Made by a program: the position numbers and the translations under genes
Notes under the pieces: model-generated
The model's input: the letters and a program-made list of their open reading frames with translations, nothing else
What the model was told of the DNA's origin: nothing
Database searches by the model: none
Assembly (NCBI GenBank): GCA_025350695.1
Contig: JANXXI010000271.1
Coordinates: 1-42,624, forward strand
Direction: 5' to 3'
Length of the DNA: 42,624 bases
Source: Acidobacteriota bacterium
Lineage (GTDB): Bacteria; Acidobacteriota; Terriglobia; Bryobacterales; Bryobacteraceae
Part shown: one piece after another, positions 1 to 42,624 of the stretch
How the letters are laid out: each line of letters starts with the position of its first letter
How positions within the stretch are numbered: the first letter of the stretch is position 1

Positions 1-378
1 CCCGGGGACGTCTTCCTGGTTCGGCGCGCCCTGAACGAACAGCACCTTTCCTATGATCTGGTCGTGGCCAAAGACGGCGAAGAAGCGCTGAAGTATGTCG
101 CGGAAGCCGCCAACGGCCAAAGACATGTTGACTTGATCTTACTCGATCTGAATCTTCCTAGAAGGGACGGTGTCGAGGTTCTGACACAACTACGGAGTCA
201 TCCTACCTTGAATGGTGTCCCCGTAGTCTTGTTAACTTCCTCCGATTCCCCTCTGGACCGCGAACGTTGCTTGCGCTTAGGCGCCAACCGTTATTTCCAA
301 AAGCCAAGTAACCTGACAAGCTTCATGGAGATTGGTAAGGTGGTAAAGGATTTGGTGGACCCCGCCCTCACTCATTAG
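1..378 (+). CDS. Response regulator, receiver domain only (5' end outside window)
   Basis: The frame is open from base 1, so the start lies upstream of the window; 125 residues are visible. It is a CheY-like receiver of the small single-domain Rcp1 type. The N-terminus reads PGDVFLVRRAL, which normally follows the acidic pair of the phosphorylation site. The phospho-acceptor aspartate lies in LILLDLNLPRRDG. The switch Thr/Ser lies in VVLLTSSDSP and the conserved lysine in YFQKP. There is no output domain, so it should act by protein contact or as part of a phosphorelay. Its partner kinase is not visible. It resembles the receiver at 25274-25687, which sits next to a PAS kinase. Confidence 0.9.
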   Translation, partial: PGDVFLVRRALNEQHLSYDLVVAKDGEEALKYVAEAANGQRHVDLILLDLNLPRRDGVEVLTQLRSHPTLNGVPVVLLTSSDSPLDRERCLRLGANRYFQKPSNLTSFMEIGKVVKDLVDPALTH

Positions 379-868
379 AGCTATGGCCGAAATCACACCT
401 TTGTCGAACCTGAAAATGAACTAGCTCCCGATGATAATCGAGGGATCTGCCACCAAACTTGGATAAGCACCCGAATCCTCCGATTTCCATCGGGACCTGG
501 TGGTTGGTTATGTTACCCGACTGGTGACTACGCCGTGCGCGAAGCTGCCTTTTCCCTCAAGCGCTCTGAATCTTGTCACCTTAACTGGTGTCAAGAGTGG
601 AGTCTACTTGCGAAAAAAGGCTGTCTGGACTGACGAAACTGACACCTTTTTCGCCACCGCAAGGGATCGACTTTTCTGAAGTCTATTTACGAAAAAGCTG
701 TCTGTGCTGTCCGTGGAACGCCACCCAAAGGTGCAATATAAGGAGAAGCCGACCGTGAAAAAGGATATATCAAAAAGACTGTAGTCGCAGAGAAAGGGAA
801 GAACGTAGCCAAGCCGGGTGATGGGCCAGGGCGCTATTGGTAACGGAGCGGACTTCCACCACGGGCTG
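379..868. other. Intergenic region without a convincing gene
   Basis: About 490 bases lie between the response regulator and the convergent sigma gene. Open frames here lack a ribosome binding site and recognisable protein character. The stretch holds a dispersed inverted repeat (421-500), an imperfect direct repeat (602-627 and 682-707, both built on a tacgaaaaa-gctgtctg core) and one copy of a 20-base dispersed repeat at its right end. Confidence 0.6.
421..500. repeat. Dispersed inverted repeat, copy A
   Basis: The left arm (421-446) begins ctagctcccgatgataatcg. The right arm (473-500) contains gaatcctccgatttccatcg. The arms are imperfect reverse complements, and each also folds on itself (ccgat/atcgg). 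The same layout recurs near 24981-25066, 25114-25206 and, most cleanly, 27761-27832, so this is a REP-like or MITE-like intergenic family. Confidence 0.6.
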
Positions 869-870
869 CT
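851..870. repeat. 20-base dispersed repeat, copy 1
   Basis: The sequence gacttccaccacgggctgct differs by one base from two other copies in the window (4263-4282 and 16047-16066). All three lie in intergenic DNA, or within two bases of a gene end, and in the same orientation. Confidence 0.7.
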
Positions 871-1495
871 AAACCAGCGCGCCATCCATTACCAGATGAT
901 TCTTTAGATCCCGAAGAGCTGCTCTTAAGCAGCTTTTTACCGTGCCCAAAGGACGCTCCAGCTCCGCTGCAATCTCTGTTTGGGTCAGACCATCGTAGTA
1001 CGCCATTTTGAGCATGCGGATTTGCGCCTCACTAAGTTTGAGAAAGCCTCGTTGCACTTGCTGGCGATGGTACAAACCCCTATCCAAATCTTCCGGCACG
1101 GAGAAGGAGCGCGTAGTTTCGAGCTTACTCAAATCCGTCGTTAAGCCTTCCAGGTAGCCCTGTACAGAACGTAAATGGTCAATGGAATGGTTCTTCGCCA
1201 CGGTAAGAATCCAACTGGAAAGCTGTCCACGCGTTCCATCAAATGACGCTGATCGGTACCAGACTTTCAGAAATGTTTCCTGCGTCAAATCCTCAGCGGT
1301 CGCCGTATTCCGTACATAACGCAGAATGACCGAGTAAACCAGCCGCGCGTAACGATCATAAATGTCTGCGAGAACGAGAGGATCTCGTTCTCGCAATCTT
1401 CGTCCCAATTCGGTTTGGTCAGCCTGTCTCGGTCGCATGGATGGTCGAGTTTTTACTGGTGCACGAGTGGCACTAAGTGTTCTGACAAGAACCAT
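869..1495 (-). CDS. ECF-type RNA polymerase sigma factor
   Basis: A 208-residue sigma-70 family protein. Region 2 is clear around residues 35-110 (DIYDRYARLVYSVILRYV, AEDLTQETFLKVW, SSWILTVAKNHSIDHLR). Region 4 at the C-terminus carries the helix-turn-helix LTQTEIAAELERPLGTVKSCL. It would direct RNA polymerase to a small set of stress or envelope promoters. The outermost ATG makes the gene overlap the upstream Dps gene by 43 bases. A second ATG at 1438 (MRPRQADQTELG) lies just after the Dps stop and is an equally plausible start; neither has a good ribosome binding site. No anti-sigma gene adjoins it. Dps and sigma are probably co-transcribed. Confidence 0.9.
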   Translation of the reverse strand: MVLVRTLSATRAPVKTRPSMRPRQADQTELGRRLRERDPLVLADIYDRYARLVYSVILRYVRNTATAEDLTQETFLKVWYRSASFDGTRGQLSSWILTVAKNHSIDHLRSVQGYLEGLTTDLSKLETTRSFSVPEDLDRGLYHRQQVQRGFLKLSEAQIRMLKMAYYDGLTQTEIAAELERPLGTVKSCLRAALRDLKNHLVMDGALV

Positions 1496-2037
1496 ACTTG
1501 AAGTTCATTAGTTCTGACTACGCTACTTACTAATAAATCGTTAGTACCGCAATCTCCCGCGTCATCCGCCTTCTCCCCAGCCTTCCGGGATTCAATCAGG
1601 ATTCGTTCATGAGCCTTGACCAATCGCGAAACCTGCACCGGCGCCTCTTCCCGTCCTTGAGGCGGCCGTTCGATTCCTGTTAACTCGGCAACATCCGCGG
1701 CCATTGCCACGCTAATGCCGCCCAGTAACTGAATGCGTTCGGCAATCTCATCCACCAGTTCGGATTGCTCTTCAAAATGCTTGTCGTACAGCAAATGGAG
1801 TTGATAAAACGTCGGACCCGAAATCTGCCAATGGTGTTTCTTGTAAAGATCCCGCAGCGTCATCGTATCGGCCAAAATCCCATTAAGAGCCTTCACACTG
1901 TTCGCGCACACTTCTTTACTTAAACCCAGATGCATCGTCACCAACTGCCCGTACGATTGCAACACTTTGCCTTCTTCTGCCATCACTGGCTGTGCCTGCT
2001 TCACGCTTCCGTTTCCCGTTGCTGTTCTATTCGCCAT
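1453..2037 (-). CDS. dps: Dps family DNA-protecting ferritin
   Basis: A 194-residue Dps/miniferritin that oxidises and stores iron and shields DNA during starvation or peroxide stress. The intersubunit ferroxidase ligands are all present: His69 (KKHHW), His81 (YQLH), Asp96 and Glu100 (VDEIAER), with the family spacing of 12, 15 and 4 residues. The N-terminal tail of about 30 residues is longer than in many Dps proteins, and a short C-terminal extension follows DAGDCGTNDLL. The start is supported by aaggat upstream of the ATG. The gene sits between an OmpA gene, from which it is separated by a terminator, and the sigma gene that overlaps its 3' end. Confidence 0.93.
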   Translation of the reverse strand: MANRTATGNGSVKQAQPVMAEEGKVLQSYGQLVTMHLGLSKEVCANSVKALNGILADTMTLRDLYKKHHWQISGPTFYQLHLLYDKHFEEQSELVDEIAERIQLLGGISVAMAADVAELTGIERPPQGREEAPVQVSRLVKAHERILIESRKAGEKADDAGDCGTNDLLVSSVVRTNELQVWFLSEHLVPLVHQ

Positions 2038-2061
2038 GTAAGTTTATCCTTATTCTTAGTC

Positions 2062-2097
2062 AAAAAAAGGGGCCCGGCCGTCTCCTGCCGAAGCCCC
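2062..2097 (-). terminator. Intrinsic terminator after the OmpA-like gene
   Basis: On the minus strand a GC-rich stem (ggggcttcggc / ggccgggcccc, with a two-base mismatch) is followed by seven U residues. It lies between the OmpA-like gene and dps, so dps needs its own promoter or read-through; dps starts only 24 bases after the U-tract. Confidence 0.8.
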
Positions 2098-2119
2098 GCA
2101 CGAAGCCTCGCTGTAAATA

Positions 2120-3928
2120 TTAACGCTGGGTTGAACTAACCGAAGTGCCGATAATTTCCCCGGACACGACTAACTCAACGCGCCGGTTACGTTGTCGGCC
2201 AGCCGCTGTATCGTTAGAGGCCACGGGCATTGTTTTCCCAAAGCCCTTCGACGTTACGGAAGCACCTGGCAACCCTTGCTTCACCAGGTATTCAAGCACT
2301 GCGGCGCTTCGTTGCTCCGATAATTTTTGGTTGTAACTATCTCCGCCAACGCTATCGGTGTGTCCTTCCACTTCAATCTTCAGTCCTGGATGTCCTAGAA
2401 TAATGCCGGACACCTTAGCCAGCTTTTCCCTTGCTGCGCCCGTCAAAGTATACTTGCCGGTGTCAAACAACACATCCGACATATTGACGATCAATCCACG
2501 CGCCGAATCTCTCGTTTCAAGAATCACGTTGAATTGAGTAATCAGTTGTTTCCGCAATTGTTCTTTGTCGGCTTCAGCTTGCATGCGCAGCCGGTCAGCC
2601 TCGGCCAACGACGCTTTCGCCGTAGCGGTCTCGGCTTTAGCCAATTGCTGCTGCTCAAGGGCCGCGGCCCGGGCTTGTTCCAACTGTGCTCGTTCGCTAG
2701 CCGCGCGTTCCGCTTCCTTCTGGGCCGCCATGCGAGCCTGTTCTAGTTGCAGCTTTTCCGCGCTTAGCCGTTCAGACAACTGCATGTTTTCTTTCGCCGC
2801 TCGTTCCGAGTCCGCTTGAGCCGCCGTGCGCGCCTGTTCTAGTTGCAGCTTCTCCGCGTTTAACCGTTCAGACAACTGCATTTTTTCCTTCATAGCCCGT
2901 TCGGATTCCGCTTGTGCCGCCATTCTAGCCGCCTCAGCCTGAGCCTTGGTCCGCTCGGTCTCCCGCTCAGCTGCTAGCCGATCCGCTTCAGCTTGCGAAC
3001 GAAGTCTTGCTTGAGTATCGGCTTGTTGGTTGGCCCGCGTCTCTCGAGCCGCTGCCTCGGTTCGTTCATTGGAAAGCGCCTCTTCTTCTTGCTTCTTGAT
3101 AGAGATGATCCTGGCGTCTTCCGCCATCTGCACCGCTTCACGCGCCACGGTGCCAATCGGTTTCTTTCCCGCTTTTCCAGTCAAATACCCTTCGGCGTTC
3201 AACAATCCGATCTCCGCTTTGTGAAAAGTCTCCTGAGCGTACCGGTCAGCCCCGGCCCATCGCGCGATCCTCACCGCATTCCTCGCTTCATGCAGCTCCA
3301 GCGGTATTTTGGGATTAAGCATTGGCTGAACTCCAGTGGGCTTCACATTTAATGTGTACAAACCTCGTGGAAGAAGCTCGAATTTGGCATTCAGATCTTC
3401 GATAGTACCCGTCGTATCCTTTCGGATAAAGTTTTCCATCACCACCACATCGCTTGGTTGAGTAACTGCGAAATAAGGTTCAGCCGTAACTATCAATCCA
3501 AAAGATTGCAACTCCGAAGTTACATTTAGGTGGCTCTTATCTCCGTTTAGCAGAACCTCCCCGATGTTTGTCGCTCTCCCTTCAGGAGTGATAGCCCACA
3601 TTACGTAAGTCAGATACTCTGGTCCGAATTGCGTCGCCGGGCTAAGCTTCGACATGTTGGCGTCAATCTTGATGGTGCCTTGCTTGCTTTCCACCCTGGC
3701 TTCCCCTGTGGCCTTAGGCAATAACGCAGTGCCCTGTAAGCCCACCATGGTGGATCCGCTTCTATGATGGTAGTTAATCGCTTTTGTAGTTCGGGAAACC
3801 ACAGTCACGCGGAAGATCGGCACGGGGCCGTTGTCTACCTGCGTTCCTTGTTGAGTCGGGTTCAAAGCTTGGGTCGGTTGCCCGATCACCAGACACTGCA
3901 ACGTCACGAAGGCTATAATATTTTTCAT
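2120..3928 (-). CDS. OmpA family protein with long coiled-coil region
   Basis: A 602-residue exported protein that likely links the outer membrane to peptidoglycan. A signal peptide is visible (MKNIIAFVTLQCLVIGQPTQA). Residues of about 30-270 form an unassigned globular part. From about 270 to 450 there is an Ala/Glu/Gln/Arg-rich coiled coil that contains two near-identical copies of a block of about 35 residues built on MQLSERL-AEKLQLEQAR, which suggests internal duplication. The C-terminal 120 residues are the OmpA peptidoglycan-binding domain: DVLFDTGKYTLTG, the IEVEGHTDS motif, and the RNRRVEL end. The start is backed by aaggag before the ATG. Confidence 0.92.
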   Translation of the reverse strand: MKNIIAFVTLQCLVIGQPTQALNPTQQGTQVDNGPVPIFRVTVVSRTTKAINYHHRSGSTMVGLQGTALLPKATGEARVESKQGTIKIDANMSKLSPATQFGPEYLTYVMWAITPEGRATNIGEVLLNGDKSHLNVTSELQSFGLIVTAEPYFAVTQPSDVVVMENFIRKDTTGTIEDLNAKFELLPRGLYTLNVKPTGVQPMLNPKIPLELHEARNAVRIARWAGADRYAQETFHKAEIGLLNAEGYLTGKAGKKPIGTVAREAVQMAEDARIISIKKQEEEALSNERTEAAARETRANQQADTQARLRSQAEADRLAAERETERTKAQAEAARMAAQAESERAMKEKMQLSERLNAEKLQLEQARTAAQADSERAAKENMQLSERLSAEKLQLEQARMAAQKEAERAASERAQLEQARAAALEQQQLAKAETATAKASLAEADRLRMQAEADKEQLRKQLITQFNVILETRDSARGLIVNMSDVLFDTGKYTLTGAAREKLAKVSGIILGHPGLKIEVEGHTDSVGGDSYNQKLSEQRSAAVLEYLVKQGLPGASVTSKGFGKTMPVASNDTAAGRQRNRRVELVVSGEIIGTSVSSTQR

Positions 3929-3953
3929 AATTTGCTCCTTAACTGACTAATTT

Positions 3954-4103
3954 CTAAACCAGCCTTCTTCCCTGAATGATGCGGATCAGTAAAACCGCAA
4001 CCGCCAGAACCAACAGTAAGTGGATAAATCCATAGAGGGTGTAAGAAGTAACAACCCCCAGTAACCACAGAACGACTAAGACAACAAAGACAGTTTCTAA
4101 CAT
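3954..4103 (-). CDS. Small hydrophobic protein, DUF5670 (lmo0937) family
   Basis: A 49-residue membrane protein. It reads MLETVFVVLVVLWLLGVV, then TSYTLYGFIHLLLVLAV, then ends IRIIQGRRLV. Two membrane helices joined by a T-S-Y-T-x-x-G-F-I-H turn and a basic IQGRR tail are the hallmark of the lmo0937/DUF5670 family, common in stress-related gene sets. The start at 4103 has gagga six bases upstream; an in-frame ATG two codons earlier leaves no spacing to that site. It lies 25 bases before the OmpA-like gene and is probably in the same transcript. Its molecular function is not known. Confidence 0.85.
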   Translation of the reverse strand: MLETVFVVLVVLWLLGVVTSYTLYGFIHLLLVLAVAVLLIRIIQGRRLV

Positions 4104-4262
4104 ATACATTCCTCGCTCTCCAACCAGAATAAGAATCAGAACAAATCAATTGAACCCTGCCTAGCTCTTCGCCACGCTACGGGGTTTAAAAAGTCCCAGT
4201 AGGTTGCGGTGGAAATCTCATTCAAACTACTGAGCCGCGAGCGTAAGGGACCGCCCTTTTCC

Positions 4263-4282
4263 GACTTCCACCACAGGCTGCT
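4263..4282. repeat. 20-base dispersed repeat, copy 2
   Basis: The sequence gacttccaccacaggctgct is identical to the copy at 16047-16066. It is followed directly by a perfect 7-bp hairpin (tagagcc / ggctcta, 4282-4300). Confidence 0.7.
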
Positions 4283-4350
4283 AGAGCCAAACCGGCTCTA
4301 ACTCCCACTGGCAAGTTCAAAGTTCGATTCCTGCCCCTAAAGATTTCCTG

Positions 4351-5028
4351 TTATTTTTCTTTAGGTGAAAATTTCTTCAAAACGCTCTGCAAATTCGCGG
4401 CGGCTGTTGGGAAGGCCACCTTGTTCTTAACGATATCCGCGTTCTGCATTCGCGAGGCATAGAGTGCTTCGTTGTCGTCAAGGTCTTCCCGTAACGTAGC
4501 GCCTTGCAGGGAAACCCCAGCGAATACGCCCCTCGAACGAGACCAAGAGAGTATCTCCGCCGTCATTTTCGCGTCCGTCTGCGCCGTTGCGGAACGTCCG
4601 ACCGGCCCGGCAGCTACCTCGCCCTCTCCGCCCAATGTGAATTTGCTTGAAAGTAACTTATCTCCTCCGCGCTCATTCATCACCAGCATCACAACGTCGG
4701 TTTCGGAGCCGCCAATTTGAAAGCCCACGGAACCTCCCTCAATGCGGACCGAACCGGGGGCCGACCATCCGCCAGCAACACGGCAACTTACGAAACCCTT
4801 TCCATACTTGCCGCCAACAATAAAGGCGGCTTTCTTCATTCCGGGGATGATTACCACGCAATGCGCTTTGTCCAGTAAATCTTCAGGGATGCCCTTATCG
4901 GGAGCGTCCATGACTTCCTTCAACACCATGGCGGATTCTTCCAGCCGCTTATCCACGTCCTTATTGGATGCCGCGAACAGAGTTTTTCCTACTAATAACG
5001 CGGCGATTGTGATCGTTCGTTTATTCAT
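4351..5028 (-). CDS. Secreted SYLF-domain lipid-binding protein (YSC84-like)
   Basis: About 225 residues with a signal peptide (MNKRTITIAALLVGKTLFAAS). The rest is a SYLF/DUF500 domain: CVVIIPGMKKAAFIVGGKYGKGF, GSVGFQIGGSETDVVMLV, and SRSRGVFAGVSLQGA are family signatures. Bacterial SYLF proteins are exported and are thought to bind phosphoinositide-like or other lipids; the role in bacteria is poorly defined. The ATG at 5028 is chosen because aaggaga precedes it; a TTG directly upstream could add one residue. The flanking genes (OmpA, DUF5670, sigma) suggest an envelope-stress setting. Confidence 0.9.
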   Translation of the reverse strand: MNKRTITIAALLVGKTLFAASNKDVDKRLEESAMVLKEVMDAPDKGIPEDLLDKAHCVVIIPGMKKAAFIVGGKYGKGFVSCRVAGGWSAPGSVRIEGGSVGFQIGGSETDVVMLVMNERGGDKLLSSKFTLGGEGEVAAGPVGRSATAQTDAKMTAEILSWSRSRGVFAGVSLQGATLREDLDDNEALYASRMQNADIVKNKVAFPTAAANLQSVLKKFSPKEK

Positions 5029-5141
5029 CAACGTCTCCTTATATGTCTTCTTCGACTCGCATTAACTGTTGCAATCGCGGCGCCATTCCACCTAGTGAAA
5101 GTTATGAGTAATTTACAGCCCCCTGGGAAGGAATTGTTACC

Positions 5142-5627
5142 TTAAAGCGCAACTTCTGCATTTCGCCTGTCTGCGCGGGTCAACGTCCGGAATACATCTC
5201 TTCTTGCTCGCAATAGCCGTAACCGGATCGCGGTGATGGAGGCTTGTTCATCTTCTGCAATTTCCTGTACCGTCGACCCATCTAGAAATCTCTCAAATAA
5301 CTTCCGCTGCTGCGGTCCGCATCGAGTCAGTATCCGCTGTACGTCAATCGATGCAAGATGGTCCTGGTCGCTGCATGAATACTCTTTCAATGGTTCCATT
5401 TGCGGAGCATTCCGCAGTCCGCTTCGGTATGTGTTCAAGGCAATCGTATTTACCCAAGTAAACACCATTCCGTCGTTTCTCAACTGTTGAATTCTCTCCC
5501 AACCTCTCACCCAGGCCGACTGAGCCAACTCCTGTGAAAACTCAGCAGAAATCCCCCGGCTGCACAGGTAGCGAACAGTTCGCACATAGCCGTGTGTGTA
5601 TGCTTCGCCGTACGTTTCTTTCGTCAT
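5142..5627 (-). CDS. Sigma-70 family (ECF-like) sigma factor
   Basis: About 161 residues. Region 2 is weak but present (FSQELAQSAWVRGWERIQQLRN, then VFTWVNTIALNTYRSGLR). Region 4 contains CGPQQRKLFERFLDGSTVQEIAEDEQASITAIRLRLLRARR, a helix-turn-helix of the sigma type. The divergence from standard ECF factors suggests a small lineage-specific group. The start is taken at the ATG at 5627; a TTG at 5645 would add six residues (MLEVVN), and no clear ribosome binding site decides between them. It is divergent from the small membrane gene and ndvB-like gene on its right and could control them. No anti-sigma gene is adjacent. Confidence 0.75.
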   Translation of the reverse strand: MTKETYGEAYTHGYVRTVRYLCSRGISAEFSQELAQSAWVRGWERIQQLRNDGMVFTWVNTIALNTYRSGLRNAPQMEPLKEYSCSDQDHLASIDVQRILTRCGPQQRKLFERFLDGSTVQEIAEDEQASITAIRLRLLRARRDVFRTLTRADRRNAEVAL

Positions 5628-5818
5628 ATTGACTACTTCAAGCAATCAAAAGACCATTGCATTTGCCTACGAAGGGCTGGTATAGTAAGTGCAACTTCTG
5701 CATTCCCACAGTAAACATGTACCTGCCTTGTAAGCTATCTTCTTGAAAAACGAAGTGCTAGGAATGGCCCTGCAATTGCCTAAATAGAAGCCGAACTACG
5801 AAAAGGAAAGGTGTATAA

Positions 5819-5983
5819 ATGCTTGGTTGGATTCTAATGTTCGCTCTGCTCTCCCTGTGCGGAACCATTCCTTTGGCCATGGGGCAATCCCAGATTGAGT
5901 TTTCCATGAAATCGGCCGTCCTTCTTTCTGCGTCTCTCTGCTTGTTGTGTGTCTTAACTCGATTGTTTCGCCGCCGTATTTGA
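5819..5983 (+). CDS. Small two-helix membrane protein upstream of the glucan synthase
   Basis: A 54-residue protein starting MLGWILMFALLSLCG and ending LTRLFRRRI. It has two hydrophobic stretches, residues 3-20 and 32-47, separated by a short polar turn (GQSQIEFSMK). A good ribosome binding site (aaggaaagg) lies eight bases before the ATG. It ends 27 bases before the very large glucan synthase gene, so the two are likely co-transcribed. I cannot assign it to a family; its size and layout recall DUF1328-like stress membrane proteins, but the sequence is not a clear member. Confidence 0.65.
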   Translation: MLGWILMFALLSLCGTIPLAMGQSQIEFSMKSAVLLSASLCLLCVLTRLFRRRI

Positions 5984-6010
5984 GGATCGGTATTACACTC
6001 GTGCAAAAGA

Positions 6011-9000
6011 ATGCGTCCAAAAACAACGTGTTTACTCATTGGCATTTACACAAAGGATCCTGAAAAGGCGTCAAGCGCCTACGATGCCCTTCGCTCAAAA
6101 GGCTTTAGGTCCATCACCTCTTCCCGCATCCCCCAGATGGATGGCGAAGCCCTCCTTTGCCACTTAATCGATCGATCCCGCCTAAAAGACGGCGTCGACA
6201 TCATGCGTGTCGACGGAACTCCAGCCCTTTTTGTCCTCCCACCAGATCTTGAAGGTTCCGCGCCGGATTCGCAGACGAATCAACGCATCCACGCCAAACT
6301 TCGGGCTTGCGACGCCTCTCTGAAATCTTCGCTTGACCACTTGCGCCATTCCGTGATTTTGGACCACCCGCTCAGTCCCTCGGCGGAATGGTTGCTGGAT
6401 AATGCGCATCTAGCCAGAACGCAAATTAAGGAACTTTACAGGCATCTACCCAGACAGCCTCGCGCTGCCCGTTACCGCGGCCAAGGCTCTGACGGTTACG
6501 AGTACGCCTTCGAGCTCGCAGGACAAATCGCCTCCGCCGGCGATCACGTCGTACAAGCCAACGAGATTGTCGATTCCCTTCACACGTCCCAGGAATCACG
6601 CCCATTGTCCATGGCCGAACTATGGGCTTTGCCCCTCCTGTTGCGCTTAGCATTACTCGAAGCGCTGGCGGGCTTCGCCTCCCGCGTAAGCCGTAACCAA
6701 CAAGTTCGGGAAACGGCTTATTTTTGGGCGAATCGCTTGATTTCAAGCTCACGGCGGGACGCCGATAGCCTGGAGCGGATTCTGTCGCAAATGGCTGCTG
6801 AATCCGCCGCCGCCCAGCCTTATTTCATCACTTGCTTGGCGGAACAACTGCATGACGAGGATAACGCCCTCGCCCGCTTTCAGCAGTGGATTGAAACTGG
6901 CCCTAGTTCCTCGCTCGATGAGTTGGTGCGCATCGAACATAATCGCGAAGCGGCGGAATGTGTTTCTATTTCCAATGCTTTCGGAAGCCTTCGTACGCTA
7001 GCCCGCATTGATTTTTCCGACGTCTTTGAGGCCACGTCGCTAGTTGAAAGGGAACTGCTCTTGGACCCATCGGGCGTCTACGGCCAAAGCGATTTCGTAA
7101 CGCGCGACCAATGCCGCAAGGCCGTGGAACACACCGCCCGATACTCCTCGATGGATGAACTTAGCGTAGCCGGAAAGGCCAATGCCTTGGCTCGAAATGG
7201 AAACTCTCCACGCTCGCGCCTCGTTTCCTACTACTTGATCGACGAGGGTGATGCCGAACTCGAAAGGGAAACGTGGGCTCGAATTCCCGCTTCTACCCGC
7301 TTCTTGCGCTCTGTGAACCGCCACTCCTCGGGCGCCTACATTTCCTCGATTCTCCTAATCACACTCAGCTTTCTCGCGCTCGTGCTCCTGGCGGCATGGG
7401 AAACAGGAGTGAGGCCGCCCGGCATGCTGGTTTTATTGGGTGTCCTCGCCATGTTCCCGTTAAGCGAACTGGCGATTCAAGTGGTTCATAGCCTGGTCAT
7501 CTCCCTGTTCCCTCCCTGCAAATTGCCCAAGTTAGATCTTGAGGCTGGAATTCCCCTCGAACACGCCACGCTCGTTGTTGTTCCCATGATGCTCTCCGGG
7601 GACGAAGCGGTTAAGCTGGAACTCCAAAAACTGGAAATTCGATTTCTCGCCAACCCAGATGTCAATCTTTACTTTGCGTTGCTTTCCGATTTTGAGGATG
7701 CGCCCACCCCTACCATGGCCCGCGATACCGCGCTTCTTCAAACTGTCCGCGGCGGCATCGAAGAGCTCAATAATCGCCACACAGGTGGACGCTTTCTTTT
7801 GTTCCACCGTCCACGATCGTGGTCGGAAAGCGAACAAATGTGGATCGGACGGGAACGCAAGCGCGGCAAACTTGAAGACTTGAATGCCTTCCTCAATGGA
7901 GAAGGCTCACAGCAACTTCTTGCGTCGGGCTCGCTGCCTGTGCCGATTCGCTACGTGATTACGTTGGACGCCGATACGCAACTCCCCCCCGGCGCCGCCC
8001 GTCGTTTAGTAGAGACGATCGCTCACCCCCTGAACCGTGTTGAGATTGACCCAACTGGACGGACTCGAACTCGTGGCTTCACCATCATTCAACCTCGAGT
8101 CAGCGTCGCCCTGCCCGACGCCACCGCCACTCGCTTCACACGCATCTTCGCCGACGCAACCGGCACTGACCCCTATTGCCAGACTGTGTCCGATGCCCAA
8201 CAGGATCTGTTCGGCCATGCCATCTTTCACGGCAAAGCCATTTACGAAGTCCGGGCGTTCAGCTCCATTTTGCATCAACGTTTTCCTCCGGAAACAATAC
8301 TTAGCCATGATTTGATTGAAGGTGCGCACGTTGGCGTGGGTCTCGCCACCGATATCGAATTGTTTGAAAACATTCCCCTCGATTATGCCGGCTATTGTAA
8401 GCGCCAGCATCGTTGGATTCGCGGTGATTGGCAGATTGCCGAATGGATGCTCTCCCGCGTTCGAGGCGGTTCGGGATCTTTGTCCCCTAATCCACTCACG
8501 CCAATCAATCGGTGGCGGATCTTCGACAATTTGCGCAGGAGCGCCGTACCCATCGCCTCGGTGCTTCTCCTTCTATTCGGATGGTTGATCTCCGCATCAC
8601 CAGGCTTATGGACACTGGTGATGCTGCTTGCCTTGGCGATCCCGGTGCTTGCGCCATTACTCGAAAGGCTCGCCTTGCGAATGCAAGGAAAGATTCAGGG
8701 CTGGCATGGCGCCGCCGACGAACTAGTCAGAACGATTGTCTTATTGGCCTTTCTTCCCCATCAAGCATGGCTGGCCGCGGACGCCATCGTGCGGGTCACG
8801 TTTCGGCGATGGTTTAGCCGCCGCCACCTACTCGAGTGGCAAACAGCCGAAGGCGTTCACCGCGATTCGAAGGTTCACATTGGTTCCACAATGAAAGCCT
8901 TGTTAGTGATAAGCGGCCTTTCGTGCATTCTAATGTTGGCGCTCGGTGCGCGAGACGCGCTTTTTCCCGCCTCCTGGTTGGTGGCTCTTTGGATAGGCTC

Positions 9001-12000
9001 ACCGGGCTTGATGAAGTGGCTCGCCTACCCCGGCGCAAGCTCCAGCCACAGCAAGCTTCGCCCCAGTGATGGAGTTTACCTGCGCCGCATTGCCCGTCAG
9101 ACATGGCGTTATTTTGACGACCTGGTGACGCAGGAAACCAATTGGCTGCCCCCCGACAATTCCCAGTTGGCGCTTCGCGTGGAAGTGGCTCAGCGAACCT
9201 CTCCCACAAACATTGGCCTTTGGTTGAATTCAGCGCTGGCGGCCCACGATTTCGGCTACATCACTACTGATGAATTGTGCCGCCGCTGCAGGCTTACCCT
9301 GACGACCCTCCAACGCATGGAGCACTACGAAGGCCATCTGTTGAATTGGTACGACATTCAAACCCTCGCTCCGTTACCGCCTCGCTATGTTTCCACCGTG
9401 GATAGCGGCAACCTACTGGCCAGTTTGTGGGTTCTGAATCAAGGTTGCCAGGATGCGCTTTCCTCCCCCATCATCAGTTCGCTCAGCTTGCGCGGCTTGT
9501 TCGATGCGTTGGCCTTGCTTCGGCGGGTCTGCGGCGGCGACCCTTCCGCGTCCGTTCCGATACAAGCCCTACGGCGCTTGTTGCGCGGCAAAGTCGAAGG
9601 ACATGCCCTCATCGGCCGCTTACGGTTAGCCCAAGGGCCGGCAAAGCAGTTGCTCCAAGTTCCTTCACCCGGAGATGAACGTTCCTATTGGGCATCAAAG
9701 GTTGATCAACAGCTAGAGTTTTGGATTGCCTCTATTGATCGCTATTTGACTTGGATGGAAATCCTGACTCAACCGCCGGATTCATTAGTCCGCGAGTTGG
9801 GTGAAGAGGTAGTAAAAATGCGTCGCCGGGCAGTGCATGCGGCGCCCTCGTTGCTGGAGCTTGCTGAAAAAGGCTGCCCCTTTGTCGATTCCATCCTGTT
9901 CAAACGGGGAGACCCGGGAATGTCTCCCGAACTCGCCAGTTGGCTCGACCGGCTAGCCGAATCGTACGAGCGTTGCCGCGCTCTCGCAACCGAGTCCGTT
10001 CGCCATCTTAGGGATTTGGGAGCCAACGCCACTCGCCTCGCCGACGGAACGAATATGAAGTTCCTGTTTGACCCTTCCCGGGAATTATTCGGTGTGGGGT
10101 ACGCCGTTGGTGACCCTCTTGTCTTCACAAGTCATTACGACCTGTTGGCCAGTGAGTGCCGCTTGGCCAGTCTTGTTTCCATAGCCAAAGGCGATGTACC
10201 GTTGACTCATTGGAAAGCCCTGGGCCGGCCTCGCGTGACAACTCTGAACCACCGCGCTCTACTGAGTTGGAGCGGCACGATGTTCGAATATTTAATGCCG
10301 GCCTTGTACGCCCAAAGTTTCCCCAATTCCCTACTAGATCAGGCGTGCGGGGACGCGCTCGATAGACAGATCGATTACGGTCGGGATAACAATATTCCAT
10401 GGGGCGTTTCCGAATGCGCCTATAGCGCTCTCGACGCTAATCAAATCTACCAATACCACGCTTTCGGAGTCCCACAGTTGGCGTTGCAACGTGATCTCAA
10501 GGGCTCTCTCGTCGTTGCCCCGTACGCCACCATGCTGGCTCTGCCGTTGAACCCTCCCGCGGCTATCGACAATCTGAAGCGCCTGGAAGGTTTGGGCGTA
10601 AGTGGAACTATGGGTTTCTACGAATCCATCGACTTCACTCGCGAAGCAAAGAGAGGTGGCGATCTAGGGTTGGTCATTTATTCCTATATGTCCCACCACC
10701 AAGGCATGTCGTTGCTTGCGCTCAATAACCTTCTGCATCACGACCCGATTAAAAGGCGCTTCCGAAACGATTTGCGCATCCGAGCCTTTGAGTCACTGCT
10801 GTTTGAGCGGGTACCAGTCAGCAGTCCGATTTCCGATGAAACGCAGGCGTACGAACCAACGATTAAAGTCGCGCCCGTCGAACAACAGGTTCAAAGAACC
10901 TGGGAACAAAAAACCATCATTCCGCAAACCCACCTTCTGGGCAACGGCAAGTACTCCCTGCTGATTACAAACTCCGGAACTGGCTATTCCCGTTGGAATG
11001 GATTTGACATCAACCGCTGGCGAGCCGATTCAACGCTTGATCCGTGGGGCGCGTTCCTCTATATCCGTGACTTGAAATCAGACGTGCGCTGGGCGGCTGC
11101 TCCGAGTCCTCTGGGAGCAAATCTTGGAGCAACCACTGTCCGGTTCACAGCCGACCACGCGGAATTCCATCGCATCTTCATGGGTATCGAAACGCTAATG
11201 CATATTACCGTTGCCGCCGAAGACAACGCCGAGCTGCGGCGAGTTTCCGTAACGAATCGATCGCTCCGTGCACGGAAGGTCGAATTTACCAGCTATCTAG
11301 AACTTGCCTTGGCCCCGCACGCCATGGACAAGGCGCATCCAGCTTTCGCCAAAATGTTTATTGAAACCGAATGCGTCGAACCCGGAGTTTTATTTGCTCG
11401 TCGACGACCCAGGTCTTCATCGGATGTCCCCATTTGGTCAGCTCACATGCTCACCGGCTTCAACGGTGAGATCCAATTTGAAACGGAGCGTGGAAACTTT
11501 CTTGGCCGCGGGAATACAGTCGATTCGCCCATTGCACTACGAGACGATCTCCCAGGCTCCACCGGAGCAGTGCTCGATCCGATCTTCAGCCTCCGTTGCT
11601 CTTTGCCCATGGAACCCCGGGAAAGGGTCGAGCTATGTTTCATTACACTGGCGGCTTCCTCACGCGAAGAATTGCTTGCTCTCGTCGAAAGATACCGCAG
11701 ACCCGAGTCTGTTTCCAGGCAATTTGAAATGGCCTGGACCAGAAGCCAATTGGAGTTCAGGTACTTGGGTATTGGATCCAGCACAGCCCATCGGTTTCAG
11801 GAACTGGCCGGACACTTAATCTATCCGGATGCGGCATTCCGGGCATCCGATGACCGCCTGTTGCGTAACGTGCTTGGCCAATCGTCTTTGTGGATTTATG
11901 GCGTATCTGGAGACTTGCCGATTCTTGCCATCACTGCAACCGACGCCAGAAGTCTTCCTCTAATCCGTGAGCTGCTTCTGGCGCATTCTTACTGGCGCAC

Positions 12001-14791
12001 CCGTGGATTCCAAGCTGATCTGATCATCCTCAACCAGGAAAGCCCAAGTTACGATCATCCGTTGCGTCTACAGTTACAGCGCCAAATTGCAGCGCACTCC
12101 AGCCAGCCTGCGCCCGAACGTTCAGGAAATGTTTACTTGCTCGATTGGCATGCGATCCCCGAAGAGCATCGCACTTTGATTCTTGCCGCTTCCAATGTGA
12201 TTTTGAGCGGAAGCCGGGGCTCGCTGCAGCAGCAACTGCTTCGTACCACCAGCCGCGCTAGCCTTCCGCTTCTGGCCCCTACTACTCTTCCGGTCAAGTA
12301 CCTGCCGCAACCTTTGCCCTTCCTCGAACTTCCCTATTTCAATGGCATTGGAGGTTTTACCCGCGACGCCAGGGAATACGCAATCTATCTCAAACCCGAG
12401 ACAAACACGCCGGCCCCGTGGATCAATGTTATGGCTAACAAGAACTTCGGAACAGCTGTAAGTGAGAGTGGGCAAGGAGTGACGTGGCGCGGCAACAGCC
12501 AAGCCCATCGTCTAACCCCTTGGCATAACGATCCACTAAGTGACCCCCAATCGGAAATCATTTACATCCGGGACGAATCCACAGGAGAGTATTGGACTCC
12601 TACCGCATTGCCAATCCGGGGAACCAGTGCGCATCGCGCGCGTCATGGCCAAGGCTATACGGTGTACGAACACAACAGCAACGGCATTGGCCAGGAACTT
12701 ACAGTTTTTGTCCCCATCAACGGCGAAGGCGAAGGCGATCCTATTAAAATAGCCCGGCTTCGCTTACGGAACGATTCCCAAAACGCCCGTACACTTTCGA
12801 TCACTTACTATGCAACATGGGTTCTCGGTTCCGATCGGGAAGATTTAATGAACCACATTCACACCGCCTGGGATCAGGGGTCGAACGCGCTATTGGCCAC
12901 GCACAATTGGAATGGCTCGGGTGACAAGGCGTTTGTCTCCTGCTCTTCCGGTGTCTCCTCATACACCGCGGATCGAGCCCAGTTTTTTGGCATAAATGGA
13001 TCTTGCGCTAAACCAGCGGCCTTGACCGCGGCTCGTTTGGACAATCGCACGGGAGGTGGACTGGACCCTGCCGCTGCCTTACAGTGTTCCGTGCAACTCT
13101 CCCCCGGCGGTCAAACTGAAGTGGTCTTCCTTTTGGGAGAGGCGGACTCGACGGAAGATGTCAGAGCCCTACTATCGCGATACAAAACAAGACAGCAAGT
13201 GGAATCCGCACTGACAGAGGTTCATCGCTATTGGGATAACACTTTGGGCGCGCTGCAAGTTCGCACGCCTTCTCTTTCCACGGACTTCCTGCTCAATCGA
13301 TGGCTGGTCTATCAAACCATGAGCTGCCGTTTCTTTGCGCGCACAGCCCTGTATCAATCGGGAGGGGCACTTGGATTCCGGGATCAGTTACAGGATTGCC
13401 TGGCATTCCTTTATTCGAAACCCCACTTAGCGCGAGCCCATATTCTTGCCTCCGCCGCGCGGCAGTTTGTCGAAGGCGATGTGCAGCATTGGTGGCATCC
13501 GGATACCGGCAACGGAGTTAGAACACATTGTTCTGACGACTTACTCTGGCTGCCGTATGCCGTATGCCGTTACGTTGAGATCACTGGCGACCGTTCTATC
13601 CTTGAGGGGGAGATTCCGTTTCTCGAAGGCGCACTTCTTGCCGAAGGCGAGGATGACCGCCTCTTTATCCCAACTATCAGCGCACAAGCCGCTCCTCTGT
13701 GGGACCACTGCAAGCGGGCGATCGACAAGGCGTGGCGCCTGGGCAGTCACGGACTCCCACTGATCGGGTCGGGCGATTGGAATGACGGAATGAACCATGT
13801 AGGCGCGGAGGGCCGCGGTGAGAGTGGATGGCTTGGTTGGTTCCTACCCTTTGTGACGCGGGACTTCGCCCGTCTGATCGAAAACCTGCCGCAGGGCGCC
13901 GCCGTGGCCGCCGATTGGCAATCGCGCGCGGACGGCTTGGTGCAAGCCATGGAGCGCGAATGTTGGGACGGCAATTGGTATGTTCGAGGTTTCTTCGACA
14001 ATGGCGCGGTGCTAGGTTCAAAGTCAAACGCGGAGGCGAGCATCGATTCGCTGCCCCAATCCTGGGCTGCTATTTCCGGCGAGGCTGATCCTAAACGTAC
14101 GAAAGAGGCCATGCAATCCGCCGAGGAGCGATTGGTTGATCGGACCAATAAGCTAGTCAAATTATTTACTCCTCCTTTCGATCACTCTGAGCCAAATCCC
14201 GGCTATATCATGGGCTACCCTCCGGGAGTGCGAGAGAACGGCGGCCAGTATACGCACGGCTCTTTGTGGCTCGCAATGGCCCGCGCCAGGATGGGTGACG
14301 GGGCTGCGGCAGTGGAACTTCTGAAGTTGATGAACCCCATTGAAAAGACCCGGAATCTGGTTGAGGTGGAGCGCTATCGGGGCGAGCCGTACGTGGTTGC
14401 GGCCGATGTTTACGCATCCCCGAGCTTTGCTGGACGTTGCGGTTGGACCTGGTACACGGGTTCGGCTTCCTGGATGTATCGCATCTGGATAGAGGAAGTT
14501 CTTGGTTTTCAATTGCGAGGAAATAGGCTGACGTTGAAGCCAGTAATTCCCCAGGATTGGCCGAAGTTCGAAATGTGGTTTCATTACAAGTCCTCCCAAT
14601 ATGAAATAAACGTTCATAATACTGCCGCTTCCCGGTCGATGGAACTCGATGGAATTCCTGTTAGTGAAGCTTCCATTGAATTACTCGACGACGGGCGCAA
14701 GCACTTACTCACGGTCATGATTCCCACAAAAACAGATCCGCCGCTGCAACTTCTGCACCCAAGTGAAGCGATTGTTGCAACAGATACTTAG
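6011..14791 (+). CDS. ndvB: Cyclic beta-1,2-glucan synthase, NdvB type
   Basis: A 2926-residue integral membrane enzyme, slightly longer than rhizobial NdvB. It makes periplasmic cyclic beta-1,2-glucans from UDP-glucose, which protect against low osmolarity. A GT84-type glucosyltransferase core has the acidic motif LDADTQ (Asp653, Asp655) and QHRWIRGDWQ (from residue 799). Hydrophobic segments lie near residues 444-490, 844-885 and 961-1010. Two beta-sandwich/carbohydrate-binding parts follow. The C-terminus is a GH94 phosphorylase-like domain with GSGDWNDGMN (catalytic Asp near 2592), which sets chain length. The first 45 residues (GIY, then DALRSKGFRS) resemble the N-terminal domain of the glycine-zipper proteins at 15289 and 30109, which is unusual. 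The start has no strong ribosome binding site, so coupling to the upstream small gene is possible. Confidence 0.93.
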   Translation: MRPKTTCLLIGIYTKDPEKASSAYDALRSKGFRSITSSRIPQMDGEALLCHLIDRSRLKDGVDIMRVDGTPALFVLPPDLEGSAPDSQTNQRIHAKLRACDASLKSSLDHLRHSVILDHPLSPSAEWLLDNAHLARTQIKELYRHLPRQPRAARYRGQGSDGYEYAFELAGQIASAGDHVVQANEIVDSLHTSQESRPLSMAELWALPLLLRLALLEALAGFASRVSRNQQVRETAYFWANRLISSSRRDADSLERILSQMAAESAAAQPYFITCLAEQLHDEDNALARFQQWIETGPSSSLDELVRIEHNREAAECVSISNAFGSLRTLARIDFSDVFEATSLVERELLLDPSGVYGQSDFVTRDQCRKAVEHTARYSSMDELSVAGKANALARNGNSPRSRLVSYYLIDEGDAELERETWARIPASTRFLRSVNRHSSGAYISSILLITLSFLALVLLAAWETGVRPPGMLVLLGVLAMFPLSELAIQVVHSLVISLFPPCKLPKLDLEAGIPLEHATLVVVPMMLSGDEAVKLELQKLEIRFLANPDVNLYFALLSDFEDAPTPTMARDTALLQTVRGGIEELNNRHTGGRFLLFHRPRSWSESEQMWIGRERKRGKLEDLNAFLNGEGSQQLLASGSLPVPIRYVITLDADTQLPPGAARRLVETIAHPLNRVEIDPTGRTRTRGFTIIQPRVSVALPDATATRFTRIFADATGTDPYCQTVSDAQQDLFGHAIFHGKAIYEVRAFSSILHQRFPPETILSHDLIEGAHVGVGLATDIELFENIPLDYAGYCKRQHRWIRGDWQIAEWMLSRVRGGSGSLSPNPLTPINRWRIFDNLRRSAVPIASVLLLLFGWLISASPGLWTLVMLLALAIPVLAPLLERLALRMQGKIQGWHGAADELVRTIVLLAFLPHQAWLAADAIVRVTFRRWFSRRHLLEWQTAEGVHRDSKVHIGSTMKALLVISGLSCILMLALGARDALFPASWLVALWIGSPGLMKWLAYPGASSSHSKLRPSDGVYLRRIARQTWRYFDDLVTQETNWLPPDNSQLALRVEVAQRTSPTNIGLWLNSALAAHDFGYITTDELCRRCRLTLTTLQRMEHYEGHLLNWYDIQTLAPLPPRYVSTVDSGNLLASLWVLNQGCQDALSSPIISSLSLRGLFDALALLRRVCGGDPSASVPIQALRRLLRGKVEGHALIGRLRLAQGPAKQLLQVPSPGDERSYWASKVDQQLEFWIASIDRYLTWMEILTQPPDSLVRELGEEVVKMRRRAVHAAPSLLELAEKGCPFVDSILFKRGDPGMSPELASWLDRLAESYERCRALATESVRHLRDLGANATRLADGTNMKFLFDPSRELFGVGYAVGDPLVFTSHYDLLASECRLASLVSIAKGDVPLTHWKALGRPRVTTLNHRALLSWSGTMFEYLMPALYAQSFPNSLLDQACGDALDRQIDYGRDNNIPWGVSECAYSALDANQIYQYHAFGVPQLALQRDLKGSLVVAPYATMLALPLNPPAAIDNLKRLEGLGVSGTMGFYESIDFTREAKRGGDLGLVIYSYMSHHQGMSLLALNNLLHHDPIKRRFRNDLRIRAFESLLFERVPVSSPISDETQAYEPTIKVAPVEQQVQRTWEQKTIIPQTHLLGNGKYSLLITNSGTGYSRWNGFDINRWRADSTLDPWGAFLYIRDLKSDVRWAAAPSPLGANLGATTVRFTADHAEFHRIFMGIETLMHITVAAEDNAELRRVSVTNRSLRARKVEFTSYLELALAPHAMDKAHPAFAKMFIETECVEPGVLFARRRPRSSSDVPIWSAHMLTGFNGEIQFETERGNFLGRGNTVDSPIALRDDLPGSTGAVLDPIFSLRCSLPMEPRERVELCFITLAASSREELLALVERYRRPESVSRQFEMAWTRSQLEFRYLGIGSSTAHRFQELAGHLIYPDAAFRASDDRLLRNVLGQSSLWIYGVSGDLPILAITATDARSLPLIRELLLAHSYWRTRGFQADLIILNQESPSYDHPLRLQLQRQIAAHSSQPAPERSGNVYLLDWHAIPEEHRTLILAASNVILSGSRGSLQQQLLRTTSRASLPLLAPTTLPVKYLPQPLPFLELPYFNGIGGFTRDAREYAIYLKPETNTPAPWINVMANKNFGTAVSESGQGVTWRGNSQAHRLTPWHNDPLSDPQSEIIYIRDESTGEYWTPTALPIRGTSAHRARHGQGYTVYEHNSNGIGQELTVFVPINGEGEGDPIKIARLRLRNDSQNARTLSITYYATWVLGSDREDLMNHIHTAWDQGSNALLATHNWNGSGDKAFVSCSSGVSSYTADRAQFFGINGSCAKPAALTAARLDNRTGGGLDPAAALQCSVQLSPGGQTEVVFLLGEADSTEDVRALLSRYKTRQQVESALTEVHRYWDNTLGALQVRTPSLSTDFLLNRWLVYQTMSCRFFARTALYQSGGALGFRDQLQDCLAFLYSKPHLARAHILASAARQFVEGDVQHWWHPDTGNGVRTHCSDDLLWLPYAVCRYVEITGDRSILEGEIPFLEGALLAEGEDDRLFIPTISAQAAPLWDHCKRAIDKAWRLGSHGLPLIGSGDWNDGMNHVGAEGRGESGWLGWFLPFVTRDFARLIENLPQGAAVAADWQSRADGLVQAMERECWDGNWYVRGFFDNGAVLGSKSNAEASIDSLPQSWAAISGEADPKRTKEAMQSAEERLVDRTNKLVKLFTPPFDHSEPNPGYIMGYPPGVRENGGQYTHGSLWLAMARARMGDGAAAVELLKLMNPIEKTRNLVEVERYRGEPYVVAADVYASPSFAGRCGWTWYTGSASWMYRIWIEEVLGFQLRGNRLTLKPVIPQDWPKFEMWFHYKSSQYEINVHNTAASRSMELDGIPVSEASIELLDDGRKHLLTVMIPTKTDPPLQLLHPSEAIVATDT

Positions 14792-14862
14792 TCTTTACGG
14801 ATACTTTCACCAATAAGCTCAACAATTTCAAGTGTGGCCATTCGCTTGCCTTAGAAAAGCCC

Positions 14863-15249
14863 ATGACACTCACAAGAACCCCGTCATTCGCTCTTGCATT
14901 CGCCCTCAGTGTGTCTTTGCCAGCGCTCAGCTCTGGGCAAGATGCGCAACCCAAGCCTGACAATACAAAAGTCAATGAACGCGATAGAAATTCCGGCGCC
15001 GCAACCGCGGACAAGCAGAAAATGAACTCGGCGGACCGAGAACTGACAGCCAAAATCCGGAAGTCAGTGATGGCCGACAAGTCCCTCTCCACTTACGCGC
15101 ATAACGTTAAGATTATCAGCCAGGATGGAATGGTGACTTTAAAAGGTCCCGTTCGCTCCGACCAAGAAGTGAAATCCATTATGGCCAAGGCAGTTAAAAT
15201 CGCTGGTTCCGCTGAGAAAGTCGCCAACGAAATGGCCGTCAAGCCGTAA
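14863..15249 (+). CDS. Secreted BON-domain protein
   Basis: 128 residues with a signal peptide (MTLTRTPSFALAFALSVSLPALSSGQ), a polar linker, and one BON domain from about residue 60: DRELTAKIRKSVMAD, then NVKIISQDGMVTLKGPV, ending VANEMAVKP. BON domains bind phospholipid or other envelope components, and such proteins (OsmY/Kbp-like) are induced by osmotic stress. It is followed 39 bases later by a glycine-zipper stress protein, the same order as at 31287-30109. It lies 71 bases after the glucan synthase, so one transcript is possible. Confidence 0.88.
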   Translation: MTLTRTPSFALAFALSVSLPALSSGQDAQPKPDNTKVNERDRNSGAATADKQKMNSADRELTAKIRKSVMADKSLSTYAHNVKIISQDGMVTLKGPVRSDQEVKSIMAKAVKIAGSAEKVANEMAVKP

Positions 15250-15288
15250 TAGCTAATCATACAAACCAAGAATAAGGATCAAATTACC

Positions 15289-15852
15289 ATGACATCGAAA
15301 ATGACTGCCGTCTTCGGCATTTACCCGACTACCGCCCAGGCTGAACGAAGTGTTGATCGCTTGATGGCCAATGGGTTCACCAGCGACGACATTTCGGTAT
15401 TGCTACCCGATCACAATAGCACTAAAGAGTTCGCCCATGAGAAGAACACCAAGGCTCCGGAAGGAACGGCCACCGGCGTAGCAGCCGGCGGCGCGATCGG
15501 CGGAACATTGGGATTACTGGCCGGCATTGGAGCCTTGGCCATTCCTGGAGTGGGACCGCTGATTGCGGCCGGTCCTATTATGGGAGCTCTAGCAGGACTT
15601 GGAGTGGGAGGCACCGTGGGCGGCCTCTTAGGAGCCCTTGTCGGCATGGGCATTCCAGAATACGAAGCAAAACGCTATGAAGGCAGAATCAAGGACGGCG
15701 GCGTCCTCCTTTCCGTCCATTGCGACACTTCTGATGAAATCACGTTGGCCAAAGATGTCTTGAAGCAAACCGGCGCGGAAGACATCTCGTCATCAGGCGA
15801 ATCTAGTGCTGACTATCCCGCCAAAGCCCAGGCTGCAAAGGGTATGCGGTAG
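15289..15852 (+). CDS. Glycine-zipper stress protein with YflT-like N-terminal domain
   Basis: 187 residues. The first 45 (VFGIYPTTAQAERSVDRLMANGF, then DISVLLPD) look like the YflT/general-stress fold. A conserved linker FAHEKNTKAPEG follows. Residues of about 60-125 are very rich in glycine and alanine with a glycine-zipper pattern (GGAIGGTLGLLAGIGALAIPG), likely two membrane-inserting helices. The C-terminal part (GMGIPEYEAKRYEGRIKDGG, LLSVHCDTSD) is a small alpha/beta module. A paralogue of identical length lies at 30109-30672. Function is unknown; the context is envelope stress. The ribosome binding site is aagga before the ATG. Confidence 0.8.
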   Translation: MTSKMTAVFGIYPTTAQAERSVDRLMANGFTSDDISVLLPDHNSTKEFAHEKNTKAPEGTATGVAAGGAIGGTLGLLAGIGALAIPGVGPLIAAGPIMGALAGLGVGGTVGGLLGALVGMGIPEYEAKRYEGRIKDGGVLLSVHCDTSDEITLAKDVLKQTGAEDISSSGESSADYPAKAQAAKGMR

Positions 15853-16046
15853 CAAGCTGGGAAGCCGGATGCGAGGCCCCCCCACTCCATCCGAAACTCC
15901 CCTACTAATCCCATGCATGGAGGATATCTCCTTGTGACGGATACCAATACAAGAAACGTGAATACAAGAACCCCACCTAACAGCCCGTTGGTTGAAGTCC
16001 GCTCGTTACCGTCACGGCTCGGTAACGTATTGAACGTACTATTTCC

Positions 16047-16066
16047 GACTTCCACCACAGGCTGCT
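16047..16066. repeat. 20-base dispersed repeat, copy 3
   Basis: Identical to the copy at 4263-4282. It lies in the 260-base gap between the glycine-zipper gene and the ferritin-like gene, 47 bases upstream of the latter. The preceding gctcgttaccgtcacggctcggtaacg is itself partly palindromic. Confidence 0.7.
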
Positions 16067-16112
16067 AACTTAGTCCGTCGCGTATTAAATTTTAGACCTT
16101 AAAGGAAAAACA

Positions 16113-17267
16113 ATGAGTAACTCTAACTTACTGCAAAGCATTATTGAAGCTGCCCCCGACCGGCGTAGTTTCTTGAACAAGATCGCTTTAGCCAGCGCTG
16201 CCGCGGTCGCCATGGACAAGGGCGCGGGTATTGCTTTTGGCCAGTCCGGCGCGCCGACAGACGTTGACATTATCAACTTCGCGCTCAACCTTGAATATCT
16301 GGAGGCGGAATTCTACACCGTAGCAACTTCCGGATTGACGATCGATCAGATGGGCATTGGCGTTACGGGTTCCGGCACCGCAGGCGCGACTACCGGCGGA
16401 GCGAAAGTCAATTTCGGAACTAATAGCGTTAAAACAGGAGAGATCGCCAACCAGATTGCAGCAGACGAACGCGCTCACGTTCAGTTTATTCGAACAGCCC
16501 TCACTGGAGCGGGAGCGACCCCTGTTGCCCGTCCGGCAATCAACCTGAACGCCCTTGGCATCGGATTTGGCGGCGTAACGGACTTTCTTCAGTTGGCGCG
16601 CGCGTTTGAAGACGTCGGCGTGACAGCCTATGCCGGTGCGGCCCCATTGCTTACAAGCAAGGCGCTGATTGGATATGCGGCCCGAATTGCGCAGGCCGAA
16701 GCCGCCCATGCCGCAAACATCCGGTTGCAGATTGCCATTTTGGGCATCCAAACCGCAGCTCTTGACGGGATCGATATTCTCCCTCCACCAAGCGGGACGA
16801 AGTATTTCCCTGTTGACGGGAATAGCTTGACTGCAACTCGTAGCGTCGGACAGGTTTTGTATATTGTCTACGGAAACAAGGCAAATGCAACCTCTGGCGG
16901 CTTCTTCCCGGCGGGCGTGAACGGAACTTTGAACACCTCCACCGCGGCCGGAACTCCGATGGTAAGCAACGGTTTGACAGCATCCATCACGCCCCAAACA
17001 ATGACCACGAGTCAGGCATCGATTTCCTTAGATGCCAGTGCCTCAACGAGTTCCTCGTCGGCCGCTTTAACTTACCTCGTTATGGTTGCTCCTGGCGGAT
17101 TAGTTCCTGCTATTCTGCAAACGCCTAATAGCCCCAGGTCGACGATTCAATTCGTCAACGGAGCTGGCGTTTACAATCTCGTCCTGACTGTTATGGATGG
17201 TACGAAGAATTCGGACGGTACACCGAACACGTCATCTATTCCAGTTACCCTCACTTACAAGCCTTAA
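16113..17267 (+). CDS. Exported ferritin-like protein (PF13668 type) with PKD/Ig-like C-terminus
   Basis: 384 residues. The N-terminus has a twin-arginine motif followed by a hydrophobic stretch (DRRSFLNKIALASAAAVAM), so Tat export is likely. Residues 50-220 form a ferritin-like four-helix bundle: EYLEAEFY, ADERAHVQFIR, FEDVGVTAY and AQAEAAHAANIR carry the expected Glu and Glu-x-x-His metal ligands. The last 110 residues are Ser/Thr-rich with a PKD/Ig-like fold (ISLDASAST, VNGAGVYNLVLTVMDG). Members of this family are called desiccation-related or Rds1-like; enzymatic activity is unproven. An aaagga site precedes the ATG and a terminator follows the stop. Confidence 0.87.
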   Translation: MSNSNLLQSIIEAAPDRRSFLNKIALASAAAVAMDKGAGIAFGQSGAPTDVDIINFALNLEYLEAEFYTVATSGLTIDQMGIGVTGSGTAGATTGGAKVNFGTNSVKTGEIANQIAADERAHVQFIRTALTGAGATPVARPAINLNALGIGFGGVTDFLQLARAFEDVGVTAYAGAAPLLTSKALIGYAARIAQAEAAHAANIRLQIAILGIQTAALDGIDILPPPSGTKYFPVDGNSLTATRSVGQVLYIVYGNKANATSGGFFPAGVNGTLNTSTAAGTPMVSNGLTASITPQTMTTSQASISLDASASTSSSSAALTYLVMVAPGGLVPAILQTPNSPRSTIQFVNGAGVYNLVLTVMDGTKNSDGTPNTSSIPVTLTYKP

Positions 17268-17274
17268 TTACGTA

Positions 17275-17305
17275 GGGCCAGGATTAACCAAATCCTGGCC
17301 CTTCT
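17275..17305 (+). terminator. Intrinsic terminator after the ferritin-like gene
   Basis: A perfect 11-bp stem (gggccaggatt / aatcctggccc) with a five-base loop lies eight bases after the stop and is followed by a pyrimidine-rich run (ttcttctcc). Confidence 0.85.
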
Positions 17306-17387
17306 TCTCCTCCGCACTCCTTAACTTTGGCTCTACAACTTCTCCAGACTCAGCATCTCAAGGCCGAATTTCGGCGATTTACAGGCG

Positions 17388-18032
17388 TCAAGACGCCGCC
17401 TTATTTACCGCATTGGGTTCGTTTTGCAAACAGCAATGTTTGTATTTTCGTCCCGAGTGGCAAGGGCATATCTCATTGCGCCCCACTTTAGGTTCCGAGC
17501 GGACATAAGGGACTCGCTTAAATGCAAACTCCCTTACAACCGGTTTTGTGGGAGTTACGGTCGAAACTACTTTGGCTTCGTTTTGCACAATTGGATTTTC
17601 GTCTAACGGGTGGGCAGCTTGGTACGCCTGTAAGTCCTTGAGGCATCTGTGAAAAGTACGTTCGGAACGTATGCGACAGGTGGCGATGCGGGCGAGTGTT
17701 TTTGCATTAGCCTCCGATAACATTGGGTCGATTCCATCAGATGCCAGACCAGCTTCGAGCCGATGGGTTCTTTCAATATTCCAGGCGGCGAGCACGATTT
17801 GATTATAAAACGCCCGTTCGATGGGACCGGCGGGATGGAGCTCAAAACGGAAGGCAGTAACGAGGGCGTCGAAAGCTTGGTGATCCTCGGGGGTTAGTAG
17901 CACGGCTTGATTAGCGTAAAAGCCGAGTTTGATTGCGTTGGAGGAGGAGCTCGCCACACCTTCGGTAGTGACTGGTCCGGTGGAGAATTGGGCGTTGGCG
18001 ATGTTGGCGGCGAGTTGAGCTGGTGTGACCAT
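17388..18032 (-). CDS. SEC-C motif protein of unknown function
   Basis: 214 residues. The N-terminus (TPAQLAANIANAQFSTGPVT) and the helical middle (FYNQIVLAAWNIERTHRLEA) define a protein family that is repeated many times in acidobacterial genomes. The C-terminus is a SEC-C zinc-binding motif (VGRNEICPCHSGRKYKHCC) with the Cys-x-Cys and Cys-Cys/His ligands intact. SEC-C motifs in SecA bind zinc and SecB; in this family the partner is unknown. A good ribosome binding site (aaaagga) lies upstream of the ATG. A small hairpin overlaps the stop codon (17384-17397). Confidence 0.8.
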   Translation of the reverse strand: MVTPAQLAANIANAQFSTGPVTTEGVASSSSNAIKLGFYANQAVLLTPEDHQAFDALVTAFRFELHPAGPIERAFYNQIVLAAWNIERTHRLEAGLASDGIDPMLSEANAKTLARIATCRIRSERTFHRCLKDLQAYQAAHPLDENPIVQNEAKVVSTVTPTKPVVREFAFKRVPYVRSEPKVGRNEICPCHSGRKYKHCCLQNEPNAVNKAAS

Positions 18033-18055
18033 GTTTCATCCTTTTCAAATTTAAA

Positions 18056-18090
18056 TAGGGCGGCTGCTCCGGTGGGGAATAGCCGCCCTA
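18056..18090. repeat. Inverted repeat upstream of the SEC-C gene
   Basis: Perfect 10-bp arms tagggcggct (18056-18065) and agccgcccta (18081-18090) with a 15-base loop lie in the 5' region of the minus-strand SEC-C gene. It could act in its leader or be an operator; no U-tract makes it a clear terminator. The rest of the 278-base gap up to the TPR gene shows nothing recognisable. Confidence 0.6.
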
Positions 18091-18309
18091 TGATCCAATT
18101 TTGGCATGGTGATGCAAGGGGATTTGCATTTCTACCGCGGTAAGTCATTGACAAGGCAGGGAAGATTAGGCTGCAAATGGCAAGTGATTGACCTTTGCGA
18201 ACCGCGGATTTCGGGCCTTTTCGATTCGTTGGCGCAGATCACCGCCCGTCACGATCATCGTTTGCAAATCGGATCGGCCCAACTTTCCGTTTTATCCTTT
18301 CCCGATCAC

Positions 18310-19581
18310 CTATTCGGTGACCGCAACTTTGCCCAGTTCTTGGACCAATTTTAAGGCATCCAATGTATTTCGAGGATCGAAGTTCGGATTCAGGCTCAAT
18401 GCCTGATACAGAGACTTCCTCGCCAATCCCACATCTCCTGCTTTCGCCAAGATAACTCCTTGGTGATAGTAAAACGATGCTTCCGGAGTTTTCTGACTTA
18501 CAGCCTTGAGTACGAAATTCTTCGCCTCCTCAATCTTTCCGTTTTTAAGAAAACACCATGCTAGAGTATCCGCGGCATAAATAGACGGCCTGGCTTTGAA
18601 CTCATCCTCAGCCAACTTTAACGCCCCTGTAAGATCCCGATCATGTTCAGCCAGGAAGCGGGCGCGTTCCAGATTGTCGCGAACTCCATTAATGACGTTT
18701 GCCCGATGCATGCTCTCTACCATTTCAAATTGCCTATTGGCCGCCTCTGTTTGTCCTTTCATTAAGTAAAGATCACCGAGTGCGGAAGCCAGTTCGGCAG
18801 TCGGACGAAGACCTTGCGCCTTCTTATAATAGGAAATAGCCGAATCGTAATCCTTTAGACCGCCCTTTACCTTGCCCATGGTTTCCAGCAAGTCCGGATT
18901 CGCGGGAGCTTTTTCCAATCCCTGCGCCAACAATTGCGCGGCCGGCACATAGGCGCCTTGCGCGAATTGCAATTGAGCTAGTCGAGCCGTACACCAAGAT
19001 TCGGCGCCGATTGATCCGGCCGAAGCGCCCAAAGCCTTGCCATACAGAAAAGCAGATTTCTTGAAGTTTCCGGTTAGAAACATGATTCTGGCGCCACGGC
19101 TGTAAGAAGTCATATCGGGGCGTAGATCAAGCATCTTCTGATAGTGTTCCAATGCTTTTTCATAATCGCCCGTTTCAACCGAGGCATCGCCTAAGAGCCC
19201 GTAAGCATCGGCTTGCTTATCGTTCAGAGCCAACGCTTGTTCAACCCATTGAATACTGTGTTCGAACTCTCTTCTTCCGTTTTGCACCCACGCCATTCCG
19301 AGCAGAGCATCTACTGATTTTGGATTCAAATCGAGAGCCGCTTGGTAAGCTTTTTCCGCCCGGCTAAAAAAGGAAGGATCCGCGGCGTCCCGTGCTTGCT
19401 TTAGCATGGCGTCTCCGAGCTTCACCCACTTCACGTCGCTTGGGTGATCCTTTGCTAACTTAGTGGCGGCTAGAATCTTGTCATCCGAAAGACGATTGAC
19501 CGATTGGGCCGGTAAAAATACCGGCCCAACCAACCAAGCCGTCATTACAAGCCTGGAGAGGCGAGAACTGGGCTTTTGCAT
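18310..19581 (-). CDS. Secreted tetratricopeptide repeat (TPR) protein
   Basis: 423 residues with a signal peptide (SRLVMTAWLVGPVFLPAQS). At least seven TPR units are visible from about residue 55 on, for example AEKAYQAALDLNPKSVDALLGMAWV, AYGLLGDASVETGDYEKALEHY and YHQGVILAKAGDVGLARKSLYQALSLNPN. TPR arrays act as protein-docking scaffolds, here in the periplasm. It is the last gene of an operon: it starts five bases after the stop of the DUF4331 gene and has an aagga ribosome binding site. Partner proteins are unknown; the DUF4331 and PEP-CTERM products are obvious candidates. Confidence 0.85.
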   Translation of the reverse strand: MQKPSSRLSRLVMTAWLVGPVFLPAQSVNRLSDDKILAATKLAKDHPSDVKWVKLGDAMLKQARDAADPSFFSRAEKAYQAALDLNPKSVDALLGMAWVQNGRREFEHSIQWVEQALALNDKQADAYGLLGDASVETGDYEKALEHYQKMLDLRPDMTSYSRGARIMFLTGNFKKSAFLYGKALGASAGSIGAESWCTARLAQLQFAQGAYVPAAQLLAQGLEKAPANPDLLETMGKVKGGLKDYDSAISYYKKAQGLRPTAELASALGDLYLMKGQTEAANRQFEMVESMHRANVINGVRDNLERARFLAEHDRDLTGALKLAEDEFKARPSIYAADTLAWCFLKNGKIEEAKNFVLKAVSQKTPEASFYYHQGVILAKAGDVGLARKSLYQALSLNPNFDPRNTLDALKLVQELGKVAVTE

Positions 19582-19586
19582 TTTGA

Positions 19587-21017
19587 CTAATCCTTCTTAT
19601 TCTTCGTCCCGGCGTGTGGCGTGGCCGCATACGGGAATACGAAGTTGTAAGTCTGATCGTTGGCATTGATGTTGTCGCCGAGCAAAAAGATCGACGTGTA
19701 ACTAGGACCGCTAGCAACCGCCGTCAGGGCGATGTCGACTACGTCATCACCTAGTCTGCGGCCATTCGGCCAACCGCTCCACTTGCCGGCGGTGGTGTCG
19801 CCGCCCAAGCCGCTCAACCGATTGCCGCCTTGGCCAATCTGAGGGACCGGGCCGGTAGTAGTGTCCACTCGGAGGACATCCGGGATATAAACAGCTGCAA
19901 GGTCGGAGCGGCCTGTGGTCACGAAATTGGTGCCGAACGTAGCGTTGATCAGCACGGCGATCTCGGGATTCTGAGCATAGGTTGCGTACTTTGCGTCGCC
20001 AGTCGGGTTGTCGCGGTTGAAGTTGTCCTTGTCTTTAAGCGCCACAAGTGCTTCGTTGAAAATGGGATTTGCGAGGCGATTCACTTGAATCCAAGGGCCG
20101 GAATTCGTAGCGTCGCCGGAGGAGTTGCGTAATGTGATGCGTTGGCGGCTAACTGAAGCATACACACCCAAACCACGTGAGGCGCCGGTGAAGGCATCTG
20201 TATAGTTGATGGCGGCAGGCAAGTTAGCAATAGGGATCTGAATAGCAAAGGTCAACACATTGAATCCTTTGAAGCCATCCACGCCGTTTCCAGTTTGGCC
20301 ATGACCGTCGGGGCCCAAGATTCGGGCGTCGAGAAGGTCAAAGATTCCTGGAATATCGGAAAAGAAGCTATCTTCGCGGGATCCAGCGAAGACCGTTTCG
20401 CCAGTGGAGGTAGTGTAGACGGTTTGCCTCGTGTACTTATCCAAACCGGCGTTAGTGGTAGCGCCGGAGACGGCAAATCCAGCCGCATTGTTGTAAAACG
20501 GGGTAGTCCTCAGGCCCACATTAGGCGGCGGCACCATGAAGTTTGAGCCAAGGCTCGTCGTGTTTCCATTGGCGTCGACCATACTCACTGCGTAAGTTTG
20601 GGTGTAGTTCTGCCGTGCGTCGCCAACATCTTGGATAGCTCCAATAGCGGTTCCGCGTCCATAGGACAGGATGGTGTTGAGGTTCTTGTAGGCTCCCGCA
20701 GCCGATGATACTGGGCTGAAACGGAAGTTATAGGTGCGGATCAAAGCGCCCGTAACGGGATGCGTGATATTGACGCTATACAAGGCATCATCGGCGAAGC
20801 GTTCGTACATAACGCCGTCGCCGGGTTCGGAGAAGGGCCGGCAATTGACCACAAGGTTCAAGTTGCCTGGGCCCATGAAGGCGTAGACGTCGGTGAGGTT
20901 GGTCTGGGGATCCTGTTTGCTTAACGGGGCATCGCTATGGCTTGAGGCAAACAGTCCGCTAATGAGCAGGGATGCTGTTCCCGCTGAAAGGATGGTACGG
21001 AAGATAAACTTGTTCAT
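19587..21017 (-). CDS. Exported DUF4331 family protein
   Basis: 476 residues. A signal peptide precedes the family hallmark ASSHSDAPLSKQDPQTNLTDVYAF. Later blocks (NLVVNCRPFSEPGDGVMY, FNVLTFAIQIPIANLP, RLGDDVVDIALTAV) also fit DUF4331. The family is found in exported proteins of many phyla and has no defined activity; the Ser-His-x-Asp cluster at the mature N-terminus is strongly conserved and could bind metal. Its start overlaps the stop of the upstream PEP-CTERM gene by four bases (ATGA), so translation is probably coupled. The TPR gene follows after five bases. Confidence 0.87.
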   Translation of the reverse strand: MNKFIFRTILSAGTASLLISGLFASSHSDAPLSKQDPQTNLTDVYAFMGPGNLNLVVNCRPFSEPGDGVMYERFADDALYSVNITHPVTGALIRTYNFRFSPVSSAAGAYKNLNTILSYGRGTAIGAIQDVGDARQNYTQTYAVSMVDANGNTTSLGSNFMVPPPNVGLRTTPFYNNAAGFAVSGATTNAGLDKYTRQTVYTTSTGETVFAGSREDSFFSDIPGIFDLLDARILGPDGHGQTGNGVDGFKGFNVLTFAIQIPIANLPAAINYTDAFTGASRGLGVYASVSRQRITLRNSSGDATNSGPWIQVNRLANPIFNEALVALKDKDNFNRDNPTGDAKYATYAQNPEIAVLINATFGTNFVTTGRSDLAAVYIPDVLRVDTTTGPVPQIGQGGNRLSGLGGDTTAGKWSGWPNGRRLGDDVVDIALTAVASGPSYTSIFLLGDNINANDQTYNFVFPYAATPHAGTKNKKD

Positions 21018-21526
21018 ATTTGTGTCCTTTTCGTAGATTTGATGGGTTTATGGATGAAGCGGCGGATGGCTAAGAAAATTCCACCGACGCCGAATAGCGA
21101 GAGCGCGGTTGGTTCTGGCACTGGCGCCAACGTTGCACCGCTCATTACACTACCGTCGGCAAATGTGGCGGTAAATGAGGATGCCCTGGCGGAAAAGGGG
21201 CTATCGAAAGTAAACCCCGATAAAGGCGTTGGTCCGAATAATGCCGTATTTTCCAAGAAGGAAACGAGGCCTAAAGCAGAATCATAGGCAGTTAGGAAAC
21301 CTACCGGAGCGGCGAGGTTGAGGATTACCCCTGTACCCTTGGCCACATTTATGTCTATGACAGGCACATCCAGTCCTGTTCCGTTCGCGATTGTATAGTT
21401 GTAGCGGAACAGCGAACCGTTTGGAGTGATTACCGGGTTGACCGTTACCATCGCATGTCCTAAGGTTGCCGCGAGCGTTGAAAGGGCCATTGTTTTGATG
21501 AATGAACCCATTCGAGTTAGATGCAT
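21014..21526 (-). CDS. PEP-CTERM sorting domain protein
   Basis: 170 residues with an N-terminal signal segment (MALSTLAATLGHAM). The C-terminus has the complete PEP-CTERM tripartite signal: VPEPTALSLFGVGGIFLAI followed by RRF and basic residues. Such proteins are recognised by an exosortase, cleaved and attached to the cell surface; no exosortase is present in this window. The middle resembles a small beta-rich extracellular domain. The strong site aaaggaga precedes the ATG. It is the first gene of the PEP-CTERM / DUF4331 / TPR operon. The basic tail after RRF is longer than usual. Confidence 0.85.
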   Translation of the reverse strand: MHLTRMGSFIKTMALSTLAATLGHAMVTVNPVITPNGSLFRYNYTIANGTGLDVPVIDINVAKGTGVILNLAAPVGFLTAYDSALGLVSFLENTALFGPTPLSGFTFDSPFSARASSFTATFADGSVMSGATLAPVPEPTALSLFGVGGIFLAIRRFIHKPIKSTKRTQI

Positions 21527-21848
21527 TTTATTTCTCCTTTGTTTGTAATGTTACTTGCCCAATTCTAAAAACGGCATTGCTGGGCCTGATAAGTGTTCTT
21601 GGCAAATACTACGTATGTTCCTTGACTTCGGATGACTTTAAGAGAGCACATTTGTAAATTGTCCGCGCCTTTTTGTGGGTTCAAGTCTGTTAAGACAGGT
21701 CCATGGTTGAATAAGTCAAGTGTGCTGCTGTATGATTTCTTTTAGATAACTCTAGTGAGGTTGGGTCGTTGCAATCCGCCAGATTTCCAGGCGCCTTTCC
21801 GGTACTGGACAGCGCTACTTCGAGCCGCGCGCCGGCCTCGGGCCGGCC
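21527..21848. other. Intergenic region upstream of the PEP-CTERM operon
   Basis: About 320 bases. No gene is seen. It should hold the promoter of the minus-strand operon (AT-rich stretch at 21541-21740) and the 3' flank of the cytochrome gene. Near the cytochrome end a perfect GC hairpin (gccggcc-tcg-ggccggc, 21831-21847) directly follows the stop codon but has no U-tract. Confidence 0.6.
21831..21847 (-). terminator. GC hairpin after the multiheme cytochrome gene
   Basis: A perfect 7-bp stem with a three-base loop lies one base past the stop of the cytochrome gene. It lacks a U-tract, so it may only stabilise the mRNA 3' end. Confidence 0.45.
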
Positions 21849-23483
21849 TTACTGCGCGCGCCAAGGGGAACGATCGGTCCATGACTTAAAGGCTGCGGTT
21901 GCCCAAGACGTCGATTTGTCCGCATGGCAAATATTGCAAGCGTTTGGAGTTTTCGAGGTATCCGTCGTGGCAGGATAGACGAATCGGAATGTATGGCTGC
22001 GAACGTTTACGCCGGGGAGAGTCTGTTGGATTTTCGGCATATGACAAGCAATGCATTCACTCCCTGGGCTATCCGCCTTGTGATGCGTGTGCTGTTCCAA
22101 GGTCGCCGAACGGGGTCCGTTGGGTGAGTTGGGACCGTGACAATCCAAACATATTTCGTTGGGGGGTTTGCGGAGGATAGCTTCGTTACCCGTTCCGTGG
22201 GAATCGTGGCAACTGAAACAAGTTACTCCGTGAGTGTACATGAGGCTGGTGACATAGTCGTTGCCTTGCATGCGATTCTTGTGGGCCGTGCCGTCGGCGT
22301 AATGAGTGAAGGTTGTCTCTCCGGGATCGCTCTCTTCGAGTTTCCAAAAGTCATTCAGCTTTAAGCCGAGATTGAAACCGACGGGCCAGTCGTAATACTT
22401 TCCCTGAATGGGATTCGTAAGTGGCTGCCCTTGCGAGTGACACTGGATGCAAACATCGTTTCCGGCTACATAGTCCATTCGGGCTGGATTGAGAGTGTTC
22501 GAGGCGAGTGGGGTCTTCACATGCTCGCTACCGGCGCCGTGACACTTTTCGCAGCCGACGTTCCATTCGGTCACCTTTTTGGTTTCTATATTGTAATTGA
22601 CCGCATGGCAACCATCGCATAAGGGTCCGGTTGGGCGTTCGGAGTTGGCATCGGGATAGAATTCGGTCCACCAATCGGTTCCTTTCGCGGGGTGGTACGG
22701 TTTCCATACTTTGTTAGTGATGTCCCATTGCGCGGGAAGGGGATAGTAGTCGTCGCCTGTTTTTTTGAAATAGCGCTGTTTCCACTTACTGCCGTATACG
22801 AAGGCGATGTCGTCCTTTGTAAACGTGACTAACGGGTTGGGCTTGGAGAGATCGGGAATAATAGCGTCGGGATGTGCTTTCGGATCGCGTATGACGTTAG
22901 CCATGAGGGTCTTGCTCCAGCGTTCGTACACAGCTGCGTGGCATGATTTGCACGCGCCCGACCCGACGAATGTGGCAGTGGTGCGATTGACAGCCTGAAC
23001 TGTCGTGGACGCCACTTGGGGGAGATTTCGCACGAACAACACCAATTGCCAGAGGTTTTGATCCGGCATCCTCCAGCCGGGCATGGCGGTGTTTCGAATG
23101 CCGTTCTGAATGAAATAGAACAATTCGCCATCGGTCCGGCTCTTCACTTCCATCCCGCGGAGATCGAGTGGCGGGGGATAGAGGCCGCTGCCGGTTTCCG
23201 TCTTGCCACCGCCATCGTAGCCGTGGCAGACTTCACATTTCTGGGCATAGAGCGCTCTGCCGGCGGTGAGGCTTGCATCGGTTGCTTCCACGGGGTTCTT
23301 GAGTTGCTTGGCGGAGGCGGGCACGCTTAGATTTAGGAGCCATTGGGCGGTGGCCGCCTCAACGGAGCTTGGGGTTTGCCGCGCGATGAGTCCGCCGGAA
23401 CGAATGTACTTGTAGCCGGCGACGGCCGCCAAGGCGGTAACAACCGCGACGCCAGCCAAAGCCCCGAGTTTATTTATCGACAT
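21849..23483 (-). CDS. Nine-heme c-type cytochrome
   Basis: 544 residues with an N-terminal signal/anchor (LGALAGVAVVTALAAVAGYKYI). Nine Cys-x-x-Cys-His heme sites are present: CEVCH, CKSCH, CDGCH, CEKCH, CIQCH, CFSCH, CLDCH, CIACH and CNICH. The first lies in a class I mono-heme cytochrome c domain with a likely Met ligand (AMPGWRMPD). The other eight form a multiheme unit of the type seen in periplasmic or cell-surface electron transfer. An aaggga site precedes the ATG. Directly upstream lies the truncated tail of a porin-like gene, so it may once have belonged to a porin-cytochrome pair. Electron donor and acceptor are unknown. Confidence 0.92.
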   Translation of the reverse strand: MSINKLGALAGVAVVTALAAVAGYKYIRSGGLIARQTPSSVEAATAQWLLNLSVPASAKQLKNPVEATDASLTAGRALYAQKCEVCHGYDGGGKTETGSGLYPPPLDLRGMEVKSRTDGELFYFIQNGIRNTAMPGWRMPDQNLWQLVLFVRNLPQVASTTVQAVNRTTATFVGSGACKSCHAAVYERWSKTLMANVIRDPKAHPDAIIPDLSKPNPLVTFTKDDIAFVYGSKWKQRYFKKTGDDYYPLPAQWDITNKVWKPYHPAKGTDWWTEFYPDANSERPTGPLCDGCHAVNYNIETKKVTEWNVGCEKCHGAGSEHVKTPLASNTLNPARMDYVAGNDVCIQCHSQGQPLTNPIQGKYYDWPVGFNLGLKLNDFWKLEESDPGETTFTHYADGTAHKNRMQGNDYVTSLMYTHGVTCFSCHDSHGTGNEAILRKPPNEICLDCHGPNSPNGPRSATLEQHTHHKADSPGSECIACHMPKIQQTLPGVNVRSHTFRFVYPATTDTSKTPNACNICHADKSTSWATAAFKSWTDRSPWRAQ

Positions 23484-23512
23484 TTTATTCCCTTTTAGTT
23501 GCCGTTTTTCGC

Positions 23513-23746
23513 CTAGTACATGACGTTCCAGATCAGTTGCAACTTCGTGTTTAGGCGGTCGTCGTTGAACGACTCTCTATTTTTGAATTGGTAATCCACG
23601 CCGATTCTGGACCACTCGCCAATGGAATGAAAGTAGCCGAGGTTGAACGCCCGGATATTATTCCCAGTTACAAAATCGCGATTGAATTGATCATAGCGCC
23701 AGTAAATCTGATCCTGACCGGCGAGACGGATGCTATTAAAGGCAAG
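23513..23746 (-). pseudogene. 3' remnant of a porin-like outer-membrane beta-barrel gene
   Basis: A frame open from 23746 to the stop at 23513 encodes 77 residues without a start codon. It reads as alternating beta strands with aromatic girdles: [13 protein letters not shown], then IRAFNLGYFHSIGEWSRIGV, then a DYQFKNRESFNDD segment, and it ends KLQLIWNVMY with the terminal aromatic typical of BamA-recognised barrels. This matches the C-terminus of phosphate-selective-porin-like proteins. The N-terminal part is absent: in its place lies the 3' part of an alcohol dehydrogenase gene in another frame. The stop lies 30 bases before the cytochrome start. The assignment rests on pattern reading only. 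Confidence 0.75.
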
Positions 23747-24828
23747 CTATGCGTGATGACGAAACTGGGATCGATTTTTCCATCCGTGATGTACTTCAGC
23801 AATCGTGGAAGCAGCCGATGCACATTCGTTTGTCCCATCTTCAAAGTGAGACCCCTTGCAAAGGCCCCGCCTAGCGGGAACTTGTCTAAGAAACCCCCAT
23901 AGACCCCGGGGATCGAAACCGTCCCTCCCTTGGCGCATGCGAAAATCGCGGCGCGCAGGGCGTGCGAACGATCCGTTTCCAGCAACATTGCGGTTTTAAC
24001 TTTGTCGTAGAGAGCGTCAATCGTGGAACCATGAGCTTCCATCCCGACGGCATCAATGCAGTGATCGGGACCACGGCTTTTCGTCATTTCGCGGAGCTTT
24101 TCCTGAACATCTTTGTCTTCGTCGTTCAAGGTCTCCGCGCCCGCTTGGTTCGCCATTTGCAGCCGTTCCGGCACATTATCCAGAGCAATCACGCGCTCGG
24201 CACCCAGCAGAAATGCACTCCGTATCGCAAACTGTCCCACCGCCCCGCACCCCCACACGGCAACCGTTTGCCCTGGCTCTATGCCGCAATTCTCAGCCGC
24301 CATGAATCCGGTTGGGAAAATATCTGTCAAGAACAGCACCTGTTCGTCGGTTAATTCGTCGGGCACTTTAAACGCGCCGAAGTCGGCGTGGGGAACGCGC
24401 GCGAATTCTGCCTGTCCGCCGGGGTATGCGCCATACATGTGCGAGTAGCCAAACAATCCGGCAGCTACTTGTCCATAAACTTTCCGCATGGCCTCGGCGC
24501 CAGCGGTATTGGTGTTGTCACATAGGGCAGTCTGCATGCGTCCGCAGAAGTAACAACTACCGCAGGCGATTTGGAACGGGATGATTACGCGATCCCCTTT
24601 CTTCGAATTACTTTTCGAACCAGCCTCTTCGACCACTCCCATGAATTCGTGGCCTAAAATATCGCCCTTCTCCATCGTGGGAATATAGCCGTCGTAGATG
24701 TGCAGATCGGAGCCGCATATTGCCGTTGACGTAACCCGAAGCAAGATGTCGTTGGACTGCTCTATCTTGGGTTCATCCACGGACTCCACACGAATATCTT
24801 GTTTTCCGTACCATCGCGTTGCTTTCAT
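23668..24828 (-). CDS. Zinc-dependent alcohol dehydrogenase, C-terminus replaced
   Basis: About 386 residues of the MDR family, closest to formaldehyde-dehydrogenase-like or threonine-dehydrogenase-like members. Catalytic zinc ligands lie in [13 protein letters not shown] (Cys) and GHEFMGVVE (His-Glu). The structural zinc lobe has [15 protein letters not shown]. The Rossmann motif is [13 protein letters not shown]. Start MKATRWYGK is chosen as the family N-terminus; an upstream ATG (24879) would add 17 unlike residues. The family end would continue about 25 residues after THSLPL, but here the frame runs into porin-derived DNA and gives [11 protein letters not shown] to the stop. The enzyme may be damaged. 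Confidence 0.85.
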
Positions 24829-24980
24829 CGCGAAGTTCAAGTGCAATCGTATTGCCAGATACTCACCGTTGCTCATCAAACGGGAGGATTTGAATTACTG
24901 GACTTAACCGAACAGCAATGGGGTGAAAAGTATATTGCTGATCAACTATTTGAGGTAAGCATTTGGGTGACACAACCTCG

Positions 24981-25066
24981 CCTTGGCGCCGATGGGTACA
25001 AGGGATTCTCCCGAATCCTGTCCGTTGGTGGACGGGGAAGAATCCCCCGATTTTCATCGGGGCTAG
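24981..25066. repeat. Dispersed inverted repeat, copy B
   Basis: The right arm is well kept (agaatcccccgattttcatc, then ggggctag, 25039-25066) and folds on itself. The left arm (24981-25009, ending gggattct) is degenerate. It lies in the 445-base gap between the dehydrogenase and the receiver gene, which has no other recognisable feature. Confidence 0.55.
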
Positions 25067-25113
25067 TCGAAATGCCCTTTCGGACAGCAGCGTTAGTCAC
25101 GCCTGGAACCTAA

Positions 25114-25206
25114 GTGAAAATCGAGGGGTTCTGGGCTTCTGTCATCGGGGGATTGTTCGCAGTCCCACCAGCGGACAGGGTTCGAAGGATCCTCCTGTAG
25201 GGGCTA
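25114..25206. repeat. Dispersed inverted repeat, degenerate copy B2
   Basis: The segments gaaaatcgaggggttct (left), gtcatcgggggatt (middle) and ggatcctcctgtaggggctag (right) match parts of the arms at 27761-27832. The order suggests a decayed or chimeric copy next to copy B. Confidence 0.4.
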
Positions 25207-25273
25207 GTCTGCGGCCGCGAAGGGTCCACGCGGGATGCGTGAAAGTTCTGCACTAGTGAGCAAGATTTTCATT

Positions 25274-25687
25274 TCACGGCTTCATCAAGAGCGCTTTTAG
25301 CGTGGCGCCTATCTTGAGGCACTCTTCCAACGCAGAGGGTTTGGTTATGAATTGGGCAACCTTGAAATCCTCAGCCGCTGCCCGTTCCCCCGAAGTAGCC
25401 GAGGATGTGGCGATTACGACCGGCAAGTGTTCTAAATCCTTGCTCATGCGAATCGCCTCCAACACGGCCAGGCCGCCGCCTTTCGGCAAATTCAAGTCAA
25501 GCACCGCAAGGTCGGGAATGAATGCGGCATGTTCTCCCCGGCGGCGGGCGAAAGCTAAGCCGGAAGCGCCATCCTCGATAACAGTCATCTGGAACCTTAC
25601 CCCCGCATTGGTTAACGCCTTTTTGAGGAGATACACATCCCCGTCATTATCTTCCAACACCAGAATTTGAAATGTCTTGTCTATCAT
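25274..25687 (-). CDS. Response regulator, receiver domain only
   Basis: 137 residues, Rcp1-type single receiver. Acidic residues lie in ILVLEDNDGDVYLLKKAL. The phospho-acceptor Asp lies in LAVLDLNLPKGGG, the Ser/Thr switch in VVIATSSATSG, and the Lys in FITKPSALEE. There is no output domain. The start at 25687 is the family N-terminus (MIDKTFQILVLEDN); it lies seven bases past the kinase stop, with an aggt site, so kinase and regulator are co-transcribed. The kinase at 25695 has the matching HDLQEPLR-type dimerisation domain. The pair likely signals by phosphotransfer to a further partner or by protein contact. Confidence 0.92.
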   Translation of the reverse strand: MIDKTFQILVLEDNDGDVYLLKKALTNAGVRFQMTVIEDGASGLAFARRRGEHAAFIPDLAVLDLNLPKGGGLAVLEAIRMSKDLEHLPVVIATSSATSGERAAAEDFKVAQFITKPSALEECLKIGATLKALLMKP

Positions 25688-25694
25688 TAGATAC

Positions 25695-27638
25695 CTAGAG
25701 CGGAAGAGTGAAGTAGAAAGTTGTGCAGCTCCCGATTTGGGATTCGACCCAAATCCGTCCGCCACAGCGTTCCACCACGCGTTGGCAAATGGCAAGTCCG
25801 ATACCGGTGCCTGGGATGGCTTTGCCGTGAAGCCGTTTGAAAACGCCAAAGATTGTCTGGAAGTATTCAGGTTCGATGCCCATGCCATTATCGGCCACGG
25901 CAAAGCGCCATTCCTGGCCTTTTTGTTGGACGGAAACATGAATCCGCGGCGGCTGTGCGCCATGGTATTTGATGCCATTGCCGATCAAGTTTTGGAAGAG
26001 CTGAACAAAGCGGGCATGATGGCCAAGCACGGAGGGCAGTTCCGCGCAGGAGATGATGGCGCCACTCTCTTCAATGGCCATACCCAAATTCCTTCGCACG
26101 GTTTCGACGACCACATTCAGATCCACGAGGTCATGCGATTCCTCGCTCTTCGACCCGATTTCGCTAAAGGAGAGCAGATCGGCGAGAAGCTCCTGCATTT
26201 GTTTGACCCCTCTAGTGATGAAGTTCACGAACATGGTGGCATCTCCCTGGAGATTGGCCCCGTACTCGTTGATCAGCAGTTGCGAATAGCTGGTGATCAT
26301 ACGGAGAGGTTCCTGCAGATCGTGGCTTGCGGCGAATGCGAATTGATTGAGGTCATCATTGGCGCGGCGCAGCTCTTGTTCTGTTTCCTTTTGTTCCTGG
26401 ATGTCGGTGGACGACCCGATCCACATGGAGATCGCACCGGTAGACGTGCGCATGGATTGGGCCAGGGTCAAGTGCCAGCGGGATACGCCGTCGGCGCGGC
26501 GGAAGCGATGAACCAAATTAAACTGCTCGCCCGTTTCCACGCAACGTTTCCACCGGCGGACGGTTTCCTCCATGCAATCTGGATGGACGAAGCGCACCCA
26601 GCCCGATCCTTTCAGTTGTTCGATGGTGGCGCCGGTGTAATCCATCCATAACTGGTTGAAGTAGTCTATGTCGCCAATGTGCGTGGCGGTGAAAATCTTT
26701 TGCGGCATGGATTCGGAGAGGAAGCGGAAACGCTTGGCGTTTCGTTGGGCTTCGGCTTCCGACCGTTTTCGCCCTGTAATGTCTTTGAAGATCACAGCGA
26801 CACGGATTTGCCCGTCCATCGTGATGCGAAAAGCGTAGAGTTCCAACTGCCGGCCGTTTTCCGTAAGTCCACGCTCAAACCGGATTGGTTTGCCAGTGCG
26901 GAGAACCGCTTCATACGTGTCGCACCATTCCTCACCAACTTCGGGGAACATTTGCCGTATGGTTTTCCCTTCTACGTTGTTGACGCCGGATTGTTCTCCG
27001 AATGCCTGGTTGGCCTCGATATAGCGGAAATCCAACTTTCCACCGGGCCGTTCCTCTATTTTCTCTATGATGCAGAACCCTTCATCTATTGAGTCGAAAA
27101 GTGCGCGGTATTTTTGTTCCGATTCTTTCAACAACTTGGCGGCGCGTTTGCGTTCGGCGATCTCGTGGCGCAGTTGCACGTTTACGATTTCCGACGCCTC
27201 GGTGAGTTCATGCTGGAGCACGGAGCCCACTAAGAGGGCCTGATTCATTGCCGTGGATTGGTTGTGGTGGGATGTGGTTTCCGTCACTTGAATCACAGCG
27301 CCGGCGATATCGCCCGCAGGCGCAACAATAGGCCACATAGAGTAGGACCAATAGAAAGCGTCTTGGAATTCTTCCTTCACGCCGGTATGGATTTCAGCCT
27401 TGCCTGTCTTGAAGACTCGCCTTAGAAGCGACTGGAGCCCTTCGCCGTTCGCTGCGTCGTTGGTGGCCTCCGGCAAGGTTTCTCCAATCAGTTGCTGGTT
27501 TGTCTTGCCCAGCAAGCGGCAGAAAGCGGGATTGGCGTAACAAAGTAAAAGGTTGGCGTTGTCCACGGCGGCCATTGGCATGGGGGACGATTCGGCAATG
27601 GTTTGGCACATTCCCAGGAAATCGAAATCACGAGCCAT
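25695..27638 (-). CDS. PAS-domain sensor histidine kinase
   Basis: About 647 residues and no membrane helix, so a cytoplasmic sensor. Three PAS domains can be placed at residues of about 15-125, 180-295 and 305-420 (numbered from the outer start at 27656); the third is followed by a PAC-like segment. The H-box is FAASHDLQEPLRMI (His445), of the cyanobacterial phytochrome type. The ATP-binding domain has the N-box FQNLIGNGIKYHG, DNGMGI and GTGIGLAI. Start at 27638 is preferred because agga precedes it; the ATG at 27656 would add six residues. The input signal is unknown, possibly redox or light via a PAS ligand. It forms an operon with the receiver downstream. Confidence 0.92.
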   Translation of the reverse strand: MARDFDFLGMCQTIAESSPMPMAAVDNANLLLCYANPAFCRLLGKTNQQLIGETLPEATNDAANGEGLQSLLRRVFKTGKAEIHTGVKEEFQDAFYWSYSMWPIVAPAGDIAGAVIQVTETTSHHNQSTAMNQALLVGSVLQHELTEASEIVNVQLRHEIAERKRAAKLLKESEQKYRALFDSIDEGFCIIEKIEERPGGKLDFRYIEANQAFGEQSGVNNVEGKTIRQMFPEVGEEWCDTYEAVLRTGKPIRFERGLTENGRQLELYAFRITMDGQIRVAVIFKDITGRKRSEAEAQRNAKRFRFLSESMPQKIFTATHIGDIDYFNQLWMDYTGATIEQLKGSGWVRFVHPDCMEETVRRWKRCVETGEQFNLVHRFRRADGVSRWHLTLAQSMRTSTGAISMWIGSSTDIQEQKETEQELRRANDDLNQFAFAASHDLQEPLRMITSYSQLLINEYGANLQGDATMFVNFITRGVKQMQELLADLLSFSEIGSKSEESHDLVDLNVVVETVRRNLGMAIEESGAIISCAELPSVLGHHARFVQLFQNLIGNGIKYHGAQPPRIHVSVQQKGQEWRFAVADNGMGIEPEYFQTIFGVFKRLHGKAIPGTGIGLAICQRVVERCGGRIWVESQIGSCTTFYFTLPL

Positions 27639-27760
27639 TCTAATTCCTATTTCCATTGTTCCACATCCCGGCGATCCGCCGCCCCAACCTCATTACTTTG
27701 CCATGGAGCCGTTTAAAACACGCTTTGGAATTCCTGAAATCAGAGGGTCGTACCCGGTGG

Positions 27761-27832
27761 CTAGCCCTCTATGATTAATAGGGGGATTCTTCCGGGGCTT
27801 CGCAGAATCCCCTATTGTCATAGGGACTCTAG
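27761..27832. repeat. Dispersed inverted repeat, copy C (best preserved)
   Basis: The left arm 27761-27790 (starting ctagccctctatga, ending gggggattct) and the right arm 27804-27832 (starting agaatcccctattg, ending tagggactctag) are near-perfect reverse complements around a 13-base loop. Each arm folds on itself too (ccctat/ataggg). It lies in the gap between the kinase and the secreted protein gene. Confidence 0.7.
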
Positions 27833-27890
27833 TCAAAGGTTGAGTAACTGGCTAACAAACTTGCGTTCGTTCGTTATCCAGCACAAAGAA

Positions 27891-28682
27891 TTACCATCCC
27901 ACGGGGCGTGATTCTAAGTCAGCGTTCCGTACTCTTCCTGTGTTGAAGTCAACGGAGCAGGAAAAGTTGTAACGTTCGTGACGACCGGGCCGGTGCACAT
28001 CGAGAGAGCCGACGACCCAATCCTGGCGGCCAGGATTATCGTCTATCCGAGTGGATAGAAAGTGCAGTTCCGCTCTGCGGAAGCGGGAACTTGCCGCTCT
28101 ATAAACAGAATCCTGACATACTTTGACGGCTTGCTCCACAGCGAACCCGTGAGCGTTGCGCTGGTAGTATTCGCTATCGCGCCATCCGGGCCGGTAACGG
28201 CTATCCTCATTTTCCCGACGATAGCCTGGATTGTCGCGCCGAATTTCTGGGCCGTATTGGCCTGCTCGAGGGTCACTGGTGTAACCGCCCCACTCCAAGT
28301 CGAAAGTATAGCCTTCTTGGCCATTGTCTCTATCTTCGATTCGAACCACGGCCACCCCGCCATTACGAGGATCGCGTGTCAATTCCTGACGTCCACGTCC
28401 ATCCACACCGGCGAAATGAAAGTTTTGGACATTCGAGGGCATCGGCGATGTACATTCAAACCTTCGCCACTGCGGCGTTCCTCCGGACAGATTTCTAAGC
28501 GTAGCTGTATTGCCACGAACTTCCACATCGACAGCGCCATCGACGACAACTTCGATGGTGCACTTCCCTCTGTCGGCGCTTCCGCCCCCTGTAATTACTG
28601 CCCGCCTCTGCATTTGTTGCGCACTGACCGCGGCTGACAATAAAATTGTGACGCTAATTGCGCTTAACATCCGTTTGTTCAT
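27891..28682 (-). CDS. Secreted protein of unknown function
   Basis: 263 residues with a signal peptide (MNKRMLSAISVTILLSAAVSAQQ). I do not recognise a family. The N-terminal half is beta-rich (CTIEVVVDGAVDVEVRGNTATL; FHFAGVDGRGRQELTRDP) and looks like a small extracellular domain that may bind calcium or polyanions. The middle is rich in Arg, Tyr, Asp and Gly (YRRENEDSRYRPGWRDSEYY), probably disordered. The C-terminal 80 residues (AVKVCQDSVYRAASSRFRR; YNFSCSVDFNTGRV) form a compact domain with one Cys pair, possibly a disulfide. A strong ggagg site precedes the ATG. Confidence 0.75.
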   Translation of the reverse strand: MNKRMLSAISVTILLSAAVSAQQMQRRAVITGGGSADRGKCTIEVVVDGAVDVEVRGNTATLRNLSGGTPQWRRFECTSPMPSNVQNFHFAGVDGRGRQELTRDPRNGGVAVVRIEDRDNGQEGYTFDLEWGGYTSDPRAGQYGPEIRRDNPGYRRENEDSRYRPGWRDSEYYQRNAHGFAVEQAVKVCQDSVYRAASSRFRRAELHFLSTRIDDNPGRQDWVVGSLDVHRPGRHERYNFSCSVDFNTGRVRNADLESRPVGW

Positions 28683-28716
28683 AAATCCTCCATTGATGCA
28701 TTAGCATGTTGAGTTC

Positions 28717-29763
28717 CTAAGTGGTTACGGCCTTCAAGAACTGAGCTGTAACCTTCTTGATATCGTACTTTCGCACCTCCGATTCCCCATGGATTCTCAA
28801 GCGATCTCTCAAATTAGAATTCCGATGCAGCATGACTAGAGCTTCGGAAAGTTGCTGAGGGTCGTCGGGATTCACAAGAATGCCATCGGTAACAACTTCC
28901 GGAGTTGCAGCGGCTCGGGCGGCGATAATGGGCTTGCCGGCAGCCATGGCTTCCAGGAAAACGATTCCAAAACCTTCCTGCACGCTCGGCAGGCAAAATA
29001 CGTCGGCACGATTGTATTCCGAGGCCAGCTCCGCTTGGCTGGCGTCACCCACCCACGTGACAATGTTCTCCAATCCCAATTCACCGGAAAGACGCCACAA
29101 ACGCGCGGCGTCCGGGCCGTTGCCGACGATTCGCACTTCCAATTCCGGAATACTGGCGGCAGCCAAGACCGCTGCTTTCAAAAGAATGTTGACTCGTTTT
29201 CGAGGATAGAAGCGGCACACGCAAAGCACGGTGAATTTGCTTTTTGCTAGTGGTGCGGGGTTGGCTGCAAAAAGCTGCTGCCAAGCGTCGAGATCTATTA
29301 GTTCAGGAACCACGATTGCGTTTGGCACACCATACAGATCCGCAAGCCGTTGAGCGCAATAGTTGCTGATGGTAATCACGCGATCAGCGCGCCGGGCATT
29401 CCCTTTTTCCAATTTTGCCTGGAACGCCATGCTCAGCCGAGTGAGTCCCGACTCGAAAGGAACAGCGTCGCCCAGGACGCCCTTGATGGCTGCGATATAG
29501 GGAGGTTTTGTTTTCCCCGCCACACGATACCCGTCCAGGTCGAAGCCCACGACATAATCCGCAGTGAACTGCAGGGGACTGAGGCTTTCGTTGAAAATGA
29601 CTCGTTCCAACGAGAACGGCGAAACATTGATCTGGGGAACGGTTAGATCCACTTCCACGTCATCCAGGGCTCGCAGCCCCTTTGTGAGCGTTTGAATGCC
29701 GACAAAACAGCCACTGCCCCGCTGCACGTTTTGCGGAATAGCGGTTATAAACTGAAATCTCAT
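28717..29763 (-). CDS. GT4 family glycosyltransferase
   Basis: 348 residues of the GT-B fold. The C-terminal donor-binding half shows FTVLCVCRFYPRKRVNILLKA, VRIVGNGPDAARLW and the E-x7-E motif region PSVQEGFGIVFLEAMAAGKPIIA. It transfers a sugar from an activated donor to a lipid or polysaccharide acceptor; the substrate cannot be told. The N-terminal acceptor half starts MRFQFITAIPQNVQRGSGCF. There is no signal peptide, as expected of a cytoplasmic enzyme. A perfect terminator hairpin ends eight bases before the ATG, with no visible ribosome binding site between, which makes its expression control noteworthy. No other polysaccharide genes are adjacent. Confidence 0.9.
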   Translation of the reverse strand: MRFQFITAIPQNVQRGSGCFVGIQTLTKGLRALDDVEVDLTVPQINVSPFSLERVIFNESLSPLQFTADYVVGFDLDGYRVAGKTKPPYIAAIKGVLGDAVPFESGLTRLSMAFQAKLEKGNARRADRVITISNYCAQRLADLYGVPNAIVVPELIDLDAWQQLFAANPAPLAKSKFTVLCVCRFYPRKRVNILLKAAVLAAASIPELEVRIVGNGPDAARLWRLSGELGLENIVTWVGDASQAELASEYNRADVFCLPSVQEGFGIVFLEAMAAGKPIIAARAAATPEVVTDGILVNPDDPQQLSEALVMLHRNSNLRDRLRIHGESEVRKYDIKKVTAQFLKAVTT

Positions 29764-29770
29764 AGTCGCT

Positions 29771-29806
29771 TAAAAAATGGGGAAGACTCAGGAAAGTCTT
29801 CCCCAT
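29771..29806 (-). terminator. Terminator/attenuator hairpin directly before the glycosyltransferase start
   Basis: On the minus strand a perfect 12-bp stem (atggggaagact / agtcttccccat, loop ttcctg) is followed by six U residues. The U-tract ends at 29771 and the glycosyltransferase ATG is at 29763. This is a textbook intrinsic terminator in a 5' leader position. Confidence 0.8.
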
Positions 29807-30015
29807 GCAGACAAATTCGTCGGAGCATCCAGGCTGTTGTTTGTGGTTTACCACCCCTCTATGCGCAAGGAAAAACGTCTCACTCCATTGGTATGATTTA
29901 TTGTATTTTTCCTAGTCTCACGGCAGAGTCATCTGCTATGAATCCGTAAAGCAGGGGAGACGGCAAGAACCCCGCACCGGTCTCGATTCCTTGAATACAG
30001 ACACAAGACGCTTTG

Positions 30016-30074
30016 CCCACCTGACGCCGTCCTCCTTCGGTGGGTAATTCATGGGTACAACAGCATCTACCCAT
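30016..30074 (-). other. Tandem stem-loops in the leader/intergenic region
   Basis: Two neighbouring stems are visible: atgggta/tacccat (7 bp, ten-base loop, 30051-30074) and cccacc/ggtggg (6 bp, 17-base loop, 30016-30044). They lie in the 345-base gap between the glycine-zipper gene and the glycosyltransferase, both read leftwards. They carry no U-tract. I cannot match them to a known riboswitch class. Confidence 0.45.
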
Positions 30075-30108
30075 TAGGCTGTCATGCATTCCATGGAGAT
30101 GGACTTGT

Positions 30109-30672
30109 TTATCGCAGGCCGGCTCTAAGCATCGGCCTGTCCGTTTTAGAAAAGTCAGCGGCCGCTTCCCCGGCGGATCCAATGTCCTTCGCGCCGGTTG
30201 ACGTTAGCATCTCCTTGGCCCGTTTCACCCAATCGGAATCGTCGCAATGAACCGAAAGGAGAAACCCCCCTTGCTTTACTCGTCCTTCATATCGAATCGC
30301 TTCATATTCGGGAATACCGAGTCCGGTGAGACCTCCGAGTAATCCGCCAGTCATCGCGCCCGCACCAGCACCGGCCATCGCCGCCATGATGGGTCCGGCA
30401 GCAATGAATGGACCCAATCCGGGAATGGCGAGTGCTCCGATTCCTGCCAACCAGCCTAAGGCGCCGCCCAAGAAAACGCCGGAGGCTGCGCCGGTTGCCG
30501 CCCCTTCGGGCGCCTTCGTATTTTTCTCGTGGGCAAAGTCTTTCGTCCCTTGATTGGCGGGCAACAATGCGGAAATGTCGGTGTTGCGGAAACCAGCGAT
30601 GCGCAGTGCATCGACAGCCGCCGAAAGCTCATCGTACGTGCCATAAATTCCAATTACAGATGTGTTAGCCAT
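30109..30672 (-). CDS. Glycine-zipper stress protein with YflT-like N-terminal domain (paralogue)
   Basis: 187 residues, the same length and layout as the product of 15289-15852. N-terminal YflT-like part: VIGIYGTYDELSAAVDALRIAGF, DISALLPA. Conserved linker FAHEKNTKAPEG. Glycine-zipper segment GGALGWLAGIGALAIPGLG and a second GAGAGAMTGGLLGG. C-terminal module GLGIPEYEAIRYEGRVKQGG and LLSVHCDDSD. It lies 78 bases after a BON-domain gene on the same strand, repeating the gene order at 14863-15852. An aggag site precedes the ATG. The role is unknown; membrane or envelope stress is likely. Confidence 0.8.
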   Translation of the reverse strand: MANTSVIGIYGTYDELSAAVDALRIAGFRNTDISALLPANQGTKDFAHEKNTKAPEGAATGAASGVFLGGALGWLAGIGALAIPGLGPFIAAGPIMAAMAGAGAGAMTGGLLGGLTGLGIPEYEAIRYEGRVKQGGFLLSVHCDDSDWVKRAKEMLTSTGAKDIGSAGEAAADFSKTDRPMLRAGLR

Positions 30673-30750
30673 ATCTCGAAGCTCCTACTTATTAGTGGTG
30701 TTGATCAAAAATTCATTCCGAATGTTCGCCGAACGCGGGTAAGGCGCTGG

Positions 30751-31287
30751 TTAGTTTCCTTCCAACCGAAGGTTGTTCTTCAGGGAAAAAACACCTGGAA
30801 CTCCATTTGCTAAAATGCCGGCCTTATTCTTGTCCGCCTCGGAAGCGGCCACTCCTTCGAGCCAAGCGTTGCCATTTTTGATAATGATGTGAATGGAAGG
30901 CACGGCCTGCAACGCATACCGGTCTAAACCGACGCTTCCGTAGATGGCGCGATACATGGCAATGCGTAGCCGATCGTCGTTAGGCGAGTTCGGCAGTACT
31001 TCAATCTCGTTGATAACCCGGGTAACACCTTCGATGCCCTTAGTTACATTTTCCGACTCCGATTTCAGGGTGGGTCGGGTAACTTGACCAAACAGAGTAA
31101 CTACGCCATCGGGGGCCACTCGATACGCCAGGTTATCAAAGACACCGTAATACGGCAGCATAACTAACTCATGCCGCACTTCCTTGTTCAAGCGCGATAT
31201 TCCCTTGTCGGAAAGCCGGTCCTCGGCTGCATACAGGCTGATGCCCAAGGTGAGGGAAGCTAAACCAATTCGTCGAAGCCCAATCAT
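30751..31287 (-). CDS. Secreted protein with two BON domains
   Basis: 178 residues. The start at 31287 is chosen because aaaggaga lies nine bases upstream; the frame could be extended eight codons but without a site. The N-terminus is a signal peptide (MIGLRRIGLASLTLGISLYAAE). BON domain 1 covers about residues 25-95 (NLAYRVAPDGVVTLFGQVT; GVTRVINEIEV) and domain 2 covers 100-175 (RIAMYRAIYG; IHIIIKNGNAWLEGVA; NNLRLEGN). BON proteins bind phospholipids and stabilise the envelope under osmotic stress. It heads a two-gene cassette with the glycine-zipper gene at 30109. Confidence 0.88.
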   Translation of the reverse strand: MIGLRRIGLASLTLGISLYAAEDRLSDKGISRLNKEVRHELVMLPYYGVFDNLAYRVAPDGVVTLFGQVTRPTLKSESENVTKGIEGVTRVINEIEVLPNSPNDDRLRIAMYRAIYGSVGLDRYALQAVPSIHIIIKNGNAWLEGVAASEADKNKAGILANGVPGVFSLKNNLRLEGN

Positions 31288-31521
31288 GATTAAAATCTCC
31301 TTTCTGTTCACGTCGAATGAAACAGCTACAGACTTCTACTCCCAGGCAAGCAAATGGCCAAACTCCACGGCTTGATGTGGCCCATGTTACAGTGGCGTGC
31401 AAGCAGTATTCAGTGCAGAAACTGCCTTTGGAGCAAACTTTACTTAGTTTGTTCTCAGTTTGAACTTGGAGTTTGGATTGCACTAAGAGTGAATGATTTC
31501 CGCCGCAATTGAGGAATGGAA

Positions 31522-31830
31522 ATGAAATTGTGCACAGAGAGGTGTTTTGTGGAACGGAATAATTATCAAGCAATAAACTTGGGTCATCTGGAAAGAGTGG
31601 CCTCAATCCTTGGTGGCGTTGCGGCCATGATCTCCAGTGTCAAAGCCGGTAAAATCAAAGGAACGCTAGGAGCCCTGTTCGCTGTAGAATTGATTCGGCG
31701 AGGTGTTACTGGTCACTGCTTGATTGGAGCCATTTTAGATCAGAGAGTCAACCTTCGAGAACAGGATAGAAAGCTGGATCAAATGCTGGAAGAATCGGGC
31801 CCTGCTAGTGATCCTTCGGCTACTTACTAA
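31522..31830 (+). CDS. YgaP-like transmembrane (DUF2892) protein
   Basis: About 102 residues. The core (YQAINLGHLERVASILGGVAA, then ELIRRGVTGHCLIGAIL) matches the DUF2892/YgaP transmembrane family, which has a short two-helix hairpin and the R-R-G-V-T-G-H-C motif. A polar tail of about 30 residues (REQDRKLDQMLEESG) follows. The start at 31522 is favoured since gagga lies six bases upstream; an ATG two codons earlier overlaps that site. It is a stand-alone gene divergent from the BON gene and is followed by a terminator. Function is unknown; relatives are often fused to or near rhodanese domains. Confidence 0.8.
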   Translation: MKLCTERCFVERNNYQAINLGHLERVASILGGVAAMISSVKAGKIKGTLGALFAVELIRRGVTGHCLIGAILDQRVNLREQDRKLDQMLEESGPASDPSATY

Positions 31831-31840
31831 GTAACTGAGG

Positions 31841-31885
31841 AATCCGTGGGCCCTGCTGACGCGGGGCTCACGGATTTAATTCTCG
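31841..31885 (+). terminator. Terminator after the YgaP-like gene
   Basis: A stem of about 13 bp (aatccgtgggccc / ggggctcacggatt, one mismatch) starts ten bases after the stop and is followed by a moderately T-rich stretch (ttaattctcgtttt). Confidence 0.7.
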
Positions 31886-31960
31886 TTTTCGACTCGAACG
31901 GTTATTGGAGTTATTTGGATTAGTTCGGCGACTTCAGGGGGCTTCAGGGACTTTAGCCTA

Positions 31961-32140
31961 CTATTTACCGACGGCCTTTTCGAGGCGACCTATTGTGCCC
32001 TGTACCTTACCAGCAACTTTTTCGCCTTTTCCTTCGGCTTCCAACTTGCGCTTGCCGATAGCTTTGCCCGTCATTTCTTTAACAGCGCCTTTGATCTCGT
32101 GGGCCTTGCCCATCACTTCGTCTTTTGTGCTTTCTTTCAT
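31961..32140 (-). CDS. CsbD family stress protein
   Basis: A 59-residue, very Lys/Glu/Gly-rich protein starting MKESTKDEVMGKAHEIKGAV. The repeated pattern G-K-x-x-E-I-K-G and a second copy around KGEKVAGKVQGTIGRLEKAV are the CsbD hallmark. CsbD-like proteins are among the most strongly induced general-stress proteins in many bacteria, but their action is unknown; they are predicted to be soluble and largely helical or disordered. A clear aggaga site lies six bases before the ATG. The gene is convergent with the YgaP-like gene. Confidence 0.88.
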   Translation of the reverse strand: MKESTKDEVMGKAHEIKGAVKEMTGKAIGKRKLEAEGKGEKVAGKVQGTIGRLEKAVGK

Positions 32141-32366
32141 GTTGTCTCCTAGAGAGTTAACTTTGTGTTGATTTCACAACACGCGCCCCTCCAGTGCAAG
32201 TGGGCTGCCAAACGAATTCCATTCTGAATGTCGACGGTAAAATGTTGTGGCGGAGAAAGCGGTGACAGAACTTATGGGGAGATTTACCGGAGTAGTATGT
32301 CACAGACGACCTTCCCAATGAGTTCAACCGACATGACGTCCCAGGAACCGAACGCTTACGTAGCGT

Positions 32367-32639
32367 TTACTCAGGAAAACGATATTTTGCCGGACGCATG
32401 TGGCAAAAGTGATTTAGACCTCGCCTCGCTGCACCATCAACCCTTAGCTTGCCGTTGCAGGGAAGGTTCTTGATCACCGTAACTGCTTCGCTCAGCGCCT
32501 GAAGAAACCCTAGCGTATCGTTGACCTTCTCCCGGCATTCCTCACAACAACAAAGATGCTGTTCAAATCCGGAGATTCGACACCCGTCGAGGAATGAACG
32601 AAGGAGGTAGTCATCAATCCAATCCTGCCTGATGTGATC
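32367..32639 (-). pseudogene. Zinc-finger (anti-sigma-like) remnant without a start codon
   Basis: A frame open from 32639 (just after a stop) to the stop at 32367 encodes 90 residues. It begins DHIRQDWIDDYLLRSFLDG and contains EQHLCCCEECREKVNDTLGFL, an H-x3-C-x2-C-like motif as in the zf-HC2 domain of anti-sigma factors and of short acidobacterial proteins with a DDYLLRR start. No ATG, GTG or TTG lies in frame before the conserved part, so it is a decayed gene or uses a rare start (ATC/ATT). The motif CCCEECRE differs from a standard H-x3-C-x2-C by an extra cysteine. Confidence 0.5.
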
Positions 32640-32812
32640 CTAGGCAAAACTCTTGCTATATTTTAGCGCCATTAAAAGTTTTTCTTGCAACTGAATACCC
32701 CAATTTGCCCGATGGGATTGATGGCAAAGGTTGCACTCCGGTTCGTCTGGGTAAGCAGAATTTTGCTCTTAGTTCACAGTTGCTCTCATGCTAAAGCGGA
32801 CGAAGAGCCAGA
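32640..32812. other. Intergenic stretch with no recognisable feature
   Basis: I see no gene in this stretch, nor in 32141-32366 to its left. The latter contains frames that only mirror the zinc-finger remnant. Confidence 0.5.
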
Positions 32813-32827
32813 TTAGCTGACCGGATT

Positions 32828-33082
32828 TTGCGCGGCGACCACCGACCGAACGTTCGGCGGGTGCGTCAAAACAGTTCCAGCAATTGGGAGTGCTACCTCG
32901 CCGAAGTGGAGTACCCGCTGCAGGAACTTCTGAGCTACTGGGTGGGCTCTGGTTCTCTGACGGATAGCCGCGCTGCCGAAATCTTCGCCTACTTCTTGCG
33001 CGACAAGGTCCTCAAACTGCGTGAATCCGCGAAGGAACTGGACGAGGAGTATGAGGAGGGGCTTGACGGCAAGGCACCGTAG
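32828..33082 (+). CDS. Small hypothetical protein
   Basis: 84 residues. From about residue 19 the sequence looks like a real soluble helical protein: NWECYLAEVEYPLQELLSYW, then RAAEIFAYFLRDKVLKLRES and the acidic end KELDEEYEEGLDGKAP. Third codon positions are strongly G/C in this frame, more so than in the neighbours, which fits a foreign origin. The first 18 residues are poor in character, so the true start may be later or the 5' end may be lost. The antisense frame of similar length lacks protein character. I recognise no family. It lies next to a toxin-antitoxin pair in accessory DNA. Confidence 0.45.
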   Translation: MRGDHRPNVRRVRQNSSSNWECYLAEVEYPLQELLSYWVGSGSLTDSRAAEIFAYFLRDKVLKLRESAKELDEEYEEGLDGKAP

Positions 33083-33147
33083 GAATTTTTCGCCGATGGC
33101 CGGCGCTTGATCGCCGAGGAGCAAATAGACATCTCAGCCAGCGAACA

Positions 33148-33462
33148 CTATGCGACGCGGCGCGTCGGGGCCTTGATCCGGAAAGCCACTTCGAGACCCG
33201 CGTCGGTGAGCATGTTGACCAGCGTGTCCAACGAGAACCGGCTGATCTTGCCCCGCGTCAGATCCGAGACCCTGGGCTGACTCACCTTCAGGCGCTTGGC
33301 CGCGTCGGCTTGGGTCAAACCTTCCTTTTCGATAAACTTCCGCAAAGCCGTCATCATCTCTGACCGGATGCGCAGGTTGCTGGATTCGGCGGGCGAGAAA
33401 CCGAGGTCGGTGAAAACGTCACCACTGCCCATCGTGATCGTTGTGTCAATCGTGCCTTTCAT
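33148..33462 (-). CDS. Antitoxin, XRE-type helix-turn-helix (HigA-like)
   Basis: About 104 residues. The middle has a clear helix-turn-helix: KEGLTQADAAKRLKVSQPRV, then SDLTRGKISRFSLDTLVNML. The C-terminus reads AGLEVAFRIK. It would neutralise the toxin encoded just upstream and repress the shared promoter. The start at 33462 has aaggag six bases upstream; an ATG at 33477, which overlaps the toxin stop (ATGA), is the alternative and would add five residues. Toxin-first gene order is typical of HigBA-like pairs. It probably binds the inverted repeat at 33802-33850. Confidence 0.9.
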   Translation of the reverse strand: MKGTIDTTITMGSGDVFTDLGFSPAESSNLRIRSEMMTALRKFIEKEGLTQADAAKRLKVSQPRVSDLTRGKISRFSLDTLVNMLTDAGLEVAFRIKAPTRRVA

Positions 33463-33473
33463 GGCTTTCTCCT

Positions 33474-33812
33474 TCATTTCGATTTCCGCGCCTCCATCAA
33501 CGCAGCGTAGCGTTTTCTGCCCAAGTCGAGGTCGGCCTTCCGGGTTGCCTGGGTCTTCTTGACGAAGCAGTGGAGCACGTAGACGGCTTCCTCGTATCGG
33601 GCAACGTAGAACACTCGATACTCGTTGTCACCGTGAACGCGGATCTCCATGACGCCCGAGCCGACATCCGGCATCACCTTAAAATCCTCAGGCACTTCGC
33701 CGCGCTGAACCAGGTCGAGTTGGTAGCCCGCGTCTGAACGAATGGCAGCCGGGGCCCCTTGCAACCGGGTCCGGCTGTCACCCATCCAGGCGACTGGCTT
33801 CCGACTCGACAC
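33474..33812 (-). CDS. Toxin, HigB / phage Gp49-like (RelE superfamily)
   Basis: About 112 residues. The family N-terminus KPVAWMGDSRTRLQ and the blocks AIRSDAGYQLDLVQRGEVP, MPDVGSGVMEIRVH, YRVFYVARYEEAVYVLHCF and KKTQATRKADLDL all fit Gp49-like proteins, mRNA interferases of the RelE superfamily. The start is uncertain: GTG (33812) gives the family N-terminus but would lie about at the transcription start predicted from the TATAAT box; ATG at 33785 would cut off KPVAW; TTG at 33827 overlaps the promoter. The gene overlaps or adjoins the antitoxin gene, so translation is coupled. Confidence 0.9.
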   Translation of the reverse strand: MSSRKPVAWMGDSRTRLQGAPAAIRSDAGYQLDLVQRGEVPEDFKVMPDVGSGVMEIRVHGDNEYRVFYVARYEEAVYVLHCFVKKTQATRKADLDLGRKRYAALMEARKSK

Positions 33813-33850
33813 CTCCTGATTATACAACAGTGGATATATTTGTCGAGTCG
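33802..33850 (-). promoter_or_regulatory. Promoter and symmetric operator of the toxin-antitoxin pair
   Basis: Perfect 10-bp inverted repeats cgactcgaca (33802-33811) and tgtcgagtcg (33841-33850) flank a minus-strand promoter: -35 TCGACA (33841-33846), 16-base spacer, -10 TATAAT (33819-33824). One arm covers the -35 box, the other the expected transcription start. This is the expected layout for autorepression by an HTH antitoxin. Confidence 0.75.
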
Positions 33851-33874
33851 AGAATTCATGGGATTGTCTGCAAG

Positions 33875-33931
33875 GACGTCCATGGACGTCTTTGCTTTCG
33901 GAACCGGTCGTAGAAGACGTCCATGGACGTC
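33875..33931. repeat. Two direct copies of a 16-bp palindrome
   Basis: The perfect palindrome gacgtccatggacgtc occurs at 33875-33890 and again at 33916-33931, 41 bases apart centre to centre (about four helical turns). Flanks extend the symmetry (aag...ctt). It lies upstream of the toxin-antitoxin promoter in DNA without a convincing gene (33851-34270). Confidence 0.8.
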
Positions 33932-34270
33932 TTTGATTGCTTGTTCGGTTTTCCCGCCCGCATGGGGCGGCGGTTTCGCGACAGTGAAGGCGGTAGTGGG
34001 AACATAAAGGAATGGCGGATGAGACTCGTGGATTGCGAGGACATCTTCCACGAACTCAGCCGCTTGCGCTGGCGGAAACATGCGCGTTCGAATCCGCCAT
34101 TTGGCGGATGGCCGATAATAAGAAGAACCGCGCCGCGCGATGCGTGGTAAAGCCGCACACGCGATGCGAGAAGGCGAGGGGTGGGCATAGAATTGGCGTA
34201 GTGGAAGCGAAACGGCCGAGAGCACCAAGCCCTCGGCCGTCACAGCATTCAATGATTCCAAAGAGATGAA

Positions 34271-34347
34271 TGGTCGGGGCGGCAGGATTCGAACCTGCGA
34301 CCTCCTGGTCCCGAACCAGGCGCGATACCAGGCTTCGCTACGCCCCG
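34271..34347 (-). tRNA. tRNA-Pro (anticodon CGG)
   Basis: A complete cloverleaf reads on the minus strand. The acceptor stem is cggggcg/cgccccg with discriminator A and an encoded CCA. The anticodon stem is cctgg/ccagg around the seven-base loop ttcggga, giving anticodon CGG for proline codon CCG. The T arm is gcagg-ttcgaat-cctgc. It is 77 bases long including CCA. Its 3' end faces the accessory block at 32.2-34.2 kb. Confidence 0.95.
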
Positions 34348-34422
34348 ACATGGCGTACAACTCATCTTACGATTTACGTTCCGCGGAAAGCAACTTTTCT
34401 CAGCTCTAAAAGACTTAAATAA

Positions 34423-36435
34423 CTAGCCGCGCCGAGGTTTTCCGCCACTCTTACCGGCAAACTTGCCCCCCGGTTTCCCCGCACCCGATCGATTGCCTGG
34501 CCCTTTCTCCCAAGGATTTGGCCTCGTTTTCCATGCAGGCGGTCCTGCTCGACGTTCTGGACGAGGTCCGCCCTCGCTCCTTGGCCCGTCAAATTTCGGG
34601 CGATCATCGCCACCACGGAAAGGCGGTCTGCCTCCACCGTCTCTGGGCGGCCCACCAAATTTTGGTCTATCGCCTCCACCGCCGAACTTCGGCCGATCGT
34701 CACCGCCACGGAAGGGGGGCCGATCGCCGCCTCTCGGTGGACCCTGAAATCTTGGCCGATCCTCTCCCCCGCCGCGGAAAGGAGGTCGGTCTCCGCCCCT
34801 CGGCGGACCTTGGAATCTAGGTCGATCCTCACCGCCGCGGAATGGCGGTCTATCGCCACCACGGAATGGAGGCCGATCACCGCCGCCCTCCGGTTTCTGA
34901 TATTGCGGTCGACTCTCACCAGGGAACTTCGGCTGGTCACCATCGCCTCTCGGCGGACCCTGGAATCTTGGCCGATCCCCACCACGATCTCCGCCATACG
35001 AAGGCCTATCATTATCGCGGCCGCGCGGCGGACCTTGGAACCTTGGCCGATCATCACCACCACGGAAGGGAGGCCGATCGCCATCACCCCTTGGCGGACC
35101 CTGGAATCTTGGACGATTTCCACCACGATCTCCGCCATACGAAGGCCTATCATTATCGCGGTCGCGCGGCGGACCTTGGAACCTTGGCCGATCGTCACCA
35201 CCACGGAAGGGAGGCCGGTCGCCATCACCTCTCGGCGGACCCTGGAATCTCGCACGATCTCCACCGCGATCTCCGCCATACGAAGGGCGGTCCTCATCCC
35301 GTCTCGGCGGACCCTGGAATCTTGGACGATCTCCGCCTCGATCCCCACCGTAGGAAGGACGGTCCTCATCGCGTCTCGGCGGACCTTGGAATCTCGGGCG
35401 CTCTCCACCTCGATCACCACCGCCGGAGAATGGAGGACGCAACGGTCCAGGGCCATCTTCGCGGCGCTTCATCGGAGGACGATCCCCACCGCGGGTAATC
35501 AAAGGCTCAGGGACAAACTTATCGGCGGGAATCACTGCTTCGCGACGCGGAGGTTTAGCGGATCTCTCTTCATTCTTGACGAACGGAATGTTGATCGGCT
35601 CAGTAACCGTGCCCGGAGCAACATAGGTCCCCACAGCCAATTCTTCAGCCGTTGCTGGTTCATGCCGAACCGGCATTTCGTCGCCAGGGTATAGAACACG
35701 TTCTAAGAACAAACCCGATGCCGGGGCAGTCCACTCCGGGACCGGCAATTCAGGCATCTGCTTGCCTTCAAGCAACTCGGCGAACTGGGCAACTGTTACT
35801 TCGTTCAGGCCAACCTTGACCAGCGTACCCACAATCCGCCGCACCATCTTCCAAAGGTAGTGGGATGCGGTGATGTGGAACACCAGCATGAAATCGTCCA
35901 TTTCAAGGTATGCCGATTCCACGTGCACTATTGTCGATTCACCCGGCTTCGATGGATCCTTCGCAATGAAGTTCACGAAATTATGGCGCCCCGCCAGCAG
36001 CTTTGCGGCCTCAATCATCGGAGCTTGATCCAGCTTTTCCTTCACCCACCAAACATGCCGCTTGGCGAATGCAGTTTTGCGAATCGCGATTTGATAAACG
36101 TAGGATCGGGAAACGGCGTCGTGCCTCGCATGGAATGCGGGCGAAGATTCTTCAACATCAAGAACAACGATGTCCGATGGCAACCGATCGTTCAATCCGT
36201 ATTGGATTTCAAAAGCCTTCCAGCCTCGATGGGTTTCCACACGAAGGTGAACCACTTGGGCGATAGCGTGCACCCCAGCGTCTGTGCGGCCGGAGCCCTG
36301 CATATCGCACGGTTCTCCGAATAGTTCGCCCGCAGCTTGACGCAACTCTCCTAGGACGGTCCGGGCGTTGTTCTGTTCTTGCCAGCCGTGATACTTCGTG
36401 CCGTCATATTCAAGCGTAATTTTCCAGGTGTTCAT
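34423..36435 (-). CDS. truA: tRNA pseudouridine synthase TruA with a long repetitive Arg/Gly/Asp/Pro-rich tail
   Basis: 670 residues, about 2.5 times the usual TruA. Residues 1-250 are a complete TruA that makes pseudouridine at positions 38-40 of tRNA anticodon arms. The catalytic Asp52 lies in [11 protein letters not shown]. Other family blocks are [29 protein letters not shown] and [10 protein letters not shown]. Residues of about 316-670 are a low-complexity tail: nine copies of R-[PA]-R-F-Q-G-P-P-R, mixed with DRPPFRGG and [11 protein letters not shown] units, then a Lys/Gly end ([15 protein letters not shown]). The tail is rich in RGG-like motifs and likely binds RNA or drives condensation. 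No frame break is seen, so the fusion appears real. The tRNA-Pro gene lies downstream. Confidence 0.9.
34955..35236. repeat. 141-bp in-frame tandem duplication inside the TruA tail
   Basis: Bases 34981-35088 and 35122-35229 match at 105 of 108 positions. The period is 141 bases, exactly 47 codons, so the duplication keeps the frame. More diverged copies of shorter units flank it on both sides. Confidence 0.85.
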
Positions 36436-36959
36436 TAGTTAGGGTGGGGCGGGCGAGACATACTTCATCTAAACGTGGCCCATCTACTAGGATAGCTGGG
36501 ATTTGATTTATTTACTAAACTTAATCTCTAATGATGTTGCGGGCGCAAACCGATAAGAGAATGAAATGAGAGGTTATTGAAGTTCGAAAAAAGAAAGGGG
36601 CGGCAAGCGCTCTTTCTCTCTTTCCCTTGCAGACTCGCGTGGACGTCATCGATGTGAGCTTTGAATGCCCTGCGCGGTAATGTTGCGCAATCCGAACGTG
36701 CACGAAATCCGCGAATAAGCGGCAAGTTCATTTGGTGAGGATGTGATTGACACATCAAGGTCGCACCGAACTCAAACCGCGAATCGTAGAAAAGAAATCA
36801 GCCTTGGCCGCCCCCTCTGTTGTCAGGTTCTATGTTATTACAGCCTCCTTCCTTGGATGGGTGTCAACAACTCTGAAACTGCTTACTGCTTTCTTTCAAC
36901 TACTAACTTCTGACTTCACTTTGAACCCATATTTCAATTCTGTCAATAGATTTTTTTGG
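36436..36959. other. Intergenic region without a recognised gene
   Basis: About 520 AT-richer bases between truA and the amidohydrolase gene, both read leftwards. Open frames on either strand are short and of no coding character. The promoter of truA should lie at its left end. I see no repeat or RNA gene. Confidence 0.5.
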
Positions 36960-38351
36960 CTATTGTTTTTTTGTTTCAGATGTAAAAGTTCGAGCCCGGT
37001 CATCCCAGGTGTAATCGCCTTGATAACGGTAGTTTGCAGGCAATTTGTCCCACTCTGTCCGGGACAATCCGTTCAATTCGTAAACGAGTTTTCCGTCGCG
37101 AAAAGTCATTTCGCAGGATAGCTTTTTCGTCCCTTTCAGCAGCGCCCCGTACATGTCCACGAAGCCGAAATTTCCGTTCTCCAAACGGAGCACCGCGACG
37201 TCGGCCGGCGAGCCTACCGACAAGTTCCCCAACTGTTCCCGCCGAATTTCCCGCGCCGGGTTCCAAGTGGATTTGGCGATCACATCATCGACCGGCATCC
37301 CCATGGCCAGAAACTTATCCATGACGTTGAGCATGTCTTTCATGCCGTTATTATTGGATCCATTGTGAATGTCGGTGGATATGGAATCGGGGGCAAAGCC
37401 ATCCTTGATTAGCGGCACGGCCACGCGCCAAAGAAAGCTGCCGCCGCCGTGGCCGACGTCGAACAGAACTCCGCGCTTACGACCCTCGAACAATGCCGGA
37501 TTGGCGTGGCCTGATTCGGTTTGTTCGCCGCGCAAGCCCGAGTACACGTGCGTATAAATATCACCGGGGCGCAACTTCTTGGTGAGCAGTTCGCTCAAAG
37601 GGCGCTCGGGCCTATCGGAACCGAAATCCACCATCACAGGAATATTCGCGATGTTCCCTGCCGCGATTGCGTTATCCACGGGTGTCCATTCGGGGCCGGG
37701 GAAATGGGCAGTTTTGATACCGACGATGAGGCCTTTATGTTTTAGCGCCATCGCCGCGGCGGGCTTTACTTCCATATCCGTCAGATCGCTTTCGTAGCGG
37801 CCTCCCCGCATACCATTGCCGACGATGTTGAGGAAGGCATAGATGCGCGTCTTTGAACGGTCGATAACTCGGTCCTTGAAATCCTCGAAGTTCCGCCAAC
37901 CGGCGCAGCCAGCATCGGCCACGGTCGTGACGCCTACTCGAAACGTGTGTCCGTCGGGATAGATGCTTAGGTCGCCGGCATAAGAGCGCCGTTCGCCAGT
38001 GCCGGCGTAAGTATGGGCGTGGATGTCGATCAGGCCCGGGGTGACGTACAGACCGGTTACGTCAATCACCTTCTTTGCTTTCGCAGGGTCGATGCGGGCG
38101 CTGACTTCGGCGACGCGGCCGCCCTGCAAGGCAACGTCGCGCACGGCGCTAATTTTGTTCTTGGCGTCGATGACGTGGCCGCCCTTCAGCAGCAAGTCAT
38201 AGGTCGGCTGTGCGGTGGCTGAGCTTATGAAAACCAGGGAAAGGATTGCTAGCTTTGAGGCTATGTTCGTTGCCCCGGAAGGCTGGCCAGGGGGCCAGCC
38301 GCAGACCAGGGGGTCTACCCCACTTTCCATTTTTCTAAAGTTGATTCGCAT
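36960..38351 (-). CDS. Exported amidohydrolase/deacetylase-family metallohydrolase
   Basis: About 463 residues. The metal site has the H-x-H motif in GLIDIHAHTYAG, and later conserved residues in VGIKTAHFPG, IYTHVYSG and SISTDIHNG; the C-terminus has SPADVAVLRLENG. Relatives deacetylate or hydrolyse N-acyl amino acids or similar small amides. The start at 38351 lies four bases after the stop of the PLP-enzyme gene; an ATG at 38408 would overlap it. The leader is odd: residues of about 9-26 are encoded by a REP-like repeat, and only then comes a hydrophobic signal core (LAILSLVFISSATA). The pairing with a SelA/DgaE-like PLP enzyme is a recurrent gene neighbourhood. Confidence 0.87.
   Translation of the reverse strand: MRINFRKMESGVDPLVCGWPPGQPSGATNIASKLAILSLVFISSATAQPTYDLLLKGGHVIDAKNKISAVRDVALQGGRVAEVSARIDPAKAKKVIDVTGLYVTPGLIDIHAHTYAGTGERRSYAGDLSIYPDGHTFRVGVTTVADAGCAGWRNFEDFKDRVIDRSKTRIYAFLNIVGNGMRGGRYESDLTDMEVKPAAAMALKHKGLIVGIKTAHFPGPEWTPVDNAIAAGNIANIPVMVDFGSDRPERPLSELLTKKLRPGDIYTHVYSGLRGEQTESGHANPALFEGRKRGVLFDVGHGGGSFLWRVAVPLIKDGFAPDSISTDIHNGSNNNGMKDMLNVMDKFLAMGMPVDDVIAKSTWNPAREIRREQLGNLSVGSPADVAVLRLENGNFGFVDMYGALLKGTKKLSCEMTFRDGKLVYELNGLSRTEWDKLPANYRYQGDYTWDDRARTFTSETKKQ
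38281..38320. repeat. REP-like repeat inside the amidohydrolase leader
   Basis: Two adjacent hairpins, ggctggcc-agg-gggccagcc (38281-38300) and agacc-agg-gggtct (38303-38317), followed by accccac. This structure looks like an intergenic REP element, yet it is read through in frame near the start of the amidohydrolase. Confidence 0.65.
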
Positions 38352-38355
38352 TCTC

Positions 38356-39948
38356 TTAGCCCCGGAATTTGTGGCGTGTGGCGGTCCAGCGGGCGTCAAG
38401 ATATTCACCCATGGAAAGTGTGCCGGAAATTTCGTCGCCGGTTAACTTGCCGTTGAACGTGAACGACAGCGAATCGCCATGGCGTTCGGAATAACTACTG
38501 TTGAGCGTAACGCGGTCGCCTTCTATCGTGCCGCCTAGATCGCGCGAAACGAATTCGCCTTGATGGGTGCCTTCCACCCTCCCGCTGGTTTGCTTCAGGT
38601 GCAGCACGTGTTCCGACGTCGAAGCCAGATAGTCTATGCGAACATCCCATCGGCCACTGATGTCGCCAGCCGGAGGATCGTTGCGCACTGGGTCCATCTT
38701 GGGGGGCTTCGAAAGCGTTTCGACAATCCGCGCGGCCACGATTTTTTCGTCGCCTTCGGCCATCATATAAGGGACGACAGAGATGCCAGTGACCGTGCCA
38801 TCTCCCCGTTCAAAGCCCGTGGGCAGAGCGATGCGCGGCTCAGTTGTGTAAAGATGACGCGCGAGGTCGCGGCCATTGATGCCGATTTTTGCGGCGTCCC
38901 AACGGATCACCAGCGATGGGGTTTTGTTCGACAGCCCTTCCGGTTGGCGTATCGATGTGGTGACGCCGTCGATGGTCGATACCTTCTTCGACACGGCATC
39001 CAGGCGCGCCATCCAATTGTTCCATTCGGCTTTATGATCGCGCTTGAACCACATCTCCACGGCCATCATCATGCCGATGGCTTCTTCCTTGCCGATCTTC
39101 AACGCGCGGGCGTAGCCGTGATGCGGAGCGCTGTGGACCCAGGCAGCGCGCACCAGATCCTTGCGGCCCAGCAGCATGCCCGCGGTTTGCGGTCCACGAA
39201 TACATTTGCCTCCGCTATAGGTGACAAGCGAGGCCCCAAGTTCCAGGTGCACGTTGGGAACCGTAAGAATTTCAGCAGCGGCGTCAACCATGACGGGCAC
39301 GTTATGACGACGGGCAATATCGCAGATGGCCTTGGTGGATAGCGGGCCGGAATCGGCATTCGGTCCGGCGAGTATGTAGACCATGGCGGTGCGTGGACCG
39401 AATGCCGCTTCGAGTTCCTCAGCAGTACCGGCTTCAATGATGCGCGCGCCGACAGCTCGCACGGCGGCGTCGTAAACGTTGCGCGAATGTTTGGGGATGA
39501 TGACTTCATCTTTCGGGAAGCCGGCGAGGTTGGGAAGACGGACGTGCAGATCTGGATTGCCTCCGGCGATGCAGGCGGCGGCGCCGTGTTGGATGGCGGC
39601 CGAACAGCCGCAGGTGACCATGCCGAATTCCGCCTTGGTAAGCTCCGCGAGGCGCGCACCGATGGCGGCTTGCAGTTCGTCGATGTGGACGTAGTGCTGC
39701 GCGGCCTCGGTCATGGCGGCGCGGACTTCCGGGAGCATGGTGGAGCCGCTGATGATGGTGAAGGTGCCTCGGGCGTTGATGAGCGGCTTGACGCCGATGG
39801 ACTGGTAGATGTTGGGGCCGAGGGTGAGGCCGGTGGTAGCAGCGGGCGCGGCGGCGGCCTTGGTTTGGAGGAGTGCAGGGAGCGTGGCGAGGGTCAGGCC
39901 GCGGAAGAGGTCGCGGCGTTGGAAGTGTTGTTTCAGGATTTGGAGCAT
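38356..39948 (-). CDS. Exported SelA/DgaE-like PLP-dependent enzyme with C-terminal beta domain
   Basis: 530 residues. The N-terminus has a twin-arginine-like signal (FQRRDLFRGLTLATLPALL), so the enzyme seems to be exported. Residues of about 50-410 are a fold-type I PLP enzyme: NARGTFTIISGS, VTCGCSAAI, MVDAAAEI, and the Schiff-base lysine region TYSGGKCIRGPQTAGM. Close families are SelA-like ammonia lyases such as DgaE and L-seryl-tRNA selenium transferase; selenium use is not implied. The last 95 residues (GRWDVRIDYLAS; GRVEGTHQGEFV; DARWTATRHK) form an extra beta-barrel-like domain also seen in acidobacterial amidohydrolases. An aaagga site precedes the ATG. The amidohydrolase follows after four bases. 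Confidence 0.87.
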   Translation of the reverse strand: MLQILKQHFQRRDLFRGLTLATLPALLQTKAAAAPAATTGLTLGPNIYQSIGVKPLINARGTFTIISGSTMLPEVRAAMTEAAQHYVHIDELQAAIGARLAELTKAEFGMVTCGCSAAIQHGAAACIAGGNPDLHVRLPNLAGFPKDEVIIPKHSRNVYDAAVRAVGARIIEAGTAEELEAAFGPRTAMVYILAGPNADSGPLSTKAICDIARRHNVPVMVDAAAEILTVPNVHLELGASLVTYSGGKCIRGPQTAGMLLGRKDLVRAAWVHSAPHHGYARALKIGKEEAIGMMMAVEMWFKRDHKAEWNNWMARLDAVSKKVSTIDGVTTSIRQPEGLSNKTPSLVIRWDAAKIGINGRDLARHLYTTEPRIALPTGFERGDGTVTGISVVPYMMAEGDEKIVAARIVETLSKPPKMDPVRNDPPAGDISGRWDVRIDYLASTSEHVLHLKQTSGRVEGTHQGEFVSRDLGGTIEGDRVTLNSSYSERHGDSLSFTFNGKLTGDEISGTLSMGEYLDARWTATRHKFRG

Positions 39949-40348
39949 ACGGTTCCTTTGTATTACTGTATCGCGGGCCGCGCCTGGGTGGAATCTTTTC
40001 CAACGTGTGATTTGGCGGCGAATTAGGATAGGGCGATTTCAAGAACCCAATGAAGTTTTGGCAACCTGGACGCCGCTTGTTTCAACACCGCAATTCTAAT
40101 GATCGTCACGGCCGCGCCGCCAAGCCCTCGGCCTGTCCGATTGGCATTAAATTCGTTACTGTTGGCTCTGAACCTAGCCTTCGCGGCCAGCGATGCCTCC
40201 CCTCGATTGCTCCGGCAAGTAGCTGGAAGTGTCTGTTCCGGCTCCGCTGATTTGCGCTGCTGTGATTGGATGGTTCGTTGTCGGATCGTTATTCTGGCGG
40301 CGGGACAGATAATGACGAAGGGCGTCCAATTGATTGGAGGCGCCCGTC

Positions 40349-40966
40349 ATGATTTCCTCTTTCTTCCTGCTTTGCCTTTCTGTTTCCATTCCACTGAGAC
40401 AGACAATGATCACAGCCGAGGTCCACATCGGCGACAAGGGACCCTACCGAATGTTGGTTGACACCGGAGCCACTTCGTCGGTGGTAGACACGAAGCTTTC
40501 GGCTGAACTTGGTTTGAAAGCGCTTTTCAAGACGGAACTTGTCAATCTAATTAGTTCGCGCTTCGTGCCTGGGACGCGGCTACAAACGCTGCGAATAGGG
40601 GCGTTGAATTTGAGTGAATTGGAAGTTTTGATTTATGAACCCAAAGAGGCACGCAGACGGGACCCGTCCATCCGCGGCGTGCTCGGTATGAATGCTTTGG
40701 CGCAGTTCAATTTTCTCTTGTCGCCGCGCGAGGGCAAGCTGGAGGTCGGGGCCAAGAGGCCAGTTGGGGACGGCATACCGTTTGATTGGAACGAGGGGAG
40801 AATGGTTGTCGCGGGGCGCATGGGAGAAGAGACGCTGTCGTTAGTGATCGATTCAGGAGCTAGCCACGTTATCTTGTTCCGAACGCCGGTGGCAATGGCA
40901 AAGTCGCATTCCAGGCTGAGTACATTGAACACATTAGATTCAAATCGCCAAGAACGCCCTTCTTGA
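40349..40966 (+). pseudogene. Retropepsin-like aspartic protease gene, 3' end lost
   Basis: About 205 residues are encoded. Two aspartic protease motifs are present, LVDTGATSSVVD and LVIDSGASHVIL, as in two-domain exported bacterial aspartyl proteases. The N-terminus is a short signal-like segment (MISSFFLLCLSVSIPL). Start at 40349 has ggagg upstream. After HVILFRTP the product loses family character (VAMAKSHSRLSTLN) and reads antisense to a truncated dehydrogenase gene, so the second lobe is incomplete: residues after the second DSGA strand, normally about 90, are missing. The gene was probably cut by a deletion. Confidence 0.75.
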
Positions 40967-41402
40967 GATCGACGCGGCCTTCATTGCCGAAACCTGGGGC
41001 GGGCTTGCCCGTGGTGATGTCAAGAGCAAGCAGAAACGACCCATTGCCGGTGAACACGCGCGGGTGAATGTTCGAGGAGCCGGGCCAGTAAGCCAGGCCG
41101 CGGAGCGCGATGGGTGAAGCGGCGTGCTTCCAAAGCAGTTCACCGGTTTCAGGAACTAAAGCGTAGACACCGTCGGGTGCGTTTACATACAGGACGCCGT
41201 TAATGACCAGGGGGACGGCTTCCGAGCCTGGTTTGCCTGTGCGGAAGGTCCAGGCGGTTTGAAGGCGGACGACGTTCGACGCGTTGATCTGGCGCAAAGG
41301 CGAGAAGCGCATGGTGCCGGGGTCGTTACCGAAGGTGGGCCAATCGGACTGGGTGAGGGCAGCGGTTGCGAGTAGGAGGAAGGCGGCGGCGAATCGGGTC
41401 AC
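40869..41402 (-). pseudogene. PQQ-dependent dehydrogenase gene, only the N-terminal third left
   Basis: 177 residues. A signal peptide (TRFAAAFLLLATAALTQ) precedes a typical quinoprotein start: DWPTFGNDPGTMRFSPLRQI, then LQTAWTFRTGKPG, YALVPETGELLW and LALDITTGKPAPGFGNEG. Family members are membrane or periplasmic sugar/alcohol dehydrogenases of 550-700 residues with an eight-bladed propeller; here only about two blades remain. Family similarity ends at KKGVLGDL, after which the frame runs into DNA next to the protease gene and stops. The gene is convergent with the truncated protease gene. Confidence 0.8.
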
Positions 41403-41517
41403 TTCATTACTTTATATGACGCGCCGGAACCGGTGGGCCTTGCCCGTTCTAATTTTGTCGAGTACGCTTAAGCCAGCTAGCCACGCAGCTCAATTCAAGA
41501 GGCGATGAGGTGAATTT

Positions 41518-42624
41518 GTGAGTACCTTCAATATTCTTCTTACAGGATGGGCGATTGCATTCCTTTCAGGAAATGCATTTTCTCAAACAACCTTTGCGAC
41601 GATAACCGGATCGGTGACCGATTCATCCGGCGCGGTTGTCGCCGGGGCCGATATAACCGCGATCAATACCGAAACAGGGATTCGGACTGAGACTAAATCG
41701 AACTCAAAGGGAGTTTATCTTCTTTCGCAGCTTAAGGAAGGAAGCTACTCGGTTCAAGCAAGAGCTCATGGCTTCAAGGAATTAATTGCAACAAATATTG
41801 AACTTGTGGCGCGCGATGCCCGCCGGCTTGAAGTGCGCCTGCAAGTTGGGGATGTTGGAACCACCTTGGAAGTATCGGCTGGGGCCGCATTGATCGAAAC
41901 GGAAACCGCGCGATTGAGCGACACCAAGAACGCGGATATTCTGAAAAGCCTGCCGCTAAACTCGCGGGGCATGTACGCCTATCTTGCGTTGACGCCCGGC
42001 TTGATTGCAACAACCGATGGCTTTACCCGCGTTGGAGGCAGCGGCCCCAATCAAATTTCGTTTGCGGTGGACGGCACCACGATGTCGGACGGAGTGGAGG
42101 GTTCAAGCGTTGGGCCGTTGGCCAACTACATCGAATCGTTTCAGGAAGTGAAGGTCGATATGGCCAACAATGGTGCGCAATTCGGCACATTGGGACAGAT
42201 TACGGTTATCTCAAAATCGGGAACGAACCGTTTGCATGGCAGCGGCTTCGATTACTACATCACTCCATTTTTCCGGGCCCGCAATCCATTCGCCTTGGTG
42301 CGTCAAGCGGGATTGTTTCATACGCCCGGATTCAGCATTGGCGGACCGGTGTTCTTACCAAAGCTTTACAACGGACGCAATCGCACATTTTTCTTTTTCT
42401 CCGACGAGGTATCGCGCGGCAGCACGCAGACAAGCATTTTGAATCCGACCGTGCCCTTGCCCAATTGGCGCGTGGGGAACTTCACGGGGTTAGCTCCCAT
42501 TTACGACCCAAGCGGAAGCCTGCCATTCGCCGACAACCAGATTCCCGCCGATAGGATAAACGCGGTTTCGGCAAAGATACAGGACCGGTTTTTTCCGCTG
42601 CCCAATTTCGGCGATAGCTCCACG
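41518..42624 (+). CDS. TonB-dependent receptor, Oar-like, with carboxypeptidase-regulatory domain (3' end outside window)
   Basis: The first 369 residues are visible. GTG start at 41518 with gaggtg six bases upstream. A signal peptide (FNILLTGWAIAFLSGNAFS) is followed by a carboxypeptidase-regulatory-like beta domain (ATITGSVTDSSGAVVAGADI; GVYLLSQLKEGSYSV). The plug domain comes next (LNSRGMYAYLALTPGL; QISFAVDGTTMSDG; IESFQEVKVDMANNGAQFG; ISKSGTNRLHGSGFDYY), then the beginning of the barrel (FSIGGPVFLPK; RTFFFFSDE). The layout is that of the large acidobacterial family of TonB-dependent transporters, most often for glycans. The substrate cannot be told. The frame stays open to the last base. 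Confidence 0.93.
   Translation, partial: MSTFNILLTGWAIAFLSGNAFSQTTFATITGSVTDSSGAVVAGADITAINTETGIRTETKSNSKGVYLLSQLKEGSYSVQARAHGFKELIATNIELVARDARRLEVRLQVGDVGTTLEVSAGAALIETETARLSDTKNADILKSLPLNSRGMYAYLALTPGLIATTDGFTRVGGSGPNQISFAVDGTTMSDGVEGSSVGPLANYIESFQEVKVDMANNGAQFGTLGQITVISKSGTNRLHGSGFDYYITPFFRARNPFALVRQAGLFHTPGFSIGGPVFLPKLYNGRNRTFFFFSDEVSRGSTQTSILNPTVPLPNWRVGNFTGLAPIYDPSGSLPFADNQIPADRINAVSAKIQDRFFPLPNFGDSST

Follow-up and report, generated by a model that had tools for sequence, protein, structure and literature searches.

A second TruA with a long, predicted disordered C-terminal tail in a Bryobacteraceae genome, and tails of like make-up on FolP in related genera

We conclude that the gene studied here encodes a second TruA (TruA2) with a genuine C-terminal extension that is predicted to be intrinsically disordered. 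It lies in a contig of 42,624 nucleotides, here called the window, from a member of the Bryobacteraceae (Acidobacteriota). For the tail, the reading frame, the coding constraint, the predicted disorder, the composition, the patchy distribution and the parallel in FolP (dihydropteroate synthase) are established, and we infer its translation in the cell, its contacts, its partitioning and any effect on activity. We consider it moderately probable that the tail is a lineage-specific polyampholyte, selected for its composition, and a module for weak multivalent interaction or for partitioning. The tail is real, and it is somewhat more interesting than the initial annotation of this DNA stated, for a reason other than affinity for RNA.

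Core and tail form a single open reading frame (36435 to 34423 on the reverse strand, 670 codons plus stop) without a stop or a change of frame between them (Table 1). The core scores 169.8 bits against TIGR00071 (hisT_truA), above the cut-off of 142.85, and matches PF01416; it does not reach the TruA model NF000622 (101.6 against a cut-off of 308). The nearest structures include PDB 1vs3 (E 9.4e-35, residues 6-251), 1dj0 and 2nqp, and TruA2 appears from its core sequence and GRTD to be of the same kind as TruA, the tRNA pseudouridine(38-40) synthase. The aspartate of the GRTDxG motif is the catalytic residue in TruA, and G49-R50-T51-D52 is invariant in 11 aligned TruA proteins, which, with the TIGR00071 score, bears out the earlier statement that the catalytic core is intact (GRTDAG). 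AlphaFold2 models the core with confidence (mean pLDDT 62-95 per 10-residue block up to residue 250). The matched TruA chains in the PDB, mitochondrial and PUS1 proteins aside, are 249-279 amino acids long; taken together, the PDB matches extend over residues 6-255 of TruA2, and none goes further. The description of the enzyme as housekeeping is weak, since the genome has another TruA of the ordinary, tail-less type (open frame of 263 codons, 38% identical to TruA2), and a TruA search of the genus mate G001 (96% complete) gave only that other type and no TruA2. A scan for promoters and terminators gave counts no higher than in shuffles.

Table 1. Features of truA2 and its surroundings in the window.
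Feature	Coordinates	Strand	Basis or remark
truA2 coding sequence	34423..36435	-	670 aa, stop codon included in span
TruA catalytic core, residues 1-253	35677..36435	-	GRTDAG at 49-54; profile, PDB, pLDDT
Linker, residues 254-314, mixed A/E/P/V-rich, net charge about zero	35494..35676	-	composition, pLDDT
Low-complexity tail, residues 315-670, R/G/P/D with regularly spaced F/Y	34426..35493	-	composition, pLDDT, patterning
Nine R[PA]RFQGPPR units, residues 346-568	34732..35400	-	motif count; tandem arrays
Basic extreme C-terminus, residues 646-670, net +0.28 per residue	34426..34500	-	charge count
Block colinear with genus mate G001, two blastn pieces, ~77% DNA identity	36578..39936		blastn
tRNA-Pro (CGG)	34271..34347	-	75 bp downstream of truA2, same strand

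Judged from the changes among its repeats, the tail behaves as coding sequence. Differences between repeat copies fall on codon positions 1, 2 and 3 in the numbers 116, 104 and 421 (421 of 641 on the third), and codon differences in the TruA2 frame are synonymous in 297 cases and non-synonymous in 185. The other two forward frames give synonymous to non-synonymous ratios of 38:471 and 44:476. One reverse frame, whose third position coincides with that of TruA2, is similar (307:213). By frame arithmetic, the sole listed ORF of at least 80 aa across the tail in that frame is 34463-34747; therefore, we attribute the constraint signal to TruA2. This signal comes from repeats within one gene, a close between-species relative of the tail being absent. 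The initial annotation had named two observations that would speak against it, a frameshift between core and tail, and relatives in which the tail is absent and the region noncoding. In the assembled sequence, a single uninterrupted frame runs through the linker; the tail is indeed absent in most relatives, but the region was not found to be noncoding.

The extension beyond the core is 417 residues long, and its last 356 residues are of low complexity and rich in R, G, P and D; the earlier figure of a 350-residue tail fits this stretch but not the whole extension. Residues 301-670 contain 19.5% R (72 residues), 23.5% G, 19.5% P, 11.6% D and 6.7% K+E, with 15 RGG, 20 DRP and 28 F+Y (7.6%). Their 85 positive and 55 negative residues amount to a net charge of +0.08 per residue and a charged fraction of 0.38. 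Sequence entropy is 3.13 bits in the tail and 4.15 in the core. Exactly nine copies of R[PA]RFQGPPR occur, as first counted, with starts at residues 346-560, and Tandem Repeats Finder reports a 141-bp unit with 92% matches within the tail; the exact copy number is less sure because assembly can miscount high-identity tandem arrays. Based on AlphaFold2, which gives nearly all of residues 259-670 a pLDDT below 50 (about 40, from an 11-sequence alignment with only three long-tailed members), the low-complexity tail is predicted to be intrinsically disordered, and the prediction of disorder that had been proposed as a check comes out as expected.

The likening of the tail to RGG/FG proteins has held up less well. 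FG dipeptides number only two in the 417 residues of the extension, too few for an FG-repeat protein. An RGG/RG region, as reportedly defined by Thandapani in 2013, has two or three RGG or RG that lie 0-4 residues apart, and the tail contains no di-RGG, tri-RGG, di-RG or tri-RG (none within 4 residues). Like RGG/RG-motif RNA-binding regions, it is rich in Arg and Gly, has aromatics and is predicted to be disordered; in contrast to them, its RGGs are isolated, Pro and Asp are plentiful and its charge is nearly balanced. It is a near-balanced Arg-Asp-Pro-Gly polyampholyte with spaced aromatics, for which "RGG/FG" is a loose label. None of 300 shuffles mixes the charges as well as the tail does, and its aromatics are evenly spaced (CV 0.24 versus 0.90, with 0 of 300 shuffles as even), in part because of the tandem repetition.

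Some TruA match was found in 226 of 237 genomes of the family, and the TruA2 type, taken as rows better than E 1e-70 in the family search, in 102, the window's included; an order-level search brought in 20 more genomes and no additional TruA2. A long R/G/P-rich tail is present in three of the 102, those of the window (417 residues), L101 (309) and L121 (261), with repeat units that differ among the three (RKFDGP in L101). Apart from four in genus g239 and three whose alignments needed correction, all described below, the remaining TruA2 of the family end at most 35 residues past the core, near residue 250 in most, and so most relatives are without the extension of the window protein. The check proposed for long TruA tails, whether their composition is conserved, gives a positive answer for R, G, P and D in L101 and L121, but the L121 tail is poor in aromatics (3%) and most relatives have no tail. 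Even spacing of F/Y is not significant in L101 or L121 (27 and 41 of 300 shuffles as even). Within one family, natural versions of the TruA2 core that have a long disordered tail can thus be compared with versions that lack it. What looked like tails in L078, L099 and L136 were tblastn alignments that had run on beyond a stop codon; after correction, none reaches 60 residues. Shorter Lys/Arg/Pro-rich C-terminal tails of 38-56 residues occur on the TruA2 of L156, L159, L161 and L165 (genus g239), possibly as an intermediate form.

The phylum-wide TruA search drew on 396 genomes and was read among the matches listed and in 38 further regions, which were chosen mostly for long frames and in part overlap loci among those matches. 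Over all searches, 177 distinct TruA homologues were read; identity is at least 44% in 157, among which is a fragment of the window gene. Two TruA2 of other Acidobacteriota families have a similar extension at the N-terminus instead: that of L059 has 104 residues of RPEGGPRPPFKP type and that of L064 has 98, R/P/G/K-rich like L059's. C-terminal extensions of 66-98 residues occur in L021, L027, L055, L063, L066 and L067, with a weakly tail-like segment in L055 only. The long frames of L056-L058 and L060-L063 seem by eye to be open frames upstream of TruA and not R/G/P tails. In a quick tree of 111 rows, the three long-tailed TruA2 were not united. In a thinned tree of 64 rows, with 42 related family rows and five outgroups dropped and with long branches, the best tree with the three proteins held together exceeded the quick free tree by 34 log units (p-AU 0.847), and a single origin is therefore not rejected. 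The TruA tails may have arisen once, their repeats turning over since, or more than once.

The TruA2 tail, used as a query, matched a second protein in family relatives, which we take from its sequence to be FolP, the dihydropteroate synthase. A FolP search of the family matched 213 of 237 genomes. Every FolP gene with a readable end has a long tail in genus g233 (16 of 16) and in genus g213 (13 of 13), 29 of 29 together; 18 FolP were matched in each genus, of which one more was cut by its region and one was not fetched in g233, while four were not fetched and one was mistyped in g213. The tails in these two genera span 178-510 residues, the shortest being that of L220, a readable g213 gene cut by its region. 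The FolP of L222, L224 and L226, from other genera, are also long-tailed, and in sixteen further FolP of other genera, that of the genus mate among them, the tail has at most 25 residues; these counts give no family-wide rate because the choice favored long frames and near matches. The FolP match of the window genome takes up 277 codons of an open frame of 297, which leaves no room for a long tail. Tails of GDRPP[YF]RGG type are seen in L174-L191, L196 and L197 (g233) and in L176, L208-L209 and L211-L220 (g213).

A composition score was trained on 31 FolP tails and no TruA and applied to 3397 ORF segments of at least 150 aa in all frames of the loci examined. The three TruA tails score 129.8, 105.0 and 98.8, inside the FolP range. 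FolP tails in the sense frame score 67-143, with the exception of the serine-rich L226 (28) and of L220, which is below the scores listed and, being cut by its region, is mostly linker; the tail make-up is less typical in L224, L226 and the cut L220. Outside the sense-frame TruA and FolP tails, the best score is 52.7, from an antisense frame of a FolP tail. The arrangement of charge is also alike, with a near-neutral linker, in most a mildly positive middle, and a basic end. The first 50 residues of TruA and FolP tails carry -0.08 to +0.10 per residue, the middles are mildly positive in most, those of L224, L217 and the cut L220 being slightly below zero, and the last 25 residues of complete tails longer than 150 aa are all basic (+0.16 to +0.32). 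F/Y are evenly spaced in all eight FolP tails tested, and charge mixing is weaker in two of these eight (13 and 21 of 300 shuffles). The two groups differ in the host enzyme and in the recurrent basic motifs at the end of many FolP tails (FRKRP, FRPRFPKPxGFRR[DG] and IRSPRPKRD), which are missing from TruA.

Between close pairs of FolP tails, raw synonymous to non-synonymous codon changes are 129:19, 65:4 and 111:27; the bias is weaker between more distant pairs (82:52, 146:98 and 101:76), all of these being raw counts and not rates per site. The best DNA match between TruA and FolP tails has 51.8 bits and synonymous-shuffle controls reach 64.4 bits, so that calling the tail portable rests on likeness and not on shared descent. 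The likeness points to convergence on composition, or to a descent too old to see.

If the tail is indeed a composition-selected module, selection would maintain R, G, P, D, spaced F/Y, a near absence of aliphatics, a near-balanced charge and a basic end, and not the sequence as such. Arg and Phe/Tyr would serve as weak stickers, and Gly/Pro and the alternation of R and D would keep the chain soluble and open. The enzyme would gain many weak contacts of low specificity, with itself, like tails, RNA or other polyanions and the ribosome-rich cytoplasm; the tail would govern where the enzyme is, its solubility and its crowding, and not the reaction that it catalyzes. The like tail on FolP in sister genera argues for a portable lineage module rather than an accessory of an RNA enzyme. 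Given its patchiness (3 of 102) and the lack of any TruA2 seen in the genus mate, the tail is unlikely to be essential. A conserved tail of like make-up on a folate enzyme also raises the question of whether bacteria place metabolic enzymes by composition-coded tails. In a bolder version, which we regard as speculative and unlikely, unrelated housekeeping enzymes (TruA2 or FolP, depending on the genus) would bear a common kind of polyampholyte tail whose composition selection maintains. The tail would be a shared code for addressing or condensation that co-localizes its carriers, the equivalent in bacteria of the low-complexity tails of eukaryotic client proteins.

The substrate of TruA is RNA, and the tail could instead be an RGG-type RNA-binding segment that raises the affinity of TruA2 for tRNA or other RNA and perhaps forms RNA condensates. 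We think this rather improbable. Its abundant Arg and Phe/Tyr, net positive charge and basic end are what such a segment might have, and the R/G/P- or R/G/K-rich N-terminal extensions of L059 and L064 occur on TruA2 as well. However, the charge is nearly balanced, RGG are isolated and FG rare, and FolP, which is not an RNA enzyme, bears the same tail type in every readable gene of two genera; the tail type is thus not particular to RNA-modifying enzymes, and a restriction to them is weakened. Nor was any tail-like segment found in stretches of 2.2-3.5 kb around six PF00849 pseudouridine synthase and 16 DEAD-domain matches of the window genome, where the highest segment score was 20; on the same measure the three TruA tails reach 138-281. 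RNA is still likely to be one partner of the TruA2 tail, by analogy with the Arg-rich low-complexity regions typical of bacterial RNA-binding proteins in the part of PMC6821194 consulted; the FolP tails argue against its being the sole reason for the tail. The TruA2/FolP pair therefore lets one ask whether RG-rich tails must imply RNA binding.

Searched at E<=10 against the 237 family genomes, the TruA2 tail protein gave 53 match rows, 30 of them with a locus: the window gene, four FolP loci (L174-L176 and L230) and 25 others. In the 19 of these 25 that were examined, the most R/G/P/D-rich ORF was never a tail of the TruA2 kind. The query is insensitive, having missed the L101 and L121 tails and found 4 of the 32 FolP tails read, and so leaves room for further host proteins.

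It seems quite unlikely that the tail is a neutral by-product, a GC-rich tandem repeat that spread beyond the lost stop codon of a dispensable paralogue and is merely tolerated. Tandem arrays, one with 92% matches, patchy presence, another TruA in the same genome and a genus mate in which no TruA2 was seen would all fit such an origin, but the third-position bias among repeat copies, the fact that tails in three genera and in FolP reach a similar composition with different repeat units, and the mostly silent change between close FolP tail pairs speak against it. That a frameshift, a misassembly or a contaminating contig fused TruA to unrelated sequence is hardly credible, even for a fragmented assembly (391 contigs, 4.8% contamination estimate) in which repeats could be miscounted, as one uninterrupted frame crosses the linker, the contig is colinear with that of the genus mate at ~77% DNA identity, the neighboring amidohydrolase is 85% identical to its G001 counterpart, and TruA2 with such tails occur in two other genomes. 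This colinearity makes a contaminating contig unlikely, and contamination was not supported. Similarity to G001 stops 142 bp upstream of the truA2 start and, on this comparison, truA2 sits in a native contig at a place where a gain or a loss sets the two genomes apart.

Among bacterial proteins, disordered tails rich in Arg are already a known kind. RsuA/RluB-type synthases of Bacteroidota with DRP/RFN-rich extensions would be a near parallel to the TruA2 tail. Eukaryotic G/R low-complexity domains are described as typical of RNA binding in the portion of PMC11132505 consulted. The enrichment of arginine in low-complexity regions of bacterial RNA-processing proteins, as given in the consulted part of PMC6821194, is shared by TruA2 as an Arg-rich tail beside an RNA enzyme; the present case differs from that set in that a folate enzyme also bears the tail type. 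The words "pseudouridine" and "dihydropteroate" do not occur in the main text of PMC6821194, the parts consulted of PMC9312465 and PMC12428049 contain nothing on TruA or FolP tails, and among the open-licence PMC papers listed no title or abstract opening mentions a TruA or FolP tail of this kind. Within the compass of those titles and openings, such a tail on TruA, and a like make-up on FolP, are apparently new.

In the stretches examined around truA2 in L263, L264, L050, L051, L088 and L073, no tRNA was found. Two short overlapping ORFs lie at 33148-33827 on the reverse strand of the window, a pair that by eye resembles a toxin-antitoxin system of HigB/HigA type. Just upstream of this pair are two exact copies of the 16-bp palindrome GACGTCCATGGACGTC (33875-33890 and 33916-33931), which look operator-like in sequence. 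The window also contains an ORF of 2926 codons on the forward strand (6011-14791).
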